This document shows positions 1-35,355 of a stretch of 35,355 nt of DNA, in pieces (position 1 is the first letter of the stretch; the number at the start of each line of letters is the position of its first letter). A program made the translations under genes and the position numbers. Location of the stretch: IMG/VR virus record IMGVR_UViG_3300005253_000649, positions 1 through 35,355 of that record. The stretch is one strand, 5' to 3'. A model generated the notes under the pieces. It was given only the letters and a program-made list of their open reading frames with translations, was not told where the DNA came from and did not search any database. The DNA comes from a virus.

Positions 1-507
1 CGCTATCTGGAAGTCATCTACCGCAAGGGGAACTACGTCAAGGTGGAGTACGGGAATTGGGAATGCACTTGCTGGAAAAAAGACTTGTGGCCCTATCTCA
101 AAGCGGGCCAGGGCGAACAGGCAAACCTGATCGTGCAGAGGAACGGGAAGTATCTCAACATCATGGGAATCAACTCTATCGGCGCTCAGACCTTTTCTGT
201 GGTCGAAGGGAGAAGCGTTCCAGACATTCAGCAGGGCGATTATGTGGAACAGCCCGCGCCGAAAGAACGCCCAGCGCATGCCGTTTCGCGGCCAGCGACA
301 AGGAACTCCAAGAAAATCATCATTCGATTCAAAGGCGATGAGGCAGAGGTTTTTGGCGACACCGTAACGCTCAAGGACAAGATTATTGACGGAATGGCGG
401 GAAAGCGCGATGAGAAACGCAAGTTGTATGTGATTCCTTCCGCTTGGGTTCCCACACTCGAAGCGATTTGCGAGGACCAATCTATTGAGGTTGAGGAAAG
501 AGGCTAA
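1..507 (+). CDS. Hypothetical phage protein, 5' end outside the window
   Basis: The reading frame is open from base 1 to the TAA at 505-507. The first possible start inside the window is a GTG at 43, but the 14 codons before it continue the same protein-like pattern (YLEVIYRKGNYVKV), so the true start lies upstream. The visible N-terminal half alternates hydrophobic and charged residues and has aromatic clusters (WECTCWKKDLW, YLNIMGINSIG), which looks like a small beta-barrel such as an OB fold. The C-terminal half is a second compact segment of about 65 residues after a Pro/Ala-rich linker (about residues 70-90 from the GTG). Nucleic-acid binding is only an inference from fold impression and from the DNA-metabolism genes downstream. 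Confidence 0.75.
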   Translation, partial: RYLEVIYRKGNYVKVEYGNWECTCWKKDLWPYLKAGQGEQANLIVQRNGKYLNIMGINSIGAQTFSVVEGRSVPDIQQGDYVEQPAPKERPAHAVSRPATRNSKKIIIRFKGDEAEVFGDTVTLKDKIIDGMAGKRDEKRKLYVIPSAWVPTLEAICEDQSIEVEERG

Positions 508-510
508 GCC

Positions 511-702
511 ATGCCAGAAGATCGTAGTGATAAATTGTGGAATCAATGGGGAGTTGGGATGCAAGGCGATTCGATTGTTATCCTCGGCCCACCGCGGCGG
601 TTGTCCAAGGATGCCGCCTTAACATTCGCCGCTTGGATAGTGGCTCTAACAGGCGCCGGGGATGAGTTCCAGAAACGCCTTGACGAGATATGCAGTCTTT
701 GA
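511..702 (+). CDS. Small hypothetical phage protein (63 aa)
   Basis: An ATG lies 3 nt after the stop of the preceding gene, suggesting translational coupling. The product has an amphipathic N-terminal half with the core VGMQGDSIVILGPPRRLSK and a helical C-terminal half rich in Ala and Leu that ends in a charged helix. This layout resembles short proteins often found in early regions of soil phages, but I cannot assign a function. No cysteine pairs, signal peptide or membrane segment are visible. Confidence 0.65.
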   Translation: MPEDRSDKLWNQWGVGMQGDSIVILGPPRRLSKDAALTFAAWIVALTGAGDEFQKRLDEICSL

Positions 703-718
703 CTGCAAGGAATAAGCC

Positions 719-1357
719 ATGCAGAACGAAGCGATGCCCAAACCCAAGAGCGTGGGGCCGATCTCTCGTAAGCGGTGCACAATTATCGGATGCACGAAAC
801 GGCGATATGGCAGAACCATGTGCGCGATGCATTGGGCGCGTTGGCGGAGACATGGTGACCCCAAGATCGTCTTACATCTGCATAACCCAACACGAAAGGA
901 ACGGCAAGCCGAATTTTTTAATAGGATCGGAAAAAGTAAAGGAGGTTTTCATTGTTGGGATTGGCTCGGCGCAAAAAACAATAATGGCTACGGAAGGTTC
1001 GGACACGAATATGCACATAGATATTCCTACACCAATTTTGTTGGCATCATTCCAGCAAGGCTACAGATCGACCATCTCTGCCGCAATCGTTCCTGCGTAA
1101 ATCCATATCACCTGGAGGTCGTGACCCCTTTAGAAAACTGGAGAAGGGGAACATCTCACTCTGCGAACAACGCACGAAAAACTCATTGCAGCAAAGGTCA
1201 TGCCTTCACGCCTGAAAATACTTACTTCAAGGGGGGTAGGAGTTGGCGAACCTGTCGCATATGCAAAGGAATTTCCAAGAAGCAATACAGAACGCGACGA
1301 AGGAGAGGAAATGTCGAAATTGCAAAACAAGTTTCAGGCCAAACCTGTACAGCCTGA
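719..1357 (+). CDS. HNH endonuclease with zinc-binding flanks
   Basis: This 212-aa protein carries an HNH-type nuclease core: LQIDHLCRNRSCVNPYHLE, with the catalytic-type Asp118-His119 pair, Asn128 and His131. A Cys/His cluster lies at the N-terminus (C20, C25, C35, H38), and a second one near the C-terminus (C147, H151, C169, C172), consistent with zinc-stabilised DNA-binding elements. The ATG at 719 follows an AAGGA-like ribosome binding site. Free-standing HNH proteins of this type in phages are usually homing-type endonucleases that nick or cut DNA. The end of the gene overlaps the next HNH gene by about 97 nt in another frame. It looks somewhat A+T-richer than the packaging genes, as expected for a mobile gene. 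Confidence 0.88.
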   Translation: MQNEAMPKPKSVGPISRKRCTIIGCTKRRYGRTMCAMHWARWRRHGDPKIVLHLHNPTRKERQAEFFNRIGKSKGGFHCWDWLGAKNNNGYGRFGHEYAHRYSYTNFVGIIPARLQIDHLCRNRSCVNPYHLEVVTPLENWRRGTSHSANNARKTHCSKGHAFTPENTYFKGGRSWRTCRICKGISKKQYRTRRRRGNVEIAKQVSGQTCTA

Positions 1358-1800
1358 AGCGTACTCTGTGTGTCTCCTGCCTAGTCCAGCACTACTACTC
1401 GCGGAAGCAGAAGAAACGTTTAAGGCGAAAGCGGCCCGGCTCCGCGCCCAGCAGGTTAGGGTGGCAAAGGGCAAGAAAGGCCGTTTCAGGGAGGTTGTGC
1501 GCTATGTGCGGGACAATTGCTTCGCGTTCAAAATCTGCCGCCCATCACTGCGACCACATTCTCGCCGCAAGGTTCATAGAGCAACACAAGCTAGGCGACC
1601 CGAACGCAAGGGTGAATCTGGTGACGCTGTGCCAAAAATGTCACCCAAAGAAAAGGCGAGCTGAGAACAAATTATGCAACAGGACAAACATCGTGGGCTG
1701 GTTGCAGGAGTTAAATCGCATCGGTTTCCCGATGCAGAAGGTTCGCAAAGCGATGACCTTTTACGGAATCAAGTTTGGGGGGCCTAGCAGCGATGCGTAG
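1261..1800 (+). CDS. Second HNH endonuclease (HNH plus two zinc knuckles)
   Basis: Starting at ATG 1261 (a TTG at 1243 is also in frame), this 179-aa protein shows a zinc knuckle pair C18-C21 and C37-C40, then an HNH domain with C80-C83, the motif HHCDHI (H95-H99), Asn119 and C124-C127-H128. This is the classic McrA-like HNH layout with a structural zinc site. A well-placed AGGAGAGGAA before an ATG at 1311 belongs to a different frame that loses all these motifs, so I reject that frame. Together with the upstream gene it forms an overlapping tandem of two HNH genes. HNH proteins act as homing nucleases or, near terminases, in packaging. Here the distance from the terminase favours the former. 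Confidence 0.85.
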   Translation: MQRNFQEAIQNATKERKCRNCKTSFRPNLYSLKRTLCVSCLVQHYYSRKQKKRLRRKRPGSAPSRLGWQRARKAVSGRLCAMCGTIASRSKSAAHHCDHILAARFIEQHKLGDPNARVNLVTLCQKCHPKKRRAENKLCNRTNIVGWLQELNRIGFPMQKVRKAMTFYGIKFGGPSSDA

Positions 1801-1990
1801 AGAGACGCGACAAGTGAATGGGAAAACGGGCTTCGTCAACCTGTTGAACTGCGCGGCGTCTGACGCGACGTGCCACAGTCACTTACTTGGCAACTCTCGT
1901 GGCTCCCCTCCAATGTATGCGGAGGCGGCACTGGTGAACCAACCAACTAGCCCCCTAGCGACCGGAACGCTGGTGCCGCCTTTCGCATAA
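1793..1990 (+). CDS. Possible small protein (65 aa), doubtful
   Basis: An ATG at 1793 overlaps the end of the HNH gene (ATGCGTAG) and opens a 65-codon frame with no recognisable domain. The product is rich in Ser, Pro and Ala in its C-terminal half. The alternative is that 1801-2008 is simply an untranslated spacer. Support is only the start/stop overlap and the otherwise gapless packing of the region. Confidence 0.35.
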   Translation: MRRETRQVNGKTGFVNLLNCAASDATCHSHLLGNSRGSPPMYAEAALVNQPTSPLATGTLVPPFA

Positions 1991-2008
1991 GGAGTGAAGG
2001 AGAGAAAA

Positions 2009-2302
2009 ATGGCGAAATATCGTAAGAAGCCCGTTGTAATTGAGGCGTTCCAAATGACTCAGGCTCGTCGTTGGGAGAATGTTGACTGGCCAGAGTGGTT
2101 GAACGCAGCGTGGCAGAAGGGAGTTGGTGAAACCGGAAGTGTTTGGTGTGACACAGACCCACCACACACCTTTCTACACATTGCTACCTTGGAAGACGTT
2201 ATGAACGTGGACTGGAATGACTGGATAATCCGCGGCGTCAAGGGAGAACTTTACCCCTGCAAGCCTGACATCTTTGATGCGACCTACGAGCTAGTTACCT
2301 AA
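2009..2302 (+). CDS. Conserved phage hypothetical protein (97 aa)
   Basis: The start is set at ATG 2009 because AAGGAG at 1998-2003 is ideally placed. A GTG at 1994 would overlap that site. The N-terminus MAKYRKKPVVIEAFQ and the C-terminal block DWIIRGVKGELYPCKPDIF are hallmarks of a very widespread small phage protein family whose function is not established. The central part contains Trp-rich and Asp/His segments (WPEWLNAAW, CDTDPPHTF). No membrane segment is seen. It is likely a cytosolic early protein. Confidence 0.88.
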   Translation: MAKYRKKPVVIEAFQMTQARRWENVDWPEWLNAAWQKGVGETGSVWCDTDPPHTFLHIATLEDVMNVDWNDWIIRGVKGELYPCKPDIFDATYELVT

Positions 2303-2303
2303 G

Positions 2304-2336
2304 GACTGACTGATGCTCGGAATCCTGAAAGCTGAC
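2304..2336 (+). repeat. Direct repeat copy A at a gene start
   Basis: A 33-nt stretch covers the junction and first codons of the gene at 2313. It recurs at 2509-2541 over the start of the methyltransferase gene. The first 20 nt are identical, and 30 of 33 positions match overall. Confidence 0.9.
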
Positions 2337-2540
2337 CCATACCACGATCTCAAGAAAGTTCACATGGGCCATCTTGTTTCTGACAAGGGTGCTGTTTCTC
2401 CCCTATGTGCAAAGAGGCCGAGGAAGATCAACCTAAAAAGGGAAACCTGGACAATAGCGAAGAGGTTTGTGACCTGCGAGAAATGCAAGGCAGCGTTGAA
2501 GCGGCGGAGACTGACTGATGCTCGGAATAGTCAAAGCTGA
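2313..2540 (+). CDS. Small zinc-binding-like phage protein (75 aa)
   Basis: The 75-aa product begins MLGILKAD, almost the same as the beginning of the next gene product (MLGIVKAD), because both starts lie in a direct repeat. Further on it has a single CEKCK pair and one more Cys, with many Lys/Arg residues, resembling the small phage proteins that end in a vTCkkC motif. The sequence around the Cys pair (KRFVTCEKCKAALKRR) suggests a minimal zinc or nucleic-acid-binding module. Its last 23 nt overlap the methyltransferase gene, so the two are translationally linked. Function is unknown. Confidence 0.7.
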   Translation: MLGILKADPYHDLKKVHMGHLVSDKGAVSPLCAKRPRKINLKRETWTIAKRFVTCEKCKAALKRRRLTDARNSQS

Positions 2541-2541
2541 C
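2509..2541 (+). repeat. Direct repeat copy B at a gene start
   Basis: Second copy of the 33-nt repeat (see 2304-2336), spanning the end of one gene and the start codon of the methyltransferase gene. Confidence 0.9.
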
Positions 2542-3081
2542 GGGATTGTACGCCACTGGGAAATGCCCAATCGCTACACCTTCAAGATGCAAGCCGTACA
2601 GGATTTGTTGAAAAGAGAAATGTCTGGATATTGGGCTGACCCATTCTGCGGCGTTGCAAGTCCGGCCCAAGTTTGTAACGACGCCGATTCTTCTATCCAA
2701 GCCGAGTTTCACCTGGATGGGCTAGATTTTCTGCGCTCATTGAAGGACGAAAGCGTGGATGGGATTCTATTCGACCCACCATATTCACTTGAGCAGGCCC
2801 TCAGAAAGTATAAACCAAAACATAACGGAACAGCCGGTCGCACCGAGTATTGGGCGAAGTGCAAGGACGAAATTGCGCGGATTGTTCGCGCTGGCGGTAA
2901 GGCCATCTGTTTCGGTTGGGATTCAACCGGAATCGGAAACAATCGAGGTTTCAAGTTGCAGCATGTTCTCCTCCTCTGTCATGGAGCTTGCCACAACGAC
3001 ACCATTGTAACAGTGGAGAAGCGCACGGCGGCGATTCAGCGCCCGTTGATAGCCCCCGCCGCGTCAGGGTGGAGGGAGTGA
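2518..3081 (+). CDS. Phage DNA adenine (N6) methyltransferase-like protein
   Basis: The 187-aa protein has the two signatures of amino-DNA methyltransferases: a motif I-like DPFCG at D41, which binds S-adenosylmethionine, and the catalytic motif IV DPPY at 86-89 (FDPPYS). These are followed by a Rossmann-type strand GGKAICFGW. It would transfer a methyl group from SAM to the exocyclic amino group of adenine (less likely cytosine) in DNA. At under 200 residues it is smaller than cellular Dam enzymes and has no clear target-recognition domain, as in many phage orphan methyltransferases. No partner restriction gene is next to it, so protection of phage DNA from host restriction is the likely role. 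The specificity cannot be read from sequence. Confidence 0.85.
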   Translation: MLGIVKADGIVRHWEMPNRYTFKMQAVQDLLKREMSGYWADPFCGVASPAQVCNDADSSIQAEFHLDGLDFLRSLKDESVDGILFDPPYSLEQALRKYKPKHNGTAGRTEYWAKCKDEIARIVRAGGKAICFGWDSTGIGNNRGFKLQHVLLLCHGACHNDTIVTVEKRTAAIQRPLIAPAASGWRE

Positions 3082-3300
3082 GTGGTTAAAAAGAAGCGGA
3101 AACATGAACGTCGGTTTCGTATTGGCTCGTGGCGCATGCTCTCTACCATTGCCGGACGGCATATAGCGGGAGAGTCTATCAAGGAACTCATGGAGGACTA
3201 CTACCTGTCGCGCAGCGAGATTCTAGGAGCTATTGCTTGGCACAAGAGGCGGAGTAAGGCAGCCAAGAAAGGCTGGAGGACTAGGCGAAGGAGAGAGTGA
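3082..3300 (+). CDS. DUF433-like helix-turn-helix protein (72 aa)
   Basis: A GTG start directly abuts the TGA of the methyltransferase gene. After a basic N-terminus, the segment AGESIKELMEDYYLSRSEI followed by LGAIAWH has the spacing of the DUF433 helix-turn-helix (a conserved short DNA-binding-type domain, also in VapB-like antitoxins). The C-terminus is a strongly basic tail (KAAKKGWRTRRRR). It could be a small regulator, but the domain alone does not prove DNA binding. Confidence 0.7.
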   Translation: MVKKKRKHERRFRIGSWRMLSTIAGRHIAGESIKELMEDYYLSRSEILGAIAWHKRRSKAAKKGWRTRRRRE

Positions 3301-3301
3301 G

Positions 3302-3466
3302 ATGGCTGTCATAATTCGAGACAGAGAGAAAGCTCGATTTGTAACGAGGCTACGAGAATGGTTGGATTGGTTCCAGGATGACCAACCGAAAACCAGGAAG
3401 ACCACCCTCGACTATGCCGACATAATCGCAACTGCCCTGCTGAAAGAGTTTGGGGAAAAGCCATGA
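3302..3466 (+). CDS. Small hypothetical protein (54 aa)
   Basis: ATG 3302 is preceded by a GAAGGAGAG ribosome binding site inside the end of the previous gene, so I prefer it over the longer in-frame start at 3233. The product is mostly helical and charged, with the core RLREWLDWFQDDQP. It ends with an ATGA overlap into the next gene. Function is unknown. Confidence 0.6.
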   Translation: MAVIIRDREKARFVTRLREWLDWFQDDQPKTRKTTLDYADIIATALLKEFGEKP

Positions 3467-3756
3467 CAATCCCCACCACCGACCGAGAAGAAAGAGCGCG
3501 CGTCAGGAGCCGTATAGGGAAGCTGATTCTGGAGTTCTGCTGCGAGAATCGTACCTTCCACATGGAGGATTTGCGTCTCTATGTACAAAACTGGGTTGAT
3601 GTAGCTCCTGATTCTGTGAGTCGTATCCTGCGACAGCTAAGACAGCAGAGCATATTGAATTACTCAGTCGTTTCGCGCCGGCAATCCCTGTACCGGACGA
3701 AACCAGTGGAAAGGCCCGCAGAGCAGGCGGAGTTGTTTGCTGCGAGGGCGAGTTGA
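3463..3756 (+). CDS. Winged-helix-like phage protein (97 aa)
   Basis: It overlaps the previous gene by ATGA. Predicted helix pattern: a helix at about 15-28, a second with HMEDLRLYVQNW, then a helix-turn-helix-like stretch DSVSRILRQLRQQ followed by a wing-like ILNYSVVSRRQSLYRT. This is the order seen in small winged-helix proteins. Its place just before a RusA-like resolvase and a replication-initiator-like gene suggests a role in early transcription or replication, but the target is unknown. Confidence 0.7.
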   Translation: MTIPTTDREERARVRSRIGKLILEFCCENRTFHMEDLRLYVQNWVDVAPDSVSRILRQLRQQSILNYSVVSRRQSLYRTKPVERPAEQAELFAARAS

Positions 3757-4148
3757 ACTTCCCGATTGTGCTGGAAATACCGAGGGCGACCCCCAGCAAC
3801 AACCAAGTGCTCCGGGCTTACCGCAACGGCCACGCCAAGAAGCGGCTGCGGCAACTGTGGGAACTGGAGTTGGCTTGTGCTCTGAAAGGCAACCGAGGGC
3901 CAATGAAGCGATATGTCGAGAAGAACCGCCCCAGGATGCGCCTGACGGTGCTTTGCCGTAGGAAGAGGCTCCTAGACCCTGACAATCTCCGTGGGGGCCT
4001 CAAGCCCATCCTAGACGCTGCCAAGAACATCGGGCTGATCGTGGACGACCGCCTAGAGTTCCTTGACCACCCCGATCCAGTGCAGGAGAAGTGCGGCAAG
4101 ATGCGGCCAGTAACAGTGATAGAGATTTCGCCGGTGGAGGTGGTGTGA
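3753..4148 (+). CDS. rusA: RusA-like Holliday junction resolvase
   Basis: This 131-aa protein begins with TTG overlapping the previous stop (TTGA). The N-terminal strand FPIVLEIPRATPSNN and the catalytic block RLLDPDNLRGGLKPILDA followed by GLIVDD match RusA. The acidic residues D75, D77, D88 and D98/D99 are where the family has its metal-binding aspartates. RusA enzymes are dimeric, Mg-dependent endonucleases that cut four-way junctions and occur in many phages to resolve recombination intermediates before packaging. Its length equals that of the classic family. An ATG start is absent, but the beginning matches the usual family N-terminus, so the TTG is credible. Confidence 0.88.
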   Translation: MNFPIVLEIPRATPSNNQVLRAYRNGHAKKRLRQLWELELACALKGNRGPMKRYVEKNRPRMRLTVLCRRKRLLDPDNLRGGLKPILDAAKNIGLIVDDRLEFLDHPDPVQEKCGKMRPVTVIEISPVEVV

Positions 4149-4399
4149 TGAAACGGAAGTGGAAACTTGGGTGTGGGGCTACGCTAGAGGTGGTAGAGAT
4201 TCCAGGCGACAGCGATGAAGAGATTTTCGTGATTCGTATTGTTGACAGGCCGTCAAGGGGTTGGTTTGCTCAGGTCGGTCGGCAGTCGGGTTACCCGGAA
4301 TTCCTCACAGGCAGTGATGTTAAGTTGGTGATACTGCCCGAGGCAATCCCCAAGCTCATCAAAATCTTGCAATACCTAGAGAAGCAAAGCGCGACCTAG
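4148..4399 (+). CDS. Small hypothetical protein (83 aa)
   Basis: ATG 4148 overlaps the TGA of the resolvase gene (TGATG), so the longer in-frame start at 4091 is not needed. The product starts MKRKWKLGCGATLEVVEI and shows an alternating beta-strand pattern, then a C-terminal helix (IPKLIKILQYLEKQ). No catalytic motif is seen. It may be a small accessory to its neighbours. Confidence 0.65.
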   Translation: MKRKWKLGCGATLEVVEIPGDSDEEIFVIRIVDRPSRGWFAQVGRQSGYPEFLTGSDVKLVILPEAIPKLIKILQYLEKQSAT

Positions 4400-4403
4400 A
4401 CCT

Positions 4404-5216
4404 ATGTTTAGCGGCTACGTCAAAAGCAGGCGGGGCATCCTTGAGCACCTGAGAAGCGGCAGTGTCACTAAAGACGAGTACACCATCTTCGACATTCTAG
4501 TGAAGATAGCAGACCCGGGCACTGGCATCTGGATCGGCAGCGCCAAAGCCATAGCCGGCAATTTCAACTTCTCGGTGCGGCAATCACGGAAAGTTCTGGA
4601 AGGTCTGGAGCGGAAGGGGTACGTCAAGCGGTTCACGAAGCCCGGAAAGCACACAAATTACCCCATCCTTATTAACAAGTATGAGGTAACGCAGGGGAGC
4701 AAGCAGGGAACGCGGTTAAATGCAGCCGCGACAATAGATTACGATTACCCTGTTTATGAATCCTGCCAGCAGGAGGGCGAGGATAGGGGGCAGCTTGGGG
4801 GCCAGCACGGGGCCTCGAAGAGAGAAAAGAGAATTGAGAAAGAGAAGGAGAAAAAGACTAATCCGCCGTCGGTTGTTTTTCGCTGTGAGTTCTTTGAGGT
4901 AGAGGAAGAACTACACAAAGCCCTCGAAGAAGCCTATCCCGCTGTTGATCTGATCCGGGAGTACAAGAAGGCTAGAGCCTGGGTGCTCTCCACTGGCCGG
5001 CGGTACAAGAAATACGGGCGGTTCTTACGGAACTGGATCGACAACGCTTCAAAGGGCTACAAATTCGCTGAGAGAGCCAGCCCAGAATCCGCCGTTGGCC
5101 GAGGGCCACAGCCAGAAAGCAAGCCTGGAAGCTGTAGCGAGTGCGGAACTGAAATCCCAGCAGGATTCCTAAAGTGCTTGAAGTGCATGAAGAAGAAAGC
5201 CCCGGTGAACCCATGA
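4404..5216 (+). CDS. Replication initiator-like winged-helix protein with C-terminal zinc ribbon
   Basis: The 270-aa product has three parts. Residues 1-95 form a winged-helix domain of the type found in phage replication proteins: a helix LTKDEYTIFDILV-like segment, a conserved GIWIGSAKAIA turn, a recognition-helix region SVRQSRKVLEGLERKGYV, and a wing. Residues about 100-170 are a Gln/Gly-rich then strongly charged linker. Residues about 170-220 are a helical domain resembling those that contact helicase or primer proteins. The C-terminus has a zinc-ribbon-like pair CSECG and CLKCMKKK. This layout suits an origin-binding or helicase-loading protein, inferred from architecture. No helicase is visible in this window, and it may lie upstream. 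Confidence 0.75.
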   Translation: MFSGYVKSRRGILEHLRSGSVTKDEYTIFDILVKIADPGTGIWIGSAKAIAGNFNFSVRQSRKVLEGLERKGYVKRFTKPGKHTNYPILINKYEVTQGSKQGTRLNAAATIDYDYPVYESCQQEGEDRGQLGGQHGASKREKRIEKEKEKKTNPPSVVFRCEFFEVEEELHKALEEAYPAVDLIREYKKARAWVLSTGRRYKKYGRFLRNWIDNASKGYKFAERASPESAVGRGPQPESKPGSCSECGTEIPAGFLKCLKCMKKKAPVNP

Positions 5217-5512
5217 AAACAGGGACGGAATTGCTAAAGGAGCTGCGAGCACAAAGCGACAAGGATGAGGCCACTGAAACCGCGTACCACCAAGCACGCT
5301 CTGACGGTTACACGGGCGCTGCCGACTTACTGAAAGCATGGTTGGGGGAAGCTGATGAATATCTGCGAGTAGAACAGAAACTATGTGAGAAGGTGGAGAT
5401 GCAGCTTTCTGATGGCGGTAAATATAACAACCGGCACTACGGCGGAAGGGCTTTCTCGTGTGGACGTTTTCGTGAAGTCCTACTCGGCACAACGCAGGAG
5501 GGGAAGAAATGA
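5213..5512 (+). CDS. Hypothetical protein (99 aa)
   Basis: The start is placed at ATG 5213, which overlaps the preceding TGA (ATGA), rather than at the TTG 5174. The protein is helical and acidic in its N-terminal two thirds (LLKELRAQSDKDEATETAY), with a coiled-coil-like centre and a Tyr/Gly-rich end (NNRHYGGRAF). No known domain was recognised. It is coupled to the next gene by another ATGA overlap. Confidence 0.65.
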   Translation: MKTGTELLKELRAQSDKDEATETAYHQARSDGYTGAADLLKAWLGEADEYLRVEQKLCEKVEMQLSDGGKYNNRHYGGRAFSCGRFREVLLGTTQEGKK

Positions 5513-5766
5513 CCGACACGATGGTTAAGGTTGCGATGTTTCTTGGGGATAATGGAGAGGCGGAACTCTCGCGGGAACTGTTCGCCGAAAACGAACAAAA
5601 CATTGCCAAGGCGCGTGCGGTGACGCTGGTAGCGTGTATTGATTCTATTAAATTAGAAAGCACGCTCGACCCCGACGCGAATGCTGTGTATGAGCAGGGA
5701 TACCAAGCCGCCTGTTCAAATATCCTGCATGCGATTAGCAAACTTCAGCCTGCCGAGACTGGATAA
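5509..5766 (+). CDS. Hypothetical protein (85 aa)
   Basis: It overlaps the previous gene by ATGA. The product is mainly helical, with an Ala-rich core (NIAKARAVTLVACIDSIKLE) and a C-terminal helix (YQAACSNILHAISKL). No motif, membrane segment or cysteine pair marks a known family. Confidence 0.65.
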   Translation: MTDTMVKVAMFLGDNGEAELSRELFAENEQNIAKARAVTLVACIDSIKLESTLDPDANAVYEQGYQAACSNILHAISKLQPAETG

Positions 5767-5789
5767 GGGTTCATCCTGAAGGGGGAGAA

Positions 5790-6041
5790 GTGATTAACCG
5801 AAACCTTCCACTCGGCACTAGGGTTAGAATTTCGAGAGCAAGTGGCACGGTCTTTAGTGGCGAAGTGCTAAGGGCCGACCCCTTCCCAGAGCATTGTGGC
5901 AAGGAAGGTACGATTGTCAAGTATGTCTCTTTTGCTGGTCACGACACGCCGCTTATCCGCCTGGATGATGGAACCGAACTTCGCGGATATGAATGCTGGT
6001 GGGAGCCTATCACAGTACCCCCACCGCGAGAGGAGGACTGA
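5790..6041 (+). CDS. Small KOW/SH3-like beta-barrel protein (83 aa)
   Basis: A GTG start follows a GGGGGAG ribosome binding site. The product shows short beta strands: LGTRVRISRASGTVFSGEV, a Gly-Lys-Glu-Gly turn (CGKEGTIVKYV) and PLIRLDDGTELRGYECWWEP. This is the pattern of KOW or SH3-like barrels that read a mobile surface and often bind nucleic acid or protein tails. The conserved G(K/R)EG-T-I-V turn is the main support. It carries no enzymatic motif. Confidence 0.7.
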   Translation: MINRNLPLGTRVRISRASGTVFSGEVLRADPFPEHCGKEGTIVKYVSFAGHDTPLIRLDDGTELRGYECWWEPITVPPPREED

Positions 6042-6042
6042 G

Positions 6043-6255
6043 ATGGCTAGGAAAATAGAAGTTCTAGCCGCGCTTACTGACATCGTTACGGCAATCGAAC
6101 AGTCCGCGCGGGTTCGCTTCACGCTTTCTAACGGGGCACAAATAGATTTTCAATTTGACAACGATGGCTATCTAGTCTGCCATACGATTGACGGAAAGAT
6201 TAGGATTACTCCCGTTGCCAGCAACGCTTTGATTCTCGAAGGCGAAAAGCCATGA
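6043..6255 (+). CDS. Small hypothetical protein (70 aa)
   Basis: ATG 6043 lies just after a GAGGAGG ribosome binding site, so the longer in-frame start at 5896 is rejected. The 70-aa product is an alpha-beta protein: an N-terminal helix (LAALTDIVTAIEQSAR) followed by strands (VRFTLSNGAQIDFQF, YLVCHTIDGKIRIT). Function is unknown. It is linked by ATGA to a small membrane protein. Confidence 0.65.
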   Translation: MARKIEVLAALTDIVTAIEQSARVRFTLSNGAQIDFQFDNDGYLVCHTIDGKIRITPVASNALILEGEKP

Positions 6256-6431
6256 CCCCCAAGCCCAAGGATAAACCCGCAGGGAAGCTATGGATAATCC
6301 CGATGTGCATGTCTTGTATGTTGTCGCTGTTTGCAGGGATGGCTATTGCATGGTGGGGTTCAGTGATTCTCGCGGTGGTGGCCGCAGTCCTGTTTGGTAT
6401 TGCTGTGTGGCTAGAAAGTGAAGGTGTCTAG
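6252..6431 (+). CDS. Small membrane protein with two transmembrane segments (59 aa)
   Basis: This gene of 59 codons starts at ATG 6252, overlapping the preceding TGA. After a Lys/Pro-rich head (MTPKPKDKPAGK) come two hydrophobic stretches: about residues 14-33 (WIIPMCMSCMLSLFAGM) and about 35-53 (WWGSVILAVVAAVLF), then a short acidic tail. This is a hairpin membrane protein. Its size and topology fit a holin, superinfection-exclusion or other membrane-interfering microprotein, but no lysis partner is nearby. Only the membrane character is well supported. Confidence 0.65.
   Translation: MTPKPKDKPAGKLWIIPMCMSCMLSLFAGMAIAWWGSVILAVVAAVLFGIAVWLESEGV
6273..6287 (+). repeat. 15-nt repeat near a gene start, copy 1
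   Basis: The sequence AAACCCGCAGGGAAG recurs exactly at 6439-6453. Each copy encodes KPAGK near the N-terminus of its gene. Confidence 0.8.
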
Positions 6432-6432
6432 T

Positions 6433-6717
6433 ATGAGCAAACCCGCAGGGAAGGTTAAGTTGACGGAGACGCAGGTTGAGGTCTTGCGCCTGCTTGTCAA
6501 GTATCCAGATGCATATCTACGCGAATCACTTTCTTTTTGGCTTACATCTTTGGACGGGTATCGGGATAGATTCCAGCACTACGAAGCGGTCAAGCCCAGC
6601 ACGGTAGCAATCCTCAAGCGCCACAAACTCATAGCAAGGGGCAAGGGCAAAATAGGGCTGAGGGAATATCGCATCACCCCACTTGGCCGTCGTGTCTTGA
6701 AGGAGTCCAGCAAATGA
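6433..6717 (+). CDS. Winged-helix/DNA-binding-like protein (94 aa)
   Basis: ATG 6433 follows the stop of the membrane protein gene by 1 nt. After a short KPAGK tag, the sequence has helices and a wing of a MarR/PadR-like winged helix: LTETQVEVLRLLVKYPDAY, then KPSTVAILKRHKLIARG and a wing with GLREYRITPLGRRVL. The pattern TPLGRRVL is typical of the end of small winged-helix domains. It could be an early transcription regulator. No effector domain is present. Confidence 0.72.
   Translation: MSKPAGKVKLTETQVEVLRLLVKYPDAYLRESLSFWLTSLDGYRDRFQHYEAVKPSTVAILKRHKLIARGKGKIGLREYRITPLGRRVLKESSK
6439..6453 (+). repeat. 15-nt repeat near a gene start, copy 2
   Basis: Exact second copy of the 15-nt repeat at 6273-6287, again encoding KPAGK immediately after the start codon region. 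Confidence 0.8.
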
Positions 6718-6944
6718 AAAAGCCCACGCTCTTGCGCTGGGTACTTTGGTTGCTACAAGGCAAGCCAGATGTCCAATACGACGGCTACCACTGTGGGATT
6801 TGCGGCCGCTGGATTAAGAGTTGGTTCCTGATTCCTACTTACAAGAGCAGCGGGGAATGGATTGATACATGGGGTCTTTGTCCTAGCTGTGCCGCCTGTG
6901 ACGAAGCCCACATGCCAGGAGAATGTGTCAACTGTGGAGCGTAA
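6714..6944 (+). CDS. Zinc-ribbon-like small protein (76 aa)
   Basis: It starts with an ATGA overlap. The product carries CGICG at about 27-31 and CPSCAAC with a distal CVNC, giving three Cys pairs that could bind one or two zinc ions. The first 20 residues include a Leu/Trp-rich stretch (LLRWVLWLLQG) that could be amphipathic. The rest is Trp-rich. Function is unknown. It belongs to the unusually large set of Cys-pair microproteins in this region. Confidence 0.65.
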   Translation: MKKPTLLRWVLWLLQGKPDVQYDGYHCGICGRWIKSWFLIPTYKSSGEWIDTWGLCPSCAACDEAHMPGECVNCGA

Positions 6945-6947
6945 GCC

Positions 6948-7163
6948 GTGAAAAAGCCCAAGCGTGTGCGGAGGAAGGCTAGGTTTAGGGTTAGGCAGAA
7001 GGTGAAGTGTTCCGTGTGTGGCACCAGAATTGTCACCGCTGTTTTGTGGACTGATTCTTTCGGCTATCTGTATCGTTTAGGGCGAGAGAAGTTTAGTGAA
7101 AGTCTAGGTGGTCATAGCGAGGATGAACTTCGCCCCCTTTCGCGTAGAGAGCGAGGCCAATGA
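6948..7163 (+). CDS. Basic protein with one Cys pair (71 aa)
   Basis: GTG start 3 nt after the preceding TAA. The N-terminus is highly basic (KKPKRVRRKARFRVRQKVK) and leads into CSVCG. The C-terminal half is charged and ends with RPLSRRERGQ. The single CxxC and the basic head suggest a small nucleic-acid-contacting protein, but a zinc site would need other ligands. Both start region and size are uncertain. Confidence 0.5.
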   Translation: MKKPKRVRRKARFRVRQKVKCSVCGTRIVTAVLWTDSFGYLYRLGREKFSESLGGHSEDELRPLSRRERGQ

Positions 7164-7414
7164 GCGACAGCAAAAAGCCAACGGTTAGTGAAATCAAGGC
7201 GCGTGAGGGCGCGGTTGCTAGTAATCCTCTTAGCAATGTTGGCTACCTCCTTGACTTGGTTGAGAGGATGGGGGAGACGTTGAAGAAGTTTGCTGGTGAT
7301 AGAGTCTGGTGTGAGCACTGTGCCATTACATTTGAATTCAATGGAACAATGACACACGAAGAGCACTGCCCTGTTCCCAAAGCCCGCGCATTATTAGAGG
7401 AGAGTAAGAAATGA
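7160..7414 (+). CDS. Small zinc-finger-like protein (84 aa)
   Basis: ATG 7160 overlaps the previous TGA. The N-terminal half is helical (VGYLLDLVERMGETLKKF). The C-terminal half has CEHC followed by H and HC at the right spacing (CEHCAITFEFNGTMTHEEHC), resembling a C2H2/C2HC-type zinc finger, then KARALLEE. Short phage proteins with this HEEHCP-type ending are common, with no proven function. It is coupled by ATGA to the next gene. Confidence 0.7.
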   Translation: MSDSKKPTVSEIKAREGAVASNPLSNVGYLLDLVERMGETLKKFAGDRVWCEHCAITFEFNGTMTHEEHCPVPKARALLEESKK

Positions 7415-8079
7415 GCCGGGAAGAACTTGTGCAGAAGTTTGGTGAACTCATCTGGACAAGGGTAATCTTGGACAGAGAGGATGCTGACAAGGTAGCTGAA
7501 CTTATCGCCCCAGAAATCGAGCGCCTCCTAGCCGACGAGCGGGAGAACGTGAGGGAGAAGTGCGACGAAGCGCTTTCCTATATGAAAGACAACTTGGAGG
7601 TAAAAGAGGCCGAAGCCAGTGCGGTTACAGATGGGATTTATGAGAAGGGGCGTGTGTCCGGCTTAACAATCGCTCTTGGAGTGATTCGCGGACTCGACCT
7701 CACCGCACCTAGTATGGGTGTGACGAAACCAACAGTTGTATGCCTGTGTGGCTCTACGCGCTTCATGGAGGCGTTCTTTGACGCGGGCTGGCAGGAAACC
7801 CTAGCCGGAAAGATAGTTCTTTCTGTCGGTGTCTGCAAACACGCCGAGGATCATGGGGCCGAGGCGCTTGGGCCAGAAGTCGTTGAAGCGTTGGATGAAC
7901 TCCACCTGCGAAAGATTGATATGGCCGATGAAGTGCTAATTCTCAACGTGAACGGGTACATCGGCAAGAGCACCAGCAACGAGTTGAGATACGCACGGGA
8001 GAAGGGCAAGGTCATACGATTTCTCGAACCAGAGAAAGTCACCGCACCTAAGAGGCCAACCCGACCTCACCGCACCTAG
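7411..8079 (+). CDS. Nucleoside 2-deoxyribosyltransferase-like protein with helical N-terminal module
   Basis: This 222-aa product is a two-module protein. Residues 1-100 are helical and acidic (SREELVQKFGELIW and AELIAPEIERLLAD). Residues 108-207 carry a Rossmann-like core: VVCLCGSTRF at 109-118, a helical stretch with the KIDMADEVLILNV strand at 168-180, and the block IGKSTSNELRYA with Glu191 where 2-deoxyribosyltransferase-like families place the catalytic Glu. Such enzymes cleave or exchange the base of deoxynucleosides, and phage versions may salvage or destroy nucleotides (known for the superfamily, not for this protein). The link between modules (DLTAPSMG) is encoded by a repeat that returns at the gene's end, so this may be a recombinational fusion. 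The C-terminus ends in the repeat-encoded tail RPTRPHRT. Confidence 0.78.
   Translation: MSREELVQKFGELIWTRVILDREDADKVAELIAPEIERLLADERENVREKCDEALSYMKDNLEVKEAEASAVTDGIYEKGRVSGLTIALGVIRGLDLTAPSMGVTKPTVVCLCGSTRFMEAFFDAGWQETLAGKIVLSVGVCKHAEDHGAEALGPEVVEALDELHLRKIDMADEVLILNVNGYIGKSTSNELRYAREKGKVIRFLEPEKVTAPKRPTRPHRT
7695..7714 (+). repeat. 20-nt boundary repeat, copy 1
   Basis: CGACCTCACCGCACCTAGTA occurs here inside the 222-aa gene, immediately before an in-frame ATG at 7714, and again at 8062-8081. A 14-nt part recurs at 8190-8203 and a 12-nt part at 8039-8050. Confidence 0.9.
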
Positions 8080-8081
8080 TA
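8062..8081 (+). repeat. 20-nt boundary repeat, copy 2
   Basis: Exact second copy of the repeat at 7695-7714. Here its TAG is the stop codon of the deoxyribosyltransferase-like gene. A partial copy (TCACCGCACCTA) lies just upstream at 8039-8050. Confidence 0.9.
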
Positions 8082-8091
8082 CGGAGAAAGG

Positions 8092-8436
8092 ATGACTTGG
8101 CTACCCAAAATGTTGTGGAAGATTTCATGCTGGATACTTAAAGGGGTCACTTTCTTTCTGCCGCCACTAAAGAGAAACCGACCACGCACCACCGCACCTA
8201 GTAGCAGGGAGGAGAAGTATATGACTAGAGAAGAGCATCTTGACTGGTGCAAAAAGCGTGCGATGGAGTACGTTGAAACCAACGACCTAAGCCGGGCAGT
8301 AACCTCGATGCTGTCCGACTTGGGAAAACATCCAGATACGAAAAAGTCCCTGGAATGGGCAGGCCCGCTCGGCGTTGGAATTTTGTTGATGAGAGATAAG
8401 CGACGCGTTGTGGAGTTCATTCAAGGGTTCAATTAG
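8092..8436 (+). CDS. Conserved phage hypothetical protein, likely core start at 8221
   Basis: The long frame from ATG 8092 (114 aa, behind GGAGAAAGG) has a hydrophobic N-terminus (MLWKISCWILKGVTFFLPPL) followed by a basic linker encoded by a boundary repeat. The second possible start, ATG 8221, follows a better ribosome binding site (GGGAGGAG) and opens a 71-aa protein: MTREEHLDWCKKRAMEYV, then AVTSMLSDLGKHPDT. This is a familiar phage hypothetical family that normally starts at that position. I think 8221 is the functional start of the family protein, and that 8092-8220 is an extension or module remnant. Function is unknown. Confidence 0.72.
   Translation: MTWLPKMLWKISCWILKGVTFFLPPLKRNRPRTTAPSSREEKYMTREEHLDWCKKRAMEYVETNDLSRAVTSMLSDLGKHPDTKKSLEWAGPLGVGILLMRDKRRVVEFIQGFN
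8190..8203 (+). repeat. Boundary repeat, partial copy 3 (14 nt)
   Basis: CACCGCACCTAGTA matches the core of the 20-nt repeat at 7695-7714 and 8062-8081. It sits just upstream of the ribosome binding site and ATG at 8221. Confidence 0.85.
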
Positions 8437-8460
8437 GACTGGATGAGGGTGGGGAGGAAA

Positions 8461-9015
8461 ATGCAAATGGTTGACATATGTGAGCACCCAATAGAGTGTT
8501 TGGGTCAAGACAAAGAGGGAAAGGGTTGTGGCTGGTGCGCCGATATAAGTGACATGGGCATGTTCTTAGACCACCTTGCGCGAACCTATTGTTATTTCAC
8601 GGACAGCCGAATCTCCAAACCGACAACCATACCAGAAGAAGTTTTCAGCGTGGCCGACGAACTGGAAGGCGAACGTACACAACAAGCCGAGAAGCAAGCG
8701 CGGGCGGAAGTATTGGCGGCTGTCTTGACGGCCTTCGATAAGCGGAAAGCGGTATGTGACCTGGACGAAGAACTGAAACAGCATGGGACTATAATCGCCA
8801 TATTCAGGCACAGAATTGCAGAACTCCAACCCGCCGCCTCTGACCTGGAAGCGTTGCTGCGGGAGGAGCGATTGGAGGAAGCAAGGCTACGTCCTCACCA
8901 AGACGGATGTGCCGCTCTTTTGACTGGTGCCGAAGCAGACGATTGCGACGATTGGTGCGGTAGAAACAAACGCATCGCCGAGCTAGAGAAGGCCCGCGCC
9001 GAGGGGAAGGAATGA
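8461..9015 (+). CDS. Hypothetical Cys-rich, coiled-coil protein (184 aa)
   Basis: The start is set at ATG 8461 behind GGGGAGGAAA, rather than ATG 8443. The first 60 residues contain several Cys and His (CEHPIEC, CGWC, HLARTYC), suggesting a zinc site. The middle and C-terminal parts are long charged helices with coiled-coil character (ELEGERTQQAEKQARAEV and LEALLREERLEEARL), interrupted by a Cys segment (DGCAALL, CDDWCGRN). The protein ends AELEKARAEGKE, the same tail as the following gene product, because a 24-nt repeat covers both ends. No known family was recognised. Confidence 0.68.
   Translation: MQMVDICEHPIECLGQDKEGKGCGWCADISDMGMFLDHLARTYCYFTDSRISKPTTIPEEVFSVADELEGERTQQAEKQARAEVLAAVLTAFDKRKAVCDLDEELKQHGTIIAIFRHRIAELQPAASDLEALLREERLEEARLRPHQDGCAALLTGAEADDCDDWCGRNKRIAELEKARAEGKE
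8987..9010 (+). repeat. 24-nt repeat at a gene end, copy 1
   Basis: AGAAGGCCCGCGCCGAGGGG followed by AAGG is identical to 9340-9363. In both places it encodes the terminal KARAEGK and includes the GAGGGGAAGG that serves as ribosome binding site for the next ATG. Confidence 0.92.
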
Positions 9016-9368
9016 TTGCTTACCACGGTACGAACAAGGAGAACGCAGCCGCAATCAAGCAGGAAGGCTTCAGACAGGGAACGTACTTTTCCTATCGTGT
9101 TGAGGATGCACTAGGCTTTGGCGGGAATCATGTTTTCGCGGTTGAGTTCTCAGCCGACCCAGCCAAGTGGAAGGGAGAACCGGACGGATGGCAGTTTTGG
9201 ACGCGGGAGCATATCCCACCCTCCGCCATCGTTAGCCACGGAGCAATTGAAGAAAACGAACGCCTTGGATTGGTAAACGGGCTACGAGATTTAGCACAAG
9301 GGAAAACAAGGCCACTCACGAAAGTCAGGGCTGAGTTGAAGAAGGCCCGCGCCGAGGGGAAGGGATGA
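9012..9368 (+). CDS. ADP-ribosyltransferase-like fold protein (118 aa)
   Basis: It starts with an ATGA overlap. The N-terminus YHGTNKENAAAIKQEGF followed by GTYFSYRVEDAL matches the opening of ART-superfamily domains: H5 in YHGT and Y25 in TYFS correspond to the first two members of the H-Y-E type triad. The rest (FGGNHVFAVEF, WQFWTREHIPPSAIV) fits the strand order near the end of such domains, but I cannot identify a clear third catalytic Glu. Phage ARTs can modify host RNA polymerase or nucleic acids, and related folds include RNA 2'-phosphotransferases. Activity here is unproven. The last 35 residues are a basic helix ending in KKARAEGKG. Homology to a catalytic ART should be tested by structure prediction. 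Confidence 0.7.
   Translation: MIAYHGTNKENAAAIKQEGFRQGTYFSYRVEDALGFGGNHVFAVEFSADPAKWKGEPDGWQFWTREHIPPSAIVSHGAIEENERLGLVNGLRDLAQGKTRPLTKVRAELKKARAEGKG
9340..9363 (+). repeat. 24-nt repeat at a gene end, copy 2
   Basis: Exact second copy of the 24-nt repeat at 8987-9010, at the end of the ART-like gene and immediately before the ATG of the next small membrane protein. Confidence 0.92.
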
Positions 9369-9538
9369 GGTGGTTCAGCCAGCGAGACATAGTGGTTGCC
9401 TACTGGAGTTTTTCGGTAGGGATTCTTGTAGTCGTCTTGGTTTTGGCTGTCGGTCAAAAGTTGGCAGGCGAAGGAGAGTCAGTTTTCTACCTTTTTTCTG
9501 GGCTGCTGTTAGGTGCGATGTTAAAGAGGGTTTGGTGA
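9365..9538 (+). CDS. Small membrane protein, two transmembrane segments (57 aa)
   Basis: ATG 9365 overlaps the stop of the previous gene and lies directly after a repeat that supplies GAGGGGAAGG. The 57-aa product has a short polar head (MRWFSQRDIVVAYW), a hydrophobic stretch at about 10-29 (FSVGILVVVLVLAVG), a polar loop (QKLAGEGES), and a second hydrophobic stretch at about 41-52 (VFYLFSGLLLGAM) ending KRVW. It is a membrane hairpin, with possible roles such as holin-like or exclusion activity unproven. The gene ends in a GTGA overlap with the next. Confidence 0.65.
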   Translation: MRWFSQRDIVVAYWSFSVGILVVVLVLAVGQKLAGEGESVFYLFSGLLLGAMLKRVW

Positions 9539-9735
9539 CACAGCGTCTTTGCCACTGTCGCGCGCAGTCCAAAGTAAGCTGCAACCAGTGTGGGGCAGCT
9601 TTATGCGGAGGCGGGAATTGCTATCGAACCCATGAGAAGGTCTGCCGGCCGCTTCCGATCACAGCGGATCCGCTGGAACTCAGGCTAGAAGAACAAACCT
9701 CAGCGTTTGCGGTTCTAAGGAATGCAAGGAAGTGA
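9535..9735 (+). CDS. Small B-box/zinc-finger-like protein (66 aa)
   Basis: GTG 9535 overlaps the TGA of the membrane protein gene. The product carries a dense Cys/His set: CHC, then CNQCGAALCGGGNC, a His in YRTHEK and a final Cys in VCRP. This spacing (C-x2-C-x4-C-x4-C ... H ... C) resembles compact zinc-binding B-box or HIT-type fingers. Such modules mediate protein or RNA contacts. The last 25 residues are a charged helix. A frame starting upstream at 9370 exists but overlaps the membrane protein gene in a different frame and adds no motif. Confidence 0.65.
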   Translation: MTQRLCHCRAQSKVSCNQCGAALCGGGNCYRTHEKVCRPLPITADPLELRLEEQTSAFAVLRNARK

Positions 9736-9760
9736 GCGCAACCAGCGCAAGGAGAATGCA

Positions 9761-10078
9761 ATGAAGAAAATGATTCTGATTCTATGCCTGCTGCTCGCCG
9801 TGGGCGTGTCGGCTCAGTCCATTGTGGACGACGCGAAGGCGACCGTGAAACACAACGACCGCAAGGCCCTGGTGAGCTATGCGGCTGGGCTGGTCAAGGA
9901 AAAGGCGAAGCTGGAGCGCCGGATTGCTGAAATCCTCAAACGGCTGCAAGCGATTGACGCTGGGGATTTCAAGGCCCACCAGATACCGAGCGGGTGTCCA
10001 AACTGCGTAACCCTGAATAACAACGCCCTCACTTGGACATTCGACAGCCCAGCAGGAGGCTTGATTCTCACCAACTAG
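9761..10078 (+). CDS. Secreted hypothetical protein with Sec signal peptide (105 aa)
   Basis: ATG 9761 follows AAGGAGAA with good spacing. The N-terminus is a signal peptide: MKK, a hydrophobic core (MILILCLLLAVGV), then SAQ with likely cleavage after Ala. There is no lipobox Cys at the right place. The mature part begins with a helical, charged region with coiled-coil features (KEKAKLERRIAEILKRL) and ends in a short beta-like segment with a Cys pair (CPNC). It is exported to the periplasm if made in a Gram-negative host. Roles such as cell-envelope binding or spanin-like activity are possible but unsupported. Confidence 0.72.
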   Translation: MKKMILILCLLLAVGVSAQSIVDDAKATVKHNDRKALVSYAAGLVKEKAKLERRIAEILKRLQAIDAGDFKAHQIPSGCPNCVTLNNNALTWTFDSPAGGLILTN

Positions 10079-10116
10079 GACAGCGGGAAGAGTAAAAGCC
10101 ACGCGAATACCAGGGA

Positions 10117-10380
10117 TCAGGCGCGCGGATGAGCCTTGTCGTACGCTCGGCGCAATTCTTGTTGGGTAGGCTTTGGTTGAGTGAATCCGCACTTACACTT
10201 GTTGGTCCAGATCGAGAAGCGGTGAGAGCGGAACAGCTTGCACTTCGGCCACTTCCGCGGCCGGCCTTTCAGGCGGTTGGCCCGGGTCTTGGCTTTGGAT
10301 TTGACCTTGCCGCCCTTTTTCCCCCGACAACCAGGGCAGAAAGAGACTAGCTTGACTCCGCATGTGGGGCAGTTAGCCAT
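10117..10380 (-). CDS. Basic zinc-ribbon protein (87 aa)
   Basis: Last gene of a six-gene minus-strand operon. From ATG 10380 (a GTG at 10401 overlapping the previous stop is the other possibility) the product has CPTCG at about 4-8 and CPGC at about 15-18, a typical zinc-ribbon beginning, then a strongly basic stretch (KSKAKTRANRLKGRPRKW) and a second Cys set (CKL, CKCGF). Such proteins bind nucleic acid or act as structural adaptors. No further family was recognised. Confidence 0.68.
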   Translation of the reverse strand: MANCPTCGVKLVSFCPGCRGKKGGKVKSKAKTRANRLKGRPRKWPKCKLFRSHRFSIWTNKCKCGFTQPKPTQQELRRAYDKAHPRA

Positions 10381-10394
10381 AGCGCGCTTAGATT

Positions 10395-10661
10395 CTAGCA
10401 CTCCCGCTCGGCTTTGGCGATGGCTTGCTCTAGTGTCTCCACCACAAGGCGTCCGCTTTCAATGTTAAAAGGTTGCCAATTATGGGTAGCCTTGAGCCAT
10501 CCCAGGGTTTGCTTGGCAACTTCCAACAACCCTGTTCCGCCTTTCTCCAGTTTTTGAATATGGTCAAGAAGGGACATTGTGTGGTAGTCGGGCAATATGC
10601 GCCCACACCGCTCACAGATTGCTGGGCCTCCACATTCGCATCGTTCAGGTGTTGATGGCAT
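10395..10661 (-). CDS. Zinc-binding helical protein (88 aa)
   Basis: ATG 10661 follows AGGAGG with good spacing on the minus strand. The N-terminus has CECGGPAICERCG, two Cys pairs that form a rubredoxin- or zinc-ribbon-type knuckle, followed by a long amphipathic helix (LLDHIQKLEKGGTGLLEVA) and a second helical region (ETLEQAIAKAEREC). It is the fifth gene of the minus-strand operon and may be coupled to the downstream zinc-ribbon gene. Function is unknown. Confidence 0.68.
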   Translation of the reverse strand: MPSTPERCECGGPAICERCGRILPDYHTMSLLDHIQKLEKGGTGLLEVAKQTLGWLKATHNWQPFNIESGRLVVETLEQAIAKAEREC

Positions 10662-10728
10662 CGGTTCCTCCTGCTGCTTTGTAGCACTCCCCCCAACCCT
10701 CCGTAAAGGGCTGGGAGTTGGGCTAAGC

Positions 10729-11484
10729 TCATGCTGCCAAATCTTTCACCGCTTGCGGTAGGCTCTCCGTCTTTCCAGACCAGCAACCGCCGCCCCACCA
10801 AAACCCAGCGGCTTTCAGTGTGTTCAAGATTTCCCGGTCGGGTTTCTCTGCGAATGTGACGCGCACATATTCCCCGACATAGGTGAACGTGACCCCATTC
10901 GGGGAATCTTGGGCGGCGGCTTGGCGCGCCTCTACCGTCCTAATCTGCTTTATGCGTTCGCGGTCAGTTCGGATGCGGGCGCCCAGGTTCGTGAGTGAGT
11001 AGCTGGGGTACGGTCGCTTCTCCCACGAATAAGCGGTCTTTAGCTTTTCGCGCAGAGTTTCTAGATTCAACCCCAGCGCAGCCAGTCCTGTAGCGTCACC
11101 TTTGCGATAGAGTGAGTTGATCTTCTTCATGTTGTCGCGCTTGGCTTCATTCTCAGCAATACGGGCTTCCAGGGCTTCGATTGCGTCGGGGTCGTCTGAA
11201 AATACGCTGTGGTCAAGCTGGCGCTGTATCCCGCCGGCTTTCGATTCGTGGTGTTCGGAAAGGTCCGACAGGTCGCAACCCTTTCGCATATTACTGTCAA
11301 TGCGCGCAGCATCCCGGCGCGCCCGCCCTTCGCTGTGATGGCCGACCAGGATAGGCTGGCCCAACGGGATAGCGTCGGCGGTCCTCTTTGCTGCCCCGAA
11401 GCGTTGAGAGGACCGGGCCGCAGCCTTACCCGCCCACTCCTGCCGACGCTCCATTTTTCTTTCCAGTCGTTCTCGTCTAGTCAT
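10729..11484 (-). CDS. DUF3560 domain-containing protein
   Basis: ATG 11484 (after an AGGGGGA ribosome binding site) opens a 251-aa protein whose N-terminal part (RRERLERKMERRQEWAGKAA, then LGQPILVGHHSEGRARRD) is the hallmark of DUF3560, a family seen in plasmids, phages and other mobile elements of unknown function. The middle is helical with coiled-coil charge patterns. The C-terminal 60 residues (VGEYVRVTFAEKPDREILNT, then AAGFWWG and CWSG) resemble a module also found in the gene at 12101-12448, so the operon contains a shared domain. A longer in-frame N-terminus reaching 11703 is a low-complexity extension that overlaps the next gene and is rejected. Confidence 0.85.
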   Translation of the reverse strand: MTRRERLERKMERRQEWAGKAAARSSQRFGAAKRTADAIPLGQPILVGHHSEGRARRDAARIDSNMRKGCDLSDLSEHHESKAGGIQRQLDHSVFSDDPDAIEALEARIAENEAKRDNMKKINSLYRKGDATGLAALGLNLETLREKLKTAYSWEKRPYPSYSLTNLGARIRTDRERIKQIRTVEARQAAAQDSPNGVTFTYVGEYVRVTFAEKPDREILNTLKAAGFWWGGGCWSGKTESLPQAVKDLAA

Positions 11485-11497
11485 AGCTTCCCCCTTG

Positions 11498-11872
11498 CTA
11501 GGAAATCGAGAGGCAGAAGTCAAACGAATCGCTGACGTATTCGGAGCGGTCGTTGAGGTCTGGAAATGCGCCAAGAATGACGCGCTCAACCGCCCGGCTT
11601 GCTTCGTTGCGCTGCTGGCAGAGAGCGCAGGTCTGGTAATCGTGGCCGTTGGAGCTTTCCTGGTCGTGTGCCTGTGCCCCTGGCACGCGGATGGTGACAT
11701 CAAACGCCATGCTGTAATTAGGGGTTGTGACGCTCACGCCTTTGATTGCCAGCCGTTTCAGCAGCCGGCGAATCTCAACCGCCCACACCTTGCGCCGTTC
11801 TTTGCGAAGTGAGGGATTGACGACGCCGGGGGTTGGGGTTTCGATGATCTTCTGGAGTAGCTGCTTCATCAT
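11498..11872 (-). CDS. Hypothetical DUF3560-partner protein (124 aa)
   Basis: The start (ATG 11872 or 11869) overlaps the stop of the gene upstream in the operon. The product has a basic N-terminus, the strand-helix block LLKRLAIKGVSVTTPNYSMA and a possible Cys pair (CALCQQR). I recognise the KGVSVTTPNYSMA-type motif as belonging to a family often next to DUF3560 genes in phages and plasmids, but its role is unknown. It is likely cytosolic and DNA- or protein-binding, and should be considered together with its neighbour. Confidence 0.75.
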   Translation of the reverse strand: MMKQLLQKIIETPTPGVVNPSLRKERRKVWAVEIRRLLKRLAIKGVSVTTPNYSMAFDVTIRVPGAQAHDQESSNGHDYQTCALCQQRNEASRAVERVILGAFPDLNDRSEYVSDSFDFCLSIS

Positions 11873-12057
11873 TTCACCTCAGCGGAAGTATCCGCTTCCT
11901 CTTCTGGATTCAGTACAAACAAACCCTCTTTCTTGCGCTTGGCGTTGTAGGCGATCTCGTCGGGGGTATCGTAGGGAAACTCAGCGGACGTAAAGAGCGC
12001 CGCAGTTTCCGGCTCCTTATCCCCCAACAGCCTCAGTTGACGCTTGCGCTTTGCCAT
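11869..12057 (-). CDS. Small hypothetical protein (62 aa)
   Basis: The real gene is the C-terminal part of a longer open frame. ATG 12057 starts MAKRKRQLRLLGDKEPET, followed by an acidic tail (NPEEEADTSAEVK). The in-frame extension up to 12369 overlaps the adjacent gene in another frame and has no protein-like pattern. The product is short and charged, with no known motif. Gap to the upstream gene is 43 nt. Confidence 0.6.
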   Translation of the reverse strand: MAKRKRQLRLLGDKEPETAALFTSAEFPYDTPDEIAYNAKRKKEGLFVLNPEEEADTSAEVK

Positions 12058-12100
12058 AGCATCCCTCAGCCTGCACCCCAGAGGATGCAGACGGCGAGTG

Positions 12101-12448
12101 CTAGGCAATACCCTGCGCGCGCTCCATAGCGGCATCTGCTTCCTGGTAGTCAATTGCCACCTGTCCGAACGTTGACCGGGGATCGTGTGACCGTGCGTGG
12201 GGCCGAAACACTCCGCACGGATGCTGCCAAGCCTGCCGAGCCTGACTCCAGTGGAAACCCTCAAACCGTAGCCATGCGAGAACCCCACGCTCAGGCTTGT
12301 CGGGAAATTCCACCCAAACCCACGACCCAACGATACGAGCATGGGGTTGGATGGCAGGATTCGCAGCACATACAGCGACTACTTCCTCAGTGGACCGCAG
12401 CCGCCGCTCACGCCATGCTTGCCTTTCCTCTTGTGTGTATTTCGCCAT
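12101..12448 (-). CDS. Hypothetical protein with shared C-terminal module (115 aa), first gene of the operon
   Basis: ATG 12448 follows GGAGGT with 5-nt spacing and a strong upstream promoter. The protein starts MAKYTQEERQAWRERR, a charged helix, then a compact domain VGSWVWVEFPDKPERGV with LRFEGFHWSQARQAW and HPCG. That domain mirrors the C-terminus of the DUF3560 gene in the same operon. The C-terminal region holds further aromatic and charged residues. Operon position suggests it is the first expressed product of the minus-strand island. No enzymatic motif is seen. Confidence 0.78.
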   Translation of the reverse strand: MAKYTQEERQAWRERRLRSTEEVVAVCAANPAIQPHARIVGSWVWVEFPDKPERGVLAWLRFEGFHWSQARQAWQHPCGVFRPHARSHDPRSTFGQVAIDYQEADAAMERAQGIA

Positions 12449-12471
12449 GATTCACCTCCATCACAAACACC

Positions 12472-12500
12472 AGTATAGCAAAGCACGGTTAGCTTGTCAA
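12472..12500 (-). promoter_or_regulatory. Strong sigma-70-type promoter for the minus-strand operon
   Basis: Reading the minus strand, TTGACA (12495-12500) and TATACT (12472-12477) are separated by exactly 17 nt. This matches the -35/-10 consensus at 11 of 12 positions. The expected start lies about 7 nt downstream, and the first gene's GGAGGT and ATG (12448) follow at suitable distances. Confidence 0.85.
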
Positions 12501-12604
12501 TAGAGAAAAGCAAGCGAAAGTCCAGAGCACTCAGGATACTCCCCAGAAGCACCCCCACAGACGCTCACGCGCCCACCAGCAGCCGATCTTCCCCCAGATA
12601 CCCC

Positions 12605-12633
12605 TTGACACCTTCCAACCCAAAGCAGAGAAT
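12605..12633 (+). promoter_or_regulatory. Candidate promoter for the packaging operon (divergent)
   Basis: On the plus strand, TTGACA (12605-12610) is followed after 17 nt by GAGAAT (12628-12633), a four-of-six match to TATAAT. Predicted transcription start is around 12640, immediately before ATG 12642, so the first ORF could be read from a leaderless or very short-leader mRNA. The -10 box is weaker than that of the minus promoter. Confidence 0.5.
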
Positions 12634-12641
12634 CCTAGCCG

Positions 12642-12770
12642 ATGAGAAAGCGAAAACTGAAGCTGAAGATTAAACTGCACCCGAAACAGCGAGCATTCCT
12701 CAAGAAACACGCTATCGTACGAGTATTTAGTGGTGCGGTCAGACCAGGAAGAGTCAAGAACACGGCATGA
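12642..12770 (+). CDS. Short terminase-small-subunit-like ORF (42 aa)
   Basis: ATG 12642 to TGA 12770, overlapping the ATG of the next gene by 4 nt (ATGA). The product MRKRKLKLKIKLHPKQRAFL continues to a total of 42 residues. The stretch KLHPKQRAFLKKHA resembles the start of the two following genes (KLNPRQRRFVKAYT and KLNARRRRFVEHYT), the usual N-terminal signature of the small terminase family. It may be a remnant or a leader peptide rather than a functional subunit. There is no ribosome binding site before it, consistent with a leaderless start at the promoter. Confidence 0.5.
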   Translation: MRKRKLKLKIKLHPKQRAFLKKHAIVRVFSGAVRPGRVKNTA

Positions 12771-12979
12771 GCAAGCCCAAGAAGCGAAAACTCAACCCCA
12801 GACAGCGCCGGTTTGTGAAAGCCTACACAGACCTTGAGCTTCAGGAGATTTGCAAGGCTAACGGCTGGGAGTTTAAGAAGGGGAAAATGGTGGATGCTGA
12901 GACGTACGCAAAGGGATTAGGGGAAGCGGCTGCAAAACTATTGAAGCGCGCAGGAGAAGCAAGAACCTCTCTGAGATGA
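12767..12979 (+). CDS. Terminase-small-subunit-like N-terminal fragment (70 aa)
   Basis: It overlaps the previous and next frames by 4 nt each. The first 20 residues MSKPKKRKLNPRQRRFVKAY are closely similar to the start of the full small terminase (MSKPKKKLNARRRRFVEHY), 14 of 20 identical by eye. After that it diverges (EICKANGWEFKKGKMVDAE) and ends at residue 70. This looks like a duplicated and diverged or truncated small terminase N-terminus. It may be a DNA-binding regulator of packaging or merely a remnant. Confidence 0.62.
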   Translation: MSKPKKRKLNPRQRRFVKAYTDLELQEICKANGWEFKKGKMVDAETYAKGLGEAAAKLLKRAGEARTSLR

Positions 12980-13473
12980 GCAAGCCAAAGAAGAAACTGA
13001 ACGCCCGTCGCCGCCGATTCGTTGAGCACTACACCAACCCAAACCCGAAAGCGAAGACCTTTGGGAATGGCACAAGAACCGCAATTGCCGCTGGTTACAG
13101 CGAGCACACAGCAAAGCAAGGCGGCTCGCAAGTATTGGCGAATATTGACGTTCAACACGAAATACAGCGCGTGCTCGACGCTGCTGGAGCCACAGAGGAA
13201 CGCTGCGCCGAAGTCTTGACCGCTGGACTCGAAGCGAAAGACACGAAAGTCTTCTGCCAAGACGGAGAAGTCGTGTACTCCGAAGCACTTATTGACTTTG
13301 CCGAGCGCCGGCTCACTGCGGCCGAAGTGCTCAAGCTGCGTGGCCGCTACCCCACCAACCGCACAGTTGAGCGCCTGGAGCTGCTACGCATACAGAACAC
13401 GCTGATCGTGGTGCCCGGGGGACTGCCTGAGCCAGAGGAGAAGGCGAAGCAAGTCCGGCAGCTCACGGACTGA
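12976..13473 (+). CDS. terS: Terminase small subunit
   Basis: This 165-aa protein has the Terminase_2-type layout: N-terminal LNARRRRFVEHY, then a helix-turn-helix region RTAIAAGYSEHTAKQGGSQV, a helical central region (ATEERCAEVLTAGLEAKD), and a C-terminal segment of charged residues (PEPEEKAKQVRQLTD). Small terminases form rings that recognise the packaging site and stimulate the large subunit. Location 0.95 kb upstream of the large terminase and the usual length (150-180 aa) support this. ATG 12976 overlaps the previous TGA. Confidence 0.88.
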   Translation: MSKPKKKLNARRRRFVEHYTNPNPKAKTFGNGTRTAIAAGYSEHTAKQGGSQVLANIDVQHEIQRVLDAAGATEERCAEVLTAGLEAKDTKVFCQDGEVVYSEALIDFAERRLTAAEVLKLRGRYPTNRTVERLELLRIQNTLIVVPGGLPEPEEKAKQVRQLTD

Positions 13474-13578
13474 TGGCCACAAGATGTTGTGTCGCCTGTT
13501 GCAGATAAAAAGCCGACGAGTTAAACCTAGTGCTGCCAACAAAGGTAAGTTCCGATAGTGGGTCTTATGTAAGATACG

Positions 13579-13722
13579 ATGGCCACCCAACCCATCGAGC
13601 AGGCGAGGCACGGAGTGAGACACCCCCCCCTATACCTCGTACCTCCCCTGGAGTCCCAAGCATGTCGTTGTTGCTCAACAGGGATTTTTTCAGGCTGGGG
13701 TTTCTTGAGGCGTAAGGAATGA
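13579..13722 (+). CDS. Possible microprotein (47 aa), doubtful
   Basis: ATG 13579 to TGA 13722, linked by ATGA to the next small ORF. The product begins MATQPIEQARHGV and ends in a Gly/Phe/Arg-rich tail with a CRCC cluster. There is no ribosome binding site and no family match. Support comes only from the unbroken chain of stop/start overlaps leading to the gene at 13861. Confidence 0.3.
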   Translation: MATQPIEQARHGVRHPPLYLVPPLESQACRCCSTGIFSGWGFLRRKE

Positions 13723-13823
13723 AAGGGGGCACGGAGGTTCAGACGCGGACTCCGGCAAGGACGGACGAGGCAACCCCAAAAATTTCGACAGATGGAGAAT
13801 GCACCGACGAGGATTCCCGATGA
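13719..13823 (+). CDS. Possible microprotein (34 aa), doubtful
   Basis: ATG 13719 overlaps the preceding stop and ends at 13823 with another ATGA (next 14-codon ORF 13820-13864, which itself overlaps ATG 13861). The sequence MKGGTEVQTRTPARTDEA is polar, low-complexity and acidic toward its end. It may be a translated leader that couples ribosomes to the gene at 13861. Confidence 0.3.
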   Translation: MKGGTEVQTRTPARTDEATPKISTDGECTDEDSR

Positions 13824-13860
13824 GTAGATTTCCCCGGCCACGCACCCTGGAGTTTCTTGA

Positions 13861-14070
13861 ATGACCTCAGTATATCCGAAAATCATTCGCACTCTCACAG
13901 GAGGCGCATTCGGCACCGTGCGGGAAAAGCTTAGCAAGGTCAACTCCGTACAAGAAGAAATCCATGTGCGGGAACTCGATGCCGAGAGCCTTGCGGAAGC
14001 CGCGAAGATAGAAGCTGAAATGTGGCGCGAGGTACATGCCACACTTGAGAGAGACGATGAGGTTTCTTGA
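13861..14070 (+). CDS. Small hypothetical protein (69 aa)
   Basis: ATG 13861 overlaps a short upstream ORF. The product is helical in its C-terminal half (AESLAEAAKIEAEMWREVHA) with an acidic end. The N-terminus is IRTLTGGAFGTVREK-like and may be a loop-helix. No family was recognised. It lies between the terminase subunits, where phages often keep small packaging-related or cargo genes. Confidence 0.6.
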   Translation: MTSVYPKIIRTLTGGAFGTVREKLSKVNSVQEEIHVRELDAESLAEAAKIEAEMWREVHATLERDDEVS

Positions 14071-14073
14071 CGC

Positions 14074-14343
14074 ATGAGCAACCCTGCTTTCCCTCGCACC
14101 GTAGTCCAGGCAGTCTCCCAAGAATGGTCTGTGATGATCTGGGACACGAAGGAGGGGGTTTGCTACGACGTGCTGGATCAGGAGGGGAACAGGGTGGAAT
14201 TGTCGGACGAAATCTCGAATCAGTTGGGGTTGGTTTTACAGCAGCTTGGACGTAGCGTGGAGAAACAGGTTCACAGCCTGAAGCGCAGGGATTGCCCAGT
14301 GTGCCAGCAGCCAATCAGGAGAGGGGTGGAGGTGGTGCAGTGA
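14074..14343 (+). CDS. Hypothetical protein with C-terminal CPVC (89 aa)
   Basis: It starts 4 nt after the preceding stop. The 89-aa product has an alpha-beta N-terminal part (VVQAVSQEWSVMIWDTKEGV) and a helix (ISNQLGLVLQQLGRSVEKQ), ending in RRDCPVCQQPIRRGVEVV, a single CxxC knuckle. A second ligand pair is missing, so zinc binding would need dimerisation or a partner. It is coupled by GTGA to a membrane micropeptide. Function is unknown. Confidence 0.62.
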   Translation: MSNPAFPRTVVQAVSQEWSVMIWDTKEGVCYDVLDQEGNRVELSDEISNQLGLVLQQLGRSVEKQVHSLKRRDCPVCQQPIRRGVEVVQ

Positions 14344-14420
14344 CACCCGAAACAGCAGGTTTCGCCATTTTTGTTCTCTTCATCCTGTTCGCACTTGCAG
14401 AAGCCTGGGAAGTTTGGTAA
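14340..14420 (+). CDS. Transmembrane micropeptide (26 aa)
   Basis: GTG 14340 overlaps the previous TGA and its TAA overlaps the ATG of the large terminase (TAATG). The 26 residues (MTPETAGFAIFVLFILFALA plus EAWEVW) form one hydrophobic helix. The double overlap suggests translational coupling, either as an expressed membrane peptide or as a device that delivers ribosomes to the terminase start. Confidence 0.5.
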   Translation: MTPETAGFAIFVLFILFALAEAWEVW

Positions 14421-16018
14421 TGCCCGCCACCGCCAAACCAGCCTTAGAGACTGCCAAGCCTTTGTGGGAGCCGCAGGAAGGGCCGCAGAAGGAGTTTTTC
14501 TACTCGCGTGTCTATGAACTCATGTACGGCGGTGCGGCCGGCGGTGGGAAGTCCGATGGCCTTTTGGGGGTTGCGCTCCGGCAAGTGCCCCATCCGCAGC
14601 ATCGCTGCCTAATTCTGCGCCGAACACTGAAAGAACTGAAGAAAGCCGAGGGCTTGATCGACAAGGCCCATCGGTTGCTGCACGGAGTAGCACGCTGGAA
14701 CGGCGAGGACAACACTTACACCTTCCCGACTGGAGCACGGATAGATTTCGGCTACTGCGACTCCGACAAGGACGTTTACCAGTTTCAGGGCAGCGGCTAC
14801 AACTTGATTGAGTTCGATGAACTGACCCGGTTCACCGAATTTCAGTATCTAACCATCTCCGGCTACTGCCGTTCTGTTCACCCTGGCTTAATCAAGATGA
14901 TTCGGTCGGCTACCAACCCGGGGAATATCGGCCATGCTTGGGTGAAGAAGCGGTTCATTGACGCGATGGCGCCTTACGAGATCGTGCGAAGCAAAAATGG
15001 CCTGACCCGGCAGTTCATTCCAGCCAAAGTCCGCGACAACAAGATTCTGATGGAGCGTGACCCCGACTACATCAAACGCTTGGAGGCTTTGCCGGAACCG
15101 TGGCGGACTGCACTGCTCGATGGAGACTGGAATATCTTTATGGGCCAGGCATTCCCCGAATGGAGTTGGGATACCCACACCTGCGATGCGTTTGAGTTGG
15201 AATCTTGGTTTCCTCGGTTGCTCTGCATTGACTGGGGCTATACGTCGAAAGCCTGTGCGCTCTCGCTGGTGAAAACTCCTGAACGCTCCTATTTCTACCG
15301 CGAGTTCTACACTTCCGGCATGAGGCCGAAGGATTTTGCCGAGCGGCTGATTGACACCCACACCGAACCTTCTGGACGACTGGAAAATATCCAACGAGTG
15401 GTGCTTGATCGAGAGTGCTTTGCCCAAAGAGGTTCACCCCAGACGATTGCCGAGCAGATGGACGAAGTATTCCAGCGCGTAGGCTGGCAGTTGGAAGAAT
15501 CCGACTCGCGGGACCGCATCGGCCGAAAAATGCTCTGGCATGAGTATCTGCGTTCCACTCCCCTACGTCCTGTAAAGCCCCGACCTCCAGTGGATGACTA
15601 TTGGGCGGAACGCTTTCGGCTGGAAGGCCCCTCTGCTGTACATGAATATGAAGCTCTGGGAGTGGAGGAAGTCCTGCCGCGGCTCAAGATTTTCCGCCCG
15701 TCGCAAAACGGTCGTTTCGGGTGTCCTCATCTGATTCGCACTCTACCGTCATTGGTGTTGGACGAGAAGAAGGTCGAGGATGTGGACACGCACCAGGAAG
15801 ATCACCCCTACGACGCCGGCGGCTACGGTCTGAAAGCAATGGACTACCGCGCACCGAAAAAACCGATGGAGATTCTCTTGCGTGAACGCATGGCACAAGT
15901 CGGAGATCGCTCTACCATTCACCTCAGCCGAGCAGCAGCAGAGGATTCCATTCGGAAACAGTTGACAGAAGGGAGTGGGAAGCGCATCTTTTACCGGGAA
16001 AGGCCGAGGCCGTTTTGA
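14420..16018 (+). CDS. terL: Terminase large subunit (ATPase and nuclease)
   Basis: This 532-aa protein is the packaging motor. Residues 37-45 hold a Walker A loop (GGAAGGGKS) and residues 129-134 a Walker B box (LIEFDE) whose Glu is the catalytic base, as in the Terminase_6/Terminase_3 type. The C-terminal RNase H-like nuclease has Asp271 in CIDWGYTS, Asp330 in VVLDRECF and Asp465 in HPYDAGGYG, the expected three metal ligands. It pumps DNA into the prohead at the portal and cuts the concatemer. Length fits the family. ATG 14420 is preferred over TTG 14414 because it overlaps the previous stop codon. Confidence 0.96.
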   Translation: MPATAKPALETAKPLWEPQEGPQKEFFYSRVYELMYGGAAGGGKSDGLLGVALRQVPHPQHRCLILRRTLKELKKAEGLIDKAHRLLHGVARWNGEDNTYTFPTGARIDFGYCDSDKDVYQFQGSGYNLIEFDELTRFTEFQYLTISGYCRSVHPGLIKMIRSATNPGNIGHAWVKKRFIDAMAPYEIVRSKNGLTRQFIPAKVRDNKILMERDPDYIKRLEALPEPWRTALLDGDWNIFMGQAFPEWSWDTHTCDAFELESWFPRLLCIDWGYTSKACALSLVKTPERSYFYREFYTSGMRPKDFAERLIDTHTEPSGRLENIQRVVLDRECFAQRGSPQTIAEQMDEVFQRVGWQLEESDSRDRIGRKMLWHEYLRSTPLRPVKPRPPVDDYWAERFRLEGPSAVHEYEALGVEEVLPRLKIFRPSQNGRFGCPHLIRTLPSLVLDEKKVEDVDTHQEDHPYDAGGYGLKAMDYRAPKKPMEILLRERMAQVGDRSTIHLSRAAAEDSIRKQLTEGSGKRIFYRERPRPF

Positions 16019-16236
16019 TGCCGACCAAGACCAAACCGAAGCCAAAGGCGAAGCCGAAAGCGAAGAAAGATACTACCCTCACAGCGCCACCAACTCCAGC
16101 TCCTTCCCCTACAAAATTCCTTCGGCTAATGATCTCGACTTACGAAAGCGAAACCGGCGCTAGGGCAAACCAAGTTCGCTTGATCGACTTCATCCGATGG
16201 TGGGAGGAACGCGAGAAGAATGGAAACACCAGCTAA
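16018..16236 (+). CDS. Small Lys/Pro-rich hypothetical protein (72 aa)
   Basis: ATG 16018 overlaps the terminase TGA (TGATG). The N-terminus is low complexity (KPKPKAKPKAKK), followed by a Thr/Pro-rich linker and a helix with aromatic residues (LIDFIRWWEEREK). The basic head suggests DNA or acidic-protein contacts. Family is unknown. Confidence 0.6.
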   Translation: MPTKTKPKPKAKPKAKKDTTLTAPPTPAPSPTKFLRLMISTYESETGARANQVRLIDFIRWWEEREKNGNTS

Positions 16237-16384
16237 AAAGAAGGGGGACTTCTCAAAAGCCCTAGACCTCATGGAGAGAACACCAAAACACATCTCCTAC
16301 GAAGAGTTTTGCAGCATCTTGGCTAGAAGATGGGCGGAAACCGAGAATAAAGCCAAAGCGGAGGAACGCGAGAAGAGTAACTAA
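16220..16384 (+). CDS. Small helical hypothetical protein (54 aa)
   Basis: ATG 16220 overlaps the end of the previous gene by 17 nt, and a GAAC/GAGAAG stretch precedes it. The product METPAKKKGDFSKALDLMER continues with FCSILARRWAETENK and a charged end (AEEREKSN), so mostly alpha-helical. It is the last gene before an intrinsic terminator. Function is unknown. Confidence 0.55.
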   Translation: METPAKKKGDFSKALDLMERTPKHISYEEFCSILARRWAETENKAKAEEREKSN

Positions 16385-16436
16385 GTCATCCTGAGCGGCT
16401 TTTGACCGCCTAGATTCTACTGAGGCACTTTTGATG

Positions 16437-16467
16437 CCCAATTCCCGAAAGGGAGTTGGGTTTTTTT
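16437..16467 (+). terminator. Intrinsic terminator after the terminase block
   Basis: CCCAATTCCC, a GAAA tetraloop, and GGGAGTTGGG form a 10-bp stem (one G-T wobble) directly followed by seven T. This is a textbook Rho-independent terminator between 16384 and the gene at 16476. An in-frame TTG start at 16431 would place a coding region through the hairpin and is therefore rejected. Confidence 0.92.
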
Positions 16468-16475
16468 ATTGGCCA

Positions 16476-16772
16476 ATGGCGATACTGATCGACAAAAAGA
16501 CGGGAGTGAAATACGTCAGCCGGAAGAAGCTGCACCAAGTAGCTCCGTTCCTTGAGCGGGACATTCGCTATCAACGCCGCGCGCGCAAGGTGGAAGCGGG
16601 ACGGTTGCGGCACACTTTGTCGGAACGCAGAAAGGAGCGTAGAGGGATACGGGAGTCACTGGCGCGACTCGTGGGCGTGAGAATTGCCAATCGCCTCATT
16701 CCAGAATTTCAGAAGTCTTGGATTTCCCGCCTTCTGGCTTGGTTCAAAGGAGTCTTTCGTGGGGCTGTTTAG
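16476..16772 (+). CDS. Basic hypothetical protein (98 aa)
   Basis: Start set at ATG 16476, the first ATG after the terminator. The product is very rich in Arg and Lys (RDIRYQRRARKVEAGRL and RRKERRGIRESLARL), mostly helical, with a C-terminal Trp/Phe stretch (SWISRLLAWFKGVF) that could lie on a membrane surface. No ribosome binding site is obvious. Its place before tail-fibre genes and its charge could fit a small head or tail accessory protein, but no family is recognised. Confidence 0.6.
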   Translation: MAILIDKKTGVKYVSRKKLHQVAPFLERDIRYQRRARKVEAGRLRHTLSERRKERRGIRESLARLVGVRIANRLIPEFQKSWISRLLAWFKGVFRGAV

Positions 16773-17085
16773 CCAACTGCCGATGCTGGAAGCGCGGTTG
16801 ACGGTGCAGTACGGCCGCTACGCCTCCGCAGGCCGAGTTGCGGTGACTCCCGGTGCCACAGAACATGACGTGAATCTCGGTGCAAGCCCTTCTCCGCTGC
16901 CAGGAATGGAATACCGCTTGGGAAGCATCAATGTCGCCCCGATGGTGACACTGAACGAGCCAATTCCATTTGGCGTTGTACCACTTCCAGCGAAAACAGA
17001 TTTCACCACTGGGTTTCGTGTGATCTTTGCTGCTCCAGCGCCAGCGGGTTTGGAAATCCACTATGCACTCCCCATAACCCCGTGA
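16759..17085 (+). CDS. Beta-rich hypothetical protein (108 aa), possible virion component
   Basis: GTG 16759 after AAAGGAG (16746-16752) is preferred to the TTG at 16684. Overlap with the previous gene is 14 nt. The sequence is beta-rich and hydrophobic-alternating (LTVQYGRYASAGRVAVTP, then TGFRVIFAAPAPAGLEIHY) with no cysteine pair. Such profiles are common in fibre-associated or capsid-decoration proteins. It precedes the beta-helix tailspike by a GTGA overlap, so both may belong to one adsorption structure. Confidence 0.62.
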   Translation: MGLFSQLPMLEARLTVQYGRYASAGRVAVTPGATEHDVNLGASPSPLPGMEYRLGSINVAPMVTLNEPIPFGVVPLPAKTDFTTGFRVIFAAPAPAGLEIHYALPITP

Positions 17086-18788
17086 GAAACAAACTCGCCA
17101 TCGCCGCCCTTCTCGCTTTTCTTGCAGTGCCACTTTGGGCGCAGACGGTTCGCCCCACTAGGGTTAGCCAACTTCGCCTGACACAACTAACTACAGCGCA
17201 AGAAGGCGGCATGACGCTGGTGGAAGGCGATATTTGGGAGAACATCACCATCGGGTGTATTCGGTATCGCCTAGCCTCTTCTACTGTTTGTATCGCAGAG
17301 GCAGGAAGCGCGGCGAGCGGTGCCGTACTGTTGAATCCAACGGGGAGCCAAGCCATTCTCGACTTCAATCTCCTCCTTCCCCTTCTGAATAGCACTCGCT
17401 GGGTGGATGGGACTAAGTTCACTACGCTTGCAGCCGCGATAGCCAATTGTCCTACAAGTGGTTGTACAGTAATCGACAATCGCGAAGGTGCGGTGAGTAT
17501 TTCAACCGACATATTTGCTTCGGCAAATGGTCCGGTACGACTCCTGCTCGGCAATATCGCCTACACTCTAAGCGCGACTCAGAATCCACCAAACGGCACT
17601 ACAATCATCGGCACAATGCGGAGCGGGGGAACGCTGGGAGAAGGGACAACCTTCATCCCTTCTACAACTTCCTTGGTGATGTTCAGCGCCAACAATCCCG
17701 GCGGTTTCTTCCAATTCTACATCGACTCCGTAGCATTCCAGGCCGCCAACCTGTCGGCGCCCAACACCAATATCGCCTTCCAATTCACGCAACTCAACAG
17801 CGCCACTTTCACCAACTTGGAGTTTAACCATATCGACCAAGCATTCTCGTTTGACCGTGTAAGACAAGTAAGCATTTCACACAATCACAGCTTTCAGGAT
17901 ACCAGGATTGGTTTTATAGGAGATACAACCGGAGCCGATCACTCTTTTGAAATCAACCTGAACGACTGGACGCACCTTCCAGCCGTAACCAGGGTTGACA
18001 CTGACCCATTCTTAATTTTAGAGCGGGCCGTTAATGTCCACATATCAAACTTGAGCATTCAATCACTCGGAGGAATTGCTGACGCCATCGAAATCAGAAA
18101 CGACTCGCAAGGCATCTCAATTGAAAACTCCACTATAGTGAACCCGGTCAGAGGAATTGAACTAATCCGAAATACAGTCGGAGCGGCCACAGGCAGCCCG
18201 CTCGTAACCCGAATATCAAATGTAATGGTTGACTTGGCGACCCAACGTTGTGTCTCAATCCAAAACCTCACCATCCACGTCAATATAGATCAACTCACCT
18301 GCACCAGCCTAGGGGCTTCCACTGACGGCGTGGTGATAGAAACAGGAACTGTCGGAGTACAGATTTCTGATTCGACCTTTCAAGATGTACAATCCGGTCG
18401 GTCAGGAGTCTTAGTAGAAGCCAACACCAACGAGTTTTCCGTCACCGATTCTGTTTTCACCGTAGCGTCGGGTGGAATCGGAATCAACATTGCAGCCGGA
18501 ACCTCCGGCGGCTTCATCATTTCGGGTAACCTCTTCACCGGAGCCGGAACAAAAATTTCCGACAACTCCACCGGCACCAGTAAAATCATCGCCGGCAACA
18601 CGGCTCCTCCTAGCGCACCGGTCAACAACGAGATTTTACAACTTGGCCCTACCACCTTCGCCAACCTCGGAACTCCCATCAATGGTTCGTTTCGTTTCTG
18701 CTCCGACTGCACCATCGCCAACCCTTGCGCTGCTGCTGGAACCGGAGCTTTAGCGAAAAGGTTAAACGGGGTATGGGTATGCAACTAA
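17082..18788 (+). CDS. Right-handed beta-helix tailspike-like protein with Sec signal peptide
   Basis: GTG 17082 overlaps the previous stop. Residues 1-20 are a classic signal peptide (MRNKLAIAALLAFLAVPLWA, likely cleavage before Gln-Thr). After about residue 130 the sequence has repeated beta-helix turns: VHISNLSIQSLGG, GISIENSTIVNP, VQISDSTFQDVQ, FSVTDSVFTVAS, FIISGNLFTGAG. These are typical of pectate-lyase-like or tailspike folds (right-handed parallel beta-helix). The C-terminus has GSFRFCSDCTIANPC and a final VCN: four cysteines in a tail that looks like a conserved end module. Tailspikes bind or cleave surface polysaccharide, but a secreted form is unusual for a phage. It may be an exported depolymerase or adhesin carried as cargo. 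Confidence 0.8.
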   Translation: MRNKLAIAALLAFLAVPLWAQTVRPTRVSQLRLTQLTTAQEGGMTLVEGDIWENITIGCIRYRLASSTVCIAEAGSAASGAVLLNPTGSQAILDFNLLLPLLNSTRWVDGTKFTTLAAAIANCPTSGCTVIDNREGAVSISTDIFASANGPVRLLLGNIAYTLSATQNPPNGTTIIGTMRSGGTLGEGTTFIPSTTSLVMFSANNPGGFFQFYIDSVAFQAANLSAPNTNIAFQFTQLNSATFTNLEFNHIDQAFSFDRVRQVSISHNHSFQDTRIGFIGDTTGADHSFEINLNDWTHLPAVTRVDTDPFLILERAVNVHISNLSIQSLGGIADAIEIRNDSQGISIENSTIVNPVRGIELIRNTVGAATGSPLVTRISNVMVDLATQRCVSIQNLTIHVNIDQLTCTSLGASTDGVVIETGTVGVQISDSTFQDVQSGRSGVLVEANTNEFSVTDSVFTVASGGIGINIAAGTSGGFIISGNLFTGAGTKISDNSTGTSKIIAGNTAPPSAPVNNEILQLGPTTFANLGTPINGSFRFCSDCTIANPCAAAGTGALAKRLNGVWVCN

Positions 18789-18837
18789 ACGGTGGTATCT
18801 TGATTCTATTGTGCCACAGAACGCTGGAGGTTATTTA

Positions 18838-19779
18838 GTGCCAGAATACACAATAGGAATCGCATACGACTGGGGGTGCATAGACACACTCGAAGTTTAC
18901 AGGAGTGGTCTAATCCGACTCAACTGTTGGATAAAAGAGAAGTTGTCCAAGGGGGTTCTTCCCCAACTCTTTGTTAATGGTTTGAAAGTTGAGATGTCGG
19001 GAACTTATCGAACATACCGGCCTGATGTATTTCCCCAAACGGGAAATTCCTTTAGTGGTCGAGCCTTTGAGTGGTTTGTACGCACAGATATGACACATTT
19101 AGGAATTCAAGTTGATGATCGTGATATTTTCAAATCTGAGAAACTTGTTTCAGTAACAATTCCGCATTATGACGGACTGTTTTCAGAATCACGTGTCCTA
19201 CATCGTGGTGAGATCTACGGTTCTGGTCCTCCTACTACCATAGCGACTCCGGTCATAATCGAACTTGCGAAATCGCTTGCAGCACCGATTCTTGATTTCG
19301 GTTGTGGCATTGGTGCTTTGTTGAGAGAACTTCGTTCCTGCGGCATGGAAACTTACGGACTTGAACTTGCGAGGAATGCTATTAGCAAAAATCTTATAGA
19401 GGGCACTGACAAGTTCATAACCCTGTATGATGGTGTATTCCCGGTTCCGTTTAAGAATAATGCCTTTAGGGCTGTTGTCTGTACCGAGGTTCTTGAGCAT
19501 ATTCCAGACTATGAACAAGCGATACGAGAGATTGCCCGTATCGCTACACATACTGCAATTTTCACTGTCCCAGATATAAGTGCAATCCCAAGCTGTTATG
19601 AACATGGAGTGATTCCTTGGCATCTCTTAGAGGCCACTCACCTTAACTTCTTTACCCAACTCAGTCTTACTAACTTACTCAAAAAACATTTCCGCGTCGT
19701 AGAATCCATAAAATTATACCCGTCGGATGTAAACGGAACCAAGTCTTATACAACACTAGCGGCGATAGCACGGCTTTAA
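18838..19779 (+). CDS. SAM-dependent methyltransferase with N-terminal beta domain (cargo gene)
   Basis: I place the start at GTG 18838 because GGAGG lies 8 nt upstream. A GTG at 18811 is also in frame. Residues about 1-130 are a beta-rich domain of unknown family (TIGIAYDWGCIDTLEVY, LPQLFVNGLKVEMSG). Residues about 150-260 are a class I methyltransferase: LDFGCGIGALLREL (motif I at 153-159) and VVCTEVLEHIPDYEQAI (motif II-like region). The target is not identifiable, and a glycan, lipid or small molecule is more likely than DNA because no DNA-binding motif is seen. The gene is visibly A+T-richer than neighbours (about 42-45 percent GC in sampled lines versus about 58 percent in the portal gene), which points to recent acquisition. 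Confidence 0.85.
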   Translation: MPEYTIGIAYDWGCIDTLEVYRSGLIRLNCWIKEKLSKGVLPQLFVNGLKVEMSGTYRTYRPDVFPQTGNSFSGRAFEWFVRTDMTHLGIQVDDRDIFKSEKLVSVTIPHYDGLFSESRVLHRGEIYGSGPPTTIATPVIIELAKSLAAPILDFGCGIGALLRELRSCGMETYGLELARNAISKNLIEGTDKFITLYDGVFPVPFKNNAFRAVVCTEVLEHIPDYEQAIREIARIATHTAIFTVPDISAIPSCYEHGVIPWHLLEATHLNFFTQLSLTNLLKKHFRVVESIKLYPSDVNGTKSYTTLAAIARL

Positions 19780-19805
19780 CCGAACATGAGGCTCATGGGT
19801 AAGAG

Positions 19806-20105
19806 ATGAAAAGCATTTACAGCTACATCTCGCCCTACATTCGATCCCTTGAGCGAGAAAGGGACGAACTGTTGAATCGGCTCTTGGAAGCGAATCGTAT
19901 CCGTCCGCTCTATGACTACGGAGCAGAAGAGGAAACAGCCAGAGCGGGGGAACAAAAAGAACCCATCCAAGCCTATCCGATGGGGCAACAAGCCGCATTG
20001 AACGAATTAAGCCGTCTGAGCCAAGAGGACGCGAAGGCAATGTACCGACAGGAAATGGAGCGCCGAGAAAGGGTCAAGGCGAATGGAGGGAAAGATGCCA
20101 CTTAG
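19806..20105 (+). CDS. Coiled-coil hypothetical protein upstream of the portal (99 aa)
   Basis: A helical protein with heptad-like charge patterns (LERERDELLNRLLEANRI, ELSRLSQEDAKAMYRQEM), rich in Glu and Arg, with a basic end. It overlaps the next gene by 11 nt. Small coiled-coil proteins at this position can be head-assembly chaperones or accessory scaffolds, but there is no direct proof. A 13-nt palindrome (CATGAG-G-CTCATG at 19785-19797) precedes it. Confidence 0.62.
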   Translation: MKSIYSYISPYIRSLERERDELLNRLLEANRIRPLYDYGAEEETARAGEQKEPIQAYPMGQQAALNELSRLSQEDAKAMYRQEMERRERVKANGGKDAT

Positions 20106-20307
20106 CGGTGTTCGTTATCGTATGCACAAGACTGACGGGGTTACTCGTTTGGCCTTCCGTGGTGGAAGCGCCAAGGCGAAAACCGGGACAGTCGTTGAAG
20201 CAAAAAACATGAGGACGGGAGCAACGCACACACCAGCGGAGTTTGCGGCCGATAGGCGCAAAAAGCGCCGTTCTCATTTTCCCAACCGCAAACACAGAGG
20301 GTACTAA
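20095..20307 (+). CDS. Small basic protein (70 aa)
   Basis: ATG 20095 after GAATGGAGGGAAAG, with GGAGGG as ribosome binding site. The in-frame ATG at 20083 lies in the GAATGGAGG itself, so it is not used. The product has two basic segments (GGSAKAKTGTVVEAKNMR and RRKKRRSHFPNRKHRGY) and ends immediately before the portal ATG. It may bind nucleic acid or neutralise packaged DNA. No family was recognised. Confidence 0.6.
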   Translation: MPLSGVRYRMHKTDGVTRLAFRGGSAKAKTGTVVEAKNMRTGATHTPAEFAADRRKKRRSHFPNRKHRGY

Positions 20308-22614
20308 ATGGAAAGCACAACCTCAGTAGTCACCCAGCAGGAAGACGAGAAGGGCAGGGAACCTTCTACCTACGAAGGCGACATTGGCCTGCGCGGGGAT
20401 AAGCTCGACCCAGAACTGCAAAACTCCCTGCGGGAGATCGTCGTCCAATTCGAACAAGAGGAATACACCAACTGGCGCTATCAGTACGCGAAGTTTGCTT
20501 ACGCGGATTTCTTTTACAAGGGATCACAAAATTTGTACTGGGATTATGGCCGCGACAGTTGGCGGGAACCAACCGGCTCTGACTACAAGCGCGCGGGCTA
20601 CGACGAAGGCGAGATTTACCATTATCCTGTCAATTTCTACGAGGCTTTGAGTGAATCCATCATGGCGGTGCTGGGCCAGCGCCGTACTCCGGTTCGCTTT
20701 ATCCCAAAGGATTTTCAGAAGGAAACGGATATTGCCGCGGCGAAAGCGGCCAACGATGCCAAGCCCTACATCGACCGCATCAACAAGTGGAAACTCCTCC
20801 AAAAGCAAGTTCTCTACAACGCCTTCAATCACGGTATCTGGGGCGGTTACACCCGCTGGCTAGTGGACAAGGACCGCTTCGGCACCCATCCCGAACCCGA
20901 TATTGAGATGAAGGTCGCCACCCTGCCCGCCCACTTCCTCTGTCCTGGCTGCGGAGAGAGAACGCCGGCAGATAGCTTTGTCGCCATGACGAACACCTGT
21001 TTGCAATGTGGTGGGGAGATTGGCGAGGAACACTTTAACCCCGAACGCCAAGTAGAAATTCCGCAGGTGAAAGAAGTCCGCGAAGTCGCTAACGGGCAAG
21101 TCATCACCAACATTTATGACGGGCTGGAATTGAAGTTGCCCCACTACGCCAAAAACCTCTCCGAATGCCCTTTTCTGGGATTAGCGACCGAACTGCATGA
21201 AACCTCGCTTCGGGATGCTTACCCAGGACAGGCCAGCAAAATTTCAGGGGGACCAGCGGAGTACGGCGGCGAAGGGTCGAGCATTGACCGCTCTTTCCGC
21301 TTGGGCCGGATGGAGTCAACCTCATACTTCTACAGCACGACTAATGCAGCCCTGGTTACTTGGCGGCGCTACTGGTTGCGGCCCTCTACCTTCTGGAAGC
21401 TGGAAAAAGCCAAGCGTGAAGCCCTGGAGAAGTATTTCCCCAAAGGGGTACGAGTTGAGTTCGTGAATGACCAGTACCTAGCGGCTTACGCTGAGTCTAT
21501 GGACGACCATTGGGCGCTAGGGCGGGCGAAGGAGGGGAAAGGTATGTTCACTCCCTCCATCGGCCAGAGTGCCTTGCCTTTGCAGCAAGCCTACAACTTC
21601 GATGAAGCGATCAAACGCGAGTACATCGAGTACAAGTCATTTGAACCTGAATTTGTGGATGCCAATGCCATTGACTTCCATGCGCTTGACCGCAAGAAGA
21701 TTCGCGCCCGCGAGATGATCCCGGTGACTCTGCGAGGAGGAAGAAATATTAGGGATATAATCCTGCAAAAGAAAACCGGCAGGGGACCAGAAGCAGCGTT
21801 CCGTCACGCGCCCGATATTTTCAACATGGCGCGCTTTTTGGTAGGTGCCCCCCCTACCCTTACCGGCGGAACTGACAAGAGCCTGAAGCCCATGACCTAC
21901 GCTGCTGACCGAGACTTAGCTCTGGGTCGGAAGGGGATTCATTGGGACTACATCACGCAGTTTTGGCAAGAAGTCGCCAAGCAACAACTTGTGATTCTTC
22001 GGGAGAACCTGGACGAAGACATCCGCTACCAGAACAAGAAAGGATCAGAGCTGGAGAAAGTCACGGTTCCGGCGGCAATGCTGAAAGCGGGCGAGTTTGA
22101 CATCTACGCCGAAGTGGACGATGCCTTTCCGATGCTGATTGAACAGCAGCGCGAAGTCTATATGAATCTGATTGGACTCGCCCAGCAGGGGAACGAAAGA
22201 CTCCAGCAGGTACTTTCTCACCCACGCAACACAGAGTTGAACATCTCCATGATAGGGATGCCGCAGCTCTACATTCCCGGTGAGGACGACCGCTCCAAGC
22301 AGCGGCAGGAAATCTACCAATTGCTTTCCTCAGAACCAATCCAGCAGGGAGACGACTTGATCCCCTCGGTTCTGCCCGAACAGCATGTGGACAACCACGC
22401 CATCCATTCAGAGGAATTGCAGAACTTCCTTGTTTCTGAGGATGGGTTGCGGGAGAAAGAATCGAATCCAATGGGCTACGCCAACTGCGTTCTGCACAAG
22501 GTAATCCATGACGAGTTAGGATTGGCGCAACTAGCCCAAGCGCAGGCAGTGGCAGCCGGCCCAGAAGCAGCACAGGAAGAAAAACCAAAGCCAGCCGAGG
22601 AGTCGGCAGCCTAA
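20308..22614 (+). CDS. Portal protein with internal zinc ribbon
   Basis: This 768-aa protein lies directly before the scaffold/capsid module, as portal genes do. It has a helical N-terminal clip/wing region (YTNWRYQYAKFAYADFFYKG), the conserved core VLYNAFNHGIWGGYTRWLV, and a long helical C-terminal part with QQREVYMNLIGLAQQGNERL. Portals form the dodecameric DNA entry ring of the head. An unusual feature is an insertion at residues about 210-236, LCPGCGERTPADSFVAMTNT then CLQCGG, a perfect four-Cys zinc ribbon inside the structural core. Size (768 aa) is that of large podovirus-type portals. ATG starts immediately after the previous TAA. Confidence 0.9.
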   Translation: MESTTSVVTQQEDEKGREPSTYEGDIGLRGDKLDPELQNSLREIVVQFEQEEYTNWRYQYAKFAYADFFYKGSQNLYWDYGRDSWREPTGSDYKRAGYDEGEIYHYPVNFYEALSESIMAVLGQRRTPVRFIPKDFQKETDIAAAKAANDAKPYIDRINKWKLLQKQVLYNAFNHGIWGGYTRWLVDKDRFGTHPEPDIEMKVATLPAHFLCPGCGERTPADSFVAMTNTCLQCGGEIGEEHFNPERQVEIPQVKEVREVANGQVITNIYDGLELKLPHYAKNLSECPFLGLATELHETSLRDAYPGQASKISGGPAEYGGEGSSIDRSFRLGRMESTSYFYSTTNAALVTWRRYWLRPSTFWKLEKAKREALEKYFPKGVRVEFVNDQYLAAYAESMDDHWALGRAKEGKGMFTPSIGQSALPLQQAYNFDEAIKREYIEYKSFEPEFVDANAIDFHALDRKKIRAREMIPVTLRGGRNIRDIILQKKTGRGPEAAFRHAPDIFNMARFLVGAPPTLTGGTDKSLKPMTYAADRDLALGRKGIHWDYITQFWQEVAKQQLVILRENLDEDIRYQNKKGSELEKVTVPAAMLKAGEFDIYAEVDDAFPMLIEQQREVYMNLIGLAQQGNERLQQVLSHPRNTELNISMIGMPQLYIPGEDDRSKQRQEIYQLLSSEPIQQGDDLIPSVLPEQHVDNHAIHSEELQNFLVSEDGLREKESNPMGYANCVLHKVIHDELGLAQLAQAQAVAAGPEAAQEEKPKPAEESAA

Positions 22615-23090
22615 TGGCGCATCAATCCTACGAAGACGAGTACGCCGACAAGGCATTCGATGGTACTGGCCCCCATGAAATGCCGAAGTCGAAGTTCCCC
22701 ATGATTTACCAAGAGGGGAAGGCCAAGATTGAAGGCGGGCAGATTGAGTTCTGCTACATCACCAGCTTGGGAAAAGTAGTCAAGGCCCGTAAGCCACTGC
22801 TGAGCGCAGAGGAGATTGTCGAGAAAACCAAAGCCCGCCACGCGAGGTTCAAGGAAGAAGGGCCAGGTACGCGGGAGTCAGAGGAGTCGCGCGCGGAGCG
22901 CAAATGTATTTCCGCCCATCCTGAAAAGTGCTTGAAAGAAGCATGGGAGAAGATGGACGAGGACACCCGAATGGAGTTTGTGATGATGCTTTCAATGGAT
23001 TCGCACTACGGAATCAGCGACCCCAAGTGGGCCGAGGCACACGCTGAAAAGGCGCCCTCGATCCAGGGAGACGACGGGGAATCGCTGTAG
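22614..23090 (+). CDS. Hypothetical structural-region protein (158 aa)
   Basis: ATG 22614 overlaps the portal stop codon (TAATG). The product has an alternating N-terminal strand pattern (GQIEFCYITSLGKVVKARK), a helical charged centre (LSAEEIVEKTKARHARFKEE), and a Cys pair set apart (KCISAHPEKC). It is placed between portal and scaffold, consistent with a head assembly accessory, but I do not recognise the family. Confidence 0.6.
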   Translation: MAHQSYEDEYADKAFDGTGPHEMPKSKFPMIYQEGKAKIEGGQIEFCYITSLGKVVKARKPLLSAEEIVEKTKARHARFKEEGPGTRESEESRAERKCISAHPEKCLKEAWEKMDEDTRMEFVMMLSMDSHYGISDPKWAEAHAEKAPSIQGDDGESL

Positions 23091-23139
23091 AACAAAAAGC
23101 GAAGATTTTGCTTGATTTTAGCATGGGAAATTTGGCTTA

Positions 23140-23328
23140 ATGATGTCGGACGAGATGCGTGACTATAGGTGCAACGAATGCAAACGCCTACTCATGCGTG
23201 CAAAGGGCGCACCGGGAAATCTGAGAATAGAAATCAAGTGCAAGTGCCAACACATGGCAATCTTCAGATTTGGAAAGGAGAAGCTAAAACCAGTTCATAA
23301 TCAGCAGAGCAGCTTAGTGACTGCCTAA
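23140..23328 (+). CDS. Com-like zinc-finger protein (62 aa)
   Basis: The product YRCNECKRLLMRAKGAP followed by LRIEIKCKCQHM matches the Com family pattern (C-x2-C, about 19 residues, then a Cys pair), here C11, C14 and C34-x-C36 instead of the usual C-x2-C. In phage Mu, Com binds RNA and activates translation of the DNA-modification gene mom. No mom-like gene is seen in this window, so this homologue may control another gene or be a stand-alone RNA-binding finger. ATG 23140 or ATG 23143 could be the start. Confidence 0.75.
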   Translation: MMSDEMRDYRCNECKRLLMRAKGAPGNLRIEIKCKCQHMAIFRFGKEKLKPVHNQQSSLVTA

Positions 23329-23350
23329 CTAAATAAAGGCTCTTTCTGAA

Positions 23351-23388
23351 GCCCGACTCCCGTGAAAACGGGATGATCGGGCTTTTTT
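23351..23388 (+). terminator. Intrinsic terminator before the scaffold gene
   Basis: GCCCGA ... CCCGT-GAAA-ACGGG ... TCGGGC followed by TTTTTT forms a two-part stem (5 bp inner, 6 bp outer with asymmetric bulges) with a GAAA loop. It lies between the Com-like gene and the scaffold start. An in-frame ATG (23373) lies inside the hairpin and is therefore not the start of the next gene. Confidence 0.9.
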
Positions 23389-23441
23389 GTTTTTCGGCCT
23401 CATTTCGATTCGCTCCCGTAAGGAGCGCAGAGGTAGAAACG

Positions 23442-24698
23442 ATGCAAGAAGAAGTTGTAACCCAACCGGCGGATGTAGGGGCTACGGCTCCCCCGGAATC
23501 GCCACCCGAAACTGCCGCTCCCACGGATGACACTGCGCTGGATGAGTTAAGGCCAGCGGAGGAAGAGGCAGCCCCTCCCGAACCGGCTGCGGAGCCGTCC
23601 CCTAAACCAGGGGAGAAACCTGTAGAGGGAGAACAGCCGCCAGTCGAAGAGAAACCACCCGAAGCACCCAAACCCGAAGAAGTTGCGAAGCCCCCAGAGG
23701 AAAAGCCTTTCACGCCCGAAGAGGAGAAGGTGGTCACACCCGAACTCCGCGAGGCGTTTCAGAAGAATCCTCAGCTTCGCGGCGCCTTCTTCCGCGACAG
23801 GCAATACGGTGAGATGTTCCAGACGCCCGACAACGCCCGGCACGTTATGGAAACTTACCGCGCCTCCGAGGAAGACACCCGACGATTCAACTCTGGGAAT
23901 CCAGAAGAAACCCGTCAACTCCTGACTGATTGGGCGCAGGACTTTCCCCAAGGCTACGACCGCGTAGTGGGGATGGCCCTCACCGATGCCCACAAGCAGT
24001 ACGTCGCCGAATTGGAGCGAACAGGACGAACGGACTTAGCTGATTCTCTGAAGGAAATCGGCCGGCTTTTCTTAGGGGATGGACAGGCAAGCCGCCAAGC
24101 TGCCGGTCAAGGCCAACCAGACGCTCGTAGCGCACAACTGGACCAACGCGAAAACCAACTGCGAGAAGAACGGACTGGCTACGAGAACAAGCAGCGGCTT
24201 GACTTCCTCAACAACGTGCAAGGGACGTGGGAGAAGGAAGTAGATGGACGCATCTCGGAAGTCTTGGGCCAACTTAAACCCTCCGGCCTGGGAGAGTGGG
24301 CTGAAGGGAACCTACGCCGCAACGTCATCACCCGCCTCAACGAAACCCTGAATAGCGACAGAATTTTCGGCTCTCGCTTCAGAAGTTTGGTTGACGGAGG
24401 AGATCGCAGCGATACCCACCGCAAGGACGTAGTGAAAGCCTTGGGGGGGCGCTTGAGTTCTCTGGTGGACGAGTTTGTGACGCAGGAACTCGGCAACGCC
24501 ACTCGACAGGTAGTGGACAAAGCAGCGGAGAAAAAGATGGAGCAAGAAAAACGGGAGGCGAGGCGTGAACCTGGCGCTGGCGGTACTGCCGCCAAGCCAG
24601 CAGCCCGCTCGGTTGAAGACATGCAGCGTCAAAAGGGCGAAACCCAGGATCACTACGAGGATCGCCTGCTGGAGTCTTCAATGGGAGGGGGACTTTAA
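23442..24698 (+). CDS. Scaffolding protein-like (418 aa)
   Basis: The start is set at ATG 23442 (AGAGGT 9 nt upstream), not the ATG within the terminator. Residues 1-95 are an extremely Pro/Glu/Ala-rich disordered region (PPESPPETAAPTDDTALDEL). The middle is helical with acidic and basic heptads (EEDTRRFNSGNPEETRQLLT, ENQLREERTGYENKQRLDFL), and the C-terminus ends in a helical basic stretch (KKMEQEKREARREP) and a short acidic tail. This composition, and the position just before the capsid gene, are typical of a scaffold protein that guides prohead assembly and is released or cleaved. No protease motif is visible. Confidence 0.82.
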   Translation: MQEEVVTQPADVGATAPPESPPETAAPTDDTALDELRPAEEEAAPPEPAAEPSPKPGEKPVEGEQPPVEEKPPEAPKPEEVAKPPEEKPFTPEEEKVVTPELREAFQKNPQLRGAFFRDRQYGEMFQTPDNARHVMETYRASEEDTRRFNSGNPEETRQLLTDWAQDFPQGYDRVVGMALTDAHKQYVAELERTGRTDLADSLKEIGRLFLGDGQASRQAAGQGQPDARSAQLDQRENQLREERTGYENKQRLDFLNNVQGTWEKEVDGRISEVLGQLKPSGLGEWAEGNLRRNVITRLNETLNSDRIFGSRFRSLVDGGDRSDTHRKDVVKALGGRLSSLVDEFVTQELGNATRQVVDKAAEKKMEQEKREARREPGAGGTAAKPAARSVEDMQRQKGETQDHYEDRLLESSMGGGL

Positions 24699-24716
24699 TC
24701 GTCAAGGAGCAATAAT

Positions 24717-25973
24717 ATGGCACAAAGCACCGCTGATGTAGTTGCATCACAGCAAGAACGAGTCATTCCTGCGCTCAAAAAGATGTTCAACATGGACGTG
24801 GGAATCTTCGGAAAGATTGCAGCAAAACCAGGCCAGAAAGTCAGTTCCCGTGTTACGCGCATCGTTCTGCGTACGCGCGCAGGCGGGCGTTCGGGAGCTG
24901 TCAATCTGGCTGGTGGAGACCTCGGGCGGGGTACGGCGTCGAAGTACGACGTTGCGACCTTGGCCCCCCGGTCAGCGCGTCATGCGTTGGAAATCAACGA
25001 TGACGCAATGATCCAAACCGGCGGGAAACCGCAAGCTGTGTTTGATTTGATGAAAGAGGAAATCAAACAGGCGATGCGGGAGTTCCGCAAATTCTTCGAC
25101 CGGCAGTTCCAAACTGGCGGCGACGGAGTGTTGGGTGAAATCAGCGCCTCCCCTGGAGGCAATGTTTTCACGCTGACGGTTGCTCCCTTCTTCGCCCAGC
25201 TCTTCTCCGAGCGGCAAAAAGTCTCCGTCTATGACACTACGCTTGCCACCAAGCGCGGTGAGATGGAGATCGAAACCATCGAAGAGGAGTTGAACGTAAT
25301 CAACACCGACTCGACTCCGGGTGGAACCATTGTAGGAGACAAGCTGCTTCCTGAAGGACTGGCAGGGGCGACTCCCTCATGGTATCTGGGAATTCCATTC
25401 CACGTAAGTGCAGCAGCCTCAGGTACTTGGCTTGGGCTCAACCGGGCCACCGAACCGCGCATCCGTTCCCACGCAGTAGCCGCGGCTTCCAACGCACTCT
25501 CTCCCACTCACGCTCGCACACTACTCGACAAGGTGAAGCAGCGCGTCGGTACAGAAGGCTTCGAGACCGGACGCTGGCTCTGGCACATCCATCCCGCTCA
25601 GAAGAAAGCCTGGGAAGACCTGGCGGTGTTGATCGAACGGATCGACATCGGCAGCGGCAACAAGGCGGTTGATCTGTTGCCGTTCAACAAGTACAGCATC
25701 TCGGGAATCAAGCTGTTCGAGAACATTCACGCAGCGCGAGATCGAGCTGACCTGATGGCCTTGGATGACTGGATTCGGGTCGAATCCCAGACGATCAATT
25801 GGTACGAGAAGGAAGGCCGGCGCATGTTCAACCCCGTGGACACCACCAGCGGAGCGCCGGTGGCGGCAACACTCATGTACCTGATTGCGTTCTTGGAGTT
25901 CGCCAACGTGAACCCGCCCGGATCGGGCGCGATCACTGGTTTGGCAATTCCGACTGGGTACACGCTGTTGTAG
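24717..25973 (+). CDS. Major capsid protein
   Basis: ATG 24717 follows AAGGAG (24704-24709 region). The 418-aa product shows the usual features of a HK97-like-fold capsid protein: an N-terminal helical arm (VVASQQERVIPALKKMF), a glycine-rich core with GGRSGAVNLAGGDLGRG, a helix-rich central part (FDLMKEEIKQAMREFRKFFD), and beta-rich C-terminal strands (GIKLFENIHAARDRADLMAL, LMYLIAFLEFANV). Position after the scaffold and before head-completion genes fits. It forms the head shell as many copies. There is no obvious N-terminal delta domain, so a separate scaffold is consistent. Confidence 0.9.
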   Translation: MAQSTADVVASQQERVIPALKKMFNMDVGIFGKIAAKPGQKVSSRVTRIVLRTRAGGRSGAVNLAGGDLGRGTASKYDVATLAPRSARHALEINDDAMIQTGGKPQAVFDLMKEEIKQAMREFRKFFDRQFQTGGDGVLGEISASPGGNVFTLTVAPFFAQLFSERQKVSVYDTTLATKRGEMEIETIEEELNVINTDSTPGGTIVGDKLLPEGLAGATPSWYLGIPFHVSAAASGTWLGLNRATEPRIRSHAVAAASNALSPTHARTLLDKVKQRVGTEGFETGRWLWHIHPAQKKAWEDLAVLIERIDIGSGNKAVDLLPFNKYSISGIKLFENIHAARDRADLMALDDWIRVESQTINWYEKEGRRMFNPVDTTSGAPVAATLMYLIAFLEFANVNPPGSGAITGLAIPTGYTLL

Positions 25974-25985
25974 TTGTTGACTGTG

Positions 25986-26116
25986 GTGGGGGCTGGGAAA
26001 CCGGCCCCTACTACAATTATGAACCCCGAAGTTCCTTCGGGCACTTCGGGAGAAAATCATCGCCAGTGGGTCTGTGGAGTACCTGTCGGCCTCCCAGACC
26101 ACAGGAGGCCGACAGG
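25986..26116 (+). other. Three strong hairpins in the gap after the capsid gene
   Basis: Within the 204-nt gap after the capsid gene are three stems. (1) 25986-26011: an 11-bp stem GTGGGGGCTGG with CCGGCCCCTAC (two G-T wobbles) closed by a GAAA tetraloop. (2) 26025-26041: CCCGAAG/CTTCGGG, 7 bp perfect, 3-nt loop. (3) 26082-26116: CCTGTCGGCCTCC/GGAGGCCGACAGG, 13 bp perfect, 9-nt loop. No poly-T tract follows, so they are not classic intrinsic terminators. They may be mRNA processing or stability elements, or a REP-like repeat. Confidence 0.8.
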
Positions 26117-26177
26117 TCGTTTGCACTTACTGTCGGGTTATTCGTCCTTGGCGTACGTGAAAAGCTAGAGCGCGGAA

Positions 26178-26765
26178 ATGAGCATTGAACTGGTACTACC
26201 GGAGAAGGCCAGCAGCGCAGAAGAGAAGATGTTGAACTTTGTGCTGGCGAAAACCGGAGGCTATGTCGAGGGCTCAAGAACTCCCTGGTTCAAGATGGCT
26301 TGGGCGGCGACAGACTTCATCCGCGACCAAGACGCTGATTCCGGGCTTGTGAAGGAATATCCCCGCTGCTTCCATGAGAAGCAGTCCAGCTACCACATTC
26401 TGAAATACCACTCTCAGGCCAGTGTCTTCGGCGGGGAATACCTCTGCACCGGGATTCACCTGCTGGACGTGACCGGCTGCGAAGTCCACAAGTTTGATTC
26501 CAGCGCCATTCCACGCCAAGAGCAGAAATGCACCTGCACTCCTGTTCACCCCACGCTAACCATCGCGGAAGTGATTGCACCGATGATTGAGCACAACCGC
26601 GTGAAAGATGCGGCAGCGAAACGGTTGGCAGAGGACGTAGTGCGGGCGAAATACCAAAAGTACGAACAGGAACAGACCGACGCAATCTTTGAACCACTCA
26701 GACCGACTTACAGCGGAAGGATGCCCGAAAATAACCACCCGGCCATCCTCCAACTAGAGGAGTAA
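26178..26765 (+). CDS. Hypothetical head-region protein (195 aa)
   Basis: The ATG at 26178 follows AGAGCGCGGAA. The protein has an alpha-beta N-terminus (LVLPEKASSAEEKMLNFVLA), a region rich in His and Cys (CFHEKQSSYHILKYHS, CEVHKFDSS, CTCTPVH), and a charged helical end (RLAEDVVRAKYQKYEQEQT). The Cys/His content suggests a metal site, but no family is recognised. Location next to the capsid gene suggests a head protein. Confidence 0.62.
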   Translation: MSIELVLPEKASSAEEKMLNFVLAKTGGYVEGSRTPWFKMAWAATDFIRDQDADSGLVKEYPRCFHEKQSSYHILKYHSQASVFGGEYLCTGIHLLDVTGCEVHKFDSSAIPRQEQKCTCTPVHPTLTIAEVIAPMIEHNRVKDAAAKRLAEDVVRAKYQKYEQEQTDAIFEPLRPTYSGRMPENNHPAILQLEE

Positions 26766-26769
26766 GACG

Positions 26770-27489
26770 ATGGAAATCACTGTACTGAATGTTTATCCGC
26801 ACCCATGCACTTCAGCCTTCGAGTATGGGAGTTTCAAGGTCGGCCCCGCCCCAGAGGACGGCTTTGCGCTCTTGAAGATTGTCGAGTACCACCACCCGCA
26901 AGGATGGGGCTACGGCGCCGGCTTCAGCAAGAACCCCGTTCCCGAATGGGATGAAGAGAAGGGCCAGCAAAAGATGTTCTACCGTCCCATCACCGCCCTG
27001 GAAATCGCTCAGAACGTCATGCGAGAGCACCAGAAGGTCGGCGTGACCGTGCTGGCAGGGGAACAGCCAACCGAGGAAGAACTGACTGCGGCAAGGGAGA
27101 GAATGGAACAGTTCTACCTTGCGCTGATTGACCAGGCGGACAGGGAGTGGATTCGATTGGGCAACCAGCCGGGAGTCATCAGCCCACTCGCAATCGAAGC
27201 CGGGAAGTACCTGAAGAAGAAAGGCCATCCCGCTTTGAGTGTCGCAAGGGCGTGGCTTGAACGCACTGGCGTAACTGCTCCGAAGGGCACGCAGGATTGC
27301 CCGGTGTGCGGCGAGGAGATCAAGCGCGACGTGTTGAAGTGCGCGAAGTGCGGAGAATTTGTTGACCGAGAAAAAGCTATCGAACTCGGTTATCTGAAGC
27401 CCACTACGCCCCGCAGAGGGGCAATGAGTTCCGCACTGGTTGAGGGGCACCAAGCCGAACAAAAAGAAGCAGGGGCAGAAGGAGATTAG
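26770..27489 (+). CDS. Hypothetical protein with C-terminal zinc ribbon (239 aa)
   Basis: It starts 4 nt after the preceding stop. The N-terminal part is beta-rich (FEYGSFKVGPAPEDGFALLK), the middle is a long charged helix (EEELTAARERMEQFYLALID), and the C-terminus has a clear zinc ribbon, CPVCGEEIKRDVLKCAKCG (four Cys at C-x2-C-x10-C-x2-C spacing). It may be a connector or adaptor. No known family was recognised. Upstream of the connector gene, its last codons contain the AAGGAG ribosome binding site for the non-ATG start at 27493. Confidence 0.65.
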   Translation: MEITVLNVYPHPCTSAFEYGSFKVGPAPEDGFALLKIVEYHHPQGWGYGAGFSKNPVPEWDEEKGQQKMFYRPITALEIAQNVMREHQKVGVTVLAGEQPTEEELTAARERMEQFYLALIDQADREWIRLGNQPGVISPLAIEAGKYLKKKGHPALSVARAWLERTGVTAPKGTQDCPVCGEEIKRDVLKCAKCGEFVDREKAIELGYLKPTTPRRGAMSSALVEGHQAEQKEAGAEGD

Positions 27490-27492
27490 CCC

Positions 27493-28191
27493 ATCGCCAC
27501 CAATAAATTAGCGAGCGACGTATTCTCCCGGGCACGTCGGCAGTTAAACGACGACCAAGTTCCCGGCGGTCGTGTCTTTACCGACGCTATTCTGCTCCCT
27601 CATCTTCAGACAGCTTACGACTGGTTCCGCTTGGAGTTGAACGAAGCGGTGGGGGTGGACTTTCGCAAACGAGTGGATGACCTAACCTACACCGCCAATG
27701 AAGATGTCTTGGACGATCTGGCAGGCTGGCCGACCGACCTTTGGATGGTGGAAGTCATCAAGTACCGCAAGAACACCGCTGAAGGCTACGTGGAGTTGGT
27801 GCGGAAAGATGACTTGCCGAAACTACCGGCAGGAACTACCACCGACCGTTTGAGGTACTGGATGTGGCAGAACCGACAAGTAACCGTGGTGCCCGCAACA
27901 GAGAACGGCTTGCTCCAATTCGACTATCTCTCAATCCTGCCTGATCTGACCGGCCCTTCCTCTCCCTTGCTGATTGATATGAGCGTATCGGTTCTGGCCT
28001 ACCGCACAGCAGCCGATGCGAAGGGAACGCGCGGGCAGAAAGAAGAAGCCGGGTGGCTCATGGCACTAGCGAAGGACTTCTCAGACAAGATTGTGAACAT
28101 TCAGGTGAAGAACCAACAGTTTGTCGCGCGCCGGGGTCAGCCGGAACATGGCGGGCGCGGCGCATACAACCATCCCAGCGGAGTTATCTAA
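27493..28191 (+). CDS. Head-tail connector/adaptor-like protein, apparent ATC start
   Basis: The frame is coding-like from the stop at 27487-27489 onward: the sequence after the ATC at 27493 (ATNKLASDVFSRARRQLNDD) followed by AILLPHLQTAYDWFRLEL resembles the N-terminus of phage head-tail adaptor proteins, which normally begin MATN-like. No ATG, GTG or TTG occurs in frame until TTG 27631, which would delete 46 conserved-looking residues. AAGGAG at 27479-27484 is 8 nt before the ATC. Either the gene uses the rare ATC start, or the base is a variant or sequencing error (ATG to ATC). The connector closes the portal after packaging. Confidence 0.72.
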   Translation: MATNKLASDVFSRARRQLNDDQVPGGRVFTDAILLPHLQTAYDWFRLELNEAVGVDFRKRVDDLTYTANEDVLDDLAGWPTDLWMVEVIKYRKNTAEGYVELVRKDDLPKLPAGTTTDRLRYWMWQNRQVTVVPATENGLLQFDYLSILPDLTGPSSPLLIDMSVSVLAYRTAADAKGTRGQKEEAGWLMALAKDFSDKIVNIQVKNQQFVARRGQPEHGGRGAYNHPSGVI

Positions 28192-28203
28192 AGGAGAAAT
28201 GAA

Positions 28204-28542
28204 ATGGCCGTTGCGATCACAGTAACACAGGAACACGACTTGGGCGACGTTCTCATGGTGCGAGGAACACTGGCTTTTAGCGGCACCTACCCGACCGGCG
28301 GGGAAGCCCTTACCGGCTTTGCGGGCCTTGTGAAATCAACCCTGAAAGCACTGGATATGTTGATTCACGGCAAGGGTGGGTTCGTCTATACCTACGATGA
28401 GGTCGCCAACAAAGTCCAGGTGTTTGTAAACACCGCCGGTGGTGCGAACGCCCCCTTGGGTGAGCACACAGCCGCCGGCTACGTCGGGGGCGTGAGCGGG
28501 GACGTTGTGAGCTTCGTCGCGTTGTTCAAAAAATTCGTCTAA
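28204..28542 (+). CDS. Small beta-rich structural protein (112 aa)
   Basis: ATG 28204 follows AAAGGAGAAATGAA. The product is beta-rich with glycine turns (VLMVRGTLAFSGTYPTGGE, GGANAPLGEHTAAGYVGG), without cysteine or enzymatic motifs. Position between connector and the 992-aa tail protein suggests a head decoration, head-completion or tail component. Its N-terminal AITVTQEHDLGD-type strand is characteristic of small structural proteins in similar phages, as far as I recall. Confidence 0.68.
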   Translation: MAVAITVTQEHDLGDVLMVRGTLAFSGTYPTGGEALTGFAGLVKSTLKALDMLIHGKGGFVYTYDEVANKVQVFVNTAGGANAPLGEHTAAGYVGGVSGDVVSFVALFKKFV

Positions 28543-28557
28543 CGCTGGCCGAATCAG

Positions 28558-31536
28558 ATGAGACGGTTCGCGCAAGCCGCGCTGGTTCTGGTGGTTCTCT
28601 CGCTGGCCTGCGCGGTACGGAAACAGCCTATGACTGTCGGTGGATTTATACCCCTGGAGGTTGAGGAGTTTGCCGGCCTCTACACCAATGTAGTCACCGC
28701 CCTTGATGCCCCTGTCTATCAGGGAAGCGCCAGAGGGAAGATACGCACCAGTGCGCTCGAAGCCAAGAACTTACGCTTCATTCCAGGCGGTTTCTTGGGG
28801 CGCGATGGCCTGACCACCGCCTTTGATTTCGGCGGCACCCGCAAAGCTACCCACATCGCGCAACTCATCACGCAGCAAGACCAGCGGCAGATTCTCGTAG
28901 TTGCCGATGATGGAGGACTATATGGCGAACCGACTAGCGGTCAAGCACTCGTAGCCTTGAAAACCGATTGGGCGCCCGCCACCGCCATCGGGCATTCAGC
29001 CACCCTCTTTGACCGGGAGCACCTCGCGGTCTCCGATGGCAGGGTGGGAAGCGGCAGCCCAGTAGTTTGGGATCGCACTAATCTGGATCGTATGTCTCCC
29101 TCTGGGCCTGGAAAGTCCCACACCCTTGCCGCTGGTGCAGCGGGGTTAGTTACCAACGGGGATCACAAGGTCGTAGTGATCTTCGAGACGCGCCACGGGT
29201 TCCGCCCTGCCCCAAGCGAATCGGTAGAAATCACCGTTGCGGGGAATACCAAGATTGCCGCAAGCAACATACCGCTTGGGCCGAGTTGGGTTGTACGGCG
29301 CATTCTGGCGATGACTACAGCGGCGGGGGCCAGCTTCTTTTTCGTTTCCGATTCATCGGCTGGAATGATTATTGACGACAACACCACCACAACCACGACC
29401 ATTGACGTAGCCGATGCCACGCTTTCGGCTGGGACGCTGGTGGACAAACTCTTTCGGAGGGTTGTTCTTCCTGAAGTGGCGGGGGTGCTTGCTTACGGGG
29501 ATAGGTTGGCAGCTTGGGGAGCAAGAGAAAGAATTGCGCTTGATAATCTTGATTTTGATGGTGGTTTTGATCCCGCCAATCCAGCTGTTCCGGCTGGATG
29601 GACAGGCGGGTCTGGGACACCTCCAAGCAGCGAAGGGCCAAACAATCCCGCGGGTGCATCTGGAACGGGTTGGAGTAACCCGACAAATGTTTTCACTTCC
29701 AATAATGCGTATGCTGTAGCTACGGTTCCAGCGGGAGGAACAACAAACGATCTAGATGTTACCAATTTTGGCTTCAGTGTTCCCGGCACAGCTACCATCG
29801 ACGGCATAACGGTCAAAATCGAAAGACACAAAGACCCGGCCGACCCAGAATCCTCCAGCTTAAAAGACCAAACAGTTCAATTATTGAAAGCTGGTGCTCC
29901 GATAGGAAACAACAAAGCTTCGGGAGTTTGGCCGACATTCGATCAAGTAAGGAGCTACGGGGCTTCCAGCGATTTGTGGGGAACTACTTGGACGCCGGCG
30001 GAAGTGAATGCCACGAACTTTGGTATCAGGCTGGCAGTTAAAGAAGTGCTTGGAATTGTACCTGTTGATGCGCTTGTAGATCACATCACAATTACCGCCA
30101 ACTATACATTAGCAGGTGGGGGCGGTGCGGGTGGCGGAAGCCAAGAGAAAGACGACGTTTATTTCGGTCATGCCTACAAAATTGCAGGAAATGGGGTGGA
30201 TGACATACGCGGCGACATTAAACTAGCGATAGACACCGACACGAGCACCCTGTTTTTCCCTCCAGGAACGAAGCTTAAATTCCGAGTACGGGCAAAAAGA
30301 ACTCCAGGATTGGCGGCAGGCGCACTCCGCATTGCACTTGATAATACAAGTACACCGTTGTTGATTACCGCTGCTCAGCTAACAACCCAATGGGAACCTT
30401 ACGAGAGCAGCGAAATAACCATCGAATCGCCTCCTACGCAGTTGGAAGTACGCGGCGATAGCGATGGAACCAATCCGCTTACAAACGGAGAATCGGTCTT
30501 CGTTGACGATATACAAATCTTCCCCGCTGAGACACCTTTCCAATCTTCTAGGGTTTATATCAGCGACCCAAGCGACCCCGAAGCCTACGACGGCGTAAAA
30601 GGCTTCATTCAAGTCAGTCCCGACGACGGGCAAAAGGTTGTCACCACTTTCAAGTTCCGCGACCTACTCTTCATCGTCAAGGAGCGCAGCTTGTATGTAA
30701 CCCGCAATGATGGGGTGAATCCTCCCTCTCTGTGGCCGGTCAATTTCGTGGACAACATCGGCTGCGACAGCCTGCATGGAGTAGCTGTAGCGGGAGAGCA
30801 GTTCGCTATCATCAGCTACCGCGCTGGAGTTTATGCCATCTTTGGCCTGCGCCCGGTGAAGATCAACCAAGAAATTCAGCAATCCCCGGCGGGTTTTGTG
30901 AGTTGGGACGACCGCGAAGAACCGCAAGCCTACAAGAACCATGTAATGATCGACCCAGAGAAGAAGAATATCTACCTCTCAGTCGTGCGTTCTGGCGGTA
31001 CTTGGCCCAACCGCACCTTTGTCCTCAACTACTGGAAGGGCTGGGGAGAACAAGAACGCAAGTGGTCGCACGACGATTGGAATCTGCCTTCTTTCACCCC
31101 GGCCAACGTAGTGACCGCCTCTGCGTTGATTGAGGAATCCAGCAAGCAGAGCCTCTTCTTTGGGTCGGAAGAATTGAACCTGTTTCGCAACGCGGGAACC
31201 TCGGATGACAGCAATGTGATTGAACACTCCTATCGCGGAGCGTATGCAGGCTTTCAGGGCAGCTATGGGGACAACCTCTTTGGGGCACTCTCGATTCATG
31301 GGCTTACCAGCGGCAGCAATCTCATCATCGAGGCGTTGGAGATTGACGAAACACTCAACACATTTTCTCAGGTGGGAGGAGAAACCCTGACGGCGGCAAA
31401 GTACCTGGAACTGCAAACCAATCTCACCGCGCTCAAACTCAGTTATCGTCTCAGGTCGAACACCTTAGACAGTACCATCCGGGTTGACTCCATGACTATC
31501 TGGGGACGAGCTTGGCAACAAGTGGGGATTATGTAG
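28558..31536 (+). CDS. Large tail nozzle/tube-like protein with inserted beta-sandwich domain (992 aa)
   Basis: This 992-aa protein follows the head-completion genes and has the size and beta-rich composition of podovirus tail tube or nozzle proteins (a role inferred from position and composition). From ATG 28558 the first 24 residues are hydrophobic (MRRFAQAALVLVVLSLAC), like a signal peptide. An alternative start is ATG 28630 (MTVGGFIPLEVEEF), which would remove it. Residues about 350-525 are a beta-sandwich insert (WSNPTNVFTSNNAYAVATV, VDALVDHITITANYTL) ending in a Gly-rich linker GGGGAGGGS, in a more A+T-rich stretch. The remaining N- and C-terminal parts resume a repeated strand-turn pattern (FKFRDLLFIVKERSLYVTRN, YRGAYAGFQGSYGDNLFG). 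Confidence 0.8.
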   Translation: MRRFAQAALVLVVLSLACAVRKQPMTVGGFIPLEVEEFAGLYTNVVTALDAPVYQGSARGKIRTSALEAKNLRFIPGGFLGRDGLTTAFDFGGTRKATHIAQLITQQDQRQILVVADDGGLYGEPTSGQALVALKTDWAPATAIGHSATLFDREHLAVSDGRVGSGSPVVWDRTNLDRMSPSGPGKSHTLAAGAAGLVTNGDHKVVVIFETRHGFRPAPSESVEITVAGNTKIAASNIPLGPSWVVRRILAMTTAAGASFFFVSDSSAGMIIDDNTTTTTTIDVADATLSAGTLVDKLFRRVVLPEVAGVLAYGDRLAAWGARERIALDNLDFDGGFDPANPAVPAGWTGGSGTPPSSEGPNNPAGASGTGWSNPTNVFTSNNAYAVATVPAGGTTNDLDVTNFGFSVPGTATIDGITVKIERHKDPADPESSSLKDQTVQLLKAGAPIGNNKASGVWPTFDQVRSYGASSDLWGTTWTPAEVNATNFGIRLAVKEVLGIVPVDALVDHITITANYTLAGGGGAGGGSQEKDDVYFGHAYKIAGNGVDDIRGDIKLAIDTDTSTLFFPPGTKLKFRVRAKRTPGLAAGALRIALDNTSTPLLITAAQLTTQWEPYESSEITIESPPTQLEVRGDSDGTNPLTNGESVFVDDIQIFPAETPFQSSRVYISDPSDPEAYDGVKGFIQVSPDDGQKVVTTFKFRDLLFIVKERSLYVTRNDGVNPPSLWPVNFVDNIGCDSLHGVAVAGEQFAIISYRAGVYAIFGLRPVKINQEIQQSPAGFVSWDDREEPQAYKNHVMIDPEKKNIYLSVVRSGGTWPNRTFVLNYWKGWGEQERKWSHDDWNLPSFTPANVVTASALIEESSKQSLFFGSEELNLFRNAGTSDDSNVIEHSYRGAYAGFQGSYGDNLFGALSIHGLTSGSNLIIEALEIDETLNTFSQVGGETLTAAKYLELQTNLTALKLSYRLRSNTLDSTIRVDSMTIWGRAWQQVGIM

Positions 31537-31812
31537 ATGCCGGGGAAATTCTATCCGCAGATCGAAGAACTTCAAGGTGCTGGCACCCTAGAGGAATTGA
31601 AGTCGTTCCTCTACGAAGCGTTGAAGGCGATGGCGAATGACATTTCTCAGGTGCCAACGGTTTCAACTGAGGGCAACCCAGAGAATGAGTTGAAAGCGGA
31701 GAAAGCCGGGATGCTAGTGTTCGACCGAACTACGGGCAAAACCTACACCAAGGAATTGGCCGATATCGGTGGCGATCAACGGCGCGGCTGGAAAGAGGTT
31801 CAACTGCTTTGA
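31537..31812 (+). CDS. Small virion-region protein (91 aa)
   Basis: ATG 31537 directly follows the stop of the tail gene. The product has a helical N-terminus (LEELKSFLYEALKAMANDIS) and a beta-rich C-terminus (AGMLVFDRTTGKTYTKEL). It shares the usual position of small tail-completion proteins, but no family match. It ends in a TTGA overlap with the next gene. Confidence 0.62.
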   Translation: MPGKFYPQIEELQGAGTLEELKSFLYEALKAMANDISQVPTVSTEGNPENELKAEKAGMLVFDRTTGKTYTKELADIGGDQRRGWKEVQLL

Positions 31813-32216
31813 GGATTAGGCCGTACAGTTCGGAAGATGAAACCGCTTTGCGGGCGATTCACGCGGGGCAGAATCTTGGCTACGAGTGGCCCGATCTGTC
31901 CACTCCGTTGATGCTGGTGAAGCTGGTTGCGGTAGATGAGCGAGGGAAACCGAGAGCGGTGCTGTTCGCCAGATTAACGGCTGAATTAGTCGCCGTGGTT
32001 GACCCGACCTTGCCAGGAAAGAAGAAAACTGAGTGCTGGCAACTAGGATTGAAAGAAACCGAAAACCAACTTCGGGCGCTTGGCCTGGACGAGCTACAGG
32101 CAATGCTAGAGCCGAGTATGAACGGGCTGGGGAAGGTTCTTGTGAGGAAGTACGGATTCATCGAGGATAAATTTCGCTGTTTCCACAAACACTTTAAGGT
32201 GAATGGCAATGGGTAA
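31809..32216 (+). CDS. GNAT acetyltransferase-like protein (135 aa)
   Basis: TTG 31809 overlaps the previous TGA. The sequence starts RIRPYSSEDETALRAIHAGQ and continues with VKLVAVDERGKPRAVLFARL, then a helical segment and VLVRKYGFIEDKFRCFHK. This is the beta-alpha order of a GNAT N-acetyltransferase, with KYGF-like residues near the end where the family has its last strand. The canonical acetyl-CoA loop (Q/RxxGxG/A) is not obvious, so it may be a diverged, possibly inactive, GNAT fold. In phages, GNAT-like proteins have been found in virion gene clusters, perhaps acetylating host or virion proteins. Confidence 0.62.
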   Translation: MRIRPYSSEDETALRAIHAGQNLGYEWPDLSTPLMLVKLVAVDERGKPRAVLFARLTAELVAVVDPTLPGKKKTECWQLGLKETENQLRALGLDELQAMLEPSMNGLGKVLVRKYGFIEDKFRCFHKHFKVNGNG

Positions 32217-32673
32217 AGGTGCAACCAAACAATTAGGGCAAGAATTGAAGGGAGTGTCGGCAACTGAGAGGGCTTCCAGGGGCCGCTACGGTACGGCACT
32301 AGAAACCGAAGGCCAAAGACTTTTGCGTGGTGAGCAGACACCAGAGGTCGAAGCCACGCGCACATTCTGGGATACGCAGCGCGAACAAGCAGCGAACCGT
32401 TTGGCGGTGACAGGCAACCGAGCGGGTTACGGAGCTACACAACTTGAACTTGGCCGGGAAGAAGGCCGTCAAGTATCTGATGTGACCAGGAGAGGGCGAC
32501 TCCAAGGGGCTAACATTTTGGGCCAACTCTACGGCGGTAGCACCGCCTATTTGGGAGACATCTACGGACAACGCGGCCAGTTGGCAAGGCAACCGAACTT
32601 CTGGCAGCAGGCGACGCTTGCCGGAATAGGAGCAGGCGGCGAAGCCGCTGGTGCGTACTACGGACGCGGATAG
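32203..32673 (+). CDS. Virion-internal/tail hypothetical protein (156 aa)
   Basis: ATG 32203 (or 32209) overlaps the previous gene by 14 nt. The product is helical and Ala/Gly/Gln-rich (QREQAANRLAVTGNRAGYG, ATLAGIGAGGEAAGAYYGRG), with the motif GSTAYLGDIYGQRGQLARQP. It looks like the alanine- and glycine-rich virion proteins near tail genes that are thought to be ejected or to line the tail channel, but its role is unknown. Confidence 0.65.
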   Translation: MAMGKGATKQLGQELKGVSATERASRGRYGTALETEGQRLLRGEQTPEVEATRTFWDTQREQAANRLAVTGNRAGYGATQLELGREEGRQVSDVTRRGRLQGANILGQLYGGSTAYLGDIYGQRGQLARQPNFWQQATLAGIGAGGEAAGAYYGRG

Positions 32674-32676
32674 AAC

Positions 32677-33648
32677 ATGGCGCACGAACTCTTTGAACAG
32701 AATCGCAGGCGGCGGAACTTCTGGACTTCAGAAGGAAACCTGCCTGGGGCCACTGACTACCAGCCAAGCCCGAGCGGGTATCCGTCTCTGGTCCGAGCGC
32801 CAGGGTTGGGCGAACCCGCGGAGTCCCCTGCGCCAGCACCCGCACCGAATTATCCCCCTCCGCCCCAGCCGCCAGAGATGGAACCTGTAAGCCGAGGACG
32901 GAGAATCGGTGCGGCTTTCGCTGCTTTCGCGGCCCGCTTCGGTGGGGAGCCTGGTGCAGGAACACGAGTAGGGGAACAGATCACCGGAGCACCTGCACGC
33001 CAGCAAACGGAAGACTATCAACGCAAGTATGGGGCTTGGAAAACCGGCCTAGACTATGCACTCGCAAACAAGAGGTTGGCCCCTGCCCCCGGAGTGGACA
33101 AGTTGATCGACGAAGGCTACAACGCCGAAGGCAAGAAAGTGCATGTCTATCAGAGGCCGAACGGGAGCACTTATGAGAGGCCATCAGAAAGCATGGTTCG
33201 CCAAGAAAAAGAGCCAGCAGGAAGAAGGGCGGGACTGTGGGAGGAAACCTTCATCAAAGAACAGGGTCGCCCCCCGACGCTGGAAGAAATACAAGCGCAC
33301 GAACAATCCGTGAGAGCGCCAATACCAGCACCGGCAACGAAGGGACAACTGGCTGCTGCTGAGAATAGAAAGAACACAGCCTTGAGGCGGCTTGAGGCTA
33401 GCTATCGGTGGACTCCTGAATCAACCGATGAAGCAGGAAAGAGAATTGGTGGTTTCTTTTGGAACCGAACACTAGGGATACAACTGAGCCGAGATGAGTT
33501 CCGCAAGCTCAAGCAGCAAATTCAGGACGACTACGAGGCGGAACTGGAAGCACTTGAGAGAACGCCAAAGCCTTTTGAATATCCTAGCGCGGCTCCTTCA
33601 GCTTCTCCCACACAGGGCGGCGAAGACCCTTTGGGGATTCTTCCATAA
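32677..33648 (+). CDS. Hypothetical virion protein with Pro/Ala-rich linker (323 aa)
   Basis: ATG 32677 is 4 nt after the previous stop. Residues about 45-72 are a Pro/Ala-rich linker (PAPAPAPNYPPPPQPPEMEP). A helical Ala/Gly-rich segment follows (RRIGAAFAAFAARFGGEPGA). The rest is charged and helical with a basic DNA-like portion (RLEASYRWTPESTDEAGKRI) and an acidic helix (LKQQIQDDYEAELEALERTP). It probably belongs to the ejection or tail-associated protein group. No enzymatic motif was recognised. Confidence 0.68.
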   Translation: MAHELFEQNRRRRNFWTSEGNLPGATDYQPSPSGYPSLVRAPGLGEPAESPAPAPAPNYPPPPQPPEMEPVSRGRRIGAAFAAFAARFGGEPGAGTRVGEQITGAPARQQTEDYQRKYGAWKTGLDYALANKRLAPAPGVDKLIDEGYNAEGKKVHVYQRPNGSTYERPSESMVRQEKEPAGRRAGLWEETFIKEQGRPPTLEEIQAHEQSVRAPIPAPATKGQLAAAENRKNTALRRLEASYRWTPESTDEAGKRIGGFFWNRTLGIQLSRDEFRKLKQQIQDDYEAELEALERTPKPFEYPSAAPSASPTQGGEDPLGILP

Positions 33649-33673
33649 ACTTATGAGGATGATATCCCTCAAC

Positions 33674-34018
33674 TCACTGTATTCGATCTTGGCGAATGGC
33701 TTTGCAGGCGTCCTTTACAGCGCCGCGAACCGAGCGGGTTGCACCGCTGTAGATAACATCTCCGTCCTTGTTGAACACTACAATCTTCTGCGGTTTGCGC
33801 CCTGGCCCAGCACCAGTGTCATCGTGAACAATTATATAGTGAGCCTTTTCTTTCTTAAGCGTGACAGTGATTTCTTTGCAGCGTTTCCGAAACAAATGGA
33901 TGGTTTCAGCTCTCGGACTGTAATTCTCTCGATCTGAGCCCGTGATGAGTACATACACTCGTTTGCCAGTGAGTGGAGAAGGCAACAAAAGAACGATAAG
34001 TAATAGGAAACTCATTAG
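33674..34018 (-). CDS. Secreted protein of unknown function (114 aa), minus-strand cassette
   Basis: ATG 34018 starts MSFLLLIVLLLPSPLTGKRV, a signal-peptide-like hydrophobic N-terminus. The longer in-frame extension to 34294 has no recognisable pattern. The mature part has KEKAHYIIVHDDTGAGPG followed by KIVVFNKDGDVIYSGATRS and a C-terminal helix (AVKDACKAIRQDR). I recognise this layout (a small protein with IVFNKDGD and the TRS-VKDAC ending) mainly from Acidobacteriota genomes, which would place a bacterial-type exported protein in the phage. It is on the strand opposite to all virion genes around it. Confidence 0.7.
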   Translation of the reverse strand, partial: LMSFLLLIVLLLPSPLTGKRVYVLITGSDRENYSPRAETIHLFRKRCKEITVTLKKEKAHYIIVHDDTGAGPGRKPQKIVVFNKDGDVIYSGATRSVRGAVKDACKAIRQDRIQ

Positions 34019-34035
34019 TAACTCAAGATCAACAA

Positions 34036-34275
34036 CTAAAGACGCTGATCCTTTTGGAATTTTTCCCCCAAGAGACGAGCGCCGATAGCAGGCAAGAGCA
34101 AAAGGATAGTGAGGAAAACGTTCGGAAGATTGAATGGACTGAATTGTTCGCGAACAAGGGAAAACCCTTCCCAAAGGCTGGGTGCTGACAGAAATGTGTG
34201 TATAGTTCCTAGTGAAATAAAGCCCATGACGCCCAGAAGCCAAATTCCAGAAAACCAAAAGCAGGCTTTTCTCAT
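34036..34275 (-). CDS. Membrane protein, two transmembrane segments (79 aa), minus-strand cassette
   Basis: From ATG 34275 (a GTG at 34284 is also possible) the product begins with a hydrophobic stretch at about 5-24 (FSGIWLLGVMGFISLGTI), then a polar loop and a second one at about 50-67 (VFLTILLLLPAIGARLL), ending in a basic tail. It is an integral membrane hairpin. Together with the signal-peptide gene downstream it forms a two-gene cassette opposite the virion operon. Superinfection exclusion or envelope modification would be possible but is not shown. Confidence 0.65.
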   Translation of the reverse strand: MRKACFWFSGIWLLGVMGFISLGTIHTFLSAPSLWEGFSLVREQFSPFNLPNVFLTILLLLPAIGARLLGEKFQKDQRL

Positions 34276-34296
34276 TGCACACACAGACTAACAATC

Positions 34297-35355
34297 ATGG
34301 GTCTAACTCCTGGTACTGAAACCGTAATCTCACTCGCCCGGCGTGTCAAGGAGAAGTATCCTCGATATCGGGAGATAGGAGACTTCGACCTTGTTCGCCG
34401 CATTGTAGAGAAATATCCGCAGTACCGTCAGACCCTTAACGAAGCCTCTCAGCGTAGTGTAGAAAGTAAAATCCCACAGGCACAGATCAAAGCGCCAGTG
34501 CCGGGCTTGACGGCGAAATTGCAACGGGCGTATGGAGCCGTGCTGGAGAAAGCCCAACGGGGAACAACGCGAGAAATGGCAGAATTTGCCGCTGGGCCTT
34601 TTCTGGGGCCTATAAGACTTGCAACCGGAATCTCTCGTGTTTTCGATGATCCCCAAAAACGTCCACTTGGGCGCCGTGCGCTTGCTGGAGGGGCGGAGAT
34701 CATCGGCGGGGCAATGCAGACAATCGGGCCTTTTGGCACAGCGATCACTCGCGGAGCATTGCCTGCGTACATACCGCCGTTTGAACTGGCAAGCAGGGCT
34801 GCAGGCGCAATGGCGGAGAAAGCGGAATTGTCTCCTGAAGCGGTAGAGTTCGCCAGAGTAGCGGTTCCGCTTGCTGGGATTGCGGCAGGTGGTGGGCTAC
34901 GCGCTCTCAGACTGCGTGGAACAAGGGCGCGTGAGATAGAAGCTGCCAAACCTAGAGCCGCCCCACGCCTAGCCCCTGCTCCTGGCCGCCGCGCCCTACC
35001 CCCCGTCCGAGGGCCAGAGATAGGCATTGAGCGGGAATTGCCCGCTGGGGGCGTTATGCGGCCTGTTCCGCCCCCTACAACGCCACCAGGCCCAGACCTT
35101 GTGCTTGGAGAGCAGGCAAGGCTCGCACCCGCCCCAGGGCTCAAGAGGGTAGGGAAGGGCCGCGTAAGCGCCAAGCAGCAGATGGCAGCCGCCGAGAAAG
35201 CACGAATTGAGGCGGTTTGGAAGCGCGTGCTGGAAGAAGAAGCTCCCCCACCGCCTGCACCAGTTGCGAAACCACTCCCGAAAGGTGTGACCGAGGAGCT
35301 GGTGCAGGCGGAACTGTCGGCAATGAATCGCCGCGGGCAGGAATTTAGGCAACCC
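34297..35355 (+). CDS. Large virion/ejection protein, 3' end outside the window
   Basis: The frame opens at ATG 34297 and stays open to the window end (353 codons), so the gene is partial. The N-terminus has two related KYP-R/QYR helical segments (VKEKYPRYREIGDF and IVEKYPQYRQ), then Ala/Gly-rich helices with a membrane-like glycine pattern (AGGAEIIGGAMQTIGPFGTA), and a Pro-rich region (PVPPPTTPPGPD). It resembles the N-terminal part of large ejection or internal virion proteins that cross the envelope with the DNA. An opposing ORF on the minus strand (34449-35174) is a shadow of the Pro/Ala/Gly-rich code. Confidence 0.78.
   Translation, partial: MGLTPGTETVISLARRVKEKYPRYREIGDFDLVRRIVEKYPQYRQTLNEASQRSVESKIPQAQIKAPVPGLTAKLQRAYGAVLEKAQRGTTREMAEFAAGPFLGPIRLATGISRVFDDPQKRPLGRRALAGGAEIIGGAMQTIGPFGTAITRGALPAYIPPFELASRAAGAMAEKAELSPEAVEFARVAVPLAGIAAGGGLRALRLRGTRAREIEAAKPRAAPRLAPAPGRRALPPVRGPEIGIERELPAGGVMRPVPPPTTPPGPDLVLGEQARLAPAPGLKRVGKGRVSAKQQMAAAEKARIEAVWKRVLEEEAPPPPAPVAKPLPKGVTEELVQAELSAMNRRGQEFRQP

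Follow-up and report, generated by a model that had tools for sequence, protein, structure and literature searches.

Start regions shared by neighbouring genes at and around a phage small-terminase locus

Phage genomes are rich in short genes of unknown origin that lie between conserved genes. The window studied here, the whole 35,355-base stretch of virus record IMGVR_UViG_3300005253_000649, holds such a case at positions 12642-13473, where two short reading frames stand ahead of a small-terminase gene and resemble its beginning. Are the short frames copies of the terminase, and what might they do?

Three chained reading frames and one small terminase

Leftward genes apparently fill 10.1-12.4 kb, and a rightward block opens with ORF1 at 12642 (Table 1). 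The first-pass annotation had described three overlapping frames of 42, 70 and 165 codons, each with the pattern KL....R.F, the second and third also sharing MSKPKK, and had named only the third a terminase small subunit. This description was borne out: the frames are present, all on the plus strand, and overlap only through 4-nt ATGA junctions; the pattern occurs in each of ORF1, ORF2 and ORF3; MSKPKK is found in ORF2 and ORF3 only; and ORF3 alone matches a terminase family (PF03592). The six-frame translation of the window holds four matches to KL....R.F, three of them those of ORF1-ORF3, and 456,886 residues of comparison loci hold two. The promoter-like site ahead of ORF1 agrees with the consensus at 10 of 12 bases, in a region that has three such sites against 0.7 expected.

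ORF3 is a true small terminase (TerS) of the SF6/SPP1 type. It belongs to PF03592 (Terminase_2) with an E-value of 4.2e-9 and 37.6 bits, above the curated cut-off of 26.1, and it matches phrog_51 (E 4.7e-11). A profile of 16 TerS picks out the SF6 G1P entries 3zqp, 4zc3 and 2cmp in the PDB, and the predicted structure of ORF3 (mean pLDDT 70.5; 80-96 in blocks over the N-terminal 80 residues) resembles 2cmp, 4zc3 and 3zqq in fold comparison.

The genes for the small and large terminase subunits usually form a tight pair. Here they are separated by ~940 nt (13474-14413) that hold small ORFs only, a departure from that arrangement. Within this gap a CTGGGGTTTCTTGA-like sequence recurs at 13695-13708, 13847-13860 and 14057-14070, a few bases 5' of three successive small ORF starts. 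Scans of the window for tRNAs and Rfam families gave no matches.

Table 1. Coordinates of the terminase locus and of repeated start regions and junctions in the window
Feature	Position	Strand	Content or basis
ORF1	12642..12770	+	42 codons, rich in Lys/Arg; possible leader ORF and weak third start-region copy
ORF2	12767..12979	+	70 codons; ~22 N-terminal residues copied from or with TerS, then an unrelated helical body
ORF3, small terminase (TerS), SF6/SPP1 type	12976..13473	+	165 codons; PF03592, PDB profile matches, model
Large terminase (TerL)	14414..16018	+	phrog_979 E 5.5e-51; PF03237 E 1.2e-6
Promoter-like TTGACA-17-GAGAAT	12605..12633	+	consensus match only; ORF1 ATG 8 nt past its end
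ATGA, ORF1 stop/ORF2 start	12767..12770	+	sequence
ATGA, ORF2 stop/TerS start	12976..12979	+	sequence
Duplicated start region, copy 1	12745..12833	+	ORF1 end, SD-like AGGAAGAG, ATGA, ORF2 codons 1-22
Duplicated start region, copy 2	12951..13039	+	ORF2 end, SD-like AGGAGAAG, ATGA, TerS codons 1-21
Start region of 75-codon ORF 2313-2540 (MLGILKAD)	2304..2336	+	91% over 33 nt with 2509-2541
MLGIVKAD counterpart at the start of ORF 2518-3081	2509..2541	+	repeat of 2304-2336
Start-proximal repeat (KPAGK) in ORF 6252-6431	6273..6287	+	15/15 nt identical to 6439-6453
KPAGK repeat, second copy, ORF starting 6433	6439..6453	+	
Start repeat of ORF 6714-6944 (MKKP), weaker	6715..6736	+	82% over 22 nt with 6949-6970
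MKKP repeat, second copy, ORF 6948-7163 (GTG start)	6949..6970	+	
Duplicated junction, 3' end of ORF 8443-9015 + SD + ATGA of ORF 9012-9368	8968..9015	+	
Junction, second copy, 3' end of ORF 9012-9368 + SD + ATGA of ORF 9365-9538	9321..9368	+	

The duplicated start of ORF2 and TerS

The segment common to ORF2 and TerS is ~90 nt long and comprises an SD-like element, the ATGA junction and the first ~22 codons. The gapped DNA alignment of its two copies scores 62, a value that none of 2000 dinucleotide-preserving shuffles reached, and against the rest of the window the same stretch scores 33 at best. Since the likeness begins ~20 nt 5' of the ATG, it is a duplication of DNA and more than a shared motif. 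The common peptide, MSKPKK(R)KLN.R.RRFV..YT, has a protein score of 72, reached by 0 of 5000 shuffles. The alignment covers 22 codons, of which 9 are the same in both copies, 7 have synonymous differences and 6 encode another residue (pS 0.64, pN 0.17), and residues were kept as often in 10 of 20000 random-mutation trials at the same DNA distance. This excess of peptide conservation shows constraint on at least one of the two copies; if TerS is strongly constrained, ORF2 may still be drifting freely (P from 0.04 to 0.70 with omega of 0.05-0.15 on the TerS branch). We take the duplication to be real and, to judge from its sequence, ancient.

Beyond the copied start no significant likeness to TerS was found in ORF2, whether for residues 22-70 (88/300 and 102/300 shuffles), for residues 26-70 (2395/5000) or for the DNA of the tail (769/1000). 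ORF2 found no family in Pfam or NCBIfam at E 10, and its best PHROGs match is phrog_51 at only E 0.091, over residues 3-21. The helix-turn-helix (HTH) signature of Terminase_2, taken as the 10 invariant columns across 16 aligned TerS, is not seen in ORF2, which keeps 2 of these positions when added to the alignment with mafft and 3 by hhalign pairing counted by hand. The ring-forming central core is also absent, 70 residues being too short for it. The AlphaFold model of ORF2 has three helices (pLDDT 65; single-sequence, low confidence), and TerS does not appear among the Foldseek or VIA rows for this model, whose low confidence means that the absence proves nothing. Residues 22-70 have a gene-like amino-acid and codon score, the synonymous-codon part of which alone has no discrimination. 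ORF2 may well be a small gene whose body is its own and not a packaging decoy, and perhaps a weak DNA binder by way of its basic arm. Of the serial duplication and truncation proposed in the first-pass annotation, a duplicated 5' end of terS ahead of terS is supported; the proposal was not borne out for ORF1, and ORF2 is not a simple truncation of TerS.

ORF2 could instead have arisen as a tandem copy of the complete terS gene that has since decayed, with a recognisable 5' end, a diverged remainder and no present function, a reading that we consider possible, if doubtful. The copied segment has the native arm and helix 1 of TerS and so derives from a terS, the neutral ORF2 branch is compatible with decay if TerS is strongly constrained, and hhalign stretches the match weakly as far as residue 35. 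However, neither DNA nor protein likeness is found past residue ~22, ORF2 scores above 97% of non-gene frames, and neighbours that are not paralogous share their starts in the same way, as described below.

The case of ORF1 is different. Its likeness to ORF2 was reached by 2 of 5000 protein and 40 of 2000 DNA shuffles, and its match to the TerS profile by 0-1 of 300; taken alone, these likenesses look real. It ranks fifth among 420 window ORFs against that profile, with two unrelated ORFs scoring higher, and its ATG is third of 862, the first after the ORF2/TerS pair, in local likeness to both starts, by narrow margins of 1 and 3 points. Shuffling the Lys/Arg-rich ORF1 yields KL....R.F in 537 of 100,000 cases. 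The codon score lies ambiguously between genes and non-genes, and at E 10 no family in Pfam, PHROGs or NCBIfam matches ORF1, Terminase_2 included. Overall, the likeness of ORF1 is weak and near the level of chance ORFs. This level, together with the several MKKP- or MSKP-like starts in the window, would fit a convergence of Lys-rich, A-rich, initiation-favouring starts in which likeness is mostly chance. Such convergence best suits ORF1; it fails to explain ORF2/TerS or the 2313/2518 pair discussed below, and as a general account we find it decidedly unlikely. ORF1 was also considered as a degenerate large-terminase start (GAVRPGR resembling a Walker A motif) and rejected, with 0 Pfam, PHROGs or NCBIfam families, no PDB or phage match, and no resemblance to the TerL of the window over its N-terminal 200 residues (1098/5000 shuffles).

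No homologue of ORF2 and no exact match to the ORF2/TerS start pattern were found in viral_contigs, and a search of phages returned for ORF2 a single chance match of 21 residues (E 7) and for ORF1 none. An upstream N-terminal copy is present in 0 of 36 distinct TerS-like loci, all of them distant. The best upstream ORF score there is 33.1, compared with 72.5 for ORF2 and 40.5 for ORF1, and the lowest of the 36 (L058 77, L061 93, L063 77) may be other than TerS; an upstream alignment scoring 52 at L061 was discarded as a Trp/Cys-rich chance match. Relatives of TerL were found at 13 loci, with best TerS-profile scores of 27-53 and no triplet, some stretches being incomplete upstream of TerL. In the closest of these (L005, 56%) no TerS-like ORF was seen in the upstream kilobase, and a different ORF occupies 135-446. 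The portal gave no relatives, and the ORF1-ORF2-TerS triplet was found in none of the compared loci, all distant. Among open-licence papers, titles and the starts of abstracts held no report of a duplicated terS start or of start regions shared by neighbours.

Start sharing between other neighbouring genes

Similar to ORF2 and TerS, further adjacent genes in the window share start regions or junctions (Table 1). The junctions at 8968-9015 and 9321-9368 are 81% identical over 48 nt, and the consecutive ORFs 8443-9015 and 9012-9368 both end in KARAEGK(E/G) followed by the stop codon. When the start regions of 52 plus-strand genes listed by hand were compared pairwise (1326 pairs), the top four pairs were all adjacent: 2313/2518, 9012/9365, 12767/12976 and 6252/6433. 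The weaker 6714/6948 pair scored 25. Permutation of the gene order matched the observed sum in 0 of 20000 trials and the number of pairs scoring at least 24 in 1 of 20000; without the TerS block the counts were 0 and 3 of 20000. As the repeats had been seen before the hand list was drawn up, the test was repeated with a mechanical gene caller, which gave 64 genes and 6 adjacent pairs of at least 24 (0/5000 permutations; sum 5/5000).

The same caller found no adjacent pairs of at least 24 in lambda, Sicarius2 or the partial viral contigs L071 and L072 that served as controls, and 3 in HMO-2011 (56/5000 permutations). With annotated starts, lambda had 0, HMO-2011 had 2 (462/5000) and Sicarius2 had 2 (356/5000), the last with an adjacency signal in the sum (2/5000). 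Adjacent start sharing is strong in the window phage and not general, though it may not be unique. In HMO-2011 (L074), the most similar starts belong to nearby genes at 26-31 kb, most of them annotated as tail fibre, with pair scores of 28-35.

Local direct repeats in the window gave 9 matches, compared with 0-1 in five shuffles, and both copies lie near starts in 5 of the 8 repeats tested (circular shifts 0/20000). The bodies of start-sharing pairs are unlike one another (56 to 1831 of 2000 shuffles); those of 6714/6948 are borderline and come nearest to significance, at 56/2000. An ungapped, ATG-anchored pair test showed no general excess at ATG codons, with 5 pairs scoring at least 20 of 39 against 4.7 expected. 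Two further repeats were noted: CACCGCACCTAGTA occurs three times, within a gene (7692-7717), at its end (8059-8084) and before the next start (8190-8203), and a 17-nt exact repeat (16203-16219 and 16360-16376) lies near the 3' end of each of two successive small genes (EEREK).

The pair at 2313/2518 gives a view of how such a start may be acquired. ORF 2518-3081, which we take to be a putative DPPY-type methyltransferase, had no match in Pfam. Among its 28 relatives in the viral collection, 22 match from residue 10 or later. An in-frame ATG two codons before the residue-10 match start is present in 7 of the 21 relatives inspected among the 28, and in one of the relatives, L099, a stop codon lies immediately 5' of that ATG. 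Since most relatives match gene 2518 only past the copied codons, its eight start codons (MLGIVKAD) look added in the window phage. For the terminase locus, too, a local habit of duplicating start regions seems the better reading, with TerS as one case.

A proposed duplicated re-initiation junction, its alternatives and known systems

SD pairing at positions -15 to -4 is only -0.7 kcal/mol for ORF2 and -0.6 kcal/mol for TerS, ranks 48 and 49 of the 52 genes (median -6.1), while a displaced SD-like purine run at -28 to -13 is present in both copies (-4.3 for ORF2, -7.4 for TerS). The ORF1/ORF2/TerS chain has the stop/start overlaps of termination-reinitiation coupled pairs. Given that ORF2 and TerS nearly lack a properly spaced SD, the copied piece can be read as a translation re-initiation junction, which would have been duplicated with, or would carry, an extra small gene. 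Ribosomes would pass from ORF1 to ORF2 to TerS through the ATGA overlaps, so that TerS output would be tied to translation of the short ORFs, and the leader from which ORF1 is read might be very short, as the promoter-like site ends shortly before its ATG. The TerS copy is longer and conserves its peptide, which a constraint on the protein would explain as well as one on translation. The duplications themselves may arise by local recombination at gene junctions, which would insert or retain a small gene flanked on either side by a copy of the downstream gene's start. We give about even credence to the full reading, in which the copied ORF2/TerS junction has a role in re-initiation and is one of four or five local start or junction duplications between adjacent, otherwise unrelated genes.

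A more speculative view, which we hold to be rather unlikely, is that the start-spanning direct repeats are scarless boundaries of gene cassettes, where the downstream start or junction is repeated on either side of a small gene (ORF2, 2313-2540 or 9012-9368). Recombination would then remove or add the small gene and leave the start of TerS or of the putative methyltransferase intact, providing a built-in route for the gain and loss of small genes and for the grafting of new N-termini onto neighbours. More generally, if adjacent genes have duplicated starts in common, a small gene could arise, be acquired or disappear at a junction and leave the essential gene downstream unharmed. Such stubs would be mistaken for truncated copies by gene callers and in paralogue searches, and the origin of small genes would become a question answerable from close relatives of a single phage.

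The first-pass annotation had suggested that the short copies could compete for the pac/cos site or for ring assembly, and ORF2 (and ORF1) would in that case act as decoys, modulating packaging by binding either DNA of the packaging site or TerS/TerL. The piece common to ORF2 and TerS is the basic arm plus helix 1, and its peptide likeness exceeds that expected from random mutation. In SF6, the N-terminus and the HTH are described as the parts that shift most on DNA binding, with the strongest effects in the HTH at the turn between helices 2 and 3 and at the beginning of helix 3 (PMC4737164), and an excess of TerS is described as inhibiting packaging in several systems (PMC9611059). The suggestion found no support: with 2-3 of 10 invariant TerS positions, no HTH signature or ring core and a length too short for a ring, ORF2 does not support a decoy role, its low-confidence single-sequence model has no TerS fold match, and none of the 36 other TerS-like loci has an upstream copy. 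Similar start duplications at unrelated neighbours make a terminase-specific role less likely, and we judge the decoy reading very improbable. Scarcely probable, too, is a reading in which the repeated DNA is a site for packaging or for protein binding, with pac-like repeats in the 5' end of terS, and the peptide likeness is a by-product: the pac of P22 lies within its TerS gene (PMC9611059) and that of SF6 is said to contain repeat elements (PMC4737164), but the differences by codon position number 5, 3 and 10, and synonymous changes account for 7 of the 13 codons that differ, a pattern opposite to that of a constraint on the DNA.

Compared with SF6/SPP1-type small terminases, ORF3 is alike in profile, fold and place upstream of TerL, whereas ORF2 is alike in the N-terminal arm and helix 1 only; ORF1 and ORF2 fail to match the family, and ORF2 lacks the HTH signature and the ring core. 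Termination-reinitiation coupling is described as a general mechanism (PMC12548453), and the overlapping stop/start junctions and weak own SD that go with it are found here too. In the window, coupling is read from sequence, and the junction itself is duplicated. The Start Associated Sequences (SAS) of Cluster K mycobacteriophages, a single 13-bp consensus upstream of many starts of unrelated genes with a suggested role in translation initiation (PMC3203893), resembles the window repeats in being tied to the starts of unrelated genes. Unlike the SAS as described there, the window repeats differ from place to place, are shared by neighbours only and reach into the coding sequence. A search of the window for the 13-bp GGGATAGGAGCCC-like sequence 3-7 bp 5' of starts gave 0 matches at up to 2 mismatches. 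Mosaic phages have conserved boundary or linker sequences at gene boundaries that could guide recombination, and these, like the repeats described here, are short shared sequences placed where genes meet. Boundary and linker sequences are common to different genomes, whereas the repeats of the window are common to neighbours within one genome.
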